From Kineococcus aurantiacus (lineage in GTDB: Bacteria; Actinomycetota; Actinomycetes; Actinomycetales; Kineococcaceae): a stretch of DNA of 64,000 nt. The position numbers and the translations under genes were made by a program. This document shows positions 1 to 64,000 of the stretch, in pieces. The stretch is taken from positions 558,001 through 622,000 of the forward strand of contig NZ_JACCBB010000001.1 of the NCBI RefSeq assembly GCF_013409345.1. The letters are read 5' to 3'. Numbering within the stretch: position 1 is the first letter of the stretch; every line of letters begins with the position of its first letter. The notes under the pieces are model-generated. The model did not search any database, had not been told where the DNA came from, and worked only from the letters and a program-made list of their open reading frames with translations.

Positions 1-11
1 TGGGACCGGGA

Positions 12-1025
12 TCAGATCGAGAGCACCTTCGCCACCGTGCCGGTGCGCGCCCCCTCGTAGGCCGCGAGCAGGACGCCGAGGACGGCGATGCCCTCGACCT
101 CGGTGTGCAGCGGCCGGGTGCCCTCGCGCAGGCAGTCCGCGAACGCGCCGATCTCGTCGACGAACGCGTCGGTGGCGGGGAAGGTGAACGTCTCCTCCTC
201 ACCGCTGCGCAGCTGGTAGGTCACCGAGTCCGCCGTGCCCGTCAGGGAGCCCAGCTCCCCGACGACGGAGAACTTCTCGGTGCCCGGCGCCGGGTCGTAC
301 GCCCAGCTCGTGACCATCTGCCCGACGACGCCGTTGGCGAAGCGGACGAGGACCTGCGCGGAGTCCTCGCCCTCCATGAACTTCAGCCGGTGCGTGGACA
401 GGAAGGCCGTCGCCTCCGTGGGCTGCGCGTCCGCCAGGTGCAGCAGCAGGTACGTCGGGTGGTAGCCGGTGTCGATGAGCTCACCGCCGCCGCTGGTCTT
501 GGCACTGGCCCGCCACCCCATGTTCTCGGGGTCGAAGTCGTTGTGGAAGCTGTCGGTCGTGCGGACCTCGTAGACCGTGCCGAGCAGCCCGGCGTCCAGC
601 AGTTCCCTGGCCTTGGCCACCGAGGGGAAGAACAACTGGTTGTGCGCGCACATGAGGGTCACGTCGTTCGCGCGGACCGCCTCGGCGACGCGGCGGGCCT
701 CCTCGGCCGTCAGGCACAGGGGTTTCTCGCACAGCACGTGCTTGCCGGCCTCGGCGGCGGCGACGATCGCGTCGGCGTGCAGGTGGTGCGGCAGGCAGAT
801 GTCGACGGCGTCGACGTCGGCGCTCGCCAGCATCTCGCGGTAGTCGGTGAAGGGTTTCGCGCCGAGCTCGGCGGCGCGGGTGTTCGCGGCCTCCTCCACG
901 ACGTCCGCGACGGCGGCCACCGCGATCTTCTCGGCGTGGGCGAGGTAACCCCGGACGTGCGCGCGGGTGATCCCGCCGCCGCCGATGAGCCCGACCCTGA
1001 CGGTGCCGTTGACGGTCCTGGTCAC
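12..1025 (-). CDS. Gfo/Idh/MocA family NAD(P)-dependent oxidoreductase
   Basis: A 337-residue sugar/polyol dehydrogenase-type protein; the substrate cannot be read from the sequence. The N-terminus is a Rossmann fold with the dinucleotide motif GLIGGGG (about residues 12-18). The family's EKP motif is at residues 100-102, and a DTGYH motif supplies the usual catalytic Asp/His. I chose the GTG at 1025 because it overlaps the TGA of the upstream paralogue as GTGA and has AGGAGG seven bases before it; longer forms read back through the neighbour. It is the second gene of a coupled two-gene unit with the next entry, so the two enzymes probably serve one carbohydrate pathway. Family assignment is secure, specificity unknown. 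Confidence 0.88.
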   Translation of the reverse strand: MTRTVNGTVRVGLIGGGGITRAHVRGYLAHAEKIAVAAVADVVEEAANTRAAELGAKPFTDYREMLASADVDAVDICLPHHLHADAIVAAAEAGKHVLCEKPLCLTAEEARRVAEAVRANDVTLMCAHNQLFFPSVAKARELLDAGLLGTVYEVRTTDSFHNDFDPENMGWRASAKTSGGGELIDTGYHPTYLLLHLADAQPTEATAFLSTHRLKFMEGEDSAQVLVRFANGVVGQMVTSWAYDPAPGTEKFSVVGELGSLTGTADSVTYQLRSGEEETFTFPATDAFVDEIGAFADCLREGTRPLHTEVEGIAVLGVLLAAYEGARTGTVAKVLSI

Positions 1026-2017
1026 TTCGATCCTCCTGCAGCGGTGTTGGCCCGCACGACGAGGCGGGTGAGTTCGACGGCGCGTTCGAGGTTGTCGATC
1101 GCGCGGGTGCCGTCCACGGCGTGCCCGACCCACTGCCCGAACGCGTCGGGGGCGTCGGCCGGCACCTCGAGGTCCTCGACCTTCCCGTCGGGCCAGCGGC
1201 GCCACAGCCGGGCGTCCTGGTCGGTGTAGTGGATCGACCCCTCGGTGCCGTGGACGTCGATCGTGAAGGCGTCGTTGCTGACGAAACCCGCCTCGATGAC
1301 GCCGATCCGGCCGTCGTCGTACCCGACGGTGACGACGGCGTGGTCCTCGACGGCGCGGGGGGTGAGCGAGGCGTAGACCGCGCGGACCGTCCGCGGGTCG
1401 GCGCCGAGGAACCACTGGGTCAGGTAGACGGGGTGGCAGCCGAGGTCGGTGAGGGCGCCGCCGACGCTGGGGACGGGGTCGAAGAACCGGTCGGGCAGCC
1501 AGCCGCCCTCGCCGTGGTCGCGGCCGTGGACGGCGCCGTCGTGGGACAGCCGGACGCGGGCGTAGGTCAGCGGGCCCAGGCTGCCGGACTCGAGGACCTC
1601 GTGGACCGCCAGCGCGTACCCGTGGTAGAGCCTCGGCAGCGAGACGACCAGCGCCAGCCCGGCGTCGGCGGCCAGGGCGATCAGGCGCTCGCACTCCTCG
1701 ACGGTCGGCGCGAGGAGCTTCTCGGTGAACACGTGCTTGCCGGCCGCGAGCGCGGCGGAGATGACCTCGGTGTGCGCGGTGGTCTCGGTCGTGACGGTGA
1801 CGGCGTGGACGTCGTCGCGGGCGAGCAGGGCGTCGAGGTCGTCGGTGTGCTCGACCCCGAACTCCTGCGCCAGGGGGCGGCCCAGCTCGGGGTCGCGGTC
1901 CCAGACGGCGACGAGGGTGGTGCCGGGGTGGGCCGCGGCGGAGCGGGCGTAGTCCTTGGCGTGGACGTGCCAGCAGCCGAGCACGGCCACGTTGAGGGGT
2001 GGGGTCGCAGCAGGCAC
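1022..2017 (-). CDS. Gfo/Idh/MocA family oxidoreductase (second paralogue)
   Basis: A 331-residue cytosolic dehydrogenase-like protein. The N-terminal Rossmann segment reads NVAVLGCWHVHAKDY. The family EKP motif is altered to EKL (residues 99-101), while a DLGCH motif matching the catalytic Asp/His segment is kept. The GTG start at 2017 has GGAGG nine bases upstream. A TAGCGT box at 2063-2068 on the minus strand could be its -10 element. It overlaps the downstream paralogue by four bases (GTGA), so both are probably made from one mRNA. The Pro-to-Leu change in the EKP loop may alter cofactor or substrate geometry; that is inference. Confidence 0.86.
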   Translation of the reverse strand: MPAATPPLNVAVLGCWHVHAKDYARSAAAHPGTTLVAVWDRDPELGRPLAQEFGVEHTDDLDALLARDDVHAVTVTTETTAHTEVISAALAAGKHVFTEKLLAPTVEECERLIALAADAGLALVVSLPRLYHGYALAVHEVLESGSLGPLTYARVRLSHDGAVHGRDHGEGGWLPDRFFDPVPSVGGALTDLGCHPVYLTQWFLGADPRTVRAVYASLTPRAVEDHAVVTVGYDDGRIGVIEAGFVSNDAFTIDVHGTEGSIHYTDQDARLWRRWPDGKVEDLEVPADAPDAFGQWVGHAVDGTRAIDNLERAVELTRLVVRANTAAGGSK

Positions 2018-2261
2018 GGGGCGGTTCCTCCGGACGCTTCATCGGGTCGCTTGCCGGGGGCAACGCTAGGCCACGGCGGGCGACCGGGGGAAGGTCCGGG
2101 GGGCACCTTTCTGGGAACGTTCGCAGCCGGGGTGGCGGGTCGGGCGGGGCCGCTGAGGGACCCCGGCCCCCGGCCCGGTCACCGGCCCGACGGGGACCCG
2201 CCGTGTTTCGTTCTCGTGACATCGGTGGAGTTCGGGGCCCCGCGTGCCGATAGTGGTGGGT

Positions 2262-3668
2262 ATGCGCGACCACTACGACCTCCTGGTCCTCGGCTCCGGT
2301 CCCGGCGGCCAGAAGGCGGCCATCGCCGCGGCCAAGCTCGGCAAGAAGGCCGCCCTCGTCGACGGCGGGTCGATGATGGGCGGTGTCTGCGTCAACACGG
2401 GGACGATCCCGTCCAAGACGCTGCGCGAAGCCGTCGTCCACCTGACCGGCATGGGCGTGCGCGACGTCTACGGCGCCAACTTCCGCGTCAAGGACGACAT
2501 CACCATGGCCGACCTGTCGGCCCGCACCACCCACGTGATGCGCCGCGAGGCCGAGGTCGTGCGCGACCAGCTCTCGCGCAACCGCGTCGACCTGCACGAC
2601 GGCATGGCCCGCTTCACCGGCCCGCACAGCGTCGTCGTCGAGGCCCCCGGCCTGCCCGCGCGGCACCTGACCGCCGACAAGTTCGTCATCGCCGTCGGCA
2701 CGCGCCCCGCCCGCCCGGCCGACGTCGACTTCGGCAGCGACCGCGTCGTCGACTCCGACGGCGTCCTGCAGCTCACCGAGATCCCGCAGACCCTCGTCGT
2801 CGTGGGCGCCGGGGTCATCGGCATCGAGTACGCCTCGATGTTCGCCGCCCTCGGGACCCGGGTCACCGTCGTGGAGTCGCGGCCCGCCTTCCTCGACTTC
2901 TGCGACTCCGAGATCGTCGAGGCGCTCAAGGCCGAGCTGCGCGACCTGCGCGTCGCGTTCCGCCTCGGGGAGTCCGTCGTCAAGGTCCAGGCCGACGAGC
3001 AGGGCACCATGACCACCCTCGCCTCCGGCAAGCGCATCCCCGCCGACACCGTGCTGTACTCCGCCGGTCGCCAGGGCGCGACCGATACCCTCGACCTGGC
3101 CGCGGCCGGGCTGGAGGCCGACAAGCGCGGCCGCCTCGTCGTCGACAAGCAGTTCCGCACCGAGGTCGAGCACATCTACGCCGTCGGCGACGTCATCGGC
3201 TTCCCCGCGCTGGCCTCCACGTCGATGGAGCAGGGCCGCCTGGCGGCCTACCACGCCTTCGGCGAGCAGGTGAACTCCCTCATCGAGCTGCAGCCCATCG
3301 GGATCTACTCCGTGCCCGAGATCAGCTACTGCGGCCACACCGAGGACGAGCTGACCCGCGCCGCCGTCCCCTACGAGGTCGGGGTCGCCCGCTACCGCGA
3401 GCTGGCCCGCGGCGCCATCGTCGGCGACTCCCACGGCAAGCTGAAGCTGCTCGTGTCCACCGAGGACCGCAAGCTGCTCGGCGTGCACGTCGTGGGGACC
3501 TCGGCGACCGAGCTCGTCCACGTCGGGCAGGCCGTCATGACGTGCGGCGGCACCGTCGACCACCTCGTCGACACCGTCTTCAACTACCCGACGCTCAGCG
3601 AGGCCTACAAGGTCGCCGCGCTCGACGTCACGAACAAGATCCGGGCCGCGTCGCGGTTCGACGTCTGA
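2262..3668 (+). CDS. sthA: Si-specific NAD(P)+ transhydrogenase (soluble pyridine nucleotide transhydrogenase)
   Basis: A 468-residue FAD flavoprotein that moves hydride between NADPH and NAD+, balancing the two cytosolic pools. The FAD-binding GSGPGG motif is at residues 11-16, a second [10 protein letters not shown] dinucleotide motif lies mid-protein, and a GDVIG FAD motif follows. The active-site segment is [10 protein letters not shown]: Cys43 is present but Thr48 replaces the second redox Cys of lipoamide dehydrogenases, as in E. coli SthA, which separates it from true disulfide reductases. The ATG at 2262 gives a normal family length and is preferred over an in-frame GTG at 2244. A GATAGT box seven bases upstream would make the mRNA nearly leaderless. 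A strong hairpin follows at 3707. Confidence 0.93.
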
Positions 3669-4024
3669 CCAGGTGCCACCCGGCTGACGACCACGGACGG
3701 TCCTCGCCTGGCCGGTGGAGGTGTCCTCCTCGGCCAGGCGCCGGCCAGCTCGTCCCGGTCACCCCCGGACGAGGGCACCTGCCTGCGCTCGCCGCCCGCG
3801 GGGCCCCGGCTGCTGCTGCACGACCGGGTCACCGGTGACCACGGGCGCAGGCCACGCACCGGGTGGCGGTGAGGCCCCGACCCGTCGGGGTGGGGGTCGG
3901 CCGGGTCCGGCGCGGGGACGTCCCCGAACTCCGTGACCCGACCTGCGAGGTCCACGTCGGGCTGCACGTCGACGTGCTCCCCGACGCGCCCAGCGGACGG
4001 TGCGGTGGCCGCCGCCCCGGAGCG
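3669..4024. other. Intergenic stretch between convergent genes, no gene seen
   Basis: These 356 bases lie between the stops of sthA and the glycosidase-like lipoprotein gene. Apart from the hairpin at 3707-3738 they hold a 14-base perfect palindrome, GGTCACCGGTGACC, at 3827-3840. Open frames here extend out of the neighbouring genes and have no recognisable product. Confidence 0.6.
3707..3738 (+). terminator. Hairpin terminator after sthA
   Basis: Perfect 8-base arms CCTGGCCG and CGGCCAGG enclose a second nested stem, GGAGG/CCTCC, around a 3-base loop. It begins 39 bases after the sthA stop codon. There is no T-run, as is common for actinobacterial intrinsic terminators. Confidence 0.6.
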
Positions 4025-5320
4025 TCAGCCGCGATCGCCGCTCAGGTGCTTCCGCTGAGCTTCGCGCACCAGGGCGACGTACTGCTCCCAGTCAGCGGTG
4101 CCGTTCCACAACTGCGCGTCGTGGGCCCAGTGCAAACCCTCCAGACCGCACGACGTCACCTGCCGGAAGGCGGCGCTCATCATCTCCCCGTCGCGGTAGG
4201 AACGCTCCAGCCTCCTCGGCAGCCCGTACCCGGGGTTCTCCCCGCTGACGCGCAGGTGGTGCTCGGCGGCCACACGGGTGATCCACCGGGTCGACGACCA
4301 ACCGTCGGTGCGCGCGTCCGTGAGCGGCACGGCCACGTCCCCCGGCGCGCACTCGTCGTTCCTCCCGGAGGAGTCCGCCACCGACGTGATGAAGGCCACG
4401 GTGTGCTCGTCGGCGAGGACTCCGGCGTACAGGAGTTGCCACACGGCCCCGGTCCCGAGCAGGTCGTCGGCGAGGTTCGACCGGAACGCCTCCTCGAGCC
4501 GGCTCGGACGCACCCCGGACCCCGGCGTCAGGATCTGGACGTCACCGGTGAAGCGCAGCTCGGTGAGCAGCCGGCGCTGCCAGCGCACCACGTCGACGAG
4601 TCCACCGACGTACCAGTCGACCCAGGTGCGGGCCTGCTCGGACGTCAGGCGACTGCCCGTCCCGGGCCTCCACCACGGGAAGGGGTTGGGTCGCAGGGAC
4701 TCGGGGAGACCGCTGCCGCCGAGCGCGTTGCCGTCGAAGGCCCAGTAGCTGCCGCCGCCGGGGTAGAGGACCTCGGGCTCACCTCCCGACGTCAGGCGCA
4801 CGGCCGCGATGGAGGACAGTTCCACGGCGCTCGCGACGCGCCGGACGTACCCTTCGGCGGCCTGCCGGACCGCCGCGCTGAAGACGAAGTTGGTGCCTTC
4901 CGAGCGCTCACCGGCGGCGTTGACGAAGCGCGCCCCCTGCAGGTCGCCCACCCAGTCCGGCGTGTAGTGCAGTCCCAGGCCCAGCGTCACGGTGCGGCCG
5001 GCGGCGCGGGCGTCGACGACCGTCTGGGCGAAGTCGTCCAGGTACTGCTCGTCGTACTCACCGTCCGCCGGTTCGGCCTCGCGCCAGGAGAGCTCCAGCA
5101 TGGCGCCGCGGATGCCGGCGCGCGCCTCCTCGCTGAAGCGCTCGGGCATGGACAGGAGCGTCCCGAAGACGAGGGGTTCCCCCGGTGGGTTCGGCTCCTC
5201 CGCGGAGGTGCAGCCCACGAGCATCGCCAGCACGGCCACCGGGGCGAACCGCCGCACGACAGCGTGCAGGCCCGCACGAGCGGGCTGTTGCGTCGACACC
5301 GTCCCAGGGTAGGTGTTCAC
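4025..5320 (-). CDS. Secreted lipoprotein, glycosidase-like (tandem paralogue A)
   Basis: A 431-residue putative lipoprotein. A hydrophobic segment ends in the lipobox LVGC (Cys37 with this start), so it is probably anchored to the outer face of the membrane. The body shares a chain of motifs with the next gene: ELSWR near the N-terminus, LGLGLHYTPDWV, RLTSGGEPE, YVGGLVDV, VSGENPGY (Glu361) and HWAHD. Conserved acidic and aromatic residues in these motifs resemble a TIM-barrel glycoside hydrolase, but I cannot name a family. The start is uncertain: the GTG at 5320 has its GGAG almost touching it, and in-frame GTGs at residues 8, 21 and 22 also precede the signal. It sits beside glycosyltransferases, which suggests trimming of an exported glycan. 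Confidence 0.72.
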   Translation of the reverse strand: MNTYPGTVSTQQPARAGLHAVVRRFAPVAVLAMLVGCTSAEEPNPPGEPLVFGTLLSMPERFSEEARAGIRGAMLELSWREAEPADGEYDEQYLDDFAQTVVDARAAGRTVTLGLGLHYTPDWVGDLQGARFVNAAGERSEGTNFVFSAAVRQAAEGYVRRVASAVELSSIAAVRLTSGGEPEVLYPGGGSYWAFDGNALGGSGLPESLRPNPFPWWRPGTGSRLTSEQARTWVDWYVGGLVDVVRWQRRLLTELRFTGDVQILTPGSGVRPSRLEEAFRSNLADDLLGTGAVWQLLYAGVLADEHTVAFITSVADSSGRNDECAPGDVAVPLTDARTDGWSSTRWITRVAAEHHLRVSGENPGYGLPRRLERSYRDGEMMSAAFRQVTSCGLEGLHWAHDAQLWNGTADWEQYVALVREAQRKHLSGDRG

Positions 5321-5440
5321 CTCCCCGGGAGGTGCGGGCCCGCTGGCGGTCGCCGTGGTGCGCGACCGCCAGGGGCACCGCCGATCACTCCGTCGACGCC
5401 GCTGTCGTCCACCGCGGCGTCCCGGAGCAGCGCCGATGCG

Positions 5441-6760
5441 TCAGGGCACCGACGGCCACGCCAAGGTGGCGTTCTGGCCCCCGACAGCCTTGACCCGGGA
5501 CGAGTAGGTGCTGAACGACACGGTCCCGTCGAAGAGCCGGCTGTCGTGCGCCCAGTAGAAGGTTTCGAAGTCGCACGACTTCGCCATGGAGACGGCCACG
5601 CTCATCATCCCCGTCGACGACGTGTTGACGTACTGGGCGTTCAGCTTCTCGGGCATGTTGTACCCGGGGTTCTCGCCGGACACCTTCAACCCGTTCTCCC
5701 GCGCGATGCGGGTGAGCCAGCGCGCGGACGACCAGTAGGCGGTTTCCTGGGCGGCGAGCGCCACGGACGCGTCGGTCGACTGGCAGATCCCGTTGCCCCC
5801 GGAGTTGTCCGCCACCCCGGTGGCGTACAGGGTCACGTCACCACGTCCCTTGAACGCTGCGGCGATCTCGGTCCACGCCGCACCGACACCGACGATCCCG
5901 TCGGGCAGCGCCTTGCTGACCGCCCCGGTCACAGCGGACGGGCGCGCGCCATAACCCGGCATGAGCAGCTGGTAGTGCCCCCGGAACCCGAGGGAGGCGG
6001 CTCGGTTCATCTGCCAGCGAGCGACGTCGACGAGCCCACCGATGTACCAGTTCTTCCACTTGAGGACCTGGGCGGGGTCGGTGCCGGTCGTGCCGGGCTT
6101 CCAGCCGGGCAGCGGGTTGCGCGCCATGGTCGCCGGCAGGTCGGCGCCGCCCTGCGCGTTGACGTCGAAGGCGTAGTAGCTGCCGGTGCCCGGGTACACG
6201 AGTTCGGACTTGCCACCCGAGGTGACCCGCAGACCGTAGAAGTTCTCGAAGCCCAGGTCAGCGTCCACCCGGTTCATGTAGACGTTCGCGGCATCGCGCA
6301 GCTTGCGGTTGAAGACGAGGTTGACGGACGACGACTTGGTCCCGTACTGATCGACCAGGGCGCTGTTGGGCATGGCCTTCACCCAGTCCGGGGCGTAGTG
6401 CGTACCCAGCCCCAGGCTGACCTTCAGGCCCGCCTCGCGCAGCTTGCGCACTTCACCCTTCTTGTAGGAGATGTAGTTGGTGTTGAACTCTCCCGGACGA
6501 GGCTCGTAGCTCCTCCAGGACAACTCGACCATCGCAGTGCGCATCCCACCGGCGAACTCCTGCGCGGCCCGGTCGGGCGACGTCATGATCGTCCCGAAGG
6601 CCGGCGGCGTGCTGTCCGCCTGAGCGGACGGTACGCCGACGAGGACGGTGAGTGCCGTGAGCGCTGAGACGGCCATCACACTGCGTGCGCGCTTGAGGTG
6701 CCGGGTCGTCCCACGGAGGGAGGCGGTGTAACGCTGAGCGAGAGTTCGACGATGATTCAC
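5441..6760 (-). CDS. Secreted glycosidase-like protein (tandem paralogue B)
   Basis: A 439-residue exported protein. The signal peptide has a basic stretch, a hydrophobic core (about residues 29-44) and a cleavage-like PSAQA-DS site near residue 48; there is no lipobox, unlike paralogue A. The mature part repeats paralogue A's motifs in order: MVELSWR, LGLGTHYAPDWV, RVTSGGKSE, YIGGLVDV, GYGARPS, VSGENPGY (Glu363) and YWAHD. The GTG at 6760 is chosen because GGAG lies seven bases upstream; an apparent start at 6787 would be TTG with no ribosome site. The pair looks like a duplication that split into an anchored and a released form. The catalytic role is inferred from motif type only. Confidence 0.75.
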   Translation of the reverse strand: MNHRRTLAQRYTASLRGTTRHLKRARSVMAVSALTALTVLVGVPSAQADSTPPAFGTIMTSPDRAAQEFAGGMRTAMVELSWRSYEPRPGEFNTNYISYKKGEVRKLREAGLKVSLGLGTHYAPDWVKAMPNSALVDQYGTKSSSVNLVFNRKLRDAANVYMNRVDADLGFENFYGLRVTSGGKSELVYPGTGSYYAFDVNAQGGADLPATMARNPLPGWKPGTTGTDPAQVLKWKNWYIGGLVDVARWQMNRAASLGFRGHYQLLMPGYGARPSAVTGAVSKALPDGIVGVGAAWTEIAAAFKGRGDVTLYATGVADNSGGNGICQSTDASVALAAQETAYWSSARWLTRIARENGLKVSGENPGYNMPEKLNAQYVNTSSTGMMSVAVSMAKSCDFETFYWAHDSRLFDGTVSFSTYSSRVKAVGGQNATLAWPSVP

Positions 6761-7479
6761 GGGGGGACTCCAAGTTGGGGGGGTCAACTTCCCGTGTCAT
6801 CGGCGGCTCGGAGCAGCTCCTTGACAGGCATCTTCTCCGTGGGCGTCCGCTGGAGCCTCGTCCGTGACGGTCCCCCGCCGGCTCAGGGCCTGCCGGTTCG
6901 CCTCCGGGCGGGCGGTGCCGTGCTCGAACCCACGTCCCGCGAGCACCGGGACGACGTCGGGGTGTCGCCCGCGACGCGGGCGTGATCCCGGAGCAGACCG
7001 CCGCGCGACGGTCCACCTGCTCCGAGCGGACGTGCCCGGCAGCTCGGGACGAGACGATCACCGCTCGTGCGGGATCTGGCCGCCGAGGGCGTCTCGGAGG
7101 GCCCCACGGGTCGCGGGCCGGGCGTCGCCCGCCGGGGCGGGCCGACGGGTCGAGCCGGGACCTGCGCGGACGACGCCACGACGGAACCCTTCCCCGGCCT
7201 GCTGCAGGAGGACGTCCCGGACCGTCGCCGCTCGCGGGGTCCGGGAGGAACCACGGCCGCCACCGGCGGACGCCGGGCCGACCGGGTCGGGGGCGAGGTC
7301 AGGGCGAACTCCGACGCGTCGTGAGTGGGGGCGGTCGGGGGTGTCCACCTCGGGCGGTGTCGAACCCGCGAGAGGTTCCCTGTTCCTCGGTCGCGGCGGT
7401 GAGTGGCTGCGCACCTCACCCCGGTTCGACGGGAGAGTTCACTCTTCCGGCGCCTCCACCCCCCGGTTACGATGCGGTG
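6761..7479. other. Long intergenic stretch between divergent genes, no gene seen
   Basis: About 720 bases separate the secreted glycosidase-like gene from the GT4 gene on the other strand. Several open frames cross it in both directions, but their products are Arg/Pro/Gly-rich and unrecognisable. A GCCCGCG/CGCGGGC inverted repeat with a one-base centre lies at 6967-6981. The right edge carries the TACGAT promoter box of the next gene. It is long enough to hide a small RNA or a decayed gene, but I see neither. Confidence 0.5.
7468..7473 (+). promoter_or_regulatory. -10 box TACGAT for a leaderless GTG start
   Basis: TACGAT is followed by exactly six bases and then the GTG at 7480, so transcription should begin at or next to the start codon. 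No ribosome-binding site precedes the GTG, which fits leaderless translation. No clear -35 hexamer was found. Confidence 0.55.
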
Positions 7480-8646
7480 GTGCAGACGTCGGCCTCGAGT
7501 TCGCTCCTGCGAGTGGGCGTGGACGCTCGCGTCCTGACTGACAAGTACCACGGCATCGGCAGAGTCCTCGACCAGCTCCTCCAGCGACTGGTCCGTGAAC
7601 CGGACCTGGAACTCGTGCTGTTCCACTCGGGTGAGCGTTCGCAGCGTTTCGACGTCGAGCGCTTCGCCGCCTTCCCGTCCGTCGAACTCCGGCGGTTCGA
7701 CCTCAGCATGGACTCGCCGCGGCAGACTCCGGCGTGGTGGCGGGCCGCCCGGGCAGCCGGTGTCGACCTGGTCTTCCACCCGTACCACGTGGGTGCCCCT
7801 CTCGTGGGGCGCGGGCGTCGCGCCGTGCTGGTGCACGACTGCATCCTCGAAGCGGACCGCCGGTTCGCGCCGGCAGGTGTGCGGCTGCCCTACATGGCGC
7901 TGACGGCCGCGGTGGTCAGGACCAGCGAGGTGTTCACGGTCAGTCGCGCCTCCGCGGAAGCCCTGCGGTCGACCTACCGCGTGCCGGTCTCCCTGGACCG
8001 CGTCGTCCACAACGGCGTCGCCGAGGAGTTCGCCCGGGCTCGTCCCCTGGACGCCACCGCCCGGGCCGACCTCGGGCTTCCCGAGCGGTTCGTGCTCACC
8101 GTCGGCGCGCGTCGACCCCACAAGGACGTGGCCACGGTGGTGCGCGCCCTGCCGATGCTGCCTCCTGACGTCCACCTGGTCATGGTGGGCAACGTGGACG
8201 CACGACTGCCGGACGAGGTACCGGGTGTGATCGACCGCCTGGGTGTGGCTGGACGAGTGCACCACGTGCCCTTCGTCCCCGAGGAGCACCTGCCCGGCCT
8301 GTACGCGACGGCCGACGCCCTGGTGTACCCGTCGTTGGTGGAGGGTTTCGGTCTGCCGATGCTGGAGGCGATGGCCGCCGGCACCCCTGTCGTCGCCAGC
8401 GACATCCCCGTCTTCCGCGAGGTGGGCGCGGAGGCAGCGCTGTTCGCCGCGCCGGGTGATGCAGCGGCGTGGGCGCAGCAGGTCCGACGGCTGAGCGGTC
8501 CGTACGCCGACGACGAGTTGCGCCGCTCGCTGGTGTCGGCCGGCCGGTCCAACGCTGCCGGGTACCGCTGGGACACGGCGGCGTCGAACCTCCTGCAGCA
8601 GCTTCGCCGCGCTGGTCGGCGTCGACCGTCGGTGCCGGCCCGCTGA
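7480..8646 (+). CDS. GT4-family glycosyltransferase
   Basis: A 388-residue retaining, nucleotide-sugar-dependent glycosyltransferase of GT-B fold, probably acting on a lipid-linked glycan at the inner membrane face. The N-terminal domain begins GVDARVL with a KYHGIGR loop. The C-terminal domain carries VGARRPHKD and the diagnostic EX7E segment EGFGLPMLE, followed by GTPVVASDIPVFREV. Donor and acceptor sugars cannot be read. The start is one of two adjacent GTGs (7477, 7480); the second fits the leaderless spacing from the TACGAT box. It converges on the flippase gene. Confidence 0.87.
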   Translation: MQTSASSSLLRVGVDARVLTDKYHGIGRVLDQLLQRLVREPDLELVLFHSGERSQRFDVERFAAFPSVELRRFDLSMDSPRQTPAWWRAARAAGVDLVFHPYHVGAPLVGRGRRAVLVHDCILEADRRFAPAGVRLPYMALTAAVVRTSEVFTVSRASAEALRSTYRVPVSLDRVVHNGVAEEFARARPLDATARADLGLPERFVLTVGARRPHKDVATVVRALPMLPPDVHLVMVGNVDARLPDEVPGVIDRLGVAGRVHHVPFVPEEHLPGLYATADALVYPSLVEGFGLPMLEAMAAGTPVVASDIPVFREVGAEAALFAAPGDAAAWAQQVRRLSGPYADDELRRSLVSAGRSNAAGYRWDTAASNLLQQLRRAGRRRPSVPAR

Positions 8647-8650
8647 GGGC

Positions 8651-8687
8651 GACCGAGCGGGCGGGGTGAACGCGTACCGGCTCGGTC
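8651..8687. terminator. Inverted repeat between convergent genes
   Basis: The arms GACCGAGC (8651-8658) and GCTCGGTC (8680-8687) are perfectly complementary with a 21-base spacer. They fill the short gap between the stops of the GT4 and flippase genes, so the element could terminate transcription from both sides. The long loop makes it weaker than the other hairpins in the window. Confidence 0.4.
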
Positions 8688-10407
8688 AGCGGCGGTGCCG
8701 GCCCCTCTTCTCGCGGACGACTCGGGCGAGGACCGCCTGCCAGCACTGAGGGAGCAGACCCTGGAACTCGGGGAAGGCCACGCAGGCGACGGTCGCCCCC
8801 GCCAGCGCCGTCACCACGAGCCACCAGACCGGTCCCGGCGCGAACACGAGAGCCCCGACGACGACTGCCGCGACGACGTAGACCCACGGGTGCAGCGCCG
8901 CCACCAGCTCGACCGGCACCGAACGTTGAGAGGGCAGGAGCACGACCGCTCCGACCGCGACGACCGCCCCCGCGAGCGTCGCCACGGCGAAGGCGGTGAG
9001 GCCCCCGAAGTGGCCGGCGAGGGAGATGGCGGAGACGTACAGGAGGGCGGCTCCACCCAGGACCAGGTGGGGGTGCCAGCTGTCCACGCGGGCCTGCTCG
9101 AAGGTCGAGACGAGGTTCAGGAGGCCGGCGAGGACACCCAGGGGGGCCGTGAACGCCAGCCAGTTCCGCAGCGTCGAGAACTCGCTCGGGAAGAGAGCTC
9201 CGAGCACCGCCGGTGGAACGGTGACGAGGACCACCCAGCCGAAGCACGAGACCAGCAGGTAGCTGATGAGGGCCCTGCTCCTGGCCTTCGCGGAGTTCTC
9301 GCGCACGAGCAGCGGGAAGACGGCGGTGGAGACGGCGGTGCTCACGAAGAGAGGCACCCTGCCCAGGGTCGAGGCCGCCTGGTAGGCGGCGGTGTCACTG
9401 GCTGCCGCGCTGACCATCGTCACCACGAGGCTGTCCGCCGCGCCGATCACCGCGACGCCGATCTGCAACCCACCGATCCGCGCTGCGCTCACCCACAGGT
9501 CGGCGGTGTGCGCCACCGACGTGGGTCGGCCGATCGAGCGGGCGAAGGACGGGAAGGAGGCGAAGAGGACCAGGCACCCGAGCAGGGAGGCGAGCAGGAC
9601 CATCGCGGCCGAACCGGACGTCGCTCGAGCCAGGAGGATGCCGGTCACCACCTTGACGACGACCTCGCTCAGCTTGAGCACGGCGATGAGGTTCGTTCGA
9701 CGGTGTCCCTGCAGCCACCCCGCCCCGGTCGACGACACCGCGAGCAGGAAGGCCGTGAGGCTCGTGACGACGACAGCGCCGCTGGAGGCGAAGGAGGCGC
9801 AGACCAGGGCCACGAGGCCGGCCAGCAGAGCTCCCGACCACAGGTTCAGCCAAAAGGCGAACGTGACGCTCCGGCGCGCGGCGGAGGGGTCGTCGCCGCG
9901 CAGGGCGAGATCCCGGGCGAGCACCCACGGGACTCCCGCCGAGCCGATGGTGCCCTGGATGATGAGGACGGAGAGCACCGCCGCGAAGACGGTGTACTGC
10001 GCGGCGGGCATGAGGTGCGTCAGCGACAGCGAGTACAGGTAGTTCAGGACGCCGATCGCCACGTTGGCGACCGTGAGCAGCCCGGACGCGTGCGCACCGG
10101 TGCTGCGCGGCGCCCGTCGACCGGTGCGCAGCGACAGCCCCCCGGCCCGGGGGGCGGCCGCTGCGGTCGTCGGGGCGACGTCGACCCGTGCGGCCGTCAC
10201 CGGAGCACCGGGCCCTCCCTCGTCCAGCACGACGCCGGGCGCGCTGCGACCTCGGCCGGGGAGGGGTGCTCCGCGGGGTGCCGGCAGCTCGGTGGCCCGG
10301 TGTCGAGCCGCCCAGCCGCCGCGCTCACGGCCCTTCCCGTCCTGCGGCGGGCGCGCCGCGGTGGCGTCCACCGCCGCTGGACGCGTCCCCTCCTTCTCGT
10401 GCGTCAC
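8686..10407 (-). CDS. Wzx/MATE-like polysaccharide flippase
   Basis: A 573-residue polytopic membrane protein with about a dozen hydrophobic segments from about residue 115 onward. This is the pattern of MOP-superfamily exporters that flip lipid-linked oligosaccharides across the membrane. It begins with a long Pro/Arg/Gly-rich cytoplasmic tail. The GTG at 10407 overlaps the stop of the upstream membrane transferase as GTGA, arguing for coupled synthesis. In-frame GTGs near 10230 and 10200 would give a more usual length, and a GGAGGG sequence precedes the latter, so the true start may be internal. It is likely the export step of this polysaccharide region. Confidence 0.82.
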   Translation of the reverse strand: MTHEKEGTRPAAVDATAARPPQDGKGRERGGWAARHRATELPAPRGAPLPGRGRSAPGVVLDEGGPGAPVTAARVDVAPTTAAAAPRAGGLSLRTGRRAPRSTGAHASGLLTVANVAIGVLNYLYSLSLTHLMPAAQYTVFAAVLSVLIIQGTIGSAGVPWVLARDLALRGDDPSAARRSVTFAFWLNLWSGALLAGLVALVCASFASSGAVVVTSLTAFLLAVSSTGAGWLQGHRRTNLIAVLKLSEVVVKVVTGILLARATSGSAAMVLLASLLGCLVLFASFPSFARSIGRPTSVAHTADLWVSAARIGGLQIGVAVIGAADSLVVTMVSAAASDTAAYQAASTLGRVPLFVSTAVSTAVFPLLVRENSAKARSRALISYLLVSCFGWVVLVTVPPAVLGALFPSEFSTLRNWLAFTAPLGVLAGLLNLVSTFEQARVDSWHPHLVLGGAALLYVSAISLAGHFGGLTAFAVATLAGAVVAVGAVVLLPSQRSVPVELVAALHPWVYVVAAVVVGALVFAPGPVWWLVVTALAGATVACVAFPEFQGLLPQCWQAVLARVVREKRGRHRR

Positions 10408-11993
10408 CAGGTCGAGGGGTCGTGCACTCGGTAGACCGAGACGTCGCCGTACGTCGCGCCGCGCTGCTGGAAGACGAGGTCGGAGCGCGAGACGTACCAC
10501 TGCACGTCCCGGGGCGAGGCGTAGGAGTACCGCTGCTCGACCTCCTTCTGCAGGATTAGGAGGTAGAAGGGAGCCTGTGCCGCCATCTGCGCGGGGTCCC
10601 TCAGGGGGATCGTCGAGTAGTCGGTGCCGCGGAACACGTACTTCGTCTGGCCCGCGATCCACACGACCTTCGACCCGGGCGGGGCGTTGTGCGTCAGCCA
10701 CTCGTACGCCTGCACCTGACCGTCGTCAGGCGTGGCACGCAGCCGTGCCCACGAGAACGTGTCGAAGACCAGGGCCACCGCGAGGACCGCCCCGACGACG
10801 GCGATCGACGTCCTGGGGTTCCCCCGCCGTGCCCGCCGGACCAGGTCGGTGGCCGCGACGGCGAGCGGTACCAGGACGGGTACGACGACGAAGTAGAACA
10901 GGTGCTCCTCGCTGGTGCCGAAGAGGACGCCGTACCCGACCACGCCGCAACCGGAGACCGCCACCACCGCCACGAACTTCTCCGACTGCCGTCGCGCCCG
11001 CACGAGCAACCACAGCGAAGCCGCTGCACCGACGGCCATCACGGCGTAGCTCGTGCCGAAGTCGTGCAGCTGCTGCACCGCCACCGAGGTGATGGAGGGG
11101 GCGTCGTCGGCGTTGTAGCCGGTCGTGATGGTCGCGCCGGCGAGCCGGGACAACCCCCAGGTCTTCGACCGCCACAACTCCGGCAGCAGACCGGCTGAGG
11201 CGACGAAACCGACGAAGACCGCGTAGGGCACGCAGGCGGCGGCCAGCGCGACGGCGCTCAGCTTCCGGGGGAGGAACCACCCGGTGAGCAGGCCCAGCGC
11301 CAGGGGGAAGGCCGTGATGAAGGCAGCCATGTCCTTGGTGGCGATCGCGCAACCGAACAACAGGCCACCGGCCGCCGCCACCGCGACCTCTCGCCGCGCC
11401 GACCGCCGCGGGGCCGGCACCACGGCGTTGCGACGGTTCATCAGCGGGACGAGGACCGCGAGCCCCAGGACGGCCCACGCCACGGTCGAGCTCTCCAGGA
11501 GGATCCGACCGTTCTGGCGTGCGATGAAGGGGTCCAGGGCGAAGACGAGTCCTGTGATCAGCGCAGGAGTGCGGCCGGTGAGCTCGCGCACCACGAGGAA
11601 GAGTCCCACTGCTGTCAGCGCCACGAGCACCTGCTGCGCCTCGCGCATGGCGAACACGGCACCGAAGCGGTCGGCGTCGACCCCGAACAGGCGCATCCAC
11701 AAGGACTCGTAGACGAAGAAACCCGGTGGGTGGATGAGGAACGGCTGACTCGGTGTCCCCGGGGGGACGTGGCCGTCCCGGACGCTCTGGCCCTGCAGGA
11801 GGTAGACGAACTCGTCGACGTAGACGTCGTAGGCGGTCCGGATGCCGGGGAGACGGACAGCGAGGGTGGCGCCGACCACGATCGCGAGGAGGCCGGCGTC
11901 GACGCGCGAGAAGCGCGGTGCCGCGGTCGCACGGGAACGTCCGGCAGGCCGACCAGCATCCGTGGTGCTGCTCGTGAGGGAGTGGCTCATCAC
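10404..11993 (-). CDS. GT39/ArnT-like membrane glycosyltransferase (PMT_2 type)
   Basis: A 529-residue multi-spanning GT-C transferase that should take a sugar from a polyprenyl-phosphate carrier on the outer membrane face. After the first membrane segment comes YVDEF (Asp60-Glu61), the acidic pair typical of this superfamily's first extracellular loop. About ten further hydrophobic segments follow, then a soluble C-terminal domain. The start is GTG 11993 or ATG 11990; ribosome sites are weak for both. It overlaps the flippase by GTGA. The divergently placed gene at 12435 encodes a polyprenyl-phosphate-sugar synthase, a plausible donor source for this enzyme. Confidence 0.83.
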   Translation of the reverse strand: MMSHSLTSSTTDAGRPAGRSRATAAPRFSRVDAGLLAIVVGATLAVRLPGIRTAYDVYVDEFVYLLQGQSVRDGHVPPGTPSQPFLIHPPGFFVYESLWMRLFGVDADRFGAVFAMREAQQVLVALTAVGLFLVVRELTGRTPALITGLVFALDPFIARQNGRILLESSTVAWAVLGLAVLVPLMNRRNAVVPAPRRSARREVAVAAAGGLLFGCAIATKDMAAFITAFPLALGLLTGWFLPRKLSAVALAAACVPYAVFVGFVASAGLLPELWRSKTWGLSRLAGATITTGYNADDAPSITSVAVQQLHDFGTSYAVMAVGAAASLWLLVRARRQSEKFVAVVAVSGCGVVGYGVLFGTSEEHLFYFVVVPVLVPLAVAATDLVRRARRGNPRTSIAVVGAVLAVALVFDTFSWARLRATPDDGQVQAYEWLTHNAPPGSKVVWIAGQTKYVFRGTDYSTIPLRDPAQMAAQAPFYLLILQKEVEQRYSYASPRDVQWYVSRSDLVFQQRGATYGDVSVYRVHDPSTW

Positions 11994-12434
11994 GCAGTCG
12001 TGCTCGGTGGTCTGGTCGACAGGTGCACGCGGCTAACCCTTCGAAGCGGGAACTCCAGCGATTCGCGTCGGCACGCAGTGGAAGGTGCGTCACTGCGGCA
12101 TCAGGGGCGTGAGGGCCGGGCTTCGTCCCTCGGACGGCAGACAGTAGGTCAGTCGCCGCTCCCTCGGCAAGGGGCGTTCGTCGCCGGTCGCACCGCCCGC
12201 GGAGAGCGCACGGTGGTGGTGCCGCCGTCGGCGAACCGGACCCAGGTCGCGCGCCGCCGAACGGCCCCGTCGTCACGCGCCCTAGGCAGCGACCTGCTGG
12301 TGCGCTACGGTCGCGATGCTTCAGCGTGTCCGTGCACCCCCTGGTGACAGGTGCACGTCTGCCCCGCCATCTGCGAGGGCGAGAGTTCGCGGCGAAACGA
12401 TCACGGAGCAATGAACCCGGCACAGGAGGCTGCG
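11994..12434. other. Divergent intergenic region, no gene seen
   Basis: About 440 bases separate the membrane transferase from the polyprenyl-phosphate-sugar synthase. A TACGGT box at 12304-12309 on the plus strand is a possible -10 element for the synthase, giving a leader of about 120 bases. AGGAGG at 12424-12429 is its ribosome-binding site. No coding potential was recognised. Confidence 0.45.
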
Positions 12435-13301
12435 GTGCGCGTTCTTGTGGTGTTGCCCACCTACCAGGAAGCCGAGAACATCGAGCGCACGCTCGGTCTC
12501 GTGCTGGCGGCGAGCGTCCGACCCGACGTCCTCGTCGTGGACGACAGTTCCCCCGACGGCACGGGGCGGCTGGTGGAGGAGATCGGGGCCCAGCACCCCG
12601 GCCGCGTGCAGCTGATGACGCGAGCGGTCAAGGACGGTCTGGGAGGGGCCTACCGCGCGGGGTTCCGCCGTGCGGTGGACGGCCCGCACGACGTCGTGGT
12701 GCAGATGGACGCCGACGGGTCCCACCCCGTCAGCGCTCTGGCGCCCATGCTGGCCGCGATCGAGTCCGGGGCCGACCTCGTCCTCGGTTCACGGTACGTG
12801 CGCGGGGGTGGGGTCGACGACGACTGGCCGCTCGAGCGACGCGTCCTGTCCCGCGGCGGGAACCTCTACGCCTCCGCTCTGCTCCGCCTCGGCGTTCGCG
12901 ACCTCACCGGCGGGTTCAAGATGTGGCGCACCGAGCTCCTGCGTTCCCTCCCCGTCGATCGCCTCGACGCTGCGGGGTACGCCTTCCAGATCCAGACCAC
13001 GCTCGCCGCGAAGCGCGACGGGGCCACCGTCGTCGAGGTTCCCATCCACTTCACCGAACGGCGGTACGGGGAATCGAAGATGAGCAGCACGATCGTCCGC
13101 GAGGCCATGGTGGCGGTGGCTCGCATGGCGATCGAGGGGCCGGAGCCAGGACGTCGTCGTCGTGGTGGGTCCCTCGTCGTCAACCTCCCCCAGCAGCAGG
13201 GGGAGGTGTCGCGACTCGCGGGGGCGGGCGGTCCTGCCGACGGTGCCGGCGAGTCGCTCCGAGGGGCCGCACGTGTCGGCGTGAAGCCTCCACAGGTGTG
13301 A
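12435..13301 (+). CDS. Polyprenol monophosphate-sugar synthase (DPM1/Ppm1-like GT2)
   Basis: A 288-residue GT2 enzyme transferring a hexose, probably mannose or glucose, from a nucleotide sugar to polyprenyl phosphate at the cytoplasmic membrane face. Motifs are LPTYQEAENI at the start, VVDDSSPDGT (residues 35-43), the metal-binding DAD (92-94) in QMDADGSHP, and GGFKMWR. There are no transmembrane segments, as in bacterial Ppm1 catalytic domains; the C-terminus is a variable Gly/Arg-rich tail. The GTG at 12435 is chosen because AGGAGG sits five bases upstream and the protein then begins exactly at the family's first beta strand; an ATG at 12411 is the alternative. The product would feed the GT39-like transferase encoded divergently. 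Confidence 0.9.
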   Translation: MRVLVVLPTYQEAENIERTLGLVLAASVRPDVLVVDDSSPDGTGRLVEEIGAQHPGRVQLMTRAVKDGLGGAYRAGFRRAVDGPHDVVVQMDADGSHPVSALAPMLAAIESGADLVLGSRYVRGGGVDDDWPLERRVLSRGGNLYASALLRLGVRDLTGGFKMWRTELLRSLPVDRLDAAGYAFQIQTTLAAKRDGATVVEVPIHFTERRYGESKMSSTIVREAMVAVARMAIEGPEPGRRRRGGSLVVNLPQQQGEVSRLAGAGGPADGAGESLRGAARVGVKPPQV

Positions 13302-13371
13302 GTAGCTACCTAAGGTTCACTCAAAGCTACTGATCGTAGTGATGCTTGCGCCGATCGGGTGAGCATCACTA
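13302..13371. promoter_or_regulatory. Repeat-dense, AT-richer control region
   Basis: Downstream of the synthase gene and upstream of the next GT4 gene lie an 8-base palindrome GTAGCTAC (13302-13309), AGCTAC repeated at 13304 and 13325 (21 bases apart, two helical turns), and a perfect inverted repeat TAGTGATGCT (13337-13346)/AGCATCACTA (13362-13371). The last pair could be a terminator or an operator. CTGATCGTAGTG (13330-13341) recurs exactly at the promoter of the 16572 glycosyltransferase gene. Confidence 0.5.
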
Positions 13372-13535
13372 GCGTTTGCTCACAGAGAGCCACGTCCGGG
13401 GGTCATCGAGGCCAGCGGTACCGGGCGTGACCCCACGCGGCCGTCTCGGGTGGCGCTCCGACGCGGCACGGTTCCACGAGTCACGCACGTTGCCAGTGAT
13501 GGAACTTTCGTCTCGCTCGAGGGGAAACACCGCCG

Positions 13536-14843
13536 ATGCGCGCGCTGATCGTCACATCCGAGGCCCCGCCCACCGTTTCAGGCATCTCCCGGACGGTGGG
13601 GCGCCTCGCCGAGGGCCTTCGAGCTCGTGGTCACGTGGTGGACACCGTCTCCTCCACGGAGATCCCCCGGATCGTCTTCGGGGAGGTCCGTCTCAGTTCC
13701 TTCGCGCTCCACTGGCCCGGCATCCGCCGGAAGATGCAGGGGTACGACGTGGTCAACCTGCACGGTCCGGTGCCGACGCTCAGCGACGTCTTCCTGCTCA
13801 TGACGCGGTTCTCCCGTCCTTCGTCGAGAGTTCCGCTGGTGTACACGCACCACTCGGCCATCGAGATCGAGGGGATGCTCAAGGCGACCGACGTCTACAA
13901 CGGCGTGCACCGGTGGTTGAGCCACGTCGCCGATCGGACCGTGACGACGTCACGGTTCTACCGAGACAGCCTCTTCGCGCCGTCAGCGCGCAACGTGTCG
14001 GTCATCCCCTGGGGAGTGGACCCCGTGCCGGGCATCGTGCAGCGGTCTCCGCGCGAGCCCGGTCAGCCGCTGAGAGTCCTCTTCGTCGGGCAGATGCGTC
14101 CCTACAAGGGGGTGGACGTCCTCCTCGACGCCGTCATCGGACGCGCCGAACTGCAGCTGACCCTGGTGGGAGCAGGGCCGGACCTGGAGAAGCACGAACG
14201 GACCGTCCGATCCAGGGGTGCGCAGAACGTCCGCTTCCTCGGCCGGGTGCCTGACGCGGAACTGCACCTCGCCTACCAGGAGCACGACGTCATCGTCCTG
14301 CCCTCCGTGACCCGAGCGGAGGCCTTCGGGCTGGTCGTCCTCGAGGGCATGGTGCGCGGGCTCGTCCCCGTCGTCTCGGAGTTGCCGGGCGTGCGGGACG
14401 TGGCCGAGGGGGCCGGGGTCGTCGTCCCGCCCCGGGACGCGGACGCCCTGCGACGTGCCCTGGTCGACCTCGCGGCCGATCCGCACGAGATCGCCCGGCT
14501 GCACTCGCGGTCCCTGGAACGGGCCGCCGAGTTGTCCTGGGAGTCGACGATCGACGCCTACGAGAAGGTGATGCTGGAACTCGCCCCCCGGGAGTCGGAG
14601 CACCGCGTGGTCGACGTGCGCGACGGCGGTTCCGGGTACGTCGTCCCGCGGCAGACGCCGAGAGGGAGCGGCGACGTCCAGGGGGCGAACGCCGGGCTGC
14701 CTCCCACGACCCGACGGGTGCGGCTCGGGCCGGGACCGTGGGCGACGCCGCGACGAGGGGTGCGCGGCACGACCCCCGCACTCCCCCAGAACACGGCGGT
14801 CGACACGGCGGTCGACACCGCGGTCGACACCGCGTCGTCGTGA
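13536..14843 (+). CDS. GT4-family glycosyltransferase with low-complexity C-terminal tail
   Basis: A 435-residue GT-B glycosyltransferase. The N-terminal domain opens MRALIVTSEAPPTVSGISRTV; the C-terminal domain has VGQMRPYKGVDVLLDAV and the EX7E motif EAFGLVVLE, followed by PVVSELPGVRDV. The family fold ends near residue 350. The remaining 85 residues are Gly/Pro/Arg-rich and finish in a TAVD repeat encoded by a 12-base tandem repeat (14791-14834). The ATG at 13536 starts exactly at the first beta strand; a GAGGGG lies about 11 bases upstream. It probably adds a sugar in the same surface-glycan pathway. The tail's role is unknown and may be slippage-prone. Confidence 0.86.
   Translation: MRALIVTSEAPPTVSGISRTVGRLAEGLRARGHVVDTVSSTEIPRIVFGEVRLSSFALHWPGIRRKMQGYDVVNLHGPVPTLSDVFLLMTRFSRPSSRVPLVYTHHSAIEIEGMLKATDVYNGVHRWLSHVADRTVTTSRFYRDSLFAPSARNVSVIPWGVDPVPGIVQRSPREPGQPLRVLFVGQMRPYKGVDVLLDAVIGRAELQLTLVGAGPDLEKHERTVRSRGAQNVRFLGRVPDAELHLAYQEHDVIVLPSVTRAEAFGLVVLEGMVRGLVPVVSELPGVRDVAEGAGVVVPPRDADALRRALVDLAADPHEIARLHSRSLERAAELSWESTIDAYEKVMLELAPRESEHRVVDVRDGGSGYVVPRQTPRGSGDVQGANAGLPPTTRRVRLGPGPWATPRRGVRGTTPALPQNTAVDTAVDTAVDTASS
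14791..14834 (+). repeat. 12-base in-frame tandem repeat at the end of the GT4 gene
   Basis: The unit ACACGGCGGTCG occurs twice exactly, then as ACACCGCGGTCG, then partially. It encodes successive TAVD units just before the stop codon. A 12-base unit keeps frame when copies are gained or lost. Confidence 0.8.
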
Positions 14844-15468
14844 GCACGATCGACGTGCGGGTACCCCGGGCGCAGGCGCGGCCGACCTTGAACCCCCTCG
14901 ACGATGCCCGATGCGCCGACCAGCAGGCGTTCCCGGAACCGGTGAGCAGGTGGTCCTCGGATCCGTCGCGTCCCCCGGTCCACCGGTGAGGGGCCGGGGT
15001 GACACTCGACCGGCCCACCTGCGCGGTCGGCACCTGCACCCAGGTGCAGCCGGACCAGCACGTGGGCGGTGCCGGCAGCCCGTCGGGCACCACCTCGTCG
15101 ACGGCCTCCGCCACGAACCCACCGGTCACACCGTCGCGGCCCGGTCGTGGACGCGGTCGGTGGTGATCAGGGCGCCGTTCAGCAGTGGACGCTCAGGTGT
15201 TCCGTGCGCTACCCCCACGACCCCGGACAGCTCGGGTACCTGGGCATCGAGGGCGTCGAGGGCGTCGAGCACCACGTGCACGTGGCGGTTCGCGCTGGGG
15301 AGCGGAGAGGCCGACGGTGCCGCCGCGAGCCAGGCCTGCGGGGGTGGCGTGCTGACGCACGAGCTGCGGCGGTGCGACCGCCCGGGTCGGGCAGCTCAGG
15401 ACGCGGCGGGGGCCGGTGCCGGCCCGGCGGGTGGGCAGCAGCCGGCTGGTCAACGCCCTCCAGCAGCC
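14844..15468. other. Long intergenic stretch between convergent genes, no gene seen
   Basis: These 625 bases separate two glycosyltransferase genes that point at each other. Open frames here give Arg/Pro-rich products without recognisable domains. Small features are a GAGGGCGTC repeat near 15250-15268 and a short GGCCGG/CCGGCC inverted repeat at 15411-15424. It may be a decayed gene, but nothing identifies one. Confidence 0.5.
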
Positions 15469-16572
15469 TCAGAGGGACTGCAGGAAGGCCGCCAACCGGT
15501 CGGCGATGCCCACCCACCCCTTGCCCTGGGCGACGTCCGCCCCCTCCTGGTTCAGCTGCGCCGATGTCGCCAGTTCGGAGATGCGTCGTGCCGCCGCGGC
15601 CGCGTCCGGCACGTCCCACACGCCCGGCGCCCCCTCCGCGCTCACCTGCCGGACGGCGCCGGTCGACACCACGAACAACCCGCAGGCGAGGTACTCGTAC
15701 ATCTTCATCGGGCTCCGCCCGTGGTTCTGGACGACGTCCCGGAAGGGCATGAGACCGACGCGGTACCGAGCCAGCACGTCCGGCAGGTCGTCGTAGGGGA
15801 GCGGGCCGTGCAGCGTGACGTTCGCGGGCCAGTCCCGGCCCGGTGGCCGGGGGCCGTAGAGGGCGAACGGCACCTCCGGCGCGAGCGATGCGACCTCAGC
15901 CAGCCACGCAGCGTCGAAGCGGTCGTCCATGGCGCCGACGTAGACGGCACCCGCGATCCGCGCGGCACCGCTCGCGGGGCGGACGACGTGAGCCAGGTCC
16001 ACCCCGTTGGGCAGCGTCAGGTGCGGTACCTGACGCGCACGGGCGGGGAGGGCTCGGAGCACCTGCTCGGAGGTGGCGACCACGCCGTCCGCTCTGCGGA
16101 CGAGGCGTGCCTGCGCGGCGCCGTGGAAGCGGCCTTCGTACTGGTCCGTGGGGCGGTAGACGACCCGGCGGGGGGTGAGCACGTCCTCCAGGCCGGCGAA
16201 GAGCGGCTCGTCGATCACGAGGAAGTCGGGATCGTCCATGTCCAGCGCGGACAGCGTGGTGCGCAGACCCGGGAACACGGCCCGCTCCACGACGGGACGG
16301 GGCAGGAAACCGTTCCCCTGCACCGGGACGACGGTGAAGGGGACGATGTCCACGAGGTTCTCCTCCACCTGCCAGGGACCCATCGAGTGCTCCCGCCAGC
16401 GTCGGGTCAGGTTCGACGAACCGGTGGAGCCCGTGAAGCGCAACGGCGAGAGGGGCGTCGACACGTGGACGACGAGGTGGCCCTGGCGCGCCAGTTCCCG
16501 CGACAGGTGGTGACTTCCCACGCGGAAGGTCGAGGTTCTCGCGGTGTGACTTGCGAACACGATGCGGCTCAC
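15469..16572 (-). CDS. Glycosyltransferase (GT-B, GumK/GT1-like)
   Basis: A 367-residue cytoplasmic GT-B glycosyltransferase. The N-terminus reads SRIVFASHTARTSTFRVGSHH, resembling glucuronosyltransferases of the GumK type. The C-terminal domain has YVGAMDDRFD, LHGPLPYDDLPDVLARYRVGLMPF and MKMYEYLACGLFVVST, where the acidic residue of the last motif should bind the donor sugar. GumK-likeness is a pattern impression, so the donor is not assigned. The GTG at 16572 lacks a ribosome site but has TACGAT six bases upstream, fitting a leaderless mRNA. Confidence 0.8.
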   Translation of the reverse strand: MSRIVFASHTARTSTFRVGSHHLSRELARQGHLVVHVSTPLSPLRFTGSTGSSNLTRRWREHSMGPWQVEENLVDIVPFTVVPVQGNGFLPRPVVERAVFPGLRTTLSALDMDDPDFLVIDEPLFAGLEDVLTPRRVVYRPTDQYEGRFHGAAQARLVRRADGVVATSEQVLRALPARARQVPHLTLPNGVDLAHVVRPASGAARIAGAVYVGAMDDRFDAAWLAEVASLAPEVPFALYGPRPPGRDWPANVTLHGPLPYDDLPDVLARYRVGLMPFRDVVQNHGRSPMKMYEYLACGLFVVSTGAVRQVSAEGAPGVWDVPDAAAAARRISELATSAQLNQEGADVAQGKGWVGIADRLAAFLQSL

Positions 16573-17098
16573 CCGCTGATCGTAGTGCCGCGAGGAGAGC
16601 TGGGAGGGTGAAGGTGGTGATCGATCGCACCGTTCGCCGTCCCGCCGCCGGGGCGCGGGCGGCGGGGTGGGGCGACCCGGTTCGAGCGCGGCGCGGCCGT
16701 GGTCGGCCTCGCGGCGAGCTGCTCCGCCGGCGGTGCAGGACACCCGTGGGCAGGGACGCGCCGTTGCGCTGCTGTGCGGCCGATCCGCCGGGTGCACCGG
16801 CAGTTCGATGCGCGAGGTGGTGGCGCGCGTCGAGGACGCTGTCGGGCACGAGCCGCACCACGAGGAGCACGAGGTCGTCGAGCCGAGTGCGGGGGGAGTT
16901 CCTGCGTCGTCCTCGCGGGGGTGCTCCCGGCGCGGGTGGCTCGCTCGCACCTCCCCGGCTCGGCCCGGTCGTCGGAGCACCTCGATCCCCGTGTCACGAA
17001 CGACAGCAGGAACCGGTTGACGGCACACCGCCCCTTCTCGTCTCGGCCGGGCCTCGTGCTGCGACCGGCGGCGGACACCCCTGGGCTAGGAGAAACCC
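16573..17098. other. Divergent intergenic region, no gene seen
   Basis: About 525 bases lie between the minus-strand glycosyltransferase and the plus-strand ATP-grasp gene. The left edge is the leaderless promoter box; the right edge carries AGGAGA, the ribosome site of the ATP-grasp gene. The middle is GC-rich, with open frames that have no recognisable product. Confidence 0.5.
16576..16587 (-). promoter_or_regulatory. Leaderless promoter box with shared 12-mer
   Basis: On the minus strand TACGAT (16584 down to 16579) lies six bases before the GTG start at 16572. The enclosing 12-mer, CACTACGATCAG as read on this strand, is found again at 13330-13341 in inverted orientation, upstream of another glycosyltransferase gene. 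Confidence 0.5.
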
Positions 17099-18091
17099 AT
17101 GACGACGACTGCAGCACCCCAGCAACGCTTCCCCTCGGCCGCCACCCTCTACCGCCGTGCTGTCGACGCCCTTCCGCTGCGCGTGCGACACGGCGCCTGG
17201 TACCACTACCGCAACCTGCGCTACCGCCGGGACTTCGGCCGCTGGCCCTCCGTGCACGACCCGCAGTACTTCACCGAGAAGGTGCTCTGGAGGATCGCCC
17301 ACGACCGCCGCCAGCTCCTGGCGGTCACCTGCGACAAAGCGCGCATGAAGGAGTGGGCGCGGCAGAACGCCCCGGCGTTCGTGCAGATCCCGCGCCTGCG
17401 CTGGCAGGGGAGGGACCTGAGGGAGCTCGCGGACGTCGACCTGCCGGAGCACTGGGTGCTGAAACCCAACCACCGCTCCGCTCTGGTCCAGTTCGGCAGC
17501 GGCGCTCCGGACGTCGACGACCTGCTGTCCCGCACCGCTGGGTGGCTGGACCCGCTGCAGTGGGTAGCGCTGGGCGAGTGGGCGTACACGCTGGCGGACG
17601 CGTCCTACCTCGTGGAAGACCGGATCGGTGTTCCCGGTGACGAACTGACCGACTTCAAGTTCTACGTGTTCGAGGGCGACGTCGCCCTCGTGCACACCGA
17701 CACCAACCGCTTCACCCATCGCGGGCACCGCCTCTACTCGCCGGACTGGCAGTGGGTCGGACGCGCCAAGGGGATGCCCACGGGAGAGGACGTGCCCCGC
17801 CCGGAACTCCTCGAGGAGATGCTCGAGGCGGCCTCGGCGATGGGGCGTGGGTTCGACTTCATCCGGGTCGACCTCTACCAGCACGACGGTCAGGTCTGGT
17901 TCGGGGAGATCACCCCGTACCCCGGGAGCGGGACGATCAGCTGGCAGCCCGATGAACTCGACCTGCGGATCGGTCGGCGTTGGCGCTTGCCGTCCTTCGA
18001 CGAGACCCCCGTGCCGCCGGTCGACCACGGAGCGGATCGCCGCGTCGCGTCTCCGGGTGCCCGGGAGGCGGCCAGTCGCGTACCGCTGTGA
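17099..18091 (+). CDS. TupA-like ATP-grasp protein
   Basis: A 330-residue protein of the TupA-like ATP-grasp group, whose founder is tied to teichuronopeptide synthesis; many relatives sit in capsule or exopolysaccharide loci. Matching segments are YFTEKVLWRIAHDRRQLL followed by TCDKARMKEW, a central DFKFYVFEGDVALVHTDTNR, and FDFIRVDLYQ...VWFGEITPYPGSG, which supplies the acidic metal ligands. The likely chemistry is ATP-dependent ligation of an amino acid or acyl group onto a glycan; the substrate is unknown. The ATG at 17099 has AGGAGA about seven bases upstream. The last 40 residues are poorly conserved in character. Confidence 0.8.
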   Translation: MTTTAAPQQRFPSAATLYRRAVDALPLRVRHGAWYHYRNLRYRRDFGRWPSVHDPQYFTEKVLWRIAHDRRQLLAVTCDKARMKEWARQNAPAFVQIPRLRWQGRDLRELADVDLPEHWVLKPNHRSALVQFGSGAPDVDDLLSRTAGWLDPLQWVALGEWAYTLADASYLVEDRIGVPGDELTDFKFYVFEGDVALVHTDTNRFTHRGHRLYSPDWQWVGRAKGMPTGEDVPRPELLEEMLEAASAMGRGFDFIRVDLYQHDGQVWFGEITPYPGSGTISWQPDELDLRIGRRWRLPSFDETPVPPVDHGADRRVASPGAREAASRVPL

Positions 18092-18276
18092 CGTCGACGC
18101 GCGCGGTTCGACGGGGACCGGGCTGAGCCGGCCGGCACGGCCCACGCCCTGGTCACCGGCTGCACCTGCGCCCGGAGCCCCGGCACGCCGATCGTGATCA
18201 GGCCCAGGACGTGTCGACCGCGGTGCGCGGCGGGCGGGCAGCACGGCTGCCCCTTCCCCGTAGGGCCGGGTACCGC

Positions 18277-18282
18277 TAACCT
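18277..18282 (+). promoter_or_regulatory. Candidate -10 box for the tyrosinase operon
   Basis: TAACCT fits the TANNNT consensus and lies about 87 bases before the tyrosinase start. The same hexamer is used before murE. No clear -35 was found. Confidence 0.3.
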
Positions 18283-18368
18283 CACCGCCAGCACTTCGCT
18301 GCCGCGACGCCTCGGCCACCGGGTCGTTCGGGAGCTCATGATGCGGCCCGTCACATGGAGGACCTCCT

Positions 18369-19253
18369 GTGTCCGTGCGCAAGAACATCCTCAGCCTGAC
18401 AGCAGCCGAGACGCAGCGGTTGTTCGCCGCCTTCAACACGCTCAAGGCGGACGGTCGCTACGACAACTTCACCCGTCGCCACATGAGGGCGATGAACACC
18501 GCGACGCCCGCCGGGTCGTCGCGCAACGTGGCGCACCGAGGTCCGGCGTTCCTCCCGTGGCACCGCGCATCGCTGCTCGAGTTCGAGAGCGCACTGCTGA
18601 GCGTCGACCCCTCGATCTCCGGGCTGCCGTACTGGAAGTGGGAGCAGGAGTCCGCCCTGAACGCGGGGAAGCCCGCGACCTCGCGGTTCTGGAGCGCGGC
18701 CCTCGTGGGGTCCGACGGGGTGGCGACGGCCGGCGACCGCGTCCAGGACGGTCCCTTCGCGTCGTGGACCGCACTGATCCACCAGAGCAGCACCAACACC
18801 TTCGTACCGCGCTCCACCCCCGGTCTCGTCCGGCGCCTCGGCCGCGACCCCGGCGGGGTCACGACGCTCGCCGACCAGGCCCAGGTGACCGACGCCCTGA
18901 ACAACTTCACGACCTACGACCTGGCTCCCTGGGACGCCACGGTCGCCAGCTTCCGCAACCGGCTGGAGGGGTGGCACGCCGGGTCCCGGCTGCACAACCA
19001 GGTGCACCGGTGGGTGGGTGGGGACATGCTGGTGGGGACCTCGCCCAACGACCCCGTCTTCTGGTTGCACCACTGCAACATCGACCGCATCTGGTGGTCG
19101 TGGCAGTCCCGCTACGGCGTCACCACCAAGTACCAGCCCGCCTCGGGGGGACCCGTCGGCCACAACCGCAACGACGTGATGCAGCAGCTCATCACCCCCC
19201 GGCCGATCGCCGAGGTCCTCGACATCCGGACGCTCGGGTACAAGTACTCCTAG
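18369..19253 (+). CDS. melC2: Tyrosinase (type-3 copper monooxygenase)
   Basis: A 294-residue binuclear copper enzyme that oxidises monophenols to o-diphenols and then o-quinones, leading to melanin. All six copper ligands are visible: His38, His56 and His65 for CuA (in RRHMRAM and AHRGPAFLPWHR), and His209, His213 (HNQVH) and His235 (FWLHHCNIDRIW) for CuB. Length and spacing match Streptomyces MelC2. It has no signal peptide of its own, which fits export as a complex with the Tat-bearing protein encoded next. The GTG at 18369 has GGAGGA six bases upstream. Eight bases separate it from the partner gene. Confidence 0.96.
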   Translation: MSVRKNILSLTAAETQRLFAAFNTLKADGRYDNFTRRHMRAMNTATPAGSSRNVAHRGPAFLPWHRASLLEFESALLSVDPSISGLPYWKWEQESALNAGKPATSRFWSAALVGSDGVATAGDRVQDGPFASWTALIHQSSTNTFVPRSTPGLVRRLGRDPGGVTTLADQAQVTDALNNFTTYDLAPWDATVASFRNRLEGWHAGSRLHNQVHRWVGGDMLVGTSPNDPVFWLHHCNIDRIWWSWQSRYGVTTKYQPASGGPVGHNRNDVMQQLITPRPIAEVLDIRTLGYKYS

Positions 19254-19261
19254 GAGCCACG

Positions 19262-19591
19262 ATGATCAGTCGCAGGCACTACGTCGCAGGGGCGTGGGCC
19301 CTGTTCGCGGGAGCCGTCGTGGGGACGGTCGTGTGGCCCTTCCCCGACACCGAGGCAGTGGCCCTGCCGACCGACGACGACTTCGGCTACCGCGGGCGGA
19401 AGGTGCGGGTGACCCCCCACGGCCGGGAGATCCACATCGTGGTCGACGGGACCAAGGAGGTCCACGTCGACCGCGGAGGACCTCGCGGCGGCTACCTCAC
19501 CCACGCCCTGCCGTTCACGGAGTTCGCGTCCCCGCGAGCGCTGGCCCGGGCCGTCATCGACGCCGAGGACGGCGGGCTGCTGCTCATCTGA
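19262..19591 (+). CDS. melC1: Tyrosinase cofactor/export partner, MelC1-like
   Basis: A 109-residue protein. The N-terminus MISRRHYVAG with a following hydrophobic run is a twin-arginine (Tat) signal. The mature part, FGYRGRKVRV...HIVVDGTKEVHV...GGYLTHALPFTEFASPRALARAVID, matches the MelC1 fold that delivers copper to apotyrosinase and carries it through Tat. In Streptomyces melC1 precedes melC2; here it follows. The ATG at 19262 has AGGAG six bases upstream, overlapping the tyrosinase stop. It is short and divergent, so the assignment leans on context and the C-terminal motif. Its stop lies only six bases from that of the convergent gene. Confidence 0.85.
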   Translation: MISRRHYVAGAWALFAGAVVGTVVWPFPDTEAVALPTDDDFGYRGRKVRVTPHGREIHIVVDGTKEVHVDRGGPRGGYLTHALPFTEFASPRALARAVIDAEDGGLLLI

Positions 19592-19597
19592 CCCGGG

Positions 19598-20116
19598 CTA
19601 CTCCCCGTCGGGGCCTCGCGACCGGTCGTCCTCCGCGTCGGTGTCCTTGCCGCGGAACAGCTTCCGGAACGCGCCGAAGCGGCTGCCCTGCCCACCGGCA
19701 GCGGCACCGGCGGCCTCGGAGGGGTCGAGGCGCCCCAGGACCAGCTGCTGCACCACGTCGGGCCACACGGACAGCAGCAGACCGGGCTTGGGGTCGGCGC
19801 CGCGCTCACCACCGACCCACGTCTGACCCTCGATCGACTCCTCCCCCACGGTGAGCAGCACGACCTCGGCCCCCCGGAGCAGGCGCGACAGGGTCAGCGC
19901 GTCCGCCTCACCGCTGCTCGGGTCCGCGGTCACCAGGACGCAGCCCAGCCCCTTCACGGGGACCACGGTCGCGCTCACGCCCGCGGCCGTGCACACCTCC
20001 GCGAGCTTCCTCGCGTCGAGCACCGGAGCGACGAGGACCGACCGGACCGGCGGCTTGGGGCCGAAGGCCTTCTCGAACTCGGCGTCGAAGTCGAACTCCC
20101 CGGGTTCCTCGCTCAC
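19598..20116 (-). CDS. Conserved-type hypothetical protein coupled to hisD
   Basis: A 172-residue soluble protein I do not recognise. It has an acidic start ([18 protein letters not shown]), a central alpha/beta-looking segment with [18 protein letters not shown], an Ala/Gly-rich hinge near residue 140 and a charged tail. There is no signal peptide or membrane segment. Its GTG overlaps the hisD stop as GTGA, so it is translated with hisD. Similar small proteins follow hisD in other actinomycetes by my recollection, but no function is known to me. Confidence 0.75.
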
Positions 20117-21453
20117 CGCTGCTCCCCCGCGAACCGGGCCGTCACCGCGTCACCGTGGGCGGGCAGGTCCTCGGACTGCGCCAGCGCCACGACGTGCGGC
20201 GCCACCTCCCGCAGGGCCCGCTCGTCGTAGTCGACGACGTGGACGCCGCGCAGGAAGGTCTGCACGCTCAGCCCGCCGGAGTGCGCGGCCGTCCCCCCGG
20301 TCGGCAGGACGTGGTTCGACCCCGCGCAGTAGTCCCCCAGCGACACCGGCGAGTGCGCGCCGACGAAGACCGCACCGGCGTTGCGGACCCGGGCGGCGAC
20401 GGCGCGGGCGTCGGCGGTCTGGATCTCCAGGTGCTCGGCCGCGTACGCGTCGACCACGGCCAGGCCGGCGTCGACGTCGTCGACGAGGACCACGGCCGAC
20501 TGCCGTCCGCGCAGCGCCTCCTCCACCCGGCCCGCGTGCTTCGTCGCCGCCACCCGCCCCACCAGGGCCTCCTCCACCGCGTCCGCGAGCGCGGTGGAGT
20601 CGGTGACCAGGACGGCCGCCGCCATCGGGTCGTGCTCGGCCTGGCTGACCAGGTCCGCGGCCACGTGGACCGGGTCGGCCGTGGCGTCGGCCAGGACCGC
20701 GATCTCGGTGGGACCGGCCTCGGAGTCGATGCCCACGACGCCCTGGACGTACCGCTTGGCCGAGGCGACGTAGATGTTGCCCGGGCCGGTGACGACGTCG
20801 ACGGGTTGCACGACGACCGTGCCGTCGGCGTCGCGGGCGCCGTAGGCGAACATCGCGATCGCCTGGGCGCCGCCGACGGCGTAGACCTCCTCGACGCCCA
20901 GCAGCGCGCACGCGGCCAGGATCGTGGGGTGGACCGAGCCGCCGAACTCCTTCTGGGCCGGGCTCGTCACCGCGATCGAGGTGACGCCCGCGGCCTGGGC
21001 CGGGACGACGTTCATCACGACGCTGGAGGGGTAGACCGCGCGGCCGCCGGGCACGTACAGGCCCACGCGGCCCACCGGGACCCAGCGCTCGGCGACGGTG
21101 CCGCCGGGCACCACCTGGGTGGTGGTGCTGGTGCGGCGCTGGTCGGCGTGCACCAGCCGGGCCCGGCGGATGGACTCCTCCAGGGCCGCGCGGACCTGCG
21201 GGTCCAGGGCGGCCAGCGCGTCGGTCAGGGCGTGCGCGGGGACCCGCACGTCGGTGGTGCGGACGCCGTCGAACCTCTCGGTGAGCTCGAGCAGCGCCGG
21301 GACGCCGCGCGTGCGGACGTCCTCGCAGATCGGGGCCACGCTCGCCAGGGCCGCGGCGACGTCGACGTCGGCGCGCGGGACGACCGAGCGCAGGGCCATG
21401 GCGTCGAGGGTCTGCCCCCGCAGGTCGATCCGGCGCAGGAATGGGGTGCTCAC
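20113..21453 (-). CDS. hisD: Histidinol dehydrogenase
   Basis: A 446-residue zinc enzyme catalysing the last two NAD-dependent steps of histidine synthesis, L-histidinol to L-histidine. Motifs include [49 protein letters not shown], and the AAEHLEIQT segment with the catalytic Glu-His pair; SGGLSVQTF lies near the C-terminus. The GTG at 21453 has no ribosome site and lies six bases after TAGACT, so the mRNA is probably leaderless. No other his genes are in the window on this side. The coupled downstream gene encodes an unknown protein. Confidence 0.95.
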
Positions 21454-21459
21454 GGGGGG

Positions 21460-21465
21460 AGTCTA
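21460..21465 (-). promoter_or_regulatory. -10 box TAGACT for leaderless hisD
   Basis: On the minus strand TAGACT is followed by six bases and the hisD GTG. The opposing promoter for the Lon-domain gene starts only 15 bases away, so two leaderless promoters share a 39-base intergenic region. Confidence 0.55.
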
Positions 21466-21479
21466 GGAGCTGAGCGACA

Positions 21480-21485
21480 TAGGGT
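21480..21485 (+). promoter_or_regulatory. -10 box TAGGGT for the leaderless Lon-domain gene
   Basis: TAGGGT is followed by seven bases and the GTG at 21493. No ribosome-binding site intervenes. Its -35 region must overlap the start of hisD. Confidence 0.5.
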
Positions 21486-21492
21486 GTCCGGC

Positions 21493-22179
21493 GTGCCGCA
21501 ACGCCTCCCGCTGTTCCCCCTCGGCAGCGTCCTGTTCCCCGGTCTCGTCCTGCCCCTGAACGTCTTCGAGCCCCGGTACCGCGTGCTGGTGCAGGACCTC
21601 GTGGGCGACGGGGCTCTGGAGGACGCCGACGGCGTGCGCGGGTTCGGCGTCGTCGCGATCAAGGCCGGCCACGAGGTCGGCGCGGACGGCGTCCACGCCC
21701 TGCACAGCGTCGGCTGCGTCGCCCTGGTCCGGGAGGTCACCGAGACCGACGACGGCCGCTACGAGCTCGTGACGGTCGGTGCGAGCCGCTTCCGGGTCGT
21801 GGGCATCGACACCGACGCCGGCACCCCGTACCTGACGGGGCTCGTCGAGCCCTTCGGCGACGACGACGTCGAGGACGACGACGGCGACGGGCGCCTGACC
21901 GTCCTGGCCGACTCCGTGGCGCGCGCCTTCGACGACTACCGCGAGGTCCTCGGCATCGGCGGGGCCGAGGCGCCGCAGGACCCGCGGGTGCTGTCCTACC
22001 TCGTGGCCGCGGCCACGGTCCTGGACCTGGACCAGCGGCAGCGGCTGCTGGAGGCGCCCGACACCGTCAGGCGCCTGCAGGCCGAGCTGGAGGTCCTGCG
22101 GCGCGAAACCGCGCTGATCACCACCTTCGGGGCCGTCCCGGCGACGGAGCTGCCCGAGTGGCCCGTGAACGCGAACTGA
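21493..22179 (+). CDS. LON peptidase substrate-binding domain protein
   Basis: A 228-residue protein made of the Lon N-terminal (substrate-recognition) domain without ATPase or protease parts. It begins PLFPLGSVLFPGLVLPLNVFEPRYR, the hallmark start of that domain, followed by a beta-rich segment and a helical C-terminus (about residues 140-220). An Asp-rich loop (EPFGDDDVEDDDGDG) sits mid-protein. Such stand-alone domains are common in actinobacteria; their partner is unknown. The GTG at 21493 fits both the domain start and the leaderless -10 box. It is followed by the YbaK gene after 13 bases, so the two probably form an operon. Confidence 0.88.
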   Translation: MPQRLPLFPLGSVLFPGLVLPLNVFEPRYRVLVQDLVGDGALEDADGVRGFGVVAIKAGHEVGADGVHALHSVGCVALVREVTETDDGRYELVTVGASRFRVVGIDTDAGTPYLTGLVEPFGDDDVEDDDGDGRLTVLADSVARAFDDYREVLGIGGAEAPQDPRVLSYLVAAATVLDLDQRQRLLEAPDTVRRLQAELEVLRRETALITTFGAVPATELPEWPVNAN

Positions 22180-22192
22180 GGGACCACCGGCG

Positions 22193-22702
22193 ATGGCGAA
22201 GAAGGCGGACACCGGCACGCCCGCGCTGAAGCTGCTCACCGCGCGCGGGATCGACCACGTGCCGCACCCCTACGACCACGGCGCCCACCACGACGACGGC
22301 GCGGGCTTCGGCGACGAGGCCGTGCGCCAGCTGCGGGCCGCCGGGCTCGACGTGGACGGGCACCGGGTCTTCAAGACCCTGCTCGCCGACGTCGACGGGC
22401 GGCTGGTCTGCGCCGTCGTGCCCGTCGCCGGGATGCTCGACCTCAAGGCGCTCGCCGCGGCGGCCGGGGGGAAGAAGGCCGTCATGGCCGACCCGGCGCG
22501 CGCCCAGCGCAGCAGCGGGTACGTCGTGGGCGGGATCAGCCCGCTGGGGCAGCGGACGGCGCTGCCGACGTTCGTCGACGCCTCCGCGCAGCGGTTCGCG
22601 ACCGTGCTCGTCAGCGCCGGGCGGCGCGGGCTGCAGGTCGAGCTGGCGCCGCAGGACCTCGTGGCGGTCACCGGCGGGAGCTTCGCCGACCTCGGCCGGT
22701 GA
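22193..22702 (+). CDS. ybaK: Cys-tRNA(Pro)/aminoacyl-tRNA deacylase
   Basis: A 169-residue editing enzyme that hydrolyses mischarged Cys from tRNA(Pro). The YbaK domain is complete: the key lysine is in VFKTLL (Lys61), followed by VCAVVPVAGMLDLKAL, GYVVGGISPLGQ, LPTFVDASA and the C-terminal LVAVTGGSFADL. An insertion with HHDDGAGFGDEAV lies before the lysine. The ATG at 22193 has GAGGGACC upstream, overlapping the previous stop. It converges with the small membrane-protein gene across 24 GC-rich bases. A second, degenerate YbaK-like protein is encoded at 63266. Confidence 0.93.
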   Translation: MAKKADTGTPALKLLTARGIDHVPHPYDHGAHHDDGAGFGDEAVRQLRAAGLDVDGHRVFKTLLADVDGRLVCAVVPVAGMLDLKALAAAAGGKKAVMADPARAQRSSGYVVGGISPLGQRTALPTFVDASAQRFATVLVSAGRRGLQVELAPQDLVAVTGGSFADLGR

Positions 22703-22726
22703 CCCCGGTGGGCGGGGCGGGGCGGC

Positions 22727-23200
22727 TCAGGCCGTCCTGGCCCACTCCAGCAACGCCTGCACCAGCGTCACGACCGCCACGACCGCCGTCAGCGCGAACG
22801 GCTGCACCAGCAGCACGACCCAGGCGCGCACGGTGACGTGCCCCACCTCCCCCTGGCCCGCCGGCGGCAGCGAGGACCCGAGCCCGGCCGCGATGAGCGC
22901 ACCGGCCAGCGCCCCGGCCAGCGCGGTGCCGAGCACCAGCAGGGGCCGGGCGTCGCGGCTGCCGCGGGCCACCACGACGACGCCGGCGGCCAGACCGACC
23001 AGGGCGGTCAGGACGCTGAACACCCCGTCGCGGGCGACGGGGTAGACGGAGCTGGACGTCACGACCGGCTCCCCCACCACCCACGGCGCGGGGTGGCGGG
23101 TGAGCAGCCACCACACCACCCCCACCACCAGGCCGAGGGCGGCCTGGCCGAAGAGCAGGGCGAACGGCGTGCGCCGGTCCCCTGCGGGCCCGGTGCTCAC
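22727..23200 (-). CDS. Small four-helix membrane protein (possibly DUF2567)
   Basis: A 157-residue integral membrane protein with hydrophobic segments near residues 12-32, 57-75, 82-105 and 125-150, separated by short charged turns. It resembles small actinobacterial membrane proteins of the DUF2567 kind, but this is a weak impression. The GTG at 23200 overlaps the dnaE stop as GTGA, so it is translationally coupled to the replicative polymerase, an odd partner for a membrane protein. Function unknown. Confidence 0.75.
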   Translation of the reverse strand: MSTGPAGDRRTPFALLFGQAALGLVVGVVWWLLTRHPAPWVVGEPVVTSSSVYPVARDGVFSVLTALVGLAAGVVVVARGSRDARPLLVLGTALAGALAGALIAAGLGSSLPPAGQGEVGHVTVRAWVVLLVQPFALTAVVAVVTLVQALLEWARTA

Positions 23201-26200
23201 ACCAGGCACGAGGCCCCGAGCAGCTGCTTGAGGTCCCCGAACAGCGCCGGGCTGGGCGTCACGCGCAGCGAGTCGTCCAGCCGCATGAGCGTGCCGCTGC
23301 CGCCGCCGTTCTTCGTCAGCCGCAGCCGGACCTCGGTGGAGCCCCGGTGGGTCTCCAGCACCGTCTTGAGCTGCTCCACGACCTTCGGCGTGCAGCGGGC
23401 CGTCGGCAGGGTCACCGTCACCGGCACCCCGTCGGTGGAGGAGATGTCGGGGACGCTCAGCCCGGAGGCGTAGATCGTCGGCACCTCGTCGCGGCGGTTC
23501 AGCCGGCCCTTGACGACGACGACGAGGTCCTCGGCCAGCAGCTGCGCGACGTCGGTGTAGGCCTGGGGGAAGAACAGGCACTCGATGGCCCCGGCGAGGT
23601 CCTCGACGGTGACGATGGCCCAGTAGTTGCCCTGCTTGGTCGTCTTGCGCTGCAGGCCCGTGATCATCCCTGCGATGGTGATGTTCGAGCCGTCGGGCCG
23701 GGACTCGTCCTCCAGCAGCGTCGCGATCGGCACGTCGGAGGCGTTCTGCAGCAGCCGCTCCAGCCCGAACAGGGGGTGGTCGGAGACGTACAGGCCCAGC
23801 ATCTGCCGCTCGTGGGCGAGCAGCTCGGACTTCTCCCACTCGGGCAGGTCGGGGATGACGACCTCGAAACCGCCCGCACCGGCCGGGCCGTCCTCGCCGC
23901 CGAGACCGGCGAACAGGTCGAACTGGCCGATGGCCTCGTTGCGCTTGACGTCCACGACGGCGTCGACGGCGTCCTCGTGCTTGGCGACCAGCGCGCGGCG
24001 GACGTGCCCGAGGGAGTCGAACGCACCGGCCTTGATGAGCGACTCGATGGTCCGCTTGTTGCAGACCACCGCCGGGACCTTGGTGAGGAAGTCCTGGAAG
24101 TTCTCGTACCGGCCCTTGGCGGTGCGGGCGTCCACGACCGCGTCGACGACGTTGGCCCCCACGTTGCGGATGGCGGTCAGGCCGAACCGGATGTCGGCGC
24201 CGACGGCGGTGAAGTTCGCGCTGGAGGCGTTGACGTCCGGCGGCAGCACCTTGATGCCCATGCGGCGGCACTCGTTGAGGTACAGCGCCGACTTGTCCTT
24301 GTCGTCGCGCACGCTGGTCAGGACCGCGGCCATGTACTCGGCCGGGTAGTTGGCCTTGAGGTAGGCCGTCCAGTAGGAGACCAGGCCGTACGCCGCCGAG
24401 TGGGCCTTGTTGAAGGCGTAGTCGGAGAAGGGGACGAGGATGTCCCACAGCGCCTTGACGCACTCCTTGCTGAAGCCGTTGTCCAGCATGCCCTTCTCGA
24501 AGCCGACGAACTCGGCGTCGAGGACCTCGCGCTTCTTCTTGCCCATCGCGCGGCGCAGCAGGTCGGCGCTGCCGAGGGTGTACCCGGCGACCTTCTGCGC
24601 GATCGACATGACCTGCTCCTGGTACACGATCAAGCCGTAGGTCGTGCCGAGGATGTCCTTGAGGGGTTCCTCGAGCTCGGGGTGGATCGGGGTGATCGGC
24701 TCCTGGCCGTTCTTGCGCCGGGCGTACGCCGTGTGCGAACCGGCACCCATCGGGCCCGGCCGGTACAGCGCGCCGACGGCGGAGATGTCCTCGAAGTTGT
24801 CCGGCCGCATGAGGCGCAGCAGCGAGCGCATGGGGCCGCCGTCGAACTGGAAGACGCCCAGGGTGTCCCCGCGGCCGAGCAGGTCGAACGTCGCCTTGTC
24901 GTCGAGCTCGAGCTTCTCGAGGTCGACGGGTTCCTTGCCGTTGGCGACGACGTTCTTCAGCGCGTCGTCGAGGATCGTGAGGTTGCGCAGGCCGAGGAAG
25001 TCCATCTTGACCAGCCCGAGCGTCTCGCACGTCGGGTAGTCGAACTGCGTGATGATCGCGCCGTCGGCCTCGCGCTTCATGATCGGGATGAGGTCGATCA
25101 GCGGGTCCGACGACATGATGACGCCGGCGGCGTGCACGCCCCACTGCCGCTTCAGGCCCTCCAGGCCGCGGGCGGTGTCGACGACCTTCACGACCTCGGG
25201 GTCGGACTTGTAGAGCTCGCGGAACTCCCCGGCCTCGGAGTACCGCTTGTGGTTCGGGTCGAAGATGCCCGACAGCGGGATGTCCTTGCCCATGACGGCC
25301 GGCGGCATCGCCTTGGTGATCCGGTCCCCCATGGAGAAGGGGAAACCCAGCACGCGGGAGGAGTCCTTGACGGCCTGCTTGGCCTTGATGGTGCCGTAGG
25401 TGACGATCTGGGCGACGCGGTCGCTGCCGTACTTCTCCACGACGTACTGGATGACCTCACCGCGGCGGCGCTCGTCGAAGTCGACGTCGAAGTCGGGCAT
25501 CGACATGCGCTCGGGGTTGAGGAAGCGCTCGAAGAACAGGCCGTGCCGCAACGGGTCCAGGTCGGTGATCTTCATGGCGTAGGCGGCCATCGACCCGGCG
25601 CCGGACCCGCGGCCCGGGCCCACGCGGATGCCGTTGGCCTTGGACCAGTTGATGAAGTCGGCGACGACGAGGAAGTACCCGGCGTACCCCTTGGAGGTGA
25701 TGACCTCGATCTCGTAGTCGGCCTGCTTGCGGACGTCGTCGGGGATGGCGCCGTCGTAGCGGTGGTTCAGGCCGGCCCAGACCTCCTTGACGAACCAGCT
25801 CTCCTCGTTCTCCCCCGGAGGGCAGGGGAAGCGGGGCATGTAGGCGCCGGTGGACTCGGTGAACTCGACCTCGCACCGCTCGGCGATGAGCAGGGTGTTG
25901 TCGCAGGCCTCGGGGTGGTCGCGCCACAGGTGGCGCATCTCGGCCGGGCTCTTGAGGTAGAAGTCGGTGGAGTCGAACTTGAAGCGCTTGGGGTCGGCCA
26001 GCGTGGACCCCGACTGCACGCACAGCAGCGCCTCGTGGGCGCGGGCGTCCTCGGCGTGGGTGTAGTGCAGGTCGTTGGTGGCCAGCAGCGGCAGGTCGAG
26101 GTCCTTGGCGAGCTTGAGCAGGTCGTCGTGGACGCGGCGCTCGATGTCGAGGCCGTGGTCCATGAGCTCGCAGAAGAAGTTCTCCCGGCCGAAGATGTCG

Positions 26201-26754
26201 CGGTAGTCCGCGGCCGCCCGGCGGGCCTCGTCGTACTGGCCCAGGCGCAGCCGGGTCTGGACCTCCCCCGAGGGGCAGCCGGTCGTGGCGATCAGCCCGT
26301 CGGCGTACTGCGACAGCAGCTCGCGGTCCATGCGGGGCTTGTAGAGGAAACCCTCCAGGCTGGCCAGGCTGCTCATCTTGAACAGGTTGTGCATGCCGGT
26401 CGTGTTCTGGGCCAGCATCGTCATGTGGGTGTACGACCCGGCACCGGAGACGTCGTCGCCCGAGCGGCCGTTGGGGTCGCCCCACTTCACGCGCGTCTTG
26501 TCCTGGCGGGCCGTGCCCGGCGTCAGGTACGCCTCGACGCCGATGATCGGCTTCACGCCGTGCTTCTTGGCCGTCTTCCAGAAGTCGTAGGCGCCGAAGA
26601 CGAAGCCGTGGTCGGTCGTGGCGACGGCGGGCATCCCCAGCTCGGCGGCCGTGCGGAAGAGGTCGTCCACCTTCGCCGCACCGTCGAGCATCGAGTACTC
26701 GGTGTGGACGTGCAGGTGGACGAACGAGTCGCTGGACGACGGGCCGGCTGACAT
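23197..26754 (-). CDS. dnaE: DNA polymerase III alpha subunit (replicative DnaE1)
   Basis: A 1185-residue C-family polymerase, the main chromosomal replicase. Domains in order are an N-terminal PHP domain with intact metal motifs (HLHVHTEYS at 13-21, TTDHG), the palm with [12 protein letters not shown] bearing catalytic Asp residues, and [25 protein letters not shown]. The tandem helix-hairpin region follows, then an OB-fold ([18 protein letters not shown]) and a C-terminal domain. The intact PHP site suggests retained proofreading nuclease activity, as in mycobacterial DnaE1. The ATG at 26754 has GGAGG nine bases upstream, and a TACCAT box (26797-26802) may be its -10. Confidence 0.96.
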   Translation of the reverse strand: [1185 protein letters not shown]

Positions 26755-26796
26755 GGGGAGGCGCCTCCAGGAGCGTGGTGCTGTGCGTGCCTGACG

Positions 26797-26802
26797 ATGG
26801 TA
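26797..26802 (-). promoter_or_regulatory. Candidate -10 box TACCAT for dnaE
   Basis: TACCAT on the minus strand, about 43 bases before the dnaE ATG. It fits TANNNT; no -35 is evident. Confidence 0.35.
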
Positions 26803-26823
26803 GGCGCCGAGTCGGACAGGTCC

Positions 26824-26841
26824 GCGCCCCGACACGGGCGC
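26824..26841 (-). terminator. GC-stem hairpin between rluD-type gene and dnaE
   Basis: The arms GCGCCC and GGGCGC enclose a 6-base loop, 9 bases after the pseudouridine synthase stop and just upstream of the dnaE promoter box. A short stem and no T-run make it a modest terminator. Confidence 0.4.
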
Positions 26842-26849
26842 CGGTGGTC

Positions 26850-27773
26850 TCAGTCCTGCAGACGGCCCAGGGCCGTGGCCAGGTCGGCCGGGTAGGAGCT
26901 CGTGAACTCCACGGCCTGCCCCGTCCCGGGGTGCTCGAAGCCCAGCCGGACCGCGTGCAGCCACTGCCGCGAGACCCCCAGACGGGCGGCCAGCGTCGGG
27001 TCGGCCCCGTAGGTCAGGTCCCCCACGCAGGGGTGCTTCAGCGCGGAGAAGTGCACGCGGATCTGGTGGGTGCGGCCGGTCTCGAGGTGGATCTCGCACA
27101 GCGCCGCCGCCCGGAAGGCCTCCAGGACCTCGTAGTGGGTGACGCTGGGCTTGCCCTCGGCCGTGACGGCGAACTTCCAGGCGCTGCCGGGGTGCCGGCC
27201 GATGGGGGCGTCGATGGTGCCCCGCAACGGGTCCGGGTGCCCCTGGACCAGCGCGTGGTAGACCTTGTCGACCGTGCGCTCCTTGAAGGCCCGCTTGAGC
27301 GCCGTGTAGGCGTGCTCGCTCTTGGCCACGACCATGAGCCCGGAGGTGCCCACGTCGAGCCGGTGCACGACGCCCTGGCGCTCGGCCGAGCCCGAGGTGG
27401 AGATGCGGTAGCCGGCGCCGGCCAGGCCGCCGACGACGGTCGGGCCCGTCCAGCCGGGGCTGGGGTGGGCGGCGACCCCCACGGGCTTGTCCACGACGAC
27501 GAGGTCGTCGTCGTCGTGCACGACCGTCAGGCCCTCGACGGTCTCGGCGACGACCTGCGGGGCGGCGGGCGGGTCGGGGACCTCCACCTCGAGCCAGGCC
27601 CCGGCGCGCAGCCGGTCCGACTTGCCCACGGCCGCGCCGTCGACGACGACGAGGCCGTCGGCGGTCAGCTCGGCGATCCGGGTGCGGGACAGGCCCAGCA
27701 GGCGGGACAGGGCCGCGTCGACGCGTTCGCCCTCCAGGCCGTCGGGGACGGGCAGGCTGCGGATCTCAGGCAC
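26850..27773 (-). CDS. rluD: RluA/RluD-family 23S rRNA pseudouridine synthase
   Basis: A 307-residue enzyme isomerising uridine to pseudouridine in large-subunit rRNA. An N-terminal S4 RNA-binding domain (about residues 15-70) is followed by the catalytic domain with [15 protein letters not shown]; Asp140 is the nucleophile. [12 protein letters not shown] and [12 protein letters not shown] are further family motifs. The GTG at 27773 overlaps the end of lspA by 8 bases, the classical lspA-rluD arrangement, and keeps the S4 domain at normal length; an upstream start at 27794 is less likely. The RluD rather than RluA/C subgroup is inferred from context. Confidence 0.92.
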
Positions 27774-28305
27774 TCTCGGCCCCGCTCCGCGCACCGCGCA
27801 CCTCGCGGCGGCCGTCGAGGCCGACCCCGCGCACCGCCAGGACCGCGATGAGGACGGCGGCGACGCAGATGCTGGCGTCGGCGACGTTGAAGATCGGCCA
27901 GCGCGGGAGCTGGAGGAAGTCGACGACGTGACCGCGGGCGAAGCCCGGCTCGCGCAGGAGGCGGTCGGTGAGGTTGCCGGTCGCCCCGGCCAGCAGGAAG
28001 CCGAAGGCCAGGGCCCACGGCAGGCTGCGCAGCTTGCGGGACATGCGCACCACCACGACGACCACCACGGCGGCCAGCAGCGTGAAGACCCAGGTGAACC
28101 CCGTGGCGAAGCTGAAGGCCGCCCCGGGGTTGCGGATCAGGTGGAACTGCAGCAGCTCACCGACGAACGGCTGCGGCCGCCCCTCGGTCAGGTGCGCCAC
28201 CGCGAGGACCTTGGTGACCTGGTCGAGAACGTAGACGACGGCCCAGACGCACAGCGTCCACAGGGCGCGACGCGATCGCGGCGGGGAGGTGTCGGCTTCG
28301 CTCAT
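27766..28305 (-). CDS. lspA: Prolipoprotein signal peptidase (signal peptidase II)
   Basis: A 179-residue membrane aspartyl protease that removes signal peptides from diacylglyceryl-prolipoproteins. Four hydrophobic helices are seen. The catalytic aspartates are Asp129 in HVVDFLQLP and Asp143 in FNVADASI, with the RNPGAAFS motif before them. The ATG at 28305 is supported by GCGAGG just upstream. Overlap with the pseudouridine synthase indicates cotranscription. Its substrates in this window include the lipoproteins encoded at 4025 and 61711. Confidence 0.95.
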
Positions 28306-28334
28306 GGCCTCGCCAGTCTCCCACGGCCCCGCCC

Positions 28335-28361
28335 CCGCCCCGGGCGGTGCGCCCGGGGCGG
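28335..28361 (-). terminator. Strong hairpin terminator after the TraR/DksA gene
   Basis: Perfect 11-base arms CCGCCCCGGGC and GCCCGGGGCGG enclose a 5-base loop. It starts 13 bases after the stop of the minus-strand zinc-finger gene and separates that gene from lspA. Confidence 0.7.
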
Positions 28362-28374
28362 CGGCGTGCGGGTC

Positions 28375-28848
28375 TCAGCGCCGTTCGGCGCGGGACTTGC
28401 AGGGCAGGCAGAGGGTCACGCGGGGGAAGGCCTGCAGCCGGGCCTTGCCGACGGCGCCGCCGCAGGACTCGCAGACGCCGTAGACGCCCGAGGACATCCG
28501 CACCAGCGCGCGCTGGGTCTGCTCCAGCAGGTCGCGGGCGTTGTTGACGATGGTCATCTCGTGCTCGCGGCCGGCCGTGGTGGCGCCGTGGTCGACCTGG
28601 TCGTCACCGGCTCCCTCGCCGCCGGAGCGGACCAGGGCGGAGAAGGAGGAGGTGGCGTCGTCGAGCTCACGGGTCAGGCGGTCGACCTCGGCCGTGAGCT
28701 CACCGCGGACCTCGGCCAGCTCGGCCGGGGTCCAGGCCTCCTCGGAGTCCTTGACCGGCAGTTCGCGCACCGCCGCCGCGCGCGCGTCGCGCCCGGTCAC
28801 CCCCAGCGAGGCCGTCGCCGTGGCCGCACCCGCAGACGCTCCGTGCAT
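28375..28848 (-). CDS. TraR/DksA family zinc-finger protein
   Basis: A 157-residue protein with a C-terminal zinc finger CESCG...LCLPC (Cys126, 129, 147, 150) and a preceding helical coiled region (about residues 50-115). E. coli DksA inserts its coiled coil into RNA polymerase's secondary channel; actinobacterial relatives of this size often follow lspA, and their role is less clear. The DNA-facing target is unknown. The ATG at 28848 follows a G-rich ribosome site. The upstream region (28849-28960) is AT-richer and probably holds its promoter. Confidence 0.88.
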   Translation of the reverse strand: MHGASAGAATATASLGVTGRDARAAAVRELPVKDSEEAWTPAELAEVRGELTAEVDRLTRELDDATSSFSALVRSGGEGAGDDQVDHGATTAGREHEMTIVNNARDLLEQTQRALVRMSSGVYGVCESCGGAVGKARLQAFPRVTLCLPCKSRAERR

Positions 28849-29008
28849 CGGGGTCCCCCCTCTCGTCGTGCGGCCGTGGTGCCGCGTGCGGGAGACACTA
28901 AGGACTATCACCGTGTGTAAGCAACCGGAAACAGAAAGTTGTCGAGATTCGGCCGTCCGGGGCCCTGCCGGCCCGGTGCGGTCACCGCGCGCGCCGGGGG
29001 AACGACGA

Positions 29009-29036
29009 CAGCCGCCGCCCGGACGGGCGACGGCTG
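29009..29036 (-). terminator. Hairpin terminator after divIVA
   Basis: Thirteen-base arms (29009-29021 and 29024-29036) pair with a single C-A mismatch around a minimal loop, beginning 19 bases after the divIVA stop on the minus strand. It closes the divIVA end of the division cluster. Confidence 0.6.
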
Positions 29037-29055
29037 CGGACGGGAGCGGCGCGGC

Positions 29056-29739
29056 TCAGGAGGTGACGGCGTCGTCCGGGACGGCGCGAGCGACGCGGCG
29101 CAGGTCCTCCAGCTGGGTGGCCATGAACTGCTCGAGCTGCTCCCGGTAGGTCGTCTCCCGGCCGTGCAGCTGCTGGATGGACTGCTGCAGCTGGAGCCGG
29201 CGCCCCTCGAGGTCCCCGAGCGTCCGGTCCCGCTTCTCCTCGGCCTCGGCGACCAGGCGCTCGGCCTCCTCGTGGGCGGCCATCACCAGGGCGTCGCGCT
29301 GCGACTCCCCCTCCCGGACGTACTCGTCGTGCAGGCGCTGGGCCAGGGCGATGACCCCGGCGGCCCGGGCCGCGGCGTCCTCGCCCCCCGGCGTCCCCGC
29401 TGCGTCGACCTGGGCCTCGGCGGGCGCCGGGGCCGGGGACGGCTCGGGCACCACGACGACCTCGGGAGCCGCCTGCGCGACGACCTCCGGCGCCTCCTCC
29501 GGCGCCGCGGGGGCCGCCTCCGCGGCGGGCGCGGTCTGGGCCCCGGCGCGCGTCAGCTCCGAGACCCGCGCCTGGCACTGGTTCAGCTGGCCGCGTAGCT
29601 CGGCGTTCTCGGCGTTCAGGCGGCGCAGCTCGGCGACCACCTCGTCGAGGAAGTCGTCGACCTCGTCCTGGGCGTACCCCTCGCGCACCCGCGTGGGGTT
29701 GAAACGCTTCTCGACGACGTCTTCGGGAGTGAGCGGCAT
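29056..29739 (-). CDS. divIVA: DivIVA/Wag31 polar growth and cell-shape protein
   Basis: A 227-residue cytoplasmic coiled-coil protein that senses curved membrane and recruits cell-wall machinery at poles or septa. The N-terminal membrane-binding domain reads PLTPEDVVEKRFNPTRVREGYAQDEVDDFLDEV (given in parts: PLTPEDVVEKRF, then REGYAQDEVDDFLDEV), with the conserved Phe/Arg of the turn. An Ala/Pro/Glu-rich linker (about 70-140) precedes a second coiled coil (about 150-220). The ATG at 29739 starts at the canonical MPLTPEDV. It is the last gene of the minus-strand division cluster; 138 bases separate it from the yggT gene. Confidence 0.94.
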   Translation of the reverse strand: MPLTPEDVVEKRFNPTRVREGYAQDEVDDFLDEVVAELRRLNAENAELRGQLNQCQARVSELTRAGAQTAPAAEAAPAAPEEAPEVVAQAAPEVVVVPEPSPAPAPAEAQVDAAGTPGGEDAAARAAGVIALAQRLHDEYVREGESQRDALVMAAHEEAERLVAEAEEKRDRTLGDLEGRRLQLQQSIQQLHGRETTYREQLEQFMATQLEDLRRVARAVPDDAVTS

Positions 29740-29877
29740 CTTCCCCACCTCTGCTGACGGACGGTGCTGACGGACCCGGTGGCGCCGGGCCGTCCCTGCC
29801 GACGGCCGGGACCGTGGGCACACGGTAGCGGACGTGATCGCGCGCCCCCCGGGCGGTCGCGGGCCCGCCGGGACGGC

Positions 29878-30177
29878 TCAGGCGTAGCGGTTGGACGCCC
29901 CGTCGAGGACCGGCATGAGGATCGAGCAGAGGATCGCCAGCACCAGGAAGGCCAGGTCCAGCTGGACCGCCCCCAGACGCAGCGGCGGCAGGATCTTGCG
30001 CAGCAGCTTCAGCGGCGGGTCGGTGACCGTGTAGACGGCCTCGGCCAGCACGAGCACCACCCCGCGCGGGCGCCACTCCCGTGAGAGCGCCTGCACCCAG
30101 TCGAGGATGAGCCGCCCGATCAGGCAGATGAAGAAGATCAGGACGAGGAACTCGAGGATGCCGAAGAACAGGGCCAC
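29878..30177 (-). CDS. YggT family membrane protein
   Basis: A 99-residue integral membrane protein with two hydrophobic helices (about residues 2-25 and 70-92) joined by the YggT motif DPPLKLLRKILPPLRLG. Relatives sit between sepF and divIVA throughout Gram-positives and are linked to division or osmotic stress; the biochemical role is unknown. The GTG at 30177 is the only plausible start. It follows sepF after 45 bases. Confidence 0.92.
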   Translation of the reverse strand: MALFFGILEFLVLIFFICLIGRLILDWVQALSREWRPRGVVLVLAEAVYTVTDPPLKLLRKILPPLRLGAVQLDLAFLVLAILCSILMPVLDGASNRYA

Positions 30178-30222
30178 GGACTCATCCTGCCTGATGACGC
30201 TGCGTGCTCGGGGCGTCCGCGC

Positions 30223-30804
30223 TCAGGACTGGTTGAAGAACGTCCGCTCCACCGGACGCTCCTCCTCCTGCGTGGCCACCTCGACGTTCTGCGGCGAGAG
30301 CAGGAAGACCTTGTTCGTCACACGCTCGATGGACCCGTGCAGGCCGAAGACGAGCCCGGCGGAGAAGTCGACGAGGCGCTTGGCATCGGAGTCGTCCATG
30401 TCGGTGAGGTTCATGATGACCGGGACGCCCTCGCGGAAGGACTCGCCGATGATCTTCGCCTCGTTGTAGGTGCGCGGGTGGATCGTGGTGATCCGGTGCA
30501 GCTCGCCCGCCGAGGAGGGCGACGAGGCGGAGGTCTGGGGGACCACGTGGGCCACCTGCTTCCTGATCGGGGTCACCTGGGCGGTGGGCGCGGGGACGGC
30601 GCGACGTTCGGGGGCCGGGTCCGGGCGGGACTCGTGCCGCACCTCCGGGCGCGGTTCGGGCCGGATCGGCTCGCGCGTCTCGTGGCGCACCTCACGGGCG
30701 GCCTCGGCCCGCGGGCGGGCCTGTTCGACCTCGGCGTCCTCGGCGTAGCGGTCGTCCTCGGCGAGGCCGAGGTAGACCATCGCATTGCGCAGCGCGCCGG
30801 CCAT
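30223..30804 (-). CDS. sepF: SepF, FtsZ membrane anchor and septum protein
   Basis: A 193-residue division protein. The N-terminus MAGALRNAMVYLGL is the amphipathic membrane-binding helix. A charged Arg/Glu/Pro-rich linker (about 20-95) follows. The C-terminal SepF (DUF552) domain contains HPRTYNEAKIIGESFREGVPVIMNLTDMD (in parts: HPRTYNEAKIIGE, VPVIMNLTDM) and DFSAGLVFGLHGSIERV. In actinobacteria, which lack ftsA here as usual, SepF is the main tether of FtsZ rings. The ATG at 30804 gives a normal family start. Confidence 0.95.
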   Translation of the reverse strand: MAGALRNAMVYLGLAEDDRYAEDAEVEQARPRAEAAREVRHETREPIRPEPRPEVRHESRPDPAPERRAVPAPTAQVTPIRKQVAHVVPQTSASSPSSAGELHRITTIHPRTYNEAKIIGESFREGVPVIMNLTDMDDSDAKRLVDFSAGLVFGLHGSIERVTNKVFLLSPQNVEVATQEEERPVERTFFNQS

Positions 30805-30867
30805 CGCGGGCTCCTCGGGATCGTGCTGTCGTCGGACCCGCCCCGTGCAGGGCGAGCGTCCCGGACG

Positions 30868-31599
30868 TTACCGCGCGGGAGGGCGCGTGCCCAGGATCGC
30901 GCTGCCGACACGCAGGTGTGTCGCTCCCACGGCCACGGCGGCCTCGAGGTCCCCGCTCATCCCGGCCGACAGCTCCGCCGCGCCGGGGTGGTCGCGGCGC
31001 ACGCGCTCGGCGGTCCGGGCCAGCTCGGCGAAGGCCCGCTCCGGCTCGACCCCCAGCGGGGCCACCGCCATCAGGCCGCGCAGCCGCAGGTGCCCGGCCC
31101 CGGCCACGGCGTCGGCCACGCGCAGGACGTCCTCACCGGCCGCCCCGCCCCGGCCCGCGTCGGCCTCGAGCCCCAGCGCGGCCGCCAGGTCGACCTGCAC
31201 GAAGACGCCGAGGTGCCGCTCGGCGCGCTCGGCCGCCTCGGCCAGCGCGTGGGCCAGGCGCGTCCGGTCGACCGAGTGCACCGCGTCGGCGTACCCGGCC
31301 ACCGAGCGGGCCTTGTTCGTCTGCAGCTGCCCGATGAAGTGCCAGCGCAGGCCGTCCCCGCCGGCCGGGTCGGCCAGGTCGGCCAGGTCGGCGGCCTTGG
31401 CGCGGGCCTCCTGGTCGCGGTTCTCCCCCACGTCCCGGACCCCGGCGGCGGCGAGCTCGCGCACGTCGGAGGCGGGGAAGAACTTCGTCACCACGACCAG
31501 CGTGGTGCTGCCGGGGGCCCGCCCGGCGGCGCGCTCGGCCGCGGCCACCCGCTCGCGCGTGCGGGCCAGGGCGGCGCGCAGGTCCTCGCGCCGGCTCAC
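30868..31599 (-). CDS. yggS: YggS/PLPBP family pyridoxal phosphate homeostasis protein
   Basis: A 243-residue PLP-binding TIM-barrel protein; Lys39 in VVVTKFFPA is the Schiff-base lysine. GENRDQEA, WHFIGQLQTNKAR, GLMAVAPLG, SAGMSGDLEAAVAVGATHLRVGSAILG are family hallmarks. It buffers free PLP rather than catalysing a reaction. The GTG at 31599 overlaps the pgeF stop as GTGA; upstream extension reads through that gene. It lies between pgeF and sepF in the conserved actinobacterial order. Confidence 0.94.
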   Translation of the reverse strand: MSRREDLRAALARTRERVAAAERAAGRAPGSTTLVVVTKFFPASDVRELAAAGVRDVGENRDQEARAKAADLADLADPAGGDGLRWHFIGQLQTNKARSVAGYADAVHSVDRTRLAHALAEAAERAERHLGVFVQVDLAAALGLEADAGRGGAAGEDVLRVADAVAGAGHLRLRGLMAVAPLGVEPERAFAELARTAERVRRDHPGAAELSAGMSGDLEAAVAVGATHLRVGSAILGTRPPAR

Positions 31600-32315
31600 G
31601 CCAGGACCACGACCCCGCCGCTGCGGCCGGTGACGCCGTCGCGGCGGTAGGAGAAGAGGTCGTCGTGCTCGGACGTGCAGCGCGCGACGTGCCGGGCCGG
31701 GACGCCGAGGTCGGCGAGCTGGGCCAGGACACCGGCGGCGACGTCGACGGCGGGGGTGCCGCGACGCGTGCGGGCCCGCGCGGCCGGGACGAGGGCGGCG
31801 ACGTCGTCGGCCATCTGCCGGGGCACCTCGTAGCAGGCGCCGCAGATCGAGGGGCCCACGACGGCCACGAGGTCGCGCGCCCCCGCGGCGCGCACCGCCC
31901 CCACGAGGGCGGGGACCACCCCGGCGACCAGACCGGGGCGGCCGGCGTGCGCGACGCCCACGACACCGGCCCCGGCCACCAGGACCGGGACGCAGTCGGC
32001 GACGACGACGGCCACGGCGATGCCGGGCACGCGCGTGAACAGCGCGTCGGCGGTGGGTGCCGTGGCGGGCGGGCTGACGACCTCGACGACCTGCGCGCCG
32101 TGGACCTGCTGCGGCACCACGAGGGCGTCGGCGCGGACGCTGCGGCGCAGCGCGTCCCGGTGCGCGGCCACGACGGCGGGGTCGTCCCCGACGTGGTCGC
32201 CGAGGTTCAGGCCCGGGTAGGCGCCCGAACCCGGCGCCCCGGCGCGGGTGGTGAACCCGCCGCGGACACCGGCCGGCAGGCCGGCGTCCAGCAGCGGGAC
32301 GGTGCTGGTGCTCAC
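31596..32315 (-). CDS. pgeF: Peptidoglycan editing factor (laccase-domain, YfiH family)
   Basis: A 239-residue protein of the multi-copper-polyphenol-oxidase-like (DUF152) family, reported in E. coli to hydrolyse misincorporated L-Ser from muropeptide precursors. The metal-site motifs VPQQVHGAQV, VADCVPVL and GVAHAGRPGL are visible, the last in place of the more common HAGWRG. CGACYEVP follows. The GTG at 32315 lies 19 bases after the ftsZ stop, and no longer in-frame start exists upstream. Confidence 0.9.
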   Translation of the reverse strand: MSTSTVPLLDAGLPAGVRGGFTTRAGAPGSGAYPGLNLGDHVGDDPAVVAAHRDALRRSVRADALVVPQQVHGAQVVEVVSPPATAPTADALFTRVPGIAVAVVVADCVPVLVAGAGVVGVAHAGRPGLVAGVVPALVGAVRAAGARDLVAVVGPSICGACYEVPRQMADDVAALVPAARARTRRGTPAVDVAAGVLAQLADLGVPARHVARCTSEHDDLFSYRRDGVTGRSGGVVVLA

Positions 32316-32334
32316 CGGTGGACGACCGCACCCC

Positions 32335-33711
32335 TCACTTGAGGAAGTCGGGCACGTCCAGGTCGTCCTCCTCCGGACGCGGACGGCTCGGGCGGCGCGA
32401 CGCGGCGGTGTCCTGCGGCAGCTCGATGATGCGCGGGACCTGGACGGGGTCCGGGCTGGGCACGACCTGGGGGGCCTGCTGCGCGTACTGCTGCTGCGGC
32501 TGCTGGTGCTGCGGCTGGTGCTGCGGCTGCTGCGGTTCGGCGGCGGGCTGCTGCTGCTGCGCGTACTGCGGCTGCGGCGCGTAGGACGGCTGCTGCTGCT
32601 GGGGCTGCGCCGGGGCGTACTGCGGCTGCTGCTGCGCCGGGGCGTAGGCGGGCTGCTCGGGCACCGCGGCGGCCGGGCGCGCGGTGCGCGGGGGCACGGC
32701 GCTGGCCGGGACGGGGCGGCCGGAGACCTGGCCGAGGGCGCGCTCGTCGCGGCGGGTCTTGGGCGTGCCGGCGTCGAACCCGGCGGCGATGACGGTGACG
32801 CGCACCTCGTCGCCGAGCGCGTCGTCGATGACCGTCCCGAAGATGATGTTGGCCTCGGGGTGAGCGGCCTCCTGGACCAGGCGGGCGGCCTCGTTGATCT
32901 CGTAGAGGCCCAGGTCCGAGCCGCCCTGGATGGACAGCAGGACGCCGTGGGCGCCGTCGATGCTCGCCTCGAGCAGCGGGGAGTTGACCGCCGACTCCGC
33001 GGCGTGGATCGCGCGGTCGTCGCCGCGCGCCGAGCCGATGCCCATGAGGGCCGAGCCGGCGCCCTGCATGACGGACTTCACGTCGGCGAAGTCGAGGTTG
33101 ATCAGACCCGGGGTCGTGATGAGGTCGGTGATGCCCTGGACACCGGACAGCAGCACCTGGTCGGCCGACTTGAAGGCGTCGAGGATGCTGACCTGCTTGT
33201 CGGAGATGGACAGCAGCCGGTCGTTGGGGATGACGATGAGGGTGTCGACCTCGTCGCGCAGCTCGGCGATGCCGCTCTCGGCGGAGTTCGCGCGGCGGCG
33301 GCCCTCGAAGACGAAGGGGCGGGTGACCACGCCGATGGTCAGGGCGCCCAGCGAGCGGGCGATGCGGGCCACGACGGGGGCGCCGCCGGTGCCGGTGCCA
33401 CCGCCCTCGCCGGCGGTGACGAAGACCATGTCGGCGCCCTTGAGGACCTCCTCGATCTCCTCCGCGTGGTCCTCGGCGGCCTTGCGGCCGACCTCGGGGT
33501 CGGCGCCGGCGCCGAGACCGCGGGTGAGCTCGCGCCCGACGTCGAGCTTGACGTCGGCGTCCGACATCAGCAGCGCCTGGGCGTCGGTGTTGACGGCGAT
33601 GAACTCGACGCCCTTGAGGCCGACCTCGATCATCCGGTTGACCGCGTTCACACCACCGCCGCCGACGCCGACGACCTTGATGACCGCTAGGTAGTTCTGC
33701 GGAGCTGCCAC
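32335..33711 (-). CDS. ftsZ: Cell division GTPase FtsZ
   Basis: A 458-residue tubulin homologue that builds the division ring. The GTP-binding loop GGGTGTG is at residues 103-109 and the T7 loop NLDFAD at 205-210, which activates GTP hydrolysis in the neighbouring subunit. The globular core ends near residue 315. A linker follows whose segment 353-415 is extremely Gln/Pro/Tyr-rich, unusual even for actinobacteria. The C-terminal peptide [10 protein letters not shown] (449-458) is the docking site for SepF and others. The GTG at 33711 begins the usual [15 protein letters not shown] start with GAGAGG upstream. It is the distal strong gene of the dcw cluster with its own upstream region. Confidence 0.97.
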
Positions 33712-33961
33712 GGTGGTTGCCTCTCGCCTCTTTCGCCTGGTCTGTCCGAGCTGTGGACCCAACCCTGACCCTCAGGTAGAGGGTCAACGTTATGTCATTT
33801 CCTGTTGGGTGGTGACCGTAGGGAGCGGAACGGCTTCACTGCAACCAATCCTCCGGCGTGTCGCGACAACACCCCGGATGGAGGGCCGTTCCGCCCCACT
33901 TCTTGCTCTGAGTAATCAGAATGTGACGTAAAGTCGCCGAAGTCGGCGGGTCCCGCGGACC
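33712..33961 (-). promoter_or_regulatory. ftsQ-ftsZ intergenic region with likely ftsZ promoter(s)
   Basis: 250 bases, clearly AT-richer than the flanks, lie before ftsZ. A TAACGT box (33787-33792, minus strand) is a possible -10 giving a leader of about 70 bases. A 6-base inverted repeat GACCCT/AGGGTC (33767-33785) lies just downstream of it. A further AT-rich patch around 33900-33935 could hold another promoter. No small gene was found. Confidence 0.5.
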
Positions 33962-34915
33962 TCAGGGAGTAACGGCCGGGGCGTCCGGAGCCGTCACGTC
34001 GACCGACGCCGCCGAGGCGACCGCCTCCTCGGACAGCATCCGCAGCAGGACCTCGGCCTTGCGCTCGGGACGGCTGTCGTCGCCCCACACCACGGTCGGG
34101 CCCTCGGCCAGGTGCAGCACGACCGCCTCCGGGCCCGTCGCCGAGATCGAGGTCACCCGAGCGCGCAGCTCGCTCGACAGCGAGGCGTTCACCGCGATCG
34201 CGGCCTGCAGCGCCCGGTCCCCCGCGGCGGCGACGTCCACGTCCAGCGTCGGCACCCCGGCCGGGGCGCGGTCCTCGTGGACCAGGACGTTGCCCGCCCC
34301 GTCGACCAGGTCCACCCCCCCGGACGTCGAGGGCACGGCGGCCACGGCCTGCCGCTCGCGGACGGTCACGACGAGGGTGGAGGGCCAGGACCGGGTGACG
34401 TCGACGCTCTCGACCAGCGGCAGCTCCTCGAGGCGCGAAGCCAGCGACCGGGCGCTCACGCGGGCCAGCGGGACACCGCGCTCACCGTCCACGACCCGCT
34501 GCACGACCGCGGCGTCGGTGCGCTCGACACCCTGGGTCCGGACCGTCGCGACGCGCAGCCAGGGCGAGGCGAGCAGCACCCAGCCGGCCAGCACCGCCAG
34601 GACGACCAGCACGGCCAGGACGACGGCGGTGCGCCGTCCCGGTCGCCAGCGCCGGGCGCGACGGGCCCCGGCCAGGTCGGCGACCCGGGTCCGCTCGGCA
34701 CCGCGCGGCCGCTCGGGCGCACGGTCGCGGGCGGCCGGGCGGGTCGCGCTCCCCCGCCCGGGAACCGGGGCCGCGCCCTGCGCGGTGCGCGGCGTCCGGG
34801 GCAGGGGCTGCCCGGCCGCGCGCCCGGCCCGCCGGCGCTGCGGGGCCCCGGTCACCTTCGGCTCGGGCGGGGTGGCGGGGGCGGGGGGCCGGCGCGGCGG
34901 CGTCGGGCGGGCCAT
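33962..34915 (-). CDS. ftsQ: Cell division protein FtsQ
   Basis: A 317-residue bitopic divisome protein. A long Pro/Arg-rich cytoplasmic tail (residues 1-95) precedes one membrane helix (about 98-118). The POTRA domain starts SPWLRVATVRTQGVERTDAAVV and is followed by the FtsQ domain with LPLVESVDVTRSWPSTLVVTVRERQAVA. The ATG at 34915 overlaps the murC stop by one base (TGATG), so it is coupled to murC. It bridges FtsB/FtsL to the septal synthase. The end of the protein is marked by an acidic/Pro tail. Confidence 0.93.
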   Translation of the reverse strand: MARPTPPRRPPAPATPPEPKVTGAPQRRRAGRAAGQPLPRTPRTAQGAAPVPGRGSATRPAARDRAPERPRGAERTRVADLAGARRARRWRPGRRTAVVLAVLVVLAVLAGWVLLASPWLRVATVRTQGVERTDAAVVQRVVDGERGVPLARVSARSLASRLEELPLVESVDVTRSWPSTLVVTVRERQAVAAVPSTSGGVDLVDGAGNVLVHEDRAPAGVPTLDVDVAAAGDRALQAAIAVNASLSSELRARVTSISATGPEAVVLHLAEGPTVVWGDDSRPERKAEVLLRMLSEEAVASAASVDVTAPDAPAVTP

Positions 34916-36306
34916 CAGCGCGCTCCGAGCAGCTCGAGCACCCGCGGGCCGACCGTCGTGACGTCGCCGGCCCCGACGGTCAGCAGCAGGTCCCCCGGGC
35001 GCACCGTCGCGGCCAGGACCCCCGGGGCGTCGGCGAGCGCCGGCACGAACCGGACCCGCCCGGGCGGCAGCGGGACCGCGTCGGCCACCAGCGCCCCCGT
35101 GACGGCCGGGTCGGGGTCCTCGCGGGCCACGTAGACGTCGAGGACGACGACCTCGTCGGCCAGCCCCAGGGCCCGGCCGAACTCCGCCGCGAAGGTCCGC
35201 GTGCGGCTCACCAGGTGCGGCTGGAAGACCACCACGACGCGACCGTCCCCGGCCACCGGGCGGGCCGCGCGCAGCAGGGCCTCGACCTCCGTGGGGTGGT
35301 GGGAGTAGTCGTCGACCACCCGCACCCCGCCGGCCTCGCCCTTGAGCTCGAACCGGCGGCGGGCACCGCCGAAACCGGCCAGCCCCTCCAGCACGGCGAC
35401 CGGGTCGGCCCCCAGCTCGGCGGCCGCGCAGTAGGCGGCCGCGGCGTTGCGCAGGTTGTGCTCGCCCGGGACGGCCAGCCGCAGCTCGCGGGCGACCCCC
35501 GCGTCGGTGAGCAGCGCGCGGGGCGCGGTGCCCAGCTCCACCTCGCTCAGCCGCACGTCGGCCGTCGCGGACGTCCCGTAGGTCCGCACCCGCACGCCCC
35601 GCGCGCGGGCGTGCGCGGCCAGCGCCGCCGACCCCGCGTCGTCGGCGCACGCGACGAGCAGGCCACCGGGGCGCAACCGGGCGAGGAACTCCTCGAACGC
35701 GGCCGCGTACGCCTCCGCCGTGCCGTAGTGGTCCAGGTGGTCGGGCTCGACGTTCGTCACGACGTCGACGACGGGGGCGTACTCGCGGAACGAGCCGTCG
35801 GACTCGTCGGCCTCGGCGACGAACGGCCCGGACCCGTCGCGGGCACCGCCGTCGGTCCCCCCGGTCAGCTCCCCGCCGATGGCGTAGGAGGGGTCCAGGC
35901 CGGCCGCGACGAGCGCGACCGCGAGCATCGAGGTCGTCGTCGTCTTGCCGTGGGTGCCGGCGACGGCGACGCCGCGGCGGCCCTCCATGAGCGCCGCCAG
36001 CGCCTGGGAGCGGTGCAGGACCCGCACCCCGCGCTCGCGCGCGGCGACGAGCTCGGGGTTGGTGGCCCGCACGGCCGAGCTGACCACGAGGGTGTCCCCG
36101 GCGCCCAGGTCGCCCAGGTTCGCCGCGTCGTGGCCGACGAAGGTGCGGATGCCCAGCTCGGACAGCCGCCGCAGCGTGGGCGAGTCGACGGCGTCGGTCC
36201 CCGAGACGGGGACGCCGCGGGCGGCCAGCAACCGGGCGACCCCGGACACCCCGACCCCGCCCAGACCCAGCAGGTGCACCCGGCCCAGCTCCTCCAGGGC
36301 GCTCAC
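34915..36306 (-). CDS. murC: UDP-N-acetylmuramate-L-alanine ligase
   Basis: A 463-residue cytosolic Mur ligase adding L-Ala to UDP-MurNAc with ATP. The N-terminal UDP-binding loop HLLGLGGVGVSG, the ATP loop GTHGKTT (117-123), EADESDGSF, and DDYSHHPTEV in the C-terminal domain identify MurC. The GTG at 36306 overlaps the murG stop as GTGA. Confidence 0.96.
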   Translation of the reverse strand: MSALEELGRVHLLGLGGVGVSGVARLLAARGVPVSGTDAVDSPTLRRLSELGIRTFVGHDAANLGDLGAGDTLVVSSAVRATNPELVAARERGVRVLHRSQALAALMEGRRGVAVAGTHGKTTTTSMLAVALVAAGLDPSYAIGGELTGGTDGGARDGSGPFVAEADESDGSFREYAPVVDVVTNVEPDHLDHYGTAEAYAAAFEEFLARLRPGGLLVACADDAGSAALAAHARARGVRVRTYGTSATADVRLSEVELGTAPRALLTDAGVARELRLAVPGEHNLRNAAAAYCAAAELGADPVAVLEGLAGFGGARRRFELKGEAGGVRVVDDYSHHPTEVEALLRAARPVAGDGRVVVVFQPHLVSRTRTFAAEFGRALGLADEVVVLDVYVAREDPDPAVTGALVADAVPLPPGRVRFVPALADAPGVLAATVRPGDLLLTVGAGDVTTVGPRVLELLGAR

Positions 36307-37391
36307 CGGGCGGCCGCCTCGACGAGGTCGGCGAGCCGCTCGTCGCCGTCGTGGACGCCGAACCCGGCGGCGGCGCGCGCCGCGGCCGCCAGGGCCGCCG
36401 GGTCCGACAGCAGCGGCAGGACGCGGGAGCGGACGAACTGCGCGTCCAGGTCGGCGTCGGCGACCAGCACGCCACCGCCGGCGGCGACGACGGACTCGGC
36501 GTTGCGCCGCTGCTCCCCGTTGCCGACGGGCAGGGGCACGTAGACGCCGGGCAGCCCCACGGCCGTCAGCTCGCTGACGGTCCCGGCGCCGCTGCGGCCC
36601 ACCACGAGGTCGGCGGCCGCGTAGGCGGTGTCCATGCCGTCGAGGTACTCGCGCACGACGTACCGGGAGGTGTCGACGTCCGCCGCCAGCGGCACCGACT
36701 TCCCGCGCCCGCAGGCGTGCAGCACCTGGAACCCGGCGGCGAGCAGCTCCGGCGCGCAGGCCCCCAGGACGTCGTTGACGCGCTGGGCGCCCAGGGACCC
36801 GCCCGTCACCAGCAGCGTCGGCGTGCCGGGGTCCAGCCCCAGCTCGGCCCGCGCCCGGCGGCGCAGGGCGTCCCGGTCGGCGGCGCGCGCCAGGGCCACG
36901 ACCTCCGAGCGCAACGGCATCCCGGTGTGCACCGCGCGCGGCAGCGGGGTGCCGGGGAAGGTGACGGCCGTGCTGACGGCCCAGCGGGCCCCGAGCCGGT
37001 TCGCGATGCCGGGCAGCGCGTTCTGCTCGTGGACGACGATCGGCACGCCCGCGCGGCGGGCGGCGAGGTAGGCCGGGACGGCGACGTACCCGCCGTACCC
37101 GACGACGACGTCCGCCCGGACGGCGCGGATCGCCTCCGCGGCCCCGGCGACCGCGGCGCGCAACCGGACCGGCAGCCGCAGCAGGTCCCCGGAGGGCTTG
37201 CGGGGCAACGGGACGCGGGGCACGACGGCCAGCTCGTACCCCCGTTGCGGCACGAGCCGCGACTCCAGCCCCTCGGCCGTGCCGAGGACGAGGACCCCGG
37301 CGCCGGGGTCGCGCAGGCGCAGGCGGTCGGCGGTGGCCAGCAGCGGGGCGACGTGCCCCGTCGAGCCACCGCCGGCGAGCAGGACGTTCAC
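36303..37391 (-). CDS. murG: Undecaprenyldiphospho-muramoylpentapeptide GlcNAc transferase
   Basis: A 362-residue GT28 enzyme making lipid II from lipid I at the inner membrane face. The motifs LLAGGGSTGHVAPLLA, VVGYGGYVAVPAYLAA, VVHEQNALPGIANR, VTGGSLGAQRVND and RSGAGTVSELTAVGLPGVYVPLP are all present. The GTG at 37391 overlaps the ftsW stop as GTGA and is the only start that fits the glycine loop at the N-terminus. Confidence 0.96.
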   Translation of the reverse strand: MNVLLAGGGSTGHVAPLLATADRLRLRDPGAGVLVLGTAEGLESRLVPQRGYELAVVPRVPLPRKPSGDLLRLPVRLRAAVAGAAEAIRAVRADVVVGYGGYVAVPAYLAARRAGVPIVVHEQNALPGIANRLGARWAVSTAVTFPGTPLPRAVHTGMPLRSEVVALARAADRDALRRRARAELGLDPGTPTLLVTGGSLGAQRVNDVLGACAPELLAAGFQVLHACGRGKSVPLAADVDTSRYVVREYLDGMDTAYAAADLVVGRSGAGTVSELTAVGLPGVYVPLPVGNGEQRRNAESVVAAGGGVLVADADLDAQFVRSRVLPLLSDPAALAAAARAAAGFGVHDGDERLADLVEAAAR

Positions 37392-38704
37392 CGAGGACCC
37401 TTCGTCGAGCGGGTGCGGCGCGCACCCCGGTGCGGGAGGACGGCCAGGGACCGGGCCACGACCGACTCGCGGGCGCGGATCGCCTCCGGTGCACCGGGTT
37501 CGGCGCGCGCGAAGGACAGCAGGATCCCGATCCCGAGCAGGGTCAGGACGAGGGCGGAACCCCCGGCGGAGATGAGCGGCAGCGGGACCCCGATGACGGG
37601 GAACAGGCTGAGGACGACACCCGTGTTGACGACGGCCTGGGTGAGGATCCAGGCGCCGATGCCGGAGACGGCGAGCTTGGTGTAGAAGCTCTCCGAGCGC
37701 CGCACCAGGCGCATGACCATGACGGCCAGCACGCCGAACAGCACGAGGATCGTCAGCGTGCCGGGCAGCCCGAGCTCCTCGCCGATGATGGCGAAGATGA
37801 AGTCGTTGTGGGCCTCGGGCAGCCAGGACCACTTCTCCCGGCTCGCGCCCAGCCCCAGCCCCCACCAGCCGCCGGAGGCCAGGGCGTACTTGCCCTGGAC
37901 CGGCTGCCACTGCAGGCCCTGGATCTGGGTGGCGCTGTCGGAGGTGCCCGAGAGCCAGTCCTTGACGCGGTTGACCCGGTTGGTGCTCGTGACGACCGCG
38001 ACGAAGGCGACGGCCGCCGCCGCGCCGCCGGCCAGCAGGAACCACCGGCCGGGGATGCCCGCCACCCACAGCATCACGACGACGACCGCCATCATGATCA
38101 GCGCGGTTCCCAGGTCCCTGGTGAGCAGCACGATGCCGACCGTGAGCCCGACCGGCGCGACGAGGGCGCCGAGGAGCTTGGCCGGCTGGTGCAGGACGTC
38201 GCGGCGGCGGGTCAGGGCCAGGGCCAGGGCGAGGACGAGGGTGACCTTCGCCGCCTCCGAGGGCTGGGCGGACAGCGGCCCGACCTCGATCCAGTTCCGG
38301 TTGCCGTTGACGACCTTGCCGATGCCCGGGACGAAGACGAGCAGCTGGAAGGCGGCGGAGGCGAACAGGGCGGGGACGGCCAGCCGCTGCCACGTGCGCG
38401 CCGGGACCCGGCTGGCCACGACCAGCACGACCGCGCCGAGCACCGCGAACATCGCCTGGTTCTTGAAGTAGGTGTATGGCGAGCCCGTCTTGGTCAGCGC
38501 CTCGACGCTGGAGCTGGAGAGCACCATGACGAGCCCGATGACCACGAGCACCGACGTCGTCGCGAGCAGCACGTGGTGCGTCGCCAGCGGCGAGTCCAGG
38601 AGCCTGGTCCGGTCCCGGACCCACTCGCCCGTGGCGTCCAGCCACGGCGGCCGCCGCCAGCGGGACTGCCAGCCGGCGCGACCGCGCGCGCCCTCGACGG
38701 CCAC
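37388..38704 (-). CDS. ftsW: SEDS glycosyltransferase FtsW
   Basis: A 438-residue membrane protein with about ten helices, the septal peptidoglycan polymerase that works with FtsI. SEDS landmarks are NRNWIEVGPLSAQPSEAAKV, LLTRDLGTALIM, PEAHNDFIFAIIGEELG and PVIGVPLPLISAGGSAL. A charged 40-residue N-terminal tail precedes the first helix. The GTG at 38704 lies one base after the murD stop, so translation is coupled. Confidence 0.95.
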   Translation of the reverse strand: MAVEGARGRAGWQSRWRRPPWLDATGEWVRDRTRLLDSPLATHHVLLATTSVLVVIGLVMVLSSSSVEALTKTGSPYTYFKNQAMFAVLGAVVLVVASRVPARTWQRLAVPALFASAAFQLLVFVPGIGKVVNGNRNWIEVGPLSAQPSEAAKVTLVLALALALTRRRDVLHQPAKLLGALVAPVGLTVGIVLLTRDLGTALIMMAVVVVMLWVAGIPGRWFLLAGGAAAAVAFVAVVTSTNRVNRVKDWLSGTSDSATQIQGLQWQPVQGKYALASGGWWGLGLGASREKWSWLPEAHNDFIFAIIGEELGLPGTLTILVLFGVLAVMVMRLVRRSESFYTKLAVSGIGAWILTQAVVNTGVVLSLFPVIGVPLPLISAGGSALVLTLLGIGILLSFARAEPGAPEAIRARESVVARSLAVLPHRGARRTRSTKGPR

Positions 38705-38705
38705 C

Positions 38706-40283
38706 TCAGGCCCCCGCGCCCGGCGGGGTGGTGAACCGTCGCGCCACGGCCGCGGCGAACTCGTCGCCGCGGTGGCCGTAGGAGCGGAACTGGTCCCAGG
38801 AGGCGCAGGCCGGGGCGAGCAGGACGGTGTCGTCGGCGCGCGCGAGGTCCGCGGCGCGCGCCACGACGAGGTCCATGAGGTCGCTCACGGAACCATCCTG
38901 CGGGAGGTCCACGGCGGCGACGGGGACGTCGGGCGCGTGTCGCCGCAGCGCGTCGGCGACGAGGTCGCGGTCGCGGCCGATGAGCACGGCGGCCCGCAGC
39001 CGGGGGCCGTGGGCGCGCACGAGGTCGTCGAAGGAGGCGCCCTTGGCGTCGCCGCCGGCGATCCACACGACGTGCTCGAAGGTGGCCAGCGAAGCGTTGG
39101 CGGCGTGGGCGTTGGTGGCCTTGGAGTCGTCGACGTACCGGACGCCCGCCGAGCGCGCGGGGTCCAGGACGGTCGCGACGCGGTGCGGGGCGGGGGTGAA
39201 GGCCCGCGCCCCGTTGCGGACCGCGACCTGCGGGACGCCGTGGGCGCGGGCCAGCGCGGCGGCGGCCAGGACGTTCTCGACGGTGTGCGGCGGGACCGGG
39301 TCGCTGGAGCCCTCCGGACGCAGGTCGGCCAGGGAGCACAGCTCGGCGGCGTGCGACTGGCGCTGCTCGACGAAGGCGCGGTCGCACAGGACGTCCTCGA
39401 CGAGCCCGAGCATCGACAGCCCCGGCGCCCCGCGGGTGAACCCGACGGCCCGGGCGCCCTCGACGACGTCGGCCTCGCGCACGAGGTCCTCGGTGCGCGG
39501 GTCGGCGACGTTGTAGACGCAGGCGACCTCGGTGTTCTGGTAGATGCGGCCCTTGGCCAGGGCGTACGCCTCCAGCGAGCCGTGCCAGTCGAGGTGGTCG
39601 GGGGCGATGTTCAGCACCGCGGAGGCCCGGGGCCGCACCGAGCTCTCCAGGTCGGTGGACAGCCAGTGCAGCTGGTAGCTGGACAGCTCCACCGCCAGGA
39701 CCTCGTAGGCGTGCGGGTGCCGCAGCGCCTCCACCAGGGGGGTGCCGACGTTGCCGGCGCTGGTGGCGCGCAGCCCGGCGGCGCGCAGCATCGAGGCCAG
39801 CAGCTCCACCACGGTCGTCTTGCCGTTGGTGCCCGTCAGCGTCAGCCAGGGCGCGGCACCGGTCTCGGGGCGCATCCGCCAGGCGAGCTCGACGTCGCCC
39901 CAGACGGGCACGCCGGCCAGGGCGGCGGAGACGAGCAGCGGGGCGTCGGGGTGCCAGCCGGGCGAGGTGACGACGAGGTCGAAGGCGTCCCACGGGACCG
40001 GCGGCGCGCCGACGTGCTCGGGCCCGAGGTGGACGGTGGCGCCGAGGACCTCCAGCAGCTGCGCCTTCTCCCGCTGGGCCTCCCCCGTCGCGGCGTCGAC
40101 GACGACGACCTCGGCGCCGACCTCCAGGAGCGCGTCGGCGGCGGCGAACCCGGACAGGCCGATGCCCGTGACGAGGGTGCGCAGCCCGGCCCAGCGGGAG
40201 GTGAGGTGCCGCAGCTCGCGGACGCGGTCGGTGTCGTCGGCCCGGGGGTTGGGGTTGCCGAGCCAGGAGTCGAAGACCCTCAC
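38706..40283 (-). CDS. murD: UDP-N-acetylmuramoyl-L-alanine-D-glutamate ligase
   Basis: A 525-residue Mur ligase adding D-Glu. The N-terminal loop [22 protein letters not shown] loop GTNGKTT (151-157), [26 protein letters not shown] and [22 protein letters not shown] are diagnostic. It is longer than E. coli MurD, with an extra 30-residue N-terminus and an insertion around residues 270-310. The GTG at 40283 overlaps the mraY stop as GTGA; a start at 40298 is possible. Confidence 0.95.
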
Positions 40284-41371
40284 GCGCCCGTCACCCACTG
40301 CGCGTAGAAGACGCCCAGGCCCAGGGACACGAACAGCCCGGCGATGATCCAGAACCGGATGACGATCGTGACCTCACCCCACCCGGCGAGCTCGAAGTGG
40401 TGCTGCAGCGGTGCCATCCGGAAGACGCGTCTCCCCGTGAGCTTGAAGCTGCCGACCTGGAGGATGACCGACAGCGTGATGATGACGAACAGGCCGCCGA
40501 GGACGACCAGCAGGATCTGCGTGCGGGACAGGATGGCCAGACCGGCCAGCGCCCCGCCCAGGGCCAGGGACCCGGTGTCCCCCATGAAGATCTTCGCCGG
40601 GCTGGCGTTCCACCACAGGAACCCGAAGCAGGCGCCCATGACCGAGGCCGCCACGACGGCCAGGTCGCGCGGGTCGCGGACCTCGTAGCAGCGGGCCTCG
40701 ACCTCGCGCAGCGTCCAGCAGCTCTGGTTGGACTGGAAGGTGCAGATGAGGACGTAGGCCGCCAGGACCATCGTCGTGGCCCCGGTGGCCAGGCCGTCCA
40801 GGCCGTCGGTGAGGTTCACGCCGTTGCTGACGGCGGAGGTGATGAGCAGCACCCACACGACGAACGCGATGGTGCCGCCGACCGCCCCGAACCAGGCCAG
40901 GTCCAGCGGGGTGTCGCGCAGGACGGAGATGCGCGTCGAGGCCGGTGTCGCGTGGCCGCTGGCCTCGGAGGGGAACTGCAGGGCCAGGACCGCGAAGGCG
41001 ATCCCCACGACGCCCTGGCCGATGAGCTTGGCGCGGGCCGTGAGCCCGAGGCTGCGCTGCTTGGAGATCTTCAGGAAGTCGTCGAGGAACCCGACGACGC
41101 CCAGCCCGGTCATGAGCCCCAGGCACAGCAGGCCCGACACCGTCGGCGCGCGGCCGGTGAACAGGTGCGCGGCCGCGTACGCCAGCAGCGCGGCCAGGAT
41201 GATGACGACACCGCCCATGGTGGGCGTGCCGCGCTTGGTGTGGTGCGTGGTCGGCCCGTCGTCGCGGACGAACTGGCCGTACTTGCGGTGCACGAGCCAC
41301 CGGATGTACAGCGGTGTCCCGAAGAGGGCGACGACGAGCGAGAACGCTCCCGCGATGAGGACGGTCCTCAC
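40280..41371 (-). CDS. mraY: Phospho-N-acetylmuramoyl-pentapeptide transferase
   Basis: A 363-residue membrane enzyme with ten helices that transfers phospho-MurNAc-pentapeptide to undecaprenyl phosphate, giving lipid I. The motifs [50 protein letters not shown] and [12 protein letters not shown] are all intact. The GTG at 41371 overlaps the murF stop as GTGA. Confidence 0.97.
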
Positions 41372-42789
41372 GTCTGTGACGCCTCCGCACTGATCAGGGT
41401 CTCGGCGAGCCGGCTCAGGCCCGCACCGTTGGACGACTTCACCAGGACCACGTCCCCGGGCCGCAGCCGGGGGGTCAGGAACTCCAGGGCGGCGTCGACG
41501 TCGTCGGCGAACGCGGCCTCCTCGCCCCAGGACCCCTCCATGACGGCGCCGGTGTAGACCGGTCGGGCCCCGGCGCCGACGACGAGGAGCTGGTCGACGT
41601 CCAGGCGCACGACGGTGCGGCCCACGAGGTCGTGCTCGTCGCGGGAGGCGGCGCCCAGTTCGAGCATCTCGCCGAGGACCGCCCACGTGCGGCGGCCACC
41701 GGCCATCCCCACGAGGGCCTTGAGGGCGGCGCGCACCGAGTCGGGGTTGGCGTTGTAGGCGTCGTGGACGACGGTCACCCCGTCGGCGCGCTCGACGACC
41801 TGCATCCGCCCGGGGCTGGCCGGGTCCGCGGCGGACAGGGCCGCGGCGACGTCGCCGACCGAGCCGCCGGTGCCGAGCGCGACGGCGGCGGCCGCGAGCG
41901 CGTTGGTCACCTGGTGCTCGCCGTGCAGCCGCAGCTGGACGGACGCGGAGGCCCCGGCGTGCTCGAGGCGGAAGCCGGGGCGGGCGTGGTCGTCGAGCAC
42001 CACGTCGACCGCGCGGACGTCGGCGTGCGGGCCGCGGCCGAAGGTCAGGACCCGGGCGGTGGTGCGCGGGGCCATGGCCGCGACGCGGTCGTCGTCGGCG
42101 TTCAGGACGGCCAGGCCGTCGGCGGGCAGCGCCTCGACGAGCTCGCCCTTGGCCTGCGCGGTGGCCTCCAGGGAGCCGAACTCCCCCGCGTGCGCGGCGC
42201 CGACGACGAGTTCGACCCCGACGTCGGGGCGGGCGATGCGGCACAGGTGCGCGATGTGGCCGATGCCGCGGGCGCCCATCTCCACCACGAGGGAGCGCGT
42301 GCCCGCGTCGGCGCGCAGCACCGTCAGCGGGGCGCCGATCTCGTTGTTGAAGCTGCCCCGGGGCGCGACGAGCGGCCCGGGCAGGACCTGGGCGAGCAGG
42401 TCCTTGGTCGTCGTCTTGCCCTGCGATCCCGTGACGCCGACGACGAGCGGTCCGGAGCCGTCGCGGCGCAACCGGTCCAGCACCCCGGCGGCCAGGCGCC
42501 CCAGGGCGGCGACCGCGTCGTCGACGACGACGAGCGCGGCCCCGGCGGGCAGGTCCACCTCGCGCTCGGCCAGCACGACGCTCGCCCCGCCGGCGACCGC
42601 GGCGGCGGCGTAGTCGGCGCCGTCGACGCGTTCACCGGGCAACGCCACGAACAGCGAACCCGGTGCGGCGGCGCGGGAGTCGATGACCACCGGTCCCCCG
42701 GTCGAGATCGGCGGGTCCTGCGCGGTCGAGGGGGCGTGGACCCGGCCACCGGCCAGCTCCGCCACCTCCGCCGCGGTGAGCGGGATCAC
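41368..42789 (-). CDS. murF: UDP-MurNAc-tripeptide-D-alanyl-D-alanine ligase
   Basis: A 473-residue Mur ligase adding D-Ala-D-Ala to the tripeptide precursor. It starts [15 protein letters not shown], has the ATP loop GSQGKTT (121-127), [27 protein letters not shown] and [15 protein letters not shown]. The GTG at 42789 overlaps the murE stop as GTGA; earlier starts read inside murE. Confidence 0.96.
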
Positions 42790-44327
42790 TGCGCACCTCC
42801 TCGCGCGGCGGTCGCCGCGCTCCATCGTCCGAGCTCCTCGGCGGCGACCTCGCGGTCGTCGAACGGCGCCACCACCCCGGCGGTCTCCTGCCCGGTCTCG
42901 TGCCCCTTGCCGGCGAGCAGGACCGTGTCGTGCTCGCCGGTGCACCGGGACAGCGCGGCGGCGACCGCCGCGCGGCGGTCGGCGACCTCCACGACCTCAC
43001 CGGCCCCGTGCGCCTCCCGCGCGCCGGCCAGGACCGCGGCGCGGATCGCGGCCGGGTCCTCCGAGCGCGGGTTGTCGTCGGTGACGACGACCACGTCGGC
43101 GACGGCGGCCGCCGCGGCCCCCATGAGCGGGCGCTTGCCGCGGTCGCGGTCCCCGCCGGCCCCGACGAGCGCCACGAGCCGGCCCGGGGTGAGGGCGCGC
43201 AGCGTCCGCAGCACCCGGTCGAGGGCGTCGGGGGTGTGGGCGTAGTCGACGACCACGAGCGGGGCCCCGTCGCGCACGACGGGCTGCATCCGGCCCGGGA
43301 CCCCCTCGGCGGCGGCCAGCCCCCGCTCGACGGTGGCGGCGGCCAGCCCCAGCCGCAGGGCGGACACGACGGCCAGGGCGGCGTTGGCGACGTTGAAGTC
43401 CCCCGGCAGCGGGCACGTCAGGTGCAGGTCGGCCCCGGGGCCGGTGAGCCGGAAGGTGCTGCGGGCGCGGTCGGTCACCACGTCGCCGACGCGCCAGTCC
43501 ACGCCCGGGCCCGTCCCGACGGTCTCGACGGGCACGCCGGAGCGCGCGGCCAGCCGCGCGCCCCACGGCTGGTCGGGGTCCACCCAGACGACGCCGCGGC
43601 GGGAGTGGGCGGGGGTGAACAGCTGCGCCTTGGCCGCGAAGTAGTCCTCCATCGACCCGTGGAAGTCCAGGTGGTCCTGGGACAGGTTGGTGAAGGCGGC
43701 GACGTCGAGGACCAGGCCGTCGACGCGGTGCAGCGCCAGGGCGTGGGAGGAGACCTCCAGGGCGCAGCCGCGCACGCCCGCGGCGACCATGCGCGCCAGC
43801 AGGGCGTGCAGGTCCGGCGCCTCGGGGGTCGTGCGGACGCTGCCGACGCGCTCACCGGCGATGCGGGTCTCGACCGTTCCCAGCAGACCCGTGGTCCAGC
43901 CGGCCGACCGCAGCACCGCCTCGACGAGGTAGGCCGTCGTCGTCTTGCCGTTGGTCCCGGTGACGCCGAACGTCGTCAGCGCCTCCCCGGGACGCCCGAA
44001 GACGCGGCTGGCGAGGTCGCCCAGGACGGCGCGGGGGGTGTCCACCACGAGCACCGGCAGCCCGGTCGCCTCGGCCTGCTCGCGGCCGGCGGGGTCGGTC
44101 AGGACGGCGACGGCACCGGCGCGCGCGGCCTGGTCGCTGAACCGCGCACCGTGCACGTTCGCGCCCGGCAGCGCGGCGTAGAGGTCGCCGGGGGCGACGC
44201 GGCGCGAGTCGAGGGTGACCCCGAGGACGGGGGTCGCGAGGTGCTCGGGAGCGGTTCCGGGGAAACGGGTGCCGAGGACCTGCGCGAGGTCCGCGAGGGT
44301 GAGCTGTTCGCCGTGGGTCATCGGCAC
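42786..44327 (-). CDS. murE: UDP-MurNAc-L-alanyl-D-glutamate-2,6-diaminopimelate ligase
   Basis: A 513-residue Mur ligase. The ATP loop GTNGKTT is at 124-130, with SSHALALHRVDG, FTNLSQDHLDFHGSMEDYF and DYAHTPDALDRVL. The DDNPR motif in the C-terminal domain is the signature for meso-diaminopimelate, so the stem peptide carries mDAP at position 3. The GTG at 44327 has no ribosome site and lies six bases after TAACCT, a leaderless arrangement; an ATG two codons on is the alternative. It heads a tightly coupled run down to ftsQ. Confidence 0.96.
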   Translation of the reverse strand: MPMTHGEQLTLADLAQVLGTRFPGTAPEHLATPVLGVTLDSRRVAPGDLYAALPGANVHGARFSDQAARAGAVAVLTDPAGREQAEATGLPVLVVDTPRAVLGDLASRVFGRPGEALTTFGVTGTNGKTTTAYLVEAVLRSAGWTTGLLGTVETRIAGERVGSVRTTPEAPDLHALLARMVAAGVRGCALEVSSHALALHRVDGLVLDVAAFTNLSQDHLDFHGSMEDYFAAKAQLFTPAHSRRGVVWVDPDQPWGARLAARSGVPVETVGTGPGVDWRVGDVVTDRARSTFRLTGPGADLHLTCPLPGDFNVANAALAVVSALRLGLAAATVERGLAAAEGVPGRMQPVVRDGAPLVVVDYAHTPDALDRVLRTLRALTPGRLVALVGAGGDRDRGKRPLMGAAAAAVADVVVVTDDNPRSEDPAAIRAAVLAGAREAHGAGEVVEVADRRAAVAAALSRCTGEHDTVLLAGKGHETGQETAGVVAPFDDREVAAEELGRWSAATAARGGAQ

Positions 44328-44333
44328 GGTGGG

Positions 44334-44339
44334 AGGTTA
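44334..44339 (-). promoter_or_regulatory. -10 box TAACCT for leaderless murE
   Basis: TAACCT on the minus strand, six bases before the murE GTG, in the 82-base ftsI-murE gap. It would give the mur genes a promoter independent of mraZ. Confidence 0.5.
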
Positions 44340-44409
44340 CCCGTCCGCGCAGCGCTTCCCGAACCGGTCGCGGTGCGTGTCGGGCGACGGGTCGTCCGGG
44401 GCGGTCGGT

Positions 44410-46284
44410 TCACTGCCCGGCGGTGTCCCCGACGGCACCCGTGGTGATCTCCTGCTCGGCCTCGGCGTCCCCGCCCCAGGTCAGCGGCAGGTCCGCCGGC
44501 GGCTGGGAGGAGGGGGCGACCCCGCGACGGGCCAGGGCGTACGTCATGACGTCCTTGAAGACCGGCCCGGCGGCCGAACCCCCGTAGTAGTTCGTCTTGG
44601 GGTCCTGCAGGATGACCGCGACGACCAGTTCGGGCTCGTCGGCGGGGGCCAGCCCGATGAACGAGGCCGTGTACCCGGAGTACCGGCCCAGGTCGGAGTC
44701 GTAGCGGTTCGCCGTGCCGGTCTTGCCCGCCACGAGGTACCCCGGGATGGCGGCGTCGGCGGCCGTGCCGGACTCGCCGACGACGGCTTGCATCATGTCC
44801 CGCAACGTCTTCGCCGTCGCCGCGCTGACGACCCGGGTGGTCTCCCCAGCGGGTTCGGCCGTGTAGTTCCCCTGGGGGTCGGACGTCCCGGCGATGAGCG
44901 TGGGTTCGGTGCGCACACCGTCGTTGGCGATGGTCGCGAACACCGACGCGGCCTGCACGGCGTTCACCGACAGCCCCTGCCCGAACATCACCGTGTAGCG
45001 CTGGGTCCCGGAGTAGTCCTCGGGTTTCGCCACGATGCCGCCGGTCTCCCCCGGGAACTCCAGCGTCGTCCTGCTGCCGAAGCCGAAGGCGCGCTGGTAG
45101 CGGTAGAGGACCTCCGCGGTCATCTTCTCCCCGGCCAGGATCGTGCCGATGTTGCTGGACTGGGCCAGGACGCCGGCGAGGGTGAGCCGCTCGTCGCCGT
45201 GCTCGTGGGAGTCGTGGAACGTCTTGTCCGACCGCTTCAGCTCACCGGGCACCGTGAACCGGCTGGCGGCCGTGTCGACGCCCTCCTCCAGCGCCGCGGC
45301 CATCGTGACGACCTTCGCCGTCGACCCCGGTTCGAAGGACTCGGTGAGCGCCGTGTTCTGCAGCTGCGCGTTCGTGAGGTGCGCGAGGTTCGTCGGGTCG
45401 ATGCTCGGGGCGCTGGCCAGGGCCAGCAGCCGCTGCTCCTTGTCCATGATGACGACCGTCCCGGAGCGGGCGCCCGTCTCGGCGACCTTCGCGGCGATCG
45501 CCGACTGGGCCTTCCACTGCAGGTCGGAGTCGATCGTCAGGTGCAGCGACGTCCCGTCGACCGGCTCGGTCGTCTCGCGGTTGCCCAGCGGGATCTCCTG
45601 ACCGCCCAGGCTGCGCTCGTAGCGCATGAGGCCGTTGCGGCCCTGCAGGAGGTGCTGGTCGGCGCTCTCGAGGCCGGACAGCGGTTTGTCGACGGTGTTG
45701 CCGTGCGCGTCGGTCTCGGCGGTGCCGAGGATGCCGACGAGCGTGGAGGACGCGGCCCCCGTCGGGTAGATGCGCTGGGTCTGGCGCACGGACGTGATCC
45801 CGGCGATGCCGAGGTCGGAGACCTGCTGCCACAGCTCGGGGGTGATGCCGACGGCGACCTTGGCGTACCGGTTGGTGCCGGTGAGCTTGGCCGTCAGGGT
45901 CTCCTCGTCGATCCCGAGGACGGGCGCCAGCAGCGCGGCCGCGCCCGCAGGCCCGGTCCCGTACCGCTCCTCGAGCTGCTTGCCGTTGCGCAGGTTGAAC
46001 CCGCTGATGGTCCGGGGGTCGGCGATGACGTCGCGCCGCTCCACCGACGTCGCCAGGACGACGCCCTCGTCGTCGAGGATGTCCCCGCGCTTGGCGTACA
46101 GCGTCGTCTCGGAGGTCCGCTGCTCCAGGGCGCGGTCGGCCAGGGCGTTGGCGTCGGCGCCCTGCAGCTGCACGAGCCGGCCGCCCAGGACGGTGAGCCC
46201 GCCCAGCACCCCGAGGGTGTAGACGCGCATCCGCATGTCGGGCCGCGGGTTCTGGTCGGCGGGCTGGGGACGGCGGCGGGACAC
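44410..46284 (-). CDS. ftsI: Penicillin-binding protein FtsI (PBP3), septal transpeptidase
   Basis: A 624-residue class B PBP. One membrane helix (about 20-38) precedes the dimerisation domain starting RGDILDDEGVVLATS. The transpeptidase domain has STAK (Ser321 nucleophile, Lys324), SSN (376-378) and KTG (521-523). There is no PASTA domain. The C-terminus is acidic. The GTG at 46284 has AGAGG about eight bases upstream. It partners FtsW in septal wall synthesis. Confidence 0.95.
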   Translation of the reverse strand: MSRRRPQPADQNPRPDMRMRVYTLGVLGGLTVLGGRLVQLQGADANALADRALEQRTSETTLYAKRGDILDDEGVVLATSVERRDVIADPRTISGFNLRNGKQLEERYGTGPAGAAALLAPVLGIDEETLTAKLTGTNRYAKVAVGITPELWQQVSDLGIAGITSVRQTQRIYPTGAASSTLVGILGTAETDAHGNTVDKPLSGLESADQHLLQGRNGLMRYERSLGGQEIPLGNRETTEPVDGTSLHLTIDSDLQWKAQSAIAAKVAETGARSGTVVIMDKEQRLLALASAPSIDPTNLAHLTNAQLQNTALTESFEPGSTAKVVTMAAALEEGVDTAASRFTVPGELKRSDKTFHDSHEHGDERLTLAGVLAQSSNIGTILAGEKMTAEVLYRYQRAFGFGSRTTLEFPGETGGIVAKPEDYSGTQRYTVMFGQGLSVNAVQAASVFATIANDGVRTEPTLIAGTSDPQGNYTAEPAGETTRVVSAATAKTLRDMMQAVVGESGTAADAAIPGYLVAGKTGTANRYDSDLGRYSGYTASFIGLAPADEPELVVAVILQDPKTNYYGGSAAGPVFKDVMTYALARRGVAPSSQPPADLPLTWGGDAEAEQEITTGAVGDTAGQ

Positions 46285-46319
46285 GCGGGAACCTCTCGGG
46301 CCGGGGTGGGCGGGCGGCG

Positions 46320-46739
46320 TCAGCGCGCCGCGCTCGCCGTCGGGCTGGGCGCCGGGGTGGCCTTCCCGACCACCCCGTGCTCGGACAGGTGCACGGGGTC
46401 GGGGGCGGCGACCATGCCGAGCTGCTGGGCGCGCCGGGCCAGCTGCTCCGGGGAGGACTGCTGGGCCAGGGACTCCGCGACGGCCTGCTGCTCGTTGCTC
46501 AGCCGCTGCGACTGGACCTGCAGGTCGGTGATCTCGTACGCGTCGCCGGCGATGGCGATGTTCGTCATGAGCAGGCCGAGCAGACCCAGGGTCAGCAGCA
46601 GCACGCACGCCACGGGCAGCGGCAGGCGCAGCCGGCGCACCACCGGCGGGGTGACGACCTGGAGCTCGGGGCGCGCCTCGGCAGACGTCTTGAGCTGGCG
46701 GACCGGAGCGTTCCGGGCCGCGATCAGGGGCTGGCTCAT
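46320..46739 (-). CDS. ftsL: FtsL-like bitopic divisome protein
   Basis: A 139-residue single-pass membrane protein. The cytoplasmic tail (1-38) leads to a helix (about 39-62) and a heptad-like coiled coil (EITDLQVQSQRLSNEQQAV). A short Pro/Ala tail ends it. Sequence similarity to known FtsL is low, as usual; position between rsmH and ftsI and topology support the call. The ATG at 46739 overlaps the rsmH stop by one base. Confidence 0.85.
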   Translation of the reverse strand: MSQPLIAARNAPVRQLKTSAEARPELQVVTPPVVRRLRLPLPVACVLLLTLGLLGLLMTNIAIAGDAYEITDLQVQSQRLSNEQQAVAESLAQQSSPEQLARRAQQLGMVAAPDPVHLSEHGVVGKATPAPSPTASAAR

Positions 46740-47893
46740 CACGGCGTCCTTCCGTCGGTCGTGCCGGGCTCGTCCGGCTCGAGGGTTTCGTGGTTCTGCC
46801 GGTCGCGGCGCCTGCGGGTCGGGCTGCGCGGGTCGTGCTGGCGGTGGCGGTCGGGGGGTCTGGGGGAATTCTCCTCGGGCAGGCGACGCACCGCACGCAG
46901 GCGCGCCGACGCGGCGCGCGGATTCTCCGCCAGTTCGTGCTCGTCGGCCTGTTCCCCGCCGCGCGTGAGGAGTTCGGCGCGCGGCCCGGATCCGGCCGGC
47001 ACGAACGGCAGGTCCGGCGGCGCCGAGCTCGAGGACAGTTGCCGCAGAACGTTCTTCACGATCCGGTCCTCGAGGGAGTGGAACGTCAGGACGGCCAGGC
47101 GACCGTCGGGCGCGAGCCGCTCGAAGGCGGCCGGCAGGGTGCGCTCGACGACCCCGAGTTCGTCGTTCACGGCGATGCGCAGGGCCTGGAAGGTGCGTTT
47201 GGCGGGGTTGCCCCCGGTGCGCCGCGTGGCGGCAGGCACGTTGTCCCGCACCAGGTCCACGAGCCGGGCGGAGTTGGCGAACGGCGCCGACTGGCGTTCG
47301 CGCAGGACGGCCGAGGCGATGCGCGGGGCGAACTTCTCCTCGCCGTAGGTCCGCAGGACGCGCGTCAACTCGCTGTGGGAGAACGTGTTCAGCAGGTCCG
47401 CGGCGGTGGGCCCGACCGTGGGGTCCATGCGCATGTCCAGCGCGGTGTCCCGCGCGTAGGAGAAACCCCGGTCGTCGTCGTCGAGCTGCAGGGACGAGAC
47501 GCCGAGGTCGAGGAACACCGCGTCGACGGTCTCCAGACCCAGGTCGTCCAGGGCCTCGGTGAAGTCGTCGGAGACGCTGTGGACGAGGGTGACGCGGTCG
47601 CCGAACTCGTGCAGGCGGTGGGCGGCGAGTTCCAGGGCGTGGGGATCGCGGTCCATGCCGACCAGCCGCAGCCCGGGGTGCCGGCGCAGGAGTTCGGCGG
47701 CGTGCCCGCCCATGCCGAGGGTGAGGTCCACGCTGACCGCGCCCTCGTGCTGCAGGGCCGGGGACAGCACCTGCGTGCAGCGCTCGAGCATGACCGACGC
47801 GTGCCGGCTCGCGGCCTCCGCGGCACGCGTGCCGGGCGACCGCCGGTCGTCCACCTGGTCCACCCCCTGCCCCGCCGTCCGCACCGCCGTCAC
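46739..47893 (-). CDS. rsmH: 16S rRNA (cytosine1402-N4)-methyltransferase
   Basis: A 384-residue SAM-dependent methyltransferase acting on C1402 of 16S rRNA. HASVMLERC, VDLTLGMGGHAAELL (SAM loop), GMDRDPHAL, VFLDLGVSSLQLD, RGFSY, NPAKRTFQALRIAVNDEL and LTFHSLEDRIVKN are all present. It carries an N-terminal extension (about 35 residues) and a long Arg/Pro-rich C-terminal tail. The GTG at 47893 is preferred; internal GTGs could shorten the extension. It is separated from mraZ by two hairpins. Confidence 0.94.
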   Translation of the reverse strand: MTAVRTAGQGVDQVDDRRSPGTRAAEAASRHASVMLERCTQVLSPALQHEGAVSVDLTLGMGGHAAELLRRHPGLRLVGMDRDPHALELAAHRLHEFGDRVTLVHSVSDDFTEALDDLGLETVDAVFLDLGVSSLQLDDDDRGFSYARDTALDMRMDPTVGPTAADLLNTFSHSELTRVLRTYGEEKFAPRIASAVLRERQSAPFANSARLVDLVRDNVPAATRRTGGNPAKRTFQALRIAVNDELGVVERTLPAAFERLAPDGRLAVLTFHSLEDRIVKNVLRQLSSSSAPPDLPFVPAGSGPRAELLTRGGEQADEHELAENPRAASARLRAVRRLPEENSPRPPDRHRQHDPRSPTRRRRDRQNHETLEPDEPGTTDGRTP

Positions 47894-47986
47894 GCCCTGC
47901 CACCTCTGGTCCGCTGGAGCCGTCGACCCCGGTCCCCATCCGCTCGGTTCCCCGGGCCCTGGCGCCGGGGAAGTGGCGTCAGGACC

Positions 47987-48020
47987 GTCGGGGACCGGGC
48001 GGCTGGAGGCCGCGCCCGAC
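47987..48020 (-). terminator. Second hairpin in the mraZ-rsmH gap
   Basis: Outer arms GTCGGG/CCCGAC and an inner GCGGC/GCCGC stem with a 5-base loop TGGAG form a compound hairpin downstream of the first one. Confidence 0.45.
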
Positions 48021-48023
48021 GGA

Positions 48024-48047
48024 CCTCGAGCCGTCGACGGCTCGAGG
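48024..48047 (-). terminator. 24-base perfect palindrome after mraZ
   Basis: CCTCGAGCCGTC is followed directly by its reverse complement. As RNA it folds into a 10-bp stem with a TCGA tetraloop, seven bases after the mraZ stop. It is a candidate attenuator limiting read-through into rsmH. Confidence 0.55.
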
Positions 48048-48054
48048 GTGAGGA

Positions 48055-48486
48055 TCAGAGGATCCCCGGCAGGACCTCCTCGCTGCGTTCGGCGAAGGAC
48101 GTCTCGGCGTCCTGCAGGTAGGTCTCCCAGGTGGGCAGGTCCCACAGCTCGACGCGGCTGCCGGCGCCGATGACGGCGACGTCGCGGTCGAGCCCGGCGT
48201 ACTGGCGCAGCAGCGGGGGCACGGTGACGCGGCCCTGCTTGTCCGGGACCTCGCTCGAGGCACCCGACAGGAAGACGCGCTGGTAGTCGCGCGCCTCCTT
48301 GTTGGTGAGCGGCGCTCGCCGCAGCTCCTCGTGCATCCGCTGGAACTCCTGCATCGGGAAGACGTAGAGGCAGCGGTCCTGCCCCCGGGTGATCACCAAA
48401 CCGTCGAGCAGCTGGTCCCGGAAACGCGCCGGGAGGATCAGCCGCCCCTTGTCGTCCAGTCGAGGGGTGTGGGTGCCCAGGAACAC
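48055..48486 (-). CDS. mraZ: Transcriptional regulator MraZ
   Basis: A 143-residue protein with two AbrB-like SpoVT domains, each with a DxxGR motif: [18 protein letters not shown] at the start and [19 protein letters not shown] in the second half. It forms rings that bind repeats in its own promoter and represses the dcw operon in E. coli. The GTG at 48486 is chosen because GGAGG lies six bases upstream and the length matches mycobacterial MraZ; the adjacent GTG at 48489 is too close to that site. Three MraZ-type repeats lie upstream. Confidence 0.95.
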
Positions 48487-48961
48487 CACGCACCTCCACC
48501 GAACGGCTTCGTGCCTGTTCGTCCGACCCCCTGTGGACCAGACTCCTCCACCGTACTCCACTTTCCTCCACCGTCAACGCCGTTCGACCCAGAGTGACGG
48601 CGCGACTGCGGTGTCGACCCAGGTCAGAGGCGGTGCGGCGCGGTGGGGCAGCTCGGGGCCCGTCACCGTCGTCACCGTCCGCACACGGCCCGCCGGACCG
48701 CTCCACGGGCCCCGCGCGGCCGCCCCCGGGCCCCGGGACCGCCGCGGACACCCACGGGTGGGGGGAAGTGGGGGTGGCGGGGGCCGGTCGTCCCCCCGCG
48801 GGTGCGCCGGTGGACGGGCGGAGGGGGTGCCCCGTGGGGCACAGTGGAGGCGTCCGGCGCCGGTGCCCGGTCGTCGGGTCCCCACGGCCCCGCGGCCGGG
48901 CACCGCACGCCGGGGACGGACGTTCGATCCCGCGACGTCCACCGAGCGGAGACGAGGGCAC
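48487..48961. other. Divergent intergenic region between mraZ and the MoxR gene
   Basis: 475 bases with the mraZ promoter on the left (48546-48577). A TGGTCCACA near-match to the actinobacterial DnaA box lies at 48531-48539 (minus strand). The remaining 350 bases toward the MoxR gene are G/C-run-rich with no recognised gene or clear promoter. Confidence 0.5.
48546..48577 (-). promoter_or_regulatory. mraZ promoter with three MraZ-binding repeats
   Basis: Read on the minus strand, GTGGAG occurs three times at exact 10-base spacing (48571-48566, 48561-48556, 48551-48546). A TTGACG -35 (48577-48572) and a TACGGT -10 (48555-48550), 16 bases apart, are interleaved with the repeats, so bound MraZ would block RNA polymerase. 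The predicted leader is about 57 bases. Confidence 0.8.
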
Positions 48962-49981
48962 GTGACCACGACGAGCGCACTTCCCGGCAGCCACCCCGCA
49001 GAGCCCCTGCCCCTCCCCCCGCAGGAGCTGCCCGCCGCGCTCGACCGGCTGCGCAGCACCGCCGACGCGCTCGCCGCCGCCGTCGACGGGGTGATCCAGG
49101 GCAAGGACGAGACGGTCCGGCTCGCCCTGACCGTGCTGTTCGCCGAGGGGCACCTGCTGGTCGAGGACGTCCCCGGCGTCGGCAAGACCATGCTCGCCAA
49201 GTCGCTGGCCCGCGCCGTCCAGGGCACGGTCCGGCGCATCCAGTTCACCCCCGACCTGCTGCCCAGCGACGTCACCGGGTCCAGCGTCTGGAACCAGGAG
49301 CGGGCCGCCTTCGAGTTCCGCCCCGGCGCGGTGTTCGCCAACGTCGTCATCGGCGACGAGATCAACCGCGCCTCGCCCAAGACGCAGTCCGCGCTGCTGG
49401 AGTGCATGGAGGAGGGGCAGGTCACCGTCGACGGCACGACGTGGCAGCTGGACCGCCCGTTCATCGTCTTCGCGACGCAGAACCCCGTGGAGATGGACGG
49501 CACCTACCCCCTGCCCGAGGCCCAGCGCGACCGGTTCATGGCCCGCGTCTCCATGGGCTACCCCTCCGCCGCGGCCGAGCTGACCATGCTCAGCGAGCAC
49601 GGGGCCACCGCACCGCTGGAGGCCGTCGAACCCGTCGTCGACGTCGCCGAGGTCCGGGAGCTGTCCGGCGCGGTCCGCGGCGTGCACGCGGCCGACGCCC
49701 TCAAGCAGTACGTCGTGGACCTCGTGCGCCGCACGCGCACCCACCCCGACCTGCGGCTGGGCGCCTCCCCCCGCGCCGCGCTGCACCTGCTGCGGGCCGC
49801 CCGGTCCCGGGCCGCGCTGCAGGGCCGCGACCACGTCCTGCCCGACGACGTGCAGGCCCTGGCCGTGCCCGTGGTCGCCCACCGCCTGCTGCTGACCGCC
49901 GACGCCCTCCTGGCCGGCCGCGACGGCGCGGACGTGGTGACCGACGTCCTGCGCACCACGGCCCTGCCCAGCCCGCGGTGA
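48962..49981 (+). CDS. MoxR-family AAA+ ATPase
   Basis: A 339-residue ATPase of the MoxR group, proposed to act as a chaperone for protein-complex maturation. Walker A GVGKT is at 72-76 and Walker B VVIGDEIN near 128-135, followed by the MoxR motifs LLECMEEGQVTVDG and FATQNPVEMDGTYPLPEAQRDRF. A Ser/Pro-rich N-terminus of about 25 residues precedes the fold. It heads a three-gene coupled operon with DUF58 and transglutaminase proteins, a conserved trio. Confidence 0.93.
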   Translation: MTTTSALPGSHPAEPLPLPPQELPAALDRLRSTADALAAAVDGVIQGKDETVRLALTVLFAEGHLLVEDVPGVGKTMLAKSLARAVQGTVRRIQFTPDLLPSDVTGSSVWNQERAAFEFRPGAVFANVVIGDEINRASPKTQSALLECMEEGQVTVDGTTWQLDRPFIVFATQNPVEMDGTYPLPEAQRDRFMARVSMGYPSAAAELTMLSEHGATAPLEAVEPVVDVAEVRELSGAVRGVHAADALKQYVVDLVRRTRTHPDLRLGASPRAALHLLRAARSRAALQGRDHVLPDDVQALAVPVVAHRLLLTADALLAGRDGADVVTDVLRTTALPSPR

Positions 49982-51312
49982 GCCCGTCCGCCTCCCCCGC
50001 CGGCGCCGTGCGCCTGCGGCCGACCCCCCGGGGGTGGGTCTTCGCCGGGGTGGGCCTGGTGGCCGGTGCGGGGGCCCCGCTGCTGGGTCAGCGCGACATC
50101 CTGCGCGTGGCCCTGCTGCTGCTCGTGCTGGTCGCGGTGGCCGCCTGGTCGACCCGGCGCAGCGCGCGGACCGTCGACCTCGTGTCGAGGTCCAAGGACG
50201 AGCTCGTCGAGGCCGGGGTCCCCAGCACCGTCCGGCTCGCCGTGGTCGGCCACGCCCGGGCTGGTGTCCGCCTCGTGGTGGAGGACCGCGCCCCCCTCGC
50301 CCTCGGCGGCACGACGCGGCTCGCCGTGCCGCGCCTGCGCGAGGACGAGACCCTCGACCTGGAGTACAGGGTGAGGTCGGAGGTGCGGGGCTCCTACTCC
50401 CTGGGACCCGCCACCGTCGTCGCCGTGGACGTCTTCGGCCTCGTGCGCGCGACCCGCACCCTCGGCGCCCCCGTCACCCTCGACGTCCTGCCGCGGGTCC
50501 ACCCGCTGGCCGAGCTCACCCTCGGTGAGCTGGGCGGGTCCCGCGGTTCGTCGGCCAGCGCCTCCGCCGCGGCCGCCCCCGACGACGTCTCGATCCGCGA
50601 GTACCGCGTCGGCGACGACCTGCGGCGCGTGCACTGGCGCTCCACCGCCCGCCGCGGCGCCGTCATGGTCCGCTCCGACGAGCACCCCGGCCGCCCCGAC
50701 GTCGTGGTGCTGCTGGACACCCGGACCGGCGCCCACGCCGGACCGGGAGCCGCCAGCTCCCTGGAGTGGGCCATCAGCGCCGCGGCCTCGGTCGCCGCGC
50801 ACCTGCAGCGGCGCCGGCACCGGGTGCGCCTCCTGCACGACGGCGCCTTCGACCCCCCGCGGGAGCTGGACGACACCTCGGCCGTGCGCGGGCTCATGCG
50901 GTCCCTGGCCCGGTTGCGCCCCGGCCCCGCGGACGGGCTGGCCCGCTCGGTGGCCGCGTTGGGCCGCGGGGAGTCGACGCTGCTGGTCGCCGTGCTCGGC
51001 GCGGTCGACGAGGCCGACGTCGCCCCCCTGCTGTCCGCCCGCCCGCTGGGCGTGCCCGCGCTGGCGGTGCTGCTGCGCACCACCGCGTGGGGCGGCTCCG
51101 AGGACACCGCCTCCCCCGGCCTCGAACGGGCCCGGCTCGTGCTGGCGCGCGCCGGCTGGCGGACGGCCGTGGCCGGGCCCGGTGACACCGTGCCCGAGGT
51201 CTGGGCCCACCTGGCGCGCGCCGGGTCCGGCGGTTCCCCGACCCCGGCGGTCCCGCCCCCCGCCCCGCCCACCACCGCCACCCCCACCACAGTCGAGGAG
51301 GTCACCCCGTGA
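49978..51312 (+). CDS. DUF58 family membrane-anchored protein
   Basis: A 444-residue protein. Two hydrophobic helices near the N-terminus (about residues 18-55) are followed by a beta-rich extracytoplasmic-looking segment, then the DUF58 core YRVGDDLRRVHWRSTARRG and a von Willebrand-like LLDTRTG segment. The C-terminus is Pro/Thr-rich. DUF58 proteins are recurrent partners of MoxR ATPases. GTGA overlaps occur with both neighbours (49978 and 51309). Confidence 0.9.
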   Translation: MSPSASPAGAVRLRPTPRGWVFAGVGLVAGAGAPLLGQRDILRVALLLLVLVAVAAWSTRRSARTVDLVSRSKDELVEAGVPSTVRLAVVGHARAGVRLVVEDRAPLALGGTTRLAVPRLREDETLDLEYRVRSEVRGSYSLGPATVVAVDVFGLVRATRTLGAPVTLDVLPRVHPLAELTLGELGGSRGSSASASAAAAPDDVSIREYRVGDDLRRVHWRSTARRGAVMVRSDEHPGRPDVVVLLDTRTGAHAGPGAASSLEWAISAAASVAAHLQRRRHRVRLLHDGAFDPPRELDDTSAVRGLMRSLARLRPGPADGLARSVAALGRGESTLLVAVLGAVDEADVAPLLSARPLGVPALAVLLRTTAWGGSEDTASPGLERARLVLARAGWRTAVAGPGDTVPEVWAHLARAGSGGSPTPAVPPPAPPTTATPTTVEEVTP

Positions 51313-53603
51313 CACGCAGCGCCCGCACCGCCCTGTGGGCCGCAGCCGCCAGCGCCGCCGCGGTGCTCACCCTGCGCCCGCTGGTCGTCTCCTCCGGCTG
51401 GGTCGTCGGCGCGCTCGGGGTGGTGTGCGCCGTGGCCGGTGCGGGTCTGCTCGTGCGGGGCCTGTTCCACCGGCGCGGCCTGGCCGTCGCGGTCCAGGCC
51501 CTCGTGGTGCTGGGCGTCCTGGTGGTCCTGTTCAACGGCGGGACGGCGCTGGCGGGCGTCGTGCCGACACCGGCCACGTTCTCCCGGCTGGCCCAGCTCG
51601 CGGCCGACGGCGTGCAGGTCGTGCAGCGGTACAGCGTCCCGGCCGTGGACCTGCGCGGCCTGCGGCTGCTGCTCGTCAGCGGCGCCGGACTGGTGGCGTT
51701 CGCGGTGGACCTGTTCGCGGTGACGCTGCGGCGGCCGGCGCTGGCGGGGGTGCCGCTGCTGGGTGTGGTCGCGGTGCCCCTGGCCCTGACCCCGGGCGGG
51801 TCGAGCGCGATCGCCTTCGTCGTGGCGGCCGTGCCGTTCCTCGTGCTCCTGGCCGGGGACCGCCGCCCCGCGCCGCGGCGCAGCGCCTCCGGCGGCGGCC
51901 GCTCGGTGGTGGGGGTCACGGCGGGCGCGACGGCCGCGGTGGCGCTCGTGGCCGCCGTCGCCGTCCCCGCCGCGGTCCCCGACCTCGACGAGCGACCCCT
52001 GACCATCGACACCGGGCCCGGCGACACGATCGCGGTGATCAACCCGATCCTGAACCTCAAGGCCTCGCTGGGGGCGCGCTCGGACGCGACGATCATCACC
52101 TACCAGACCGACGAGCCCGACCCCGCGCCGCTGCGCATCGTGACGGCCGACGTCTTCGACGGGCAGACGTGGGCGCCGAGCACGGGGGCGGACATCCCCC
52201 GCAGCCAGCGCGTGCAGGACGGGCTGACCCAGGCCCCCGGCCTCTCCGACGCCGTGCGGGACGCCTCGGTGGTGCGGACGACGTCCATCGCGGTCCGCGG
52301 CCTGGACCAGACGTACCTGCCGCTGCCCTACCCGAGCGTGCGCGTCGACATCGCCGGGGACTGGCTGTTCGAGAAGGACAGCCTCAACGTCGTCGGGGAC
52401 GGGGAGACGACGCGGGGCCGGTCGTACACGGCGACCCACCTGGAGGTCGACCCCACCGAGGCGGAGCTGCGGGCCGCGCCCCGAGAGGCGCCGGACGACG
52501 TCCAGGAGCGGTACACCGCCCTGCCGGACTCGCTGCCGCAGGTGGTGCGGGACACGGCGGTGCAGGTGACGCAGGGGTCGACCGACCACTACGAGCAGGC
52601 CGCGGCGCTGCAGCGGTACTTCCGCTCCACGGGCGGGTTCACCTACTCCACGACCGCGCCGAACGACGGCGGCGCCGACGCCGTCGCGACTTTCCTCAAC
52701 GAGAAGTCCGGGTTCTGCGTCCAGTTCGCCTCGGCGATGGCCGTGATGGCCCGCTCGCTGGGCATCCCCGCGCGGGTGGCCATCGGGTTCCTGCCGGGTG
52801 AGGAGGTCGCGGACGGGCAGACCAGCGGCGGGCGCTGGCGGATCAGCGCGCAGGACGCCCACGCGTGGCCGGAGCTGTACTTCGACGGCGTGGGGTGGGT
52901 GCGGTTCGAGCCGACCCCGGCGACCCGCACGGGCCAGTCCCCGGCCTGGACGACGCCGGCGATCACCTCCCCGGCGGCGCCGTCGGTCTCCCCCGGCGCG
53001 GCGCTGCCCAGCGCGTCGGCCACGACCGCGACGGCGACGGCCAGCACCTCGACCGCCACGACGTCGGCCGCGGCGGCCCAGGCCGAGCCGACCGGCTGGG
53101 ACCGGTTCGCGGCGCTGCCGTGGGGCTGGATCCTCGGGGCGCTGCTGCTGGTCGTGGCGGCGCTGACCCCGCGGGTCTCCGCGGCCCGGCTGTCGCGGCG
53201 GCGCTGGGCCCGGGTCGAGGACCGGGCGAGCTCGGCGGAGGCCGCGTGGAGCGAGCTGACCGACCGGGTGCACGACCTCGGGCTGAGCTGGCCGGCCTCC
53301 GCGACGCCCCGGCAGCGGGAGGCGGCCCTGGGCGGTCTCCTGCAGGCGGGGTCACCGGCGGGGGTGGAGCTGCAGCGGGTGCGGGCAGCGGTCGAGAGCG
53401 CCCGCTTCGGCGCGGCCCCCGCGCGCGGCGGGGTCCTGCTGGACGAGCGGACCGACCGGCAGTCGGGCCGTCTCGTGCGGTCGCAGGTGGACGTCGTCGT
53501 CGACGCCGTCGCGGCGACCCGGCCCCGGTGGCGGCGGTGGCGGGCCCGGTTGTTCCCGATGGCCGGGGTGCGGCGCTTCCTGGACTGGTGGGACGCGGAC
53601 TGA
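51309..53603 (+). CDS. TgpA-like transmembrane transglutaminase-domain protein
   Basis: A 764-residue protein with six to seven N-terminal helices (1-225), a large extracytoplasmic region, one more helix (about 603-622) and a cytoplasmic tail with DUF4129-like character. The transglutaminase core has Cys470 (SGFCVQFASAMAVMARSLGIPARV) and His518 (DAHAWPELYF), with Glu534 in WVRFEPTP where Asp is usual. A Ser/Thr/Ala linker lies at 545-590. The GTG at 51309 overlaps the DUF58 stop and has GAGGAGG upstream. The operon may handle cell-envelope protein crosslinking or processing; this is inference. Confidence 0.9.
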   Translation: MTRSARTALWAAAASAAAVLTLRPLVVSSGWVVGALGVVCAVAGAGLLVRGLFHRRGLAVAVQALVVLGVLVVLFNGGTALAGVVPTPATFSRLAQLAADGVQVVQRYSVPAVDLRGLRLLLVSGAGLVAFAVDLFAVTLRRPALAGVPLLGVVAVPLALTPGGSSAIAFVVAAVPFLVLLAGDRRPAPRRSASGGGRSVVGVTAGATAAVALVAAVAVPAAVPDLDERPLTIDTGPGDTIAVINPILNLKASLGARSDATIITYQTDEPDPAPLRIVTADVFDGQTWAPSTGADIPRSQRVQDGLTQAPGLSDAVRDASVVRTTSIAVRGLDQTYLPLPYPSVRVDIAGDWLFEKDSLNVVGDGETTRGRSYTATHLEVDPTEAELRAAPREAPDDVQERYTALPDSLPQVVRDTAVQVTQGSTDHYEQAAALQRYFRSTGGFTYSTTAPNDGGADAVATFLNEKSGFCVQFASAMAVMARSLGIPARVAIGFLPGEEVADGQTSGGRWRISAQDAHAWPELYFDGVGWVRFEPTPATRTGQSPAWTTPAITSPAAPSVSPGAALPSASATTATATASTSTATTSAAAAQAEPTGWDRFAALPWGWILGALLLVVAALTPRVSAARLSRRRWARVEDRASSAEAAWSELTDRVHDLGLSWPASATPRQREAALGGLLQAGSPAGVELQRVRAAVESARFGAAPARGGVLLDERTDRQSGRLVRSQVDVVVDAVAATRPRWRRWRARLFPMAGVRRFLDWWDAD

Positions 53604-53604
53604 C

Positions 53605-53653
53605 GGCACACGAGGAGGCCCCCGTCGCGGTGCGGCGGGGGCCTCCTCGTGCC
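53605..53653. terminator. Strong bidirectional terminator hairpin
   Basis: The 14-base arms CGAGGAGGCCCCCG (53611-53624) and CGGGGGCCTCCTCG (53636-53649) are perfectly complementary with an 11-base loop; flanking GGCA/TGCC extends the stem. It starts two bases after the transglutaminase gene's stop, between convergent genes. Confidence 0.8.
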
Positions 53654-53685
53654 GGGCCGGAGCGGTGGTGCGCGCCCGGGAACGG

Positions 53686-53718
53686 GAACGGGCGCCGCGG
53701 AGTCCGCGACGCCCGTTC
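53686..53718. terminator. Second hairpin in the convergent gap
   Basis: The arms GAACGGGCG (53686-53694) and CGCCCGTTC (53710-53718), with an inner CGCGG/CCGCG stem, form a nearly continuous 14-bp hairpin around AGT. Confidence 0.55.
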
Positions 53719-53721
53719 GAT

Positions 53722-53744
53722 CTCACCGTCCGGGAGACGGTGAG
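53722..53744 (-). terminator. Terminator hairpin after the DUF3040 gene
   Basis: Nine-base arms CTCACCGTC and GACGGTGAG enclose a 5-base loop, seven bases after the minus-strand DUF3040 stop. It is the third hairpin in 140 bases. Confidence 0.65.
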
Positions 53745-53751
53745 GAAGTGT

Positions 53752-54147
53752 TCACCACTGACCGCGGCGACGGTCCCACCGCTGCTCGAGGCGTTCCATG
53801 AATGACCCGGTGCGCCGCGACTTCCCGGGTCGCGGCGGGCGCGGAGCACCCGTGGGTGGCTGCCCGGTGGCTGCCCCCGATGCTCCCCGAGCCGGTGAGA
53901 AGGCCCAGATCGTGCCGGCGAGCATGACGATGAAACCGCCTGCCCCCAGCCAGACCTGGCTCGTGCTCACCCCGATGATGAGGAGCACGAGACCCACCAC
54001 GACGGCAGCGATGCCGATGACGAGGCGCCGCTTGGCGGCACGTCCGTGACGGGAACCCTTCATGGCGTTGGCGAACTTGGGATCGTCCGCGGACAGCGCA
54101 CGTTCCATCTGCTCGAGCAGACGCTGCTCATGTTCCGAGAGCGGCAC
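53752..54147 (-). CDS. DUF3040 small membrane protein
   Basis: A 131-residue protein. The N-terminus VPLSEHEQRLLEQMERALSADDPKFA is the DUF3040 signature, with two hydrophobic helices (about 40-58 and 62-80) and a basic C-terminal tail. The family is nearly confined to actinobacteria and commonly lies between dinB and the mraZ side of dcw clusters; function unknown. The GTG at 54147 is chosen because AGGAGG lies upstream; a longer form from 54234 adds a stretch unlike the family. Confidence 0.9.
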   Translation of the reverse strand: MPLSEHEQRLLEQMERALSADDPKFANAMKGSRHGRAAKRRLVIGIAAVVVGLVLLIIGVSTSQVWLGAGGFIVMLAGTIWAFSPARGASGAATGQPPTGAPRPPRPGKSRRTGSFMERLEQRWDRRRGQW

Positions 54148-54347
54148 CTGTACCTCCTGGCGTGCGCACGTTGTCGTCCAAGGATATGTCCCTGCGGCGG
54201 TGGGCGAAACTCGACTTACCACATCGTCCCCCACCGGCGGCCCTGCTGCCGGGCGGTTCGCGTGTCCCGTCCTCCCGCTGGGGCAACGAGGGAACCGTCC
54301 GTCCGGTTCCGCCGCAGGTCAGGGGCCTGCGCGGGGGTCCGGAGGGC

Positions 54348-55574
54348 TCACGGCCGGTGCAGCAGGGTGGCGGGTCTCACACTGCCCGCCCCGAAGCGGG
54401 CGCCCGCACGGTCCACGGCGCTGTCGGCCTCGCGCCAGCCGTGGGTCCGCTCGCCCAGGACGAGCTGGCGCGGGGAGGTCGCCGACTCGGCCAGCCCCTC
54501 CAGCCGGACCCCGACCAGGCGCAGCCGGGCGCGGTCCAGACCGAGCGCGTCGAACAGGTCGCGGGCCGTGGCGTGGATCTCCCGGGTGACGTCGGTGCGC
54601 TCGCGCAGCGTCCGGGACCGGGTGATGGTCGTGAAGTCGGCGAAGCGGACCTTCAGCACGACGGTCCGCCCGGCCACCCCCCGCGCCCGCGCCCGCGCCG
54701 CGGTCCGCTCGGCCAGGCGCAGGAGTTCGCGGTGCACCAGGCGGGGGTCGTCGACGTCGCGGGAGAAGGTCTCCTCCGAGCCGATGCTGCGTTCGGGCAC
54801 GACGGCGACGACGCGGCGCTCGTCCCGGCCCCACGCCAGGGCGTGCAGGTGCCGGCCGGTGGCTTCCCCCAACCCCCGCACCAGGGTGGCCACGGGGGTG
54901 TGCGCGACGTCGGCGACGGTGCGCAGGCCGAGCCGGGCCAGCGCCTCCTCGGTCCGCTCCCCCACCCCCCACAGCGCCCCGACCGGCAGGGAGTGCAGGA
55001 AGGGGACCGTCCGGGCGTGCGGGACGACGAGCAGACCGTCGGGCTTGGCCGCCCCGGAGGCCAGCTTGGCGACGAACTTCGTCGAGGCCACCCCCACCGA
55101 GCACGTGATGCCCTGCTCGTCGGCGACGCGGTCGCGCAGCACCTGCCCGATCCGGGCCGGGCTGCCCAGCCGGCGCACCGCCCCGGAGACGTCGAGGAAC
55201 GCCTCGTCGAGGCTGAGCGGCTCCACGACCGGGGTGACCGAGCGGAACACCTCCATGACCCCGGCCGAGACCCGCGCGTAGTCCTCGTGGTGGGGGGCCA
55301 GGACGGTCGCGGTCGGGCAGAGCCGGCGAGCGCGGGACATCGGCATGGCCGCGTGGACACCGAACCGGCGCGCCTCGTAGGTCGCCGACAGCACCACGCC
55401 GCGCTCACCCCCGCCGACGACGACTGGGGTGCCGACGAGGTCGGGCCGGCGCAGCAGCTCCACGGAGGCGTAGAACGCGTCCATGTCGACGTGCAGCACC
55501 GTGCAGCCGGTGTCGTCGTCGCCCAGGCCCCAGCCGCCGGGGACGTCGGGGCGCGGCACCTGACGGCGGCTCAC
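54348..55574 (-). CDS. dinB: DNA polymerase IV (Y-family, DinB)
   Basis: A 408-residue error-prone translesion polymerase. The catalytic motifs LHVDMDAFYASVE and PLSLDEAFLDVSG carry the metal-binding Asp/Glu residues; CSVGVASTKFVAKLAS and LWGVGERTEEALARLG (helix-hairpin-helix) follow, then the little-finger domain. No obvious beta-clamp motif ends the protein. The GTG at 55574 leaves a 22-residue leader before the palm. No LexA box is seen just upstream; it may be transcribed from the methyltransferase/dnaE2 side. Confidence 0.94.
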   Translation of the reverse strand: MSRRQVPRPDVPGGWGLGDDDTGCTVLHVDMDAFYASVELLRRPDLVGTPVVVGGGERGVVLSATYEARRFGVHAAMPMSRARRLCPTATVLAPHHEDYARVSAGVMEVFRSVTPVVEPLSLDEAFLDVSGAVRRLGSPARIGQVLRDRVADEQGITCSVGVASTKFVAKLASGAAKPDGLLVVPHARTVPFLHSLPVGALWGVGERTEEALARLGLRTVADVAHTPVATLVRGLGEATGRHLHALAWGRDERRVVAVVPERSIGSEETFSRDVDDPRLVHRELLRLAERTAARARARGVAGRTVVLKVRFADFTTITRSRTLRERTDVTREIHATARDLFDALGLDRARLRLVGVRLEGLAESATSPRQLVLGERTHGWREADSAVDRAGARFGAGSVRPATLLHRP

Positions 55575-55625
55575 CGGGGCCCCGCCCCGGCCGGCGCCCG
55601 ACCGGCCGCCCGGCCCGGCGCCGGG

Positions 55626-56369
55626 TCAGCGGGTGGCGTGCAGGTGCAGCTGACCGGCCAGGACCTGCAGCTCGGGCGAGGACGCGGCCAGGGACTCCAG
55701 CTGGAGCAGCAGCGCCACCTCGTCGTCGGACTCGGTGCTGGCCGGCGGCACGACGTCGCTGAAGGTGCGCGCCCCCTCGACCGCGGTGACGGTGAACCCG
55801 GCCTGCTCGGCCAGCGCCGTCGCGCTCGCCCGGTCGAACCGGCGGCGCAGCGGGTCGTTCGGGCTCCAGCGCCGCTCGTCCCCGGACAGGACGTGCAGGG
55901 CCTGGCCGAGCTGGCCGGCCAGGACGCGGGACAGCACGCTCGCGGGCCACTGGGCGACCAGCAGGCTGAGCCGCCCCCCGGCGCGCAGGGCGTCGTGGGC
56001 GGCGCGCAGGGCCGCGGCCGGGTCGTCGACGACCTCCAGGACGCCGTGGCACAGCAGGACGTCGGCGCTGCCGGGGCCGAGCAGGCCCGACAGCTCGGCC
56101 GCGTCCCCCTGGACGGACCGGACGCGGCCGGACAGGCCGGCCTCGACGGTGCGGCGCTCCAGCGCGGCGAGCGCGTCGGGCGAGGGGTCGACGACGACGA
56201 CGCGGTGCCCGAGCGCGGCGACCCGCACGGCCAGCCCACCGGTCCCGCCCCCGAGGTCGACGACGGTGAGCTCGGGGGCGTCCAGGTCGGCGCTCGCCCC
56301 GGCGAGCAGACGCTGGACCCCCTCCCAGAGGACCGTCGACGTGCGGGGGCGGCCCCGTTCCTTCGCCAC
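55626..56369 (-). CDS. SAM-dependent class I methyltransferase
   Basis: A 247-residue methyltransferase. The SAM loop VVDLGGGTGGLAVRVAALG and the acidic VVVVDPSPDALAAL are clear; LLCHGVLEVVDDPAAALRA and LRAGGRLSLLVAQW complete the fold. The C-terminal part is specific and its substrate unknown. The GTG at 56369 is preferred over 56420 because GGAGG lies five bases upstream and a TAGGGT box (56410-56415) falls between the two candidate starts, which would make the longer form untranslatable. It lies between dnaE2 and dinB. Confidence 0.85.
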   Translation of the reverse strand: MAKERGRPRTSTVLWEGVQRLLAGASADLDAPELTVVDLGGGTGGLAVRVAALGHRVVVVDPSPDALAALERRTVEAGLSGRVRSVQGDAAELSGLLGPGSADVLLCHGVLEVVDDPAAALRAAHDALRAGGRLSLLVAQWPASVLSRVLAGQLGQALHVLSGDERRWSPNDPLRRRFDRASATALAEQAGFTVTAVEGARTFSDVVPPASTESDDEVALLLQLESLAASSPELQVLAGQLHLHATR

Positions 56370-56409
56370 TCGTTCCTCCAGCCTCGTGCGGGTGGTGCTG
56401 TGCCTGCCC

Positions 56410-56415
56410 ACCCTA
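56410..56415 (-). promoter_or_regulatory. Candidate -10 box TAGGGT for the methyltransferase gene
   Basis: TAGGGT on the minus strand, about 40 bases before the GTG at 56369, fits TANNNT and supports the shorter start. Confidence 0.4.
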
Positions 56416-56451
56416 GACACCCGGTCACCGGGTGCTCACCGGCCATCCCGG

Positions 56452-59400
56452 TCACCGTCCCGCGCTGCCGGAGCTGGCGTGCCACAGCCTGCGGACGGGC
56501 TGGTCAGCGCGGGTCGCGGCGGCGCCGAGGGCGCGGGAGGTGCGGGGGTCCTGCCCCGCCGGCCTCAGGTCGGCGTACGGGGACTGGCGGAACCCGCTGG
56601 CGTGCACCAGGACCCGGTGGGCTCCCGGGCCGTCCCCGGACGGGTGGCCCGGCCCGAGGTGCGGGGGCCGGGCCACGACGGGGCGCGTGGACCGGCTCGC
56701 GGCGGCGCCCGCGGTCGCCGCGGGCGAGTACCCGGGGTCCGGGGCGGCGGCGAGCAGCTCGCGGACCGCACCGGTCCCCCCGCCGGTCCAGGCGTCCCAC
56801 AGCACGGGCAGCTCCCACGCCCCGGTCGCCCGCAGCGACACCCCCCTGGGGCCGGTGCGGCGCAGCACCCCGCGCACGAGGAGCAGCCAGGAGTGGAAGA
56901 CCGTCGCCGCGTACGGGCCCTGGGCGTCCTCGAAGAACGTGGCGTCGACGGGGCCGGTGGTGTCGTCGAGGGTGAGGAACACGACCCGCCGCCCCGACCG
57001 CACCGGTGGGGTCTGCGTGGCGACCTTCACCCCGGCGACGAGCAGCTCGGCCCGGCTGCGCCGGGAGCGCAGGTCCCGGGCGGGGGTCACCCCCAGCGCC
57101 CGCAGCAGCGGGACGTAGGGGTCGACGACGTGGGCGCTGACGTCGAGGCCGAGGACGTCCAGCTCGGCCCGGACGCGCTCGTCCCCGGTCATCTCCGGCA
57201 GGCCGCTGCGGGGGACCTCCTCGGAGGCGTCGCCGAGGTCGAGGGCGAGCTGGACCGTGCGGAGGCGGTCCCCGGCGGGGCGAGCGGCCTGCGACTGGGC
57301 GGCCGCGGCGGCGCGCACGTCGAACGGGCCGCGGGGGTGCCCGGCGGCCCGGCGAGCCGGCGGGGTGCCCGGGTCCGGCCGGTCCCACCGCTCGAGCTCG
57401 GCGACCTGCAGCAGCAGGTCGCGGCGGCTGGTCCTGCCCCGCCGCGGCGGCGCGTCGCCGGCCCGGCCGGTGGTGGGCGTGCCGTGCAGGCGGTCCAGCG
57501 CCCCGGCCAGGACGAGCCGTTCGGCGACGGGGCGGGAGGGCCTGGCCCGCCGCCACAGGTCGGCCAGCGACCGGTAGGGCTGCCCGGCCACGATGCGCGC
57601 CACCTCCTCCGCCGAGATCCCCTTGACGTCGGTCAGGGACAACCGGATCCCGAACCCTGTGCCGTCGGCCACGCCCGCCCCGAGCCCGTCGGGGTTGCGG
57701 CCCCCCGGACCGCCGGGCCAGGGGTCCTGGTCCTGCGCGGGGCGGTGCCCGGGAGGGCCGACCTCCTCGACGCGGTAGGTGTCGCCGGAGGCGTTGACGT
57801 CGAGGCCGAGGACGGTGACGCCGAGGTTGCGGGCGTCGTCGAGGATCAGCCGCTTGGGGTACATGCCCGGGTCGTGGGTGAGGACCCCGGCGAGGAAGGC
57901 GGCCGGGTGGTGCGCCTTCAACCACGCCGACTGGTAGGTGGGCAGGGCGAACGCCGCGGCGTGCGCCTTGCAGAAGCCGAACGACGCGAACGCCGTGAGG
58001 ACCTCCCAGACCCGGTCCACCGTGGCCGCCGGGTACCCGTGCTCGTGGGCCGCGCGCCGGAACTGCGGCTCCATCTCCGCCTGGCCGGCCCGGGTCCCGA
58101 GGTGGCGCCGGTACTCGTCGGACCGCGCGAGGTCGTGCCCGGTGGTGGCCCGGATGAGCTCGATGACCTGCTCGTGGAACACGACGACGCCGCCGGTGGG
58201 CCCGAGGACGTCCGCCAGGCGGTCGTCGAGGTGCTCCGGGGCGGTCCAGCTCTGCCGGGCGAGCAGGAACGGCGTCACCATGTCCGACTTCACCGGCCCG
58301 GGCCGGAACAGCGAGATGTCGACGACGATGTCGTCGAAGGTCTGCGGCCCGAACTTCCCGATGAGCTCGCGCTGCCCCGGGGACTCGATCTGGAAGCAGC
58401 CGAGGGTCCGGGTGGACCGGATGAGCTTGTAGGTGGCGGGATCGTCGAGCGGGACCTGCTCGCGGTCGTCGATGTCCACCGCGACACCCTCGACGCGGGC
58501 GACCTCCCGCACCGCGTACGCCATCGCGGACTGCATCCGGATGCCGAGGACGTCGAGCTTGAGCAGCCCCAGGTCCTCCACGTCATCCTTGTCGAACTGG
58601 CTCATGGGGAAGCCCTTCCAGCTGGCCTCCACCGGGGTCCGGTCCAGGAGCCCGGGGTTGGACAGCACCACGCCGCACGGGTGCAGGGCCACGTGCCGGG
58701 GCAGTCCGTCGAGCCGTTCGACGAGGTCGAAGAACACGTCGAGGCGTTCGTCGTCCAGGCCGCTGCGCCGCAGTTCGGGCAGCTCGGCGACGGCGGTGCG
58801 GGCGTCGCGGGCGCGCAGGTGCGGGAACGCGGTGGCGATGGCGTCGACCTCGACCGGGGGCAGCCCGAGGGCCGCGCCGACGTCGCGCACGGCGTGCCGG
58901 ACGCGGTAGCTGTCCACCATCGACACGCACGTGACCCGTTCCCCGCCGAACCGGTCGAGGATCGCCTCGTAGACGTCCTCGCGGCGCGCGGACTCGACGT
59001 CGAGGTCGATGTCGGGCAGCTGCGCGCGCAGGGGGTTGAGGAACCGCTCCATGAGCAGGCGGTGCCCGAGCGGCTCGACGTCGGAGATCCCCAGCAGGTG
59101 GTTGACGAGGCTGCCGGCGCCCGAGCCCCGGGCGGCGACCCTGACCCCCAGGGCCCGGGTGAGGTCGCAGACGTCGGCGACGGTGAGGAAGTAGCTGGCG
59201 AAACCGACCGCGCGGATGGTCGCGAGCTCGTCGTCGAGGCGGCGCAGGACCCGGGACCGCAGCTCCGCGCCGGCCGCCGGGTAGCGCCGGGTGACGCCGG
59301 CCTCGCAGCGCGCCCTCAGGACGGCGTCCCGGTCGGCCCCCACCGCGAGCCCGAGCGCGGCCGGGTCGGGCAGGTGGTGGGCCCCGATGCCGAGGTCGGT

Positions 59401-60387
59401 CGCCGGGTCCTGCACGGCGCGCGCGGCCAGGAGGTGGGTGGCGGCGAGGAGCTCGGCGGCCGCGGGCGGTTCACCGGCGGCGCGGGCGACGTCGGCGGCC
59501 GTGCGGACCGCGTCCTCGGTGGGCAGCAGGTGCCCCTGACCGCTGACCCGGTCGGTGTGCCTGACCCCCAGCGGCACCAGCCGGCGGACGGCGTCGAGCA
59601 GGTCGGCGGTCACCGCCCCTTCCGGACCGGCCGACCGCACGGCGGCGGTCAGGACCGCGGGGACCGCTGACCGGCGGGCGAAGGCCAGGACCCGGGCGGC
59701 GTGCTCGAGGCTGCCGGCGGTCCCCGGGGCGGAGTGGTGGCAGACGACCTCGAGGTGCAGGGAACCGGTCGGCAGGAGGTCGCGCCAGCGCCGCAGGACG
59801 GCGCTCGCGAGGTCCTCGCGGCGGGCCAGCAGCGCCCGGCCGAGTTCGGAACCGGGCCCGAGCAGGACGGCCAGCGCGGGCCGGCCGTCGGGTCGGTGCG
59901 CGTGCCCGGCGACGAGTTCGACGCTGCTCACCGGTTTCCCGCGCCGGCCACCGAGGTGGGTGGCGCTGACCAGCCGGCACAGCGCCGCCCAGCCGGCGCC
60001 CGCCCCGGCGTCGGCGGCGCCGAGGGCCAGGACGGTGACGCGGGGGAACCTCAGGTCGACGGCGGCCCCACCGCGGACCGGGGCCCGGGAAGTGCGGCGG
60101 ACCGCGACCGAGGGGTCGGCCCAGGCGGGCAGCCCCCGCACCAGCCCGGTCGGGGCGGTGGCCAGGTCGACGCCAAGGACGGGACGCAGGCCCGCCTGGC
60201 TGCAGGCACGGACGAACTTCACGGCGCCGTACAGCCCGTCCCGGTCGGTGAGGGCGAGGGTCGACAGGCCCAGCTCGGCGGCGCGGCCGACGAGGTCCGC
60301 GGGGGTGGAGGTGCCGTGGCGCAGGGAGTACCCGGAGGCGACGTGCAGGTGGGGGAACGGGGCCGCGGTGCGCGCGGTGGTGGCCAT
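56452..60387 (-). CDS. dnaE2: DNA polymerase III alpha-type, error-prone (DnaE2)
   Basis: A 1311-residue C-family polymerase, second in this window. The PHP domain keeps HLHVASGYS but reads LALTDRDGLYG where DnaE1 has TTDHG, so a metal-binding His is replaced by Arg and the nuclease site is probably dead. Catalytic aspartates are in LPDIDLDVESARRED, and FASFGFCKAHAAAFALPTYQSAWLKAHHPAAFLAGVL is DnaE2-like. An OB-fold and a long Ala/Pro tail follow. DnaE2 enzymes do translesion synthesis in SOS mutagenesis with ImuA'/ImuB, not seen beside it. The ATG at 60387 starts the PHP domain cleanly. Confidence 0.9.
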   Translation of the reverse strand: MATTARTAAPFPHLHVASGYSLRHGTSTPADLVGRAAELGLSTLALTDRDGLYGAVKFVRACSQAGLRPVLGVDLATAPTGLVRGLPAWADPSVAVRRTSRAPVRGGAAVDLRFPRVTVLALGAADAGAGAGWAALCRLVSATHLGGRRGKPVSSVELVAGHAHRPDGRPALAVLLGPGSELGRALLARREDLASAVLRRWRDLLPTGSLHLEVVCHHSAPGTAGSLEHAARVLAFARRSAVPAVLTAAVRSAGPEGAVTADLLDAVRRLVPLGVRHTDRVSGQGHLLPTEDAVRTAADVARAAGEPPAAAELLAATHLLAARAVQDPATDLGIGAHHLPDPAALGLAVGADRDAVLRARCEAGVTRRYPAAGAELRSRVLRRLDDELATIRAVGFASYFLTVADVCDLTRALGVRVAARGSGAGSLVNHLLGISDVEPLGHRLLMERFLNPLRAQLPDIDLDVESARREDVYEAILDRFGGERVTCVSMVDSYRVRHAVRDVGAALGLPPVEVDAIATAFPHLRARDARTAVAELPELRRSGLDDERLDVFFDLVERLDGLPRHVALHPCGVVLSNPGLLDRTPVEASWKGFPMSQFDKDDVEDLGLLKLDVLGIRMQSAMAYAVREVARVEGVAVDIDDREQVPLDDPATYKLIRSTRTLGCFQIESPGQRELIGKFGPQTFDDIVVDISLFRPGPVKSDMVTPFLLARQSWTAPEHLDDRLADVLGPTGGVVVFHEQVIELIRATTGHDLARSDEYRRHLGTRAGQAEMEPQFRRAAHEHGYPAATVDRVWEVLTAFASFGFCKAHAAAFALPTYQSAWLKAHHPAAFLAGVLTHDPGMYPKRLILDDARNLGVTVLGLDVNASGDTYRVEEVGPPGHRPAQDQDPWPGGPGGRNPDGLGAGVADGTGFGIRLSLTDVKGISAEEVARIVAGQPYRSLADLWRRARPSRPVAERLVLAGALDRLHGTPTTGRAGDAPPRRGRTSRRDLLLQVAELERWDRPDPGTPPARRAAGHPRGPFDVRAAAAAQSQAARPAGDRLRTVQLALDLGDASEEVPRSGLPEMTGDERVRAELDVLGLDVSAHVVDPYVPLLRALGVTPARDLRSRRSRAELLVAGVKVATQTPPVRSGRRVVFLTLDDTTGPVDATFFEDAQGPYAATVFHSWLLLVRGVLRRTGPRGVSLRATGAWELPVLWDAWTGGGTGAVRELLAAAPDPGYSPAATAGAAASRSTRPVVARPPHLGPGHPSGDGPGAHRVLVHASGFRQSPYADLRPAGQDPRTSRALGAAATRADQPVRRLWHASSGSAGR

Positions 60388-60476
60388 GGGTGGGACGTCC
60401 TTCGAACGTGCCCGTGGGGAAGGCCGGGGTGTTGCGGGTTCTTGTGGTCCTGGTGGCGGCGGGTGGCGCCGCGGCC

Positions 60477-60911
60477 TCAGCCGGCCAGCGGCTGGACGGC
60501 GCTGAGCCCCAGCACCGACTCCACGAGGCGGTGGAACCGTTCGGCGTCGGCGAGCAGGCCGTCGGCCGCGGCCTGGTCCACGGCGCCGACCCGGCCGGCC
60601 TCGACGGCGGCGCGCACCGGGGCGGTCGCCGCGAACCGGTCGGCCCACGCCTGCAGGGCGGGGTCGTAGGCGGGCAGCATCTCCCACACGCTGCGCGGGC
60701 CACCGCTGCGACGGCCGCGGGCGGGGCGGCCGTTGACGGCGACGAGCGCGGCCCCGGCCCGCAACGCGGCGAGGTGGGCGTGGACGTAGCGTTCGGCCAC
60801 GTCCTCGGTCCGCAGCGCGGCGAGCAGTTCGTCCTCGCACCGGGCCAGGAGGTCCAGGGCAGCCGTGGTCAGCGGACGGGGGACGCCAGCGGGGACGTCG
60901 AAGGTGGGCAT
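60477..60911 (-). CDS. SAV_6107-family HEPN-domain protein
   Basis: A 144-residue all-helical protein. Helices around RPLTTAALDLLARCEDELLAAL and YVHAHLAALRAGAALVAV match the SAV_6107 HEPN group of actinobacteria, often encoded next to dnaE2-type polymerases. I see no canonical RX4-6H ribonuclease motif (an RYVHAH sequence, R..H spacing 3, is present instead), so it may be a nucleotide- or protein-binding HEPN. The ATG at 60911 has GGAGGAGAG upstream. Between DUF6504 and dnaE2. Confidence 0.85.
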   Translation of the reverse strand: MPTFDVPAGVPRPLTTAALDLLARCEDELLAALRTEDVAERYVHAHLAALRAGAALVAVNGRPARGRRSGGPRSVWEMLPAYDPALQAWADRFAATAPVRAAVEAGRVGAVDQAAADGLLADAERFHRLVESVLGLSAVQPLAG

Positions 60912-60953
60912 CGATCTCTCCTCCGGTCGTGCGGTCGGTGTCGTCGGCCGGTC

Positions 60954-61349
60954 TCAGTCGCTGACGCGCAGCAGTTGCCAGTCCTCGGACGGTTCGGGAG
61001 AAGAAGTAGCACTGCCCTCCGACACGACCGCCGTACCCAGCGTCACGGGCCGGGCGAGGTCGTACACTCCGGCCCCCCCCATGCGGCCGACACTGGCCTC
61101 GACGCGGAAGACCTCCCGCTCGAGGTCGCCGATCTCGAGCACCGGGCGCCTCGGCCGCGGTCCCTCCCCGGCGCGGGGGGCGTTCCCGTGGACGGCGGCC
61201 ACCGCGTCGTGCTCCCACCAGGCGCTGCGCTCGCGCCACCGGGACAGGACCTCGCGCACCACGTAGAGCCTGCCGCGCCAGACGAACTGGGTCGGGGTGC
61301 CACCCGCCTCGGCGGACCGCACGTGCACCTCGTCGGAGAACCGTCGCAC
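60954..61349 (-). CDS. DUF6504 family protein
   Basis: A 131-residue soluble protein with a compact beta-rich first half: FSDEVHVR, TPTQFVWRGRLYVVREVLSRWRER and the aromatic WWEHD, then VLEIGDLEREVFRVEASVGR and YDLAR. This is the DUF6504 pattern; relatives are found with Y-family or DnaE2 polymerases. Its function is unknown. The GTG at 61349 has GGAGGG about nine bases upstream. It is the first gene of the block controlled by the LexA-type site, about 160 bases from the predicted transcription start. Confidence 0.82.
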   Translation of the reverse strand: MRRFSDEVHVRSAEAGGTPTQFVWRGRLYVVREVLSRWRERSAWWEHDAVAAVHGNAPRAGEGPRPRRPVLEIGDLEREVFRVEASVGRMGGAGVYDLARPVTLGTAVVSEGSATSSPEPSEDWQLLRVSD

Positions 61350-61493
61350 CGTCGTTCACCCTCCCCACTCGAGCCGGCGCCGCGGCAGGACGCGCGACGC
61401 GGCGAGCCGGGGGAAGCGGCCCGCGAGGACACGCCCGGGCGCGGCCCGCGGAGCTTCCCCTCTCCCCGGACCGCACCTCGGGCGGCCTCGTGT

Positions 61494-61509
61494 TCGAACA
61501 CCGGTTCGA
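61494..61509. promoter_or_regulatory. LexA (SOS) box
   Basis: TCGAACACCGGTTCGA is a perfect palindrome matching the Gram-positive/actinobacterial LexA consensus CGAAC-N4-GTTCG. A second, imperfect half-overlapping copy (CGAACACGTTTCG, 61507-61519) abuts it. It lies just downstream of a minus-strand TTGACG (61550-61545)/TAGCTT (61525-61520) promoter, placed to block it. Confidence 0.8.
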
Positions 61510-61519
61510 ACACGTTTCG

Positions 61520-61550
61520 AAGCTACACCACGGCCCTCAGGACCCGTCAA
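61520..61550 (-). promoter_or_regulatory. SOS-regulated promoter of the DUF6504-HEPN-dnaE2 operon
   Basis: TTGACG (61550-61545) and TAGCTT (61525-61520) on the minus strand are 19 bases apart, a little long. The LexA box begins 10 bases downstream of the -10. A GTG six bases after TAGCTT also fits the leaderless pattern, but the frame it opens runs out of register with DUF6504. Confidence 0.55.
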
Positions 61551-61562
61551 CGCCGAACCGGG

Positions 61563-61571
61563 TTGTCCACA
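61563..61571 (+). promoter_or_regulatory. DnaA box TTGTCCACA (copy 1)
   Basis: Exact match to the high-GC actinobacterial DnaA box. Same orientation as copy 2, with starts 88 bases apart. Confidence 0.6.
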
Positions 61572-61650
61572 CGACGCAGAGCGGCCACCAGGAGACACGG
61601 GGTGACCGGTCTGCGAGGGCCCGCCAGGGGTCACCCGAACGGCCGACGAG

Positions 61651-61659
61651 TTGTCCACA
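61651..61659 (+). promoter_or_regulatory. DnaA box TTGTCCACA (copy 2)
   Basis: Exact match, 52 bases before the GTG start of the DUF6318 lipoprotein gene. DnaA bound here could control that gene or, with copy 1, the SOS operon. Confidence 0.6.
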
Positions 61660-61710
61660 GCGGGGCCCCGGCGGCCTCCCCGCGAGCGCGCGGCGTGGGA
61701 CGGTGCCGCG

Positions 61711-62328
61711 GTGATCCGCCTCCCCGCCCTCCTCGCACCCCTCGCCGCAGCGGCCCTGCTCGCCGGGTGTTCGAACGGCTCCCCGGACGCCCCGGGGACG
61801 CCGGCCGCGAGGGCGACGGCAGCGATGGCGGCACCCGGCGAGGCGGCGGAGCCGACCCCGGAGGTGAGCGCGAGCGCCACGCCGAGCCCGACGGCGACCC
61901 GGGACCTGCCGGTGCCGGAGCTGTCGGAGCTGGGGAAGGAGTTCTCCCAGGAAGGGAGCGGGGCGTTCGCGATCTACTACGTCCAAGTCCTGAACTACTC
62001 GCGCAATTCTGGGGACGTGGAGGTTTTGCGCTCGATTTCCGCCCCTGACTGCGCTGCCTGCGATGACGACGTGCGCGAGGTGTCCTTCTACCTCGCTCAC
62101 GGCTATTCACACGACGGACTTGAGACGCAATTTCGAAAGATCGAGTTCGGATCGTGGGAGCCGGCCACTGGCGACTCTCAAATGCAGGTCTACGTAGATC
62201 GACCTGCACATTCTGTCATTGATCGAGGCGGGACGGTCATCGATGAAGCGCCAGGAGCGACTGACGCGAGTTTCTACTTGTGGTTGAAGTGGGTCGACAA
62301 CCACTGGCTTGTTTGGGAAGCACAGTGA
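61711..62328 (+). CDS. DUF6318-type lipoprotein
   Basis: A 205-residue lipoprotein: the signal peptide ends in the lipobox LLAGC (Cys20), followed by a Thr/Pro/Ala linker (about 25-70). The domain GAFAIYYVQVLNYSRNSGDVEVLRSISAPDCAAC resembles DUF6318, with two close cysteines that may form a disulfide. The function is unknown. From about residue 87 the DNA drops to roughly 50-57% GC and uses A/T-ending codons, unlike the first 85 codons. Its stop overlaps the next gene's start (GTGA). Confidence 0.82.
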   Translation: MIRLPALLAPLAAAALLAGCSNGSPDAPGTPAARATAAMAAPGEAAEPTPEVSASATPSPTATRDLPVPELSELGKEFSQEGSGAFAIYYVQVLNYSRNSGDVEVLRSISAPDCAACDDDVREVSFYLAHGYSHDGLETQFRKIEFGSWEPATGDSQMQVYVDRPAHSVIDRGGTVIDEAPGATDASFYLWLKWVDNHWLVWEAQ

Positions 62329-62560
62329 TTGGAAAGATCCCCAGGATTGCAGCCAGCGCCCTCTTGACCCTACTCGGAGTCGTTCAACTCACCGCTGCAC
62401 CTGCTCATGCACAAAGCAGCAACTGGGCAAGAGGGAACGGCTCGTCGATATCAGTAGGCGCTAGCAAGAAAATTTCAGGTTCTAGAACGCCTGACTGGTA
62501 CAGCGGGCGCAAGAAGGTTTCAACTGCACCGCCGCCTCAAACGATCAAAAAGCCTTCCTG
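61970..62560. other. Low-GC tract spanning two genes
   Basis: Sixty-base samples count to 52% GC at 62101-62160 and 48% at 62461-62520, against 78% at 62701-62760. The tract starts inside the DUF6318 lipoprotein gene, covers the GTGA junction, and ends about 78 codons into the PKD gene. Edges are estimates to within 20-30 bases. No repeat, transposase or attachment site is visible at either edge. Confidence 0.85.
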
Positions 62561-63179
62561 CCGCGTGGACACCGGAGGCGCTCCGGGTCAGGGCATCGGG
62601 TGCGGCGTGGACCTCGGCCCGTGCGTCGCCGACAGCACCCTGATGACCACGTGGACCAAGGGGCTCGACGGGACGTGGGCGGCGGGAGACATGCAGTGCG
62701 TCGCGGCGGGGAACGGGGGTGCGGCCGCCGTCACCATCCCCACCGTCACCGTCGCCGACCTCCAGCGCGTCGGTCTCCCGCCAAGCCCGGTGAACCTGCA
62801 GCCGGGCACGGGCGAGGCCCTGCTCAACGTCCCGCTCATCCTCACCACGACGGGCGGGACGGTCACCCGGGACACGACCGTGCTGGGGTTCCCGGTGACG
62901 ATCCGGGCGACCCCGGTGTCGTGGACGTGGACCCTCGGGGACGGGGCGGTGGTGGGGCCGACGGACGACCCGGGGCGGCCGTACCCGCACCAGACGCTGA
63001 CGCACACCTACACCGCGGCGGGCGACCACGCGATCACCCTCACCACGACGTGGGCCGGGGAGTACACGATCGCGGGGTTGCCGTACCGGCCCGTCGAGGG
63101 GACGGCGACGACGACCTCGGCGCCGGTGGCCGTGCACGTCCTGGCGGGACGCAACGTCCTCGTCGCCCCGGACCGCTGA
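62325..63179 (+). CDS. Exported PKD-domain protein
   Basis: A 284-residue secreted protein. The signal peptide ends near AHA-Q (residue 29). A Ser/Lys/Gly-rich stretch (30-85) is followed by a Cys-containing region (SCRVDTGG..GIGCGVDLGPC). A PKD-like beta domain (about 200-270) has WTWTLGDG and HTYTAAGDHAITLTT. No catalytic motif was seen; PKD folds usually bind proteins or glycans at the cell surface. The GTG at 62325 overlaps the DUF6318 stop, so the two are likely partners. The first 78 codons are low-GC, the rest typical. Confidence 0.82.
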   Translation: MIGKIPRIAASALLTLLGVVQLTAAPAHAQSSNWARGNGSSISVGASKKISGSRTPDWYSGRKKVSTAPPPQTIKKPSCRVDTGGAPGQGIGCGVDLGPCVADSTLMTTWTKGLDGTWAAGDMQCVAAGNGGAAAVTIPTVTVADLQRVGLPPSPVNLQPGTGEALLNVPLILTTTGGTVTRDTTVLGFPVTIRATPVSWTWTLGDGAVVGPTDDPGRPYPHQTLTHTYTAAGDHAITLTTTWAGEYTIAGLPYRPVEGTATTTSAPVAVHVLAGRNVLVAPDR

Positions 63180-63194
63180 GGGGCGGGCCGCCCC
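63180..63194 (+). terminator. Short hairpin after the PKD gene
   Basis: GGGGCGG and CCGCCCC flank one central base directly after the stop codon; realistically a 5-bp stem with a 5-base loop. Modest evidence for termination. Confidence 0.4.
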
Positions 63195-63251
63195 GAGGGT
63201 CTCGGGCGGGAGGGCGGAGCCGCTCGGCGCGACGTGCCGCGGGAACGGTCT

Positions 63252-63257
63252 TACGGT
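63252..63257 (+). promoter_or_regulatory. Candidate -10 box TACGGT for the YbaK-like gene
   Basis: TACGGT is eight bases before the ATG at 63266, so the transcript would be leaderless or nearly so. Confidence 0.4.
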
Positions 63258-63265
63258 GAGGGGGC

Positions 63266-63817
63266 ATGAGGTGGACGTCGCGTCAGGAACCCCCCGCGGG
63301 CGGTGGTTCCCTGACGGGTCCGCCCCCCGAGCAGTCCCCGACGGTGCTGCAGCTGCCGGTGGTCGAGTGCACCGCGGAGGCCCTCGTCGACCTCGACGCG
63401 GCCGGTGAGGTGCGGGAGGTGCCGGCCTCCCTCCAGGACCCCGCGGACCTGGCCCGCCACCTGCGGGTGCCGGTGGCGGCGATCGCGATGACCGCCGTCC
63501 TGCGCACCCGCGCCGACCAGCACCTGTTCGTCATCTCCTCGGCCGCCCACCCCCTCTTCCTGCCCTCGCTGGCCGCCGTCCTGTGCGAGCCGGAGCTGTT
63601 CCGCGACGGGGACGCCGACGTGCTGCGCCGCACCGGCTCGGTCCTGGGGTCGGCCTCCCCCCTGTCGCTGGCCGAGCCGCTGCCGACGTACGTGGACGTC
63701 GCGCTGGCGCCCCAGCCCGAGATCTGGGTCCCGGCGGGTCACCCGCACGCGGTGTTCCGCACCCGCTACGACGAGCTGCTGCGCTTGACGGGGGGGCACC
63801 CCGTCGAACTGGGATGA
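63266..63817 (+). CDS. YbaK-like domain protein lacking the catalytic lysine
   Basis: A 183-residue protein. After a Pro/Gly-rich 30-residue start, it aligns segment by segment with the YbaK protein at 22193: AIAMTAVL for VFKTLL, LFVISSAAHPLFLPSLAAV, GSVLGSASPLSLAEPLPTYVD and HAVFRTRYDELLRLTGGHPVEL. By this alignment the editing lysine is replaced by Met, so tRNA deacylation is doubtful. It may bind tRNA or aminoacyl groups without cleaving. The ATG at 63266 is the only good start. Its stop overlaps the next gene (ATGA). Confidence 0.8.
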   Translation: MRWTSRQEPPAGGGSLTGPPPEQSPTVLQLPVVECTAEALVDLDAAGEVREVPASLQDPADLARHLRVPVAAIAMTAVLRTRADQHLFVISSAAHPLFLPSLAAVLCEPELFRDGDADVLRRTGSVLGSASPLSLAEPLPTYVDVALAPQPEIWVPAGHPHAVFRTRYDELLRLTGGHPVELG

Positions 63818-64000
63818 CCGGGCTGGTCGAGGGCTTCGCCGTCCACCGCGCCGGGTCCTCCGACCCCTCGCACCCCCTGCTGGTCCTCGTGCACGGCCTG
63901 GGGGGCGCAGCCTCGGCGTGGTCGCTGCTGGTGCCGCGGCTGGCCGAGGACCACCGGCTCCTCGTGCTCGACCTGCCCGGCCACGGCCAGGCCCCGCCCG
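63814..64000 (+). CDS. Alpha/beta hydrolase, truncated by the window end
   Basis: Only the first 62 residues are present. LLVLVHGLGGAASAWSLLVPRLAEDHRLLVLDLPGHGQ is the start of an alpha/beta hydrolase (in parts: LVLVHGLGGAASAW with the oxyanion-hole HG, and LLVLDLPGHG). The nucleophile elbow would be beyond the window, so the substrate is unknown. The ATG at 63814 overlaps the upstream stop as ATGA, indicating coupled translation. Confidence 0.8.
   Translation, partial: MTGLVEGFAVHRAGSSDPSHPLLVLVHGLGGAASAWSLLVPRLAEDHRLLVLDLPGHGQAPP

Follow-up and report, generated by a model that had tools for sequence, protein, structure and literature searches.

We consider it probable that the low-GC tract spanning the junction of a DUF6318 lipoprotein gene and its PKD-domain partner in Kineococcus is a hypervariable two-gene cassette exchanged within genera, with the two variable parts probably forming a co-evolving surface lock-and-key pair. 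The replacement of the block and its limits are well supported by discordant trees and by abrupt breaks in DNA homology between close relatives, while our inferences on the lock-and-key role, on the selective cause and on why GC is low carry decreasing confidence, in that order. The window, i.e. the whole stretch of 64,000 nucleotides analysed here and in which positions are counted, corresponds to G000:C1:558001-622000 of a 5.03-Mb Kineococcus genome. A sequence-only reading of the same DNA had taken the tract for a module acquired by recombination from a lower-GC relative, with the interacting portions of both partners moving together, and the results below lend that interpretation partial support.

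The tract and the gene pair it joins

A sharp fall in GC across the gene junction, with both frames staying open, is confirmed by 120-bp GC windows, by the GC3 of the gene parts and by the open reading frames. GC stands at 0.79 at 61820-61939, drops to 0.53-0.63 over 61940-62539 and is back at 0.74 by 62600-62719. Within the DUF6318 gene, GC and GC3 are 0.783 and 0.93 over 61711-61968 and 0.566 and 0.66 over 61969-62325; the PKD gene shows 0.549 and 0.54 over 62325-62561, followed by 0.748 and 0.96 over 62562-63176. The tract thereby takes in most of the folded DUF6318 domain and, in the PKD gene, the first 79 codons (Table 1). The GC expected from protein content is 0.66 for the DUF6318 part and 0.69 for the PKD part, both above the observed values, and since GC3 falls across the tract, codon choice is shifted too: amino-acid content accounts for part of the drop and codon choice for the rest. 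Among 600-bp windows over 400 kb of this genome (mean GC 0.746, s.d. 0.044) the tract minimum of 0.562 is equalled or undercut only at 502.7-504 kb and at 528 kb of G000:C1, and in G005, a close relative, no window over 400 kb has lower GC than the homologous tract (0.507; next 0.623). These equal or lower minima of G000 belong to low-GC clusters outside the window, at G000:C1 498900-505600 and 527400-533100, which are wider than the tract (600-bp minima 0.53-0.62) and are possibly mobile elements.

Table 1. Positions in the window of the tract, its homology limits and the parts of the two genes
Feature	Position	Strand	Basis
Low-GC tract, core of the putative junction cassette	61960..62565		GC windows, gene-part GC, 400-kb background
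Outermost limits of DNA homology breaks against G005, G001 and G003	61778..62745		Left edge 61778-62015, right edge 62721-62745
DUF6318 lipoprotein gene, 205 aa	61711..62328	+	Pfam PF19843, 47.6 bits (cut-off 23.8); open frame
Signal peptide with lipobox-like LLAGC end (Cys20)	61711..61770	+	Sequence
Disordered Ala/Pro/Thr linker, high GC	61771..61935	+	Mean pLDDT about 45-53 over residues 11-60; GC 0.78 for 61711-61968
Variable NTF2-like domain, residues 76-205	61936..62325	+	Low GC from about 61950; AlphaFold2 pLDDT block means 90-98
PKD-domain partner gene, 284 aa	62325..63179	+	PF00801, 28.9 bits (cut-off 23.5)
Variable N-terminal part of PKD gene, signal peptide and segment with SSNWARGNGSSISVGA, low GC	62325..62561	+	GC, alignment
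PKD middle segment, Cys-containing, high GC	62562..62714	+	20-24% identity to six syntenic relatives
Conserved PKD region, high GC	62715..63176	+	Best tree is the species tree

The two genes overlap, with the GTG start of the PKD gene at 62325 and the TGA stop of DUF6318 at 62326-62328, and DUF6318 and PKD are the only Pfam families that the pair gives above cut-off. The DUF6318 start at 61711 was picked because it gives a signal peptide, the cysteine of which (C20) is nearly invariant in the family; by the lipobox rule, such a lipoprotein sits on the outer face of the membrane. Its partner is called secreted because the N-terminus resembles a signal peptide. The variable domain of the lipoprotein finds its best structural match in an ARC6 domain (Z 12.9, rmsd 2.4, 123 residues aligned), and among the 50 matches listed Z ranges from 9.6 to 12.9 with several entries titled NTF2-like, a correspondence of fold only; the predicted PKD model is of low confidence in its N-terminal half. 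In the middle segment of the PKD protein the six syntenic relatives are 36-80% alike and G000 only 20-24%, and as this segment is high in GC yet divergent, variability passes the GC edge on the right side.

Both genes are single-copy in their own genome, where a DUF6318 query, run to look for silent copies that might feed the cassette, returned only itself and one match at E 0.1. The pair is adjacent and the GC drop is present in all 12 family genomes, with mean GC of 76.4% in the flanks, 59.8% in the C-terminal part of DUF6318 (DUF6318-C), 65.1% in the N-terminal part of the PKD gene (PKD-N) and 74.5% in its C-terminal part (PKD-C), and with mean GC3 of 74.6, 68.3 and 97.2 in the three gene parts. 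In a class-wide sample DUF6318 occurs in 46 of 296 genomes; 41 of the 54 loci besides our own were fetched and 34 have a readable PKD partner. DUF6318 GC lies below background in 39 of the 41, and GC3 below that of PKD-C in 30 of the 34 for DUF6318 and in 34 of 34 for PKD-N, the four exceptions being two probable wrong-frame calls (L081, L086) and two conserved paralogues (L102, L103). In two other genera, here g40 and g52, 45 of 49 and 131 of 147 searched genomes, respectively, match the PKD partner; the pair and the drop are found in all 45 g40 loci and in all 30 g52 loci examined, and DUF6318-C GC3 is below PKD-C GC3 in every one of both sets. The g40 partners were located by profile searches, a motif-based finder having missed 13 of 30 loci in that genus. 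At four places in g52 (G349:C1:2307264-2313132, G407:C1:2138490-2142492, G388:C28:11850-13905 and G435:C2:106312-108730) PKD partner genes lie in twos or threes only a few kb apart, as if modules could also stack in tandem.

Seven of the 12 family genomes share the pair's neighbourhood and five have a different one. By Pfam, the neighbours in the window are a DnaE-type polymerase, which from its place and size we take to be dnaE2, a HEPN protein, DUF6504 and an aminoacyl-tRNA editing gene; three other genomes have chlorite dismutase and MsrB (SelR), radical SAM and glutamine synthetase, or an FMN oxidoreductase. As the neighbours differ between genomes, the surroundings give no functional hint. 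A TCGAAC-N4-GTTCGA palindrome at 61494-61509, the sole copy in the window (0.02 expected), sits between the minus-strand DUF6504, HEPN and DnaE-type polymerase genes and the DUF6318 gene, and resembles an actinobacterial LexA box. One gene away from the pair lie a Vsr-type mismatch endonuclease gene in G011 (L045:2919-3404) and an HNH endonuclease gene in G006 (L041:6457-7515). Among plasmids, the PKD query met only three Arthrobacter records (33-37% across roughly a third of its length), and the DUF6318 query found no match among phages.

Replacement of the junction block

Seven syntenic Kineococcus genomes (G000, G001, G003, G004, G005, G009 and G010) made up the tree set, and all 945 topologies were ranked. 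DUF6318-C sets G000, G005 and G009 apart from G001, G003, G004 and G010, whereas the flanks instead join G009, G004 and G010. The flank/species tree is rejected by DUF6318-C (delta lnL 65, AU 0.0005), by PKD-N (delta lnL 12.5, AU 0.02) and by the two joined (70 log units, AU 0.0002); in turn, both cassette trees are rejected by the upstream genes joined and by the downstream genes joined (AU at most 0.0013 each), as well as by nine of ten single flanking genes at AU < 0.05 (5/6, plus 4/4 with six taxa each), with DUF6504 at AU 0.07. PKD-C sides with the flanks: it prefers their tree and rejects that of DUF6318-C (AU 0.014), but not that of PKD-N (AU 0.155). Over the 945 topologies PKD-N places the tract tree first and the DUF6318-C tree third, and PKD-C and five flanking genes place the species tree first to fourth and the DUF6318-C tree 58th to 393rd. 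For most data sets the AU tests were re-run on distinct trees, the initial set having contained duplicates.

In DNA alignments against G005, G001 and G003 homology breaks off inside both genes (Table 1, where distances from the DUF6318 stop have been turned into window positions). In the comparison with G005 some 60 bases align as an island inside the break, and the right break falls 156-180 bp past the GC edge. Breaks occur in six of eight Kineococcus pairs, G001/G003 and G008/G002 aligning through, and in 16 of 18 close g40 pairs picked from 990, with two aligning through; their edges in g40 lie at -190 to -563 on the left and +126 to +339 on the right of the DUF6318 stop, and as the 18 pairs share genomes they do not represent 18 independent events. 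It is g40 that supplies the clearest evidence: in the pair G290/G115, DNA that is 95% and 90% identical on the two sides fails to align from -472 to +186. Where PKD-C is at least 90% identical (nine g40 pairs), DUF6318-C protein identity is 26-49% in eight and 87% in one, and in eight of the nine closest pairs the flanks are 87-98% identical around the divergent cassette; nine further pairs with PKD-C at 85-90% have domains at 33-70%. The closest g52 pair (L216/L221) combines 90% in PKD-C with 44% in the domain and a break from -316 to +363, and one of the 12 closest pairs of that genus aligns through (L221/L222, domain 69%). Nearest neighbours by cassette and by PKD-C differ for 35 of the 45 g40 loci, the domain of G115, for example, being 61% identical to that of G345 vs. 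36% to that of its sister G290. Among supported g40 clades, 6 of 11 from the cassette conflict with the flank, vs. 2 of 19 in the control of PKD-C against the flank. Together, the discordant Kineococcus trees and the g40 breaks uphold the claim that edges inside two genes mark a module replaced by recombination. The sequence-only reading had further proposed that a drop common to all relatives together with a single tree for both parts would make the tract an old, constrained feature; the drop is indeed seen in all relatives, whereas the low- and high-GC parts give different trees.

Could the interacting parts simply be fast, evolving adaptively in place with no exchange? The domain is indeed more variable than PKD-C in nearly all 990 g40 pairs, and a search for near-identical cassettes between distant flanks caught no donor, cassette identity exceeding that of PKD-C by at most 2.9 points among those pairs. 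In the four pairs of different alleles tested, synonymous sites are near saturation inside the domain (pS 0.67-0.76) while PKD-C has pS of 0.26-0.38, and between related alleles domain omega is 0.12-0.13 (G337/G335 and G001/G003) or 0.08 with dS near saturation (G331/G330). Domain dS is raised even between related alleles (0.55 vs. 0.35 and 0.87 vs. 0.23 in PKD-C), and part of the excess may therefore reflect a faster synonymous clock in low-GC DNA. Set against the low omega, the sharpness of the breaks, the clade conflicts and the high GC3 of fast background windows described below, evolution in place appears very unlikely, and we still read the synonymous divergence and the breaks as pointing to old alleles under purifying selection that probably replace one another.

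Trans-species polymorphism, in which old alleles outlast speciation and seldom pass from one species to another, predicts deep divergence, discordant trees and genus-wide pools equally well, and in a sample of one genome per species the two readings look alike. It needs many alleles in every species, carried through many splits, and the block limits still demand recombination at the conserved ends; we judge it rather unlikely as the main account and favour exchange of alleles within the genus.

The two variable parts were also said to move jointly, a claim that holds in the topology of Kineococcus and only weakly in g40. Analysed separately, DUF6318-C and PKD-N of Kineococcus yield nearly the same tree. 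In g40, once PKD-C is taken into account, domain identity and PKD-N identity show a partial correlation of 0.22 (reached in 0 of 2000 permutations); three separate parts of PKD-N give 0.11-0.17 (5 to 21 of 2000), and the first half of PKD-C, as a control, gives 0.05 (485 of 2000). Against this, the PKD-N data of g40 favour the PKD-C tree (delta lnL 120) over that of DUF6318-C (277). Co-variation thus appears clear in Kineococcus and modest to weak in g40, as judged from the sequences of these loci.

Origin of the low GC

The donor, in the original proposal, was a lower-GC relative and the transfer a single event. Sharp GC edges within two genes and discordant trees are what one recent replacement of this kind would leave, but neither the donor nor the single event survives the comparison: the drop is common to all relatives examined, in the family as in the loci of the two other genera; cassette GC is independent of host GC, staying near 60% whatever the host (slope 0.07, r 0.08, 89 loci); and on the cassette tree the 12 cassettes of the family group together. 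Because they cluster, the donors probably lie inside the family group, the fetched regions of which are all at 72-77% GC. The locus does not have the distribution of a horizontally acquired low-GC island, and we reject a foreign lower-GC donor, leaving a single recent replacement of that kind barely credible. More generally, a sharp GC drop need not imply a foreign donor.

A natural same-genome control is offered by three genomes (G290, G239 and G115) that hold a second DUF6318-PKD pair (L102, L103 and L111) with a more conserved domain. The second DUF6318 genes have GC3 of 95, 94 and 93 vs. 77, 70 and 73 in the hypervariable copies, and domain identities of 56-73% vs. 32-36%; PKD-N of the second pairs is equally variable (39-45%), with GC3 of 76-82. 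Fold and amino-acid content alone are rejected as the cause of the low GC by these high-GC3 paralogues and by the codon-level deficit. Fast evolution alone is likewise rejected, given that 85 background windows at 30-60% identity between G000 and G005 keep an average GC3 of 0.93-0.95 in G000, a value obtained with a crude filter (of 221 gene calls, 47 were dropped for a codon-position pattern suggesting a wrong frame and 174 retained, and some remaining low windows also resemble wrong-frame extensions).

Low GC might itself be the function, kept by selection as an AT-rich target of the Lsr2 silencer or as slow codons, with variation a by-product. Low GC is kept in all lineages examined and an Lsr2 gene is present, but the paralogues with conserved domains reach GC3 of 93-95, the profiles of GC and identity run in parallel (r 0.72 in g40 and 0.46 in Kineococcus), and the sharp homology breaks would be left unexplained; we therefore regard a functional low GC as quite unlikely. 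Our best guess, with which the data are consistent, is that low GC arises from suppressed recombination between alleles. GC-biased gene conversion is put forward as a keeper of high GC by Lassalle et al. (PMC4450053); if so, divergent alleles that do not recombine would drift to lower GC, and the block may stand near 60% because its alleles are too different to recombine and would escape such conversion. The contrast in the same three genomes between conserved and hypervariable domains (GC3 93-95 vs. 70-77) also provides a natural test of what makes GC high elsewhere.

A putative surface lock and key compared with known recognition loci

In the mechanism we propose, the lipoprotein anchor encoded by the 5' part of the first gene and the conserved PKD region encoded by the 3' part of the second would serve as constant ends, and the lipoprotein's NTF2-like domain together with the signal peptide and N-terminal segment of its partner would form the exchangeable block between them. 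Within a genus, divergent alleles would swap through homologous recombination at these ends, as suggested by the sharp breaks, the near-saturated synonymous divergence inside and the discordant trees. The NTF2-like domain would most likely bind the N-terminal segment of the PKD partner as lock and key of a surface complex, and the two variable parts would be kept together for that reason. Selection for rarity would probably maintain the allelic diversity, whether in telling self from non-self or in evading phages or competitors.

Searches against PADLOC defence models and NCBI families gave no match for either protein, and the pair has no toxin or immunity match in Pfam, PADLOC or NCBIfam, a weak test in which absence of a match says little; recognition, adhesion and phage escape may all be compatible with it. 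Literature searches found no paper that names DUF6318 and no description of a hypervariable lipoprotein/PKD junction block. Hypervariable blocks across gene junctions are a known mark of recognition loci, and a lipoprotein and PKD version would point to an actinobacterial surface recognition system. Carried further, and here we can be no more than tentative, the locus may determine a surface allotype in actinobacteria: many lipoprotein/PKD lock-and-key pairs would exist, each strain would display a single one, and the pair would serve kin recognition or evasion of phages and rivals, its alleles traded as junction cassettes and its low GC the footprint of alleles no longer recombining.

The closest solved fold of the variable domain offers a precedent for binding a partner: the intermembrane-space domains of ARC6 and PARC6 bind PDV2 and PDV1 (PMC5877594), and structure titles record PARC6-PDV1 co-crystals. 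Identity is 6-10%, however, the plant proteins act in plastid division, and a common fold shows no function. Among bacterial systems, CDI/Rhs toxin-immunity cassettes tie a variable C-terminal part of the first gene to a variable partner and are replaced as a block. The DUF6318-PKD cassette likewise combines a variable C-terminal part of its first gene with a variable partner, but it matches no toxin or immunity model, its second gene is half variable and half conserved, and both proteins look exported.

In the agr and com genes, the outer ends are conserved and the partners vary together. The hypervariable region of the staphylococcal agr locus runs from agrB to agrC (PMC6834553), and for Bacillus comQXP the comQ and gyrA trees are reported not to be congruent, with comQ diverging by more than 30% among strains whose gyrA is clonal (PMC4408185). 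Our locus resembles both in having a hypervariable region over neighbouring genes with a tree discordant with housekeeping or flanking genes: the block spans the gene junction between conserved outer ends in 16 of 18 g40 and 6 of 8 Kineococcus pairs, and conflicts with the flanking genes in the Kineococcus trees and the g40 clades. Unlike them, it has no peptide-processing enzyme, small signal gene or histidine kinase, and thus no processed peptide signal with a histidine-kinase receptor. By analogy, the DUF6318-PKD locus, while not itself an agr or comQXP locus, may work like them.
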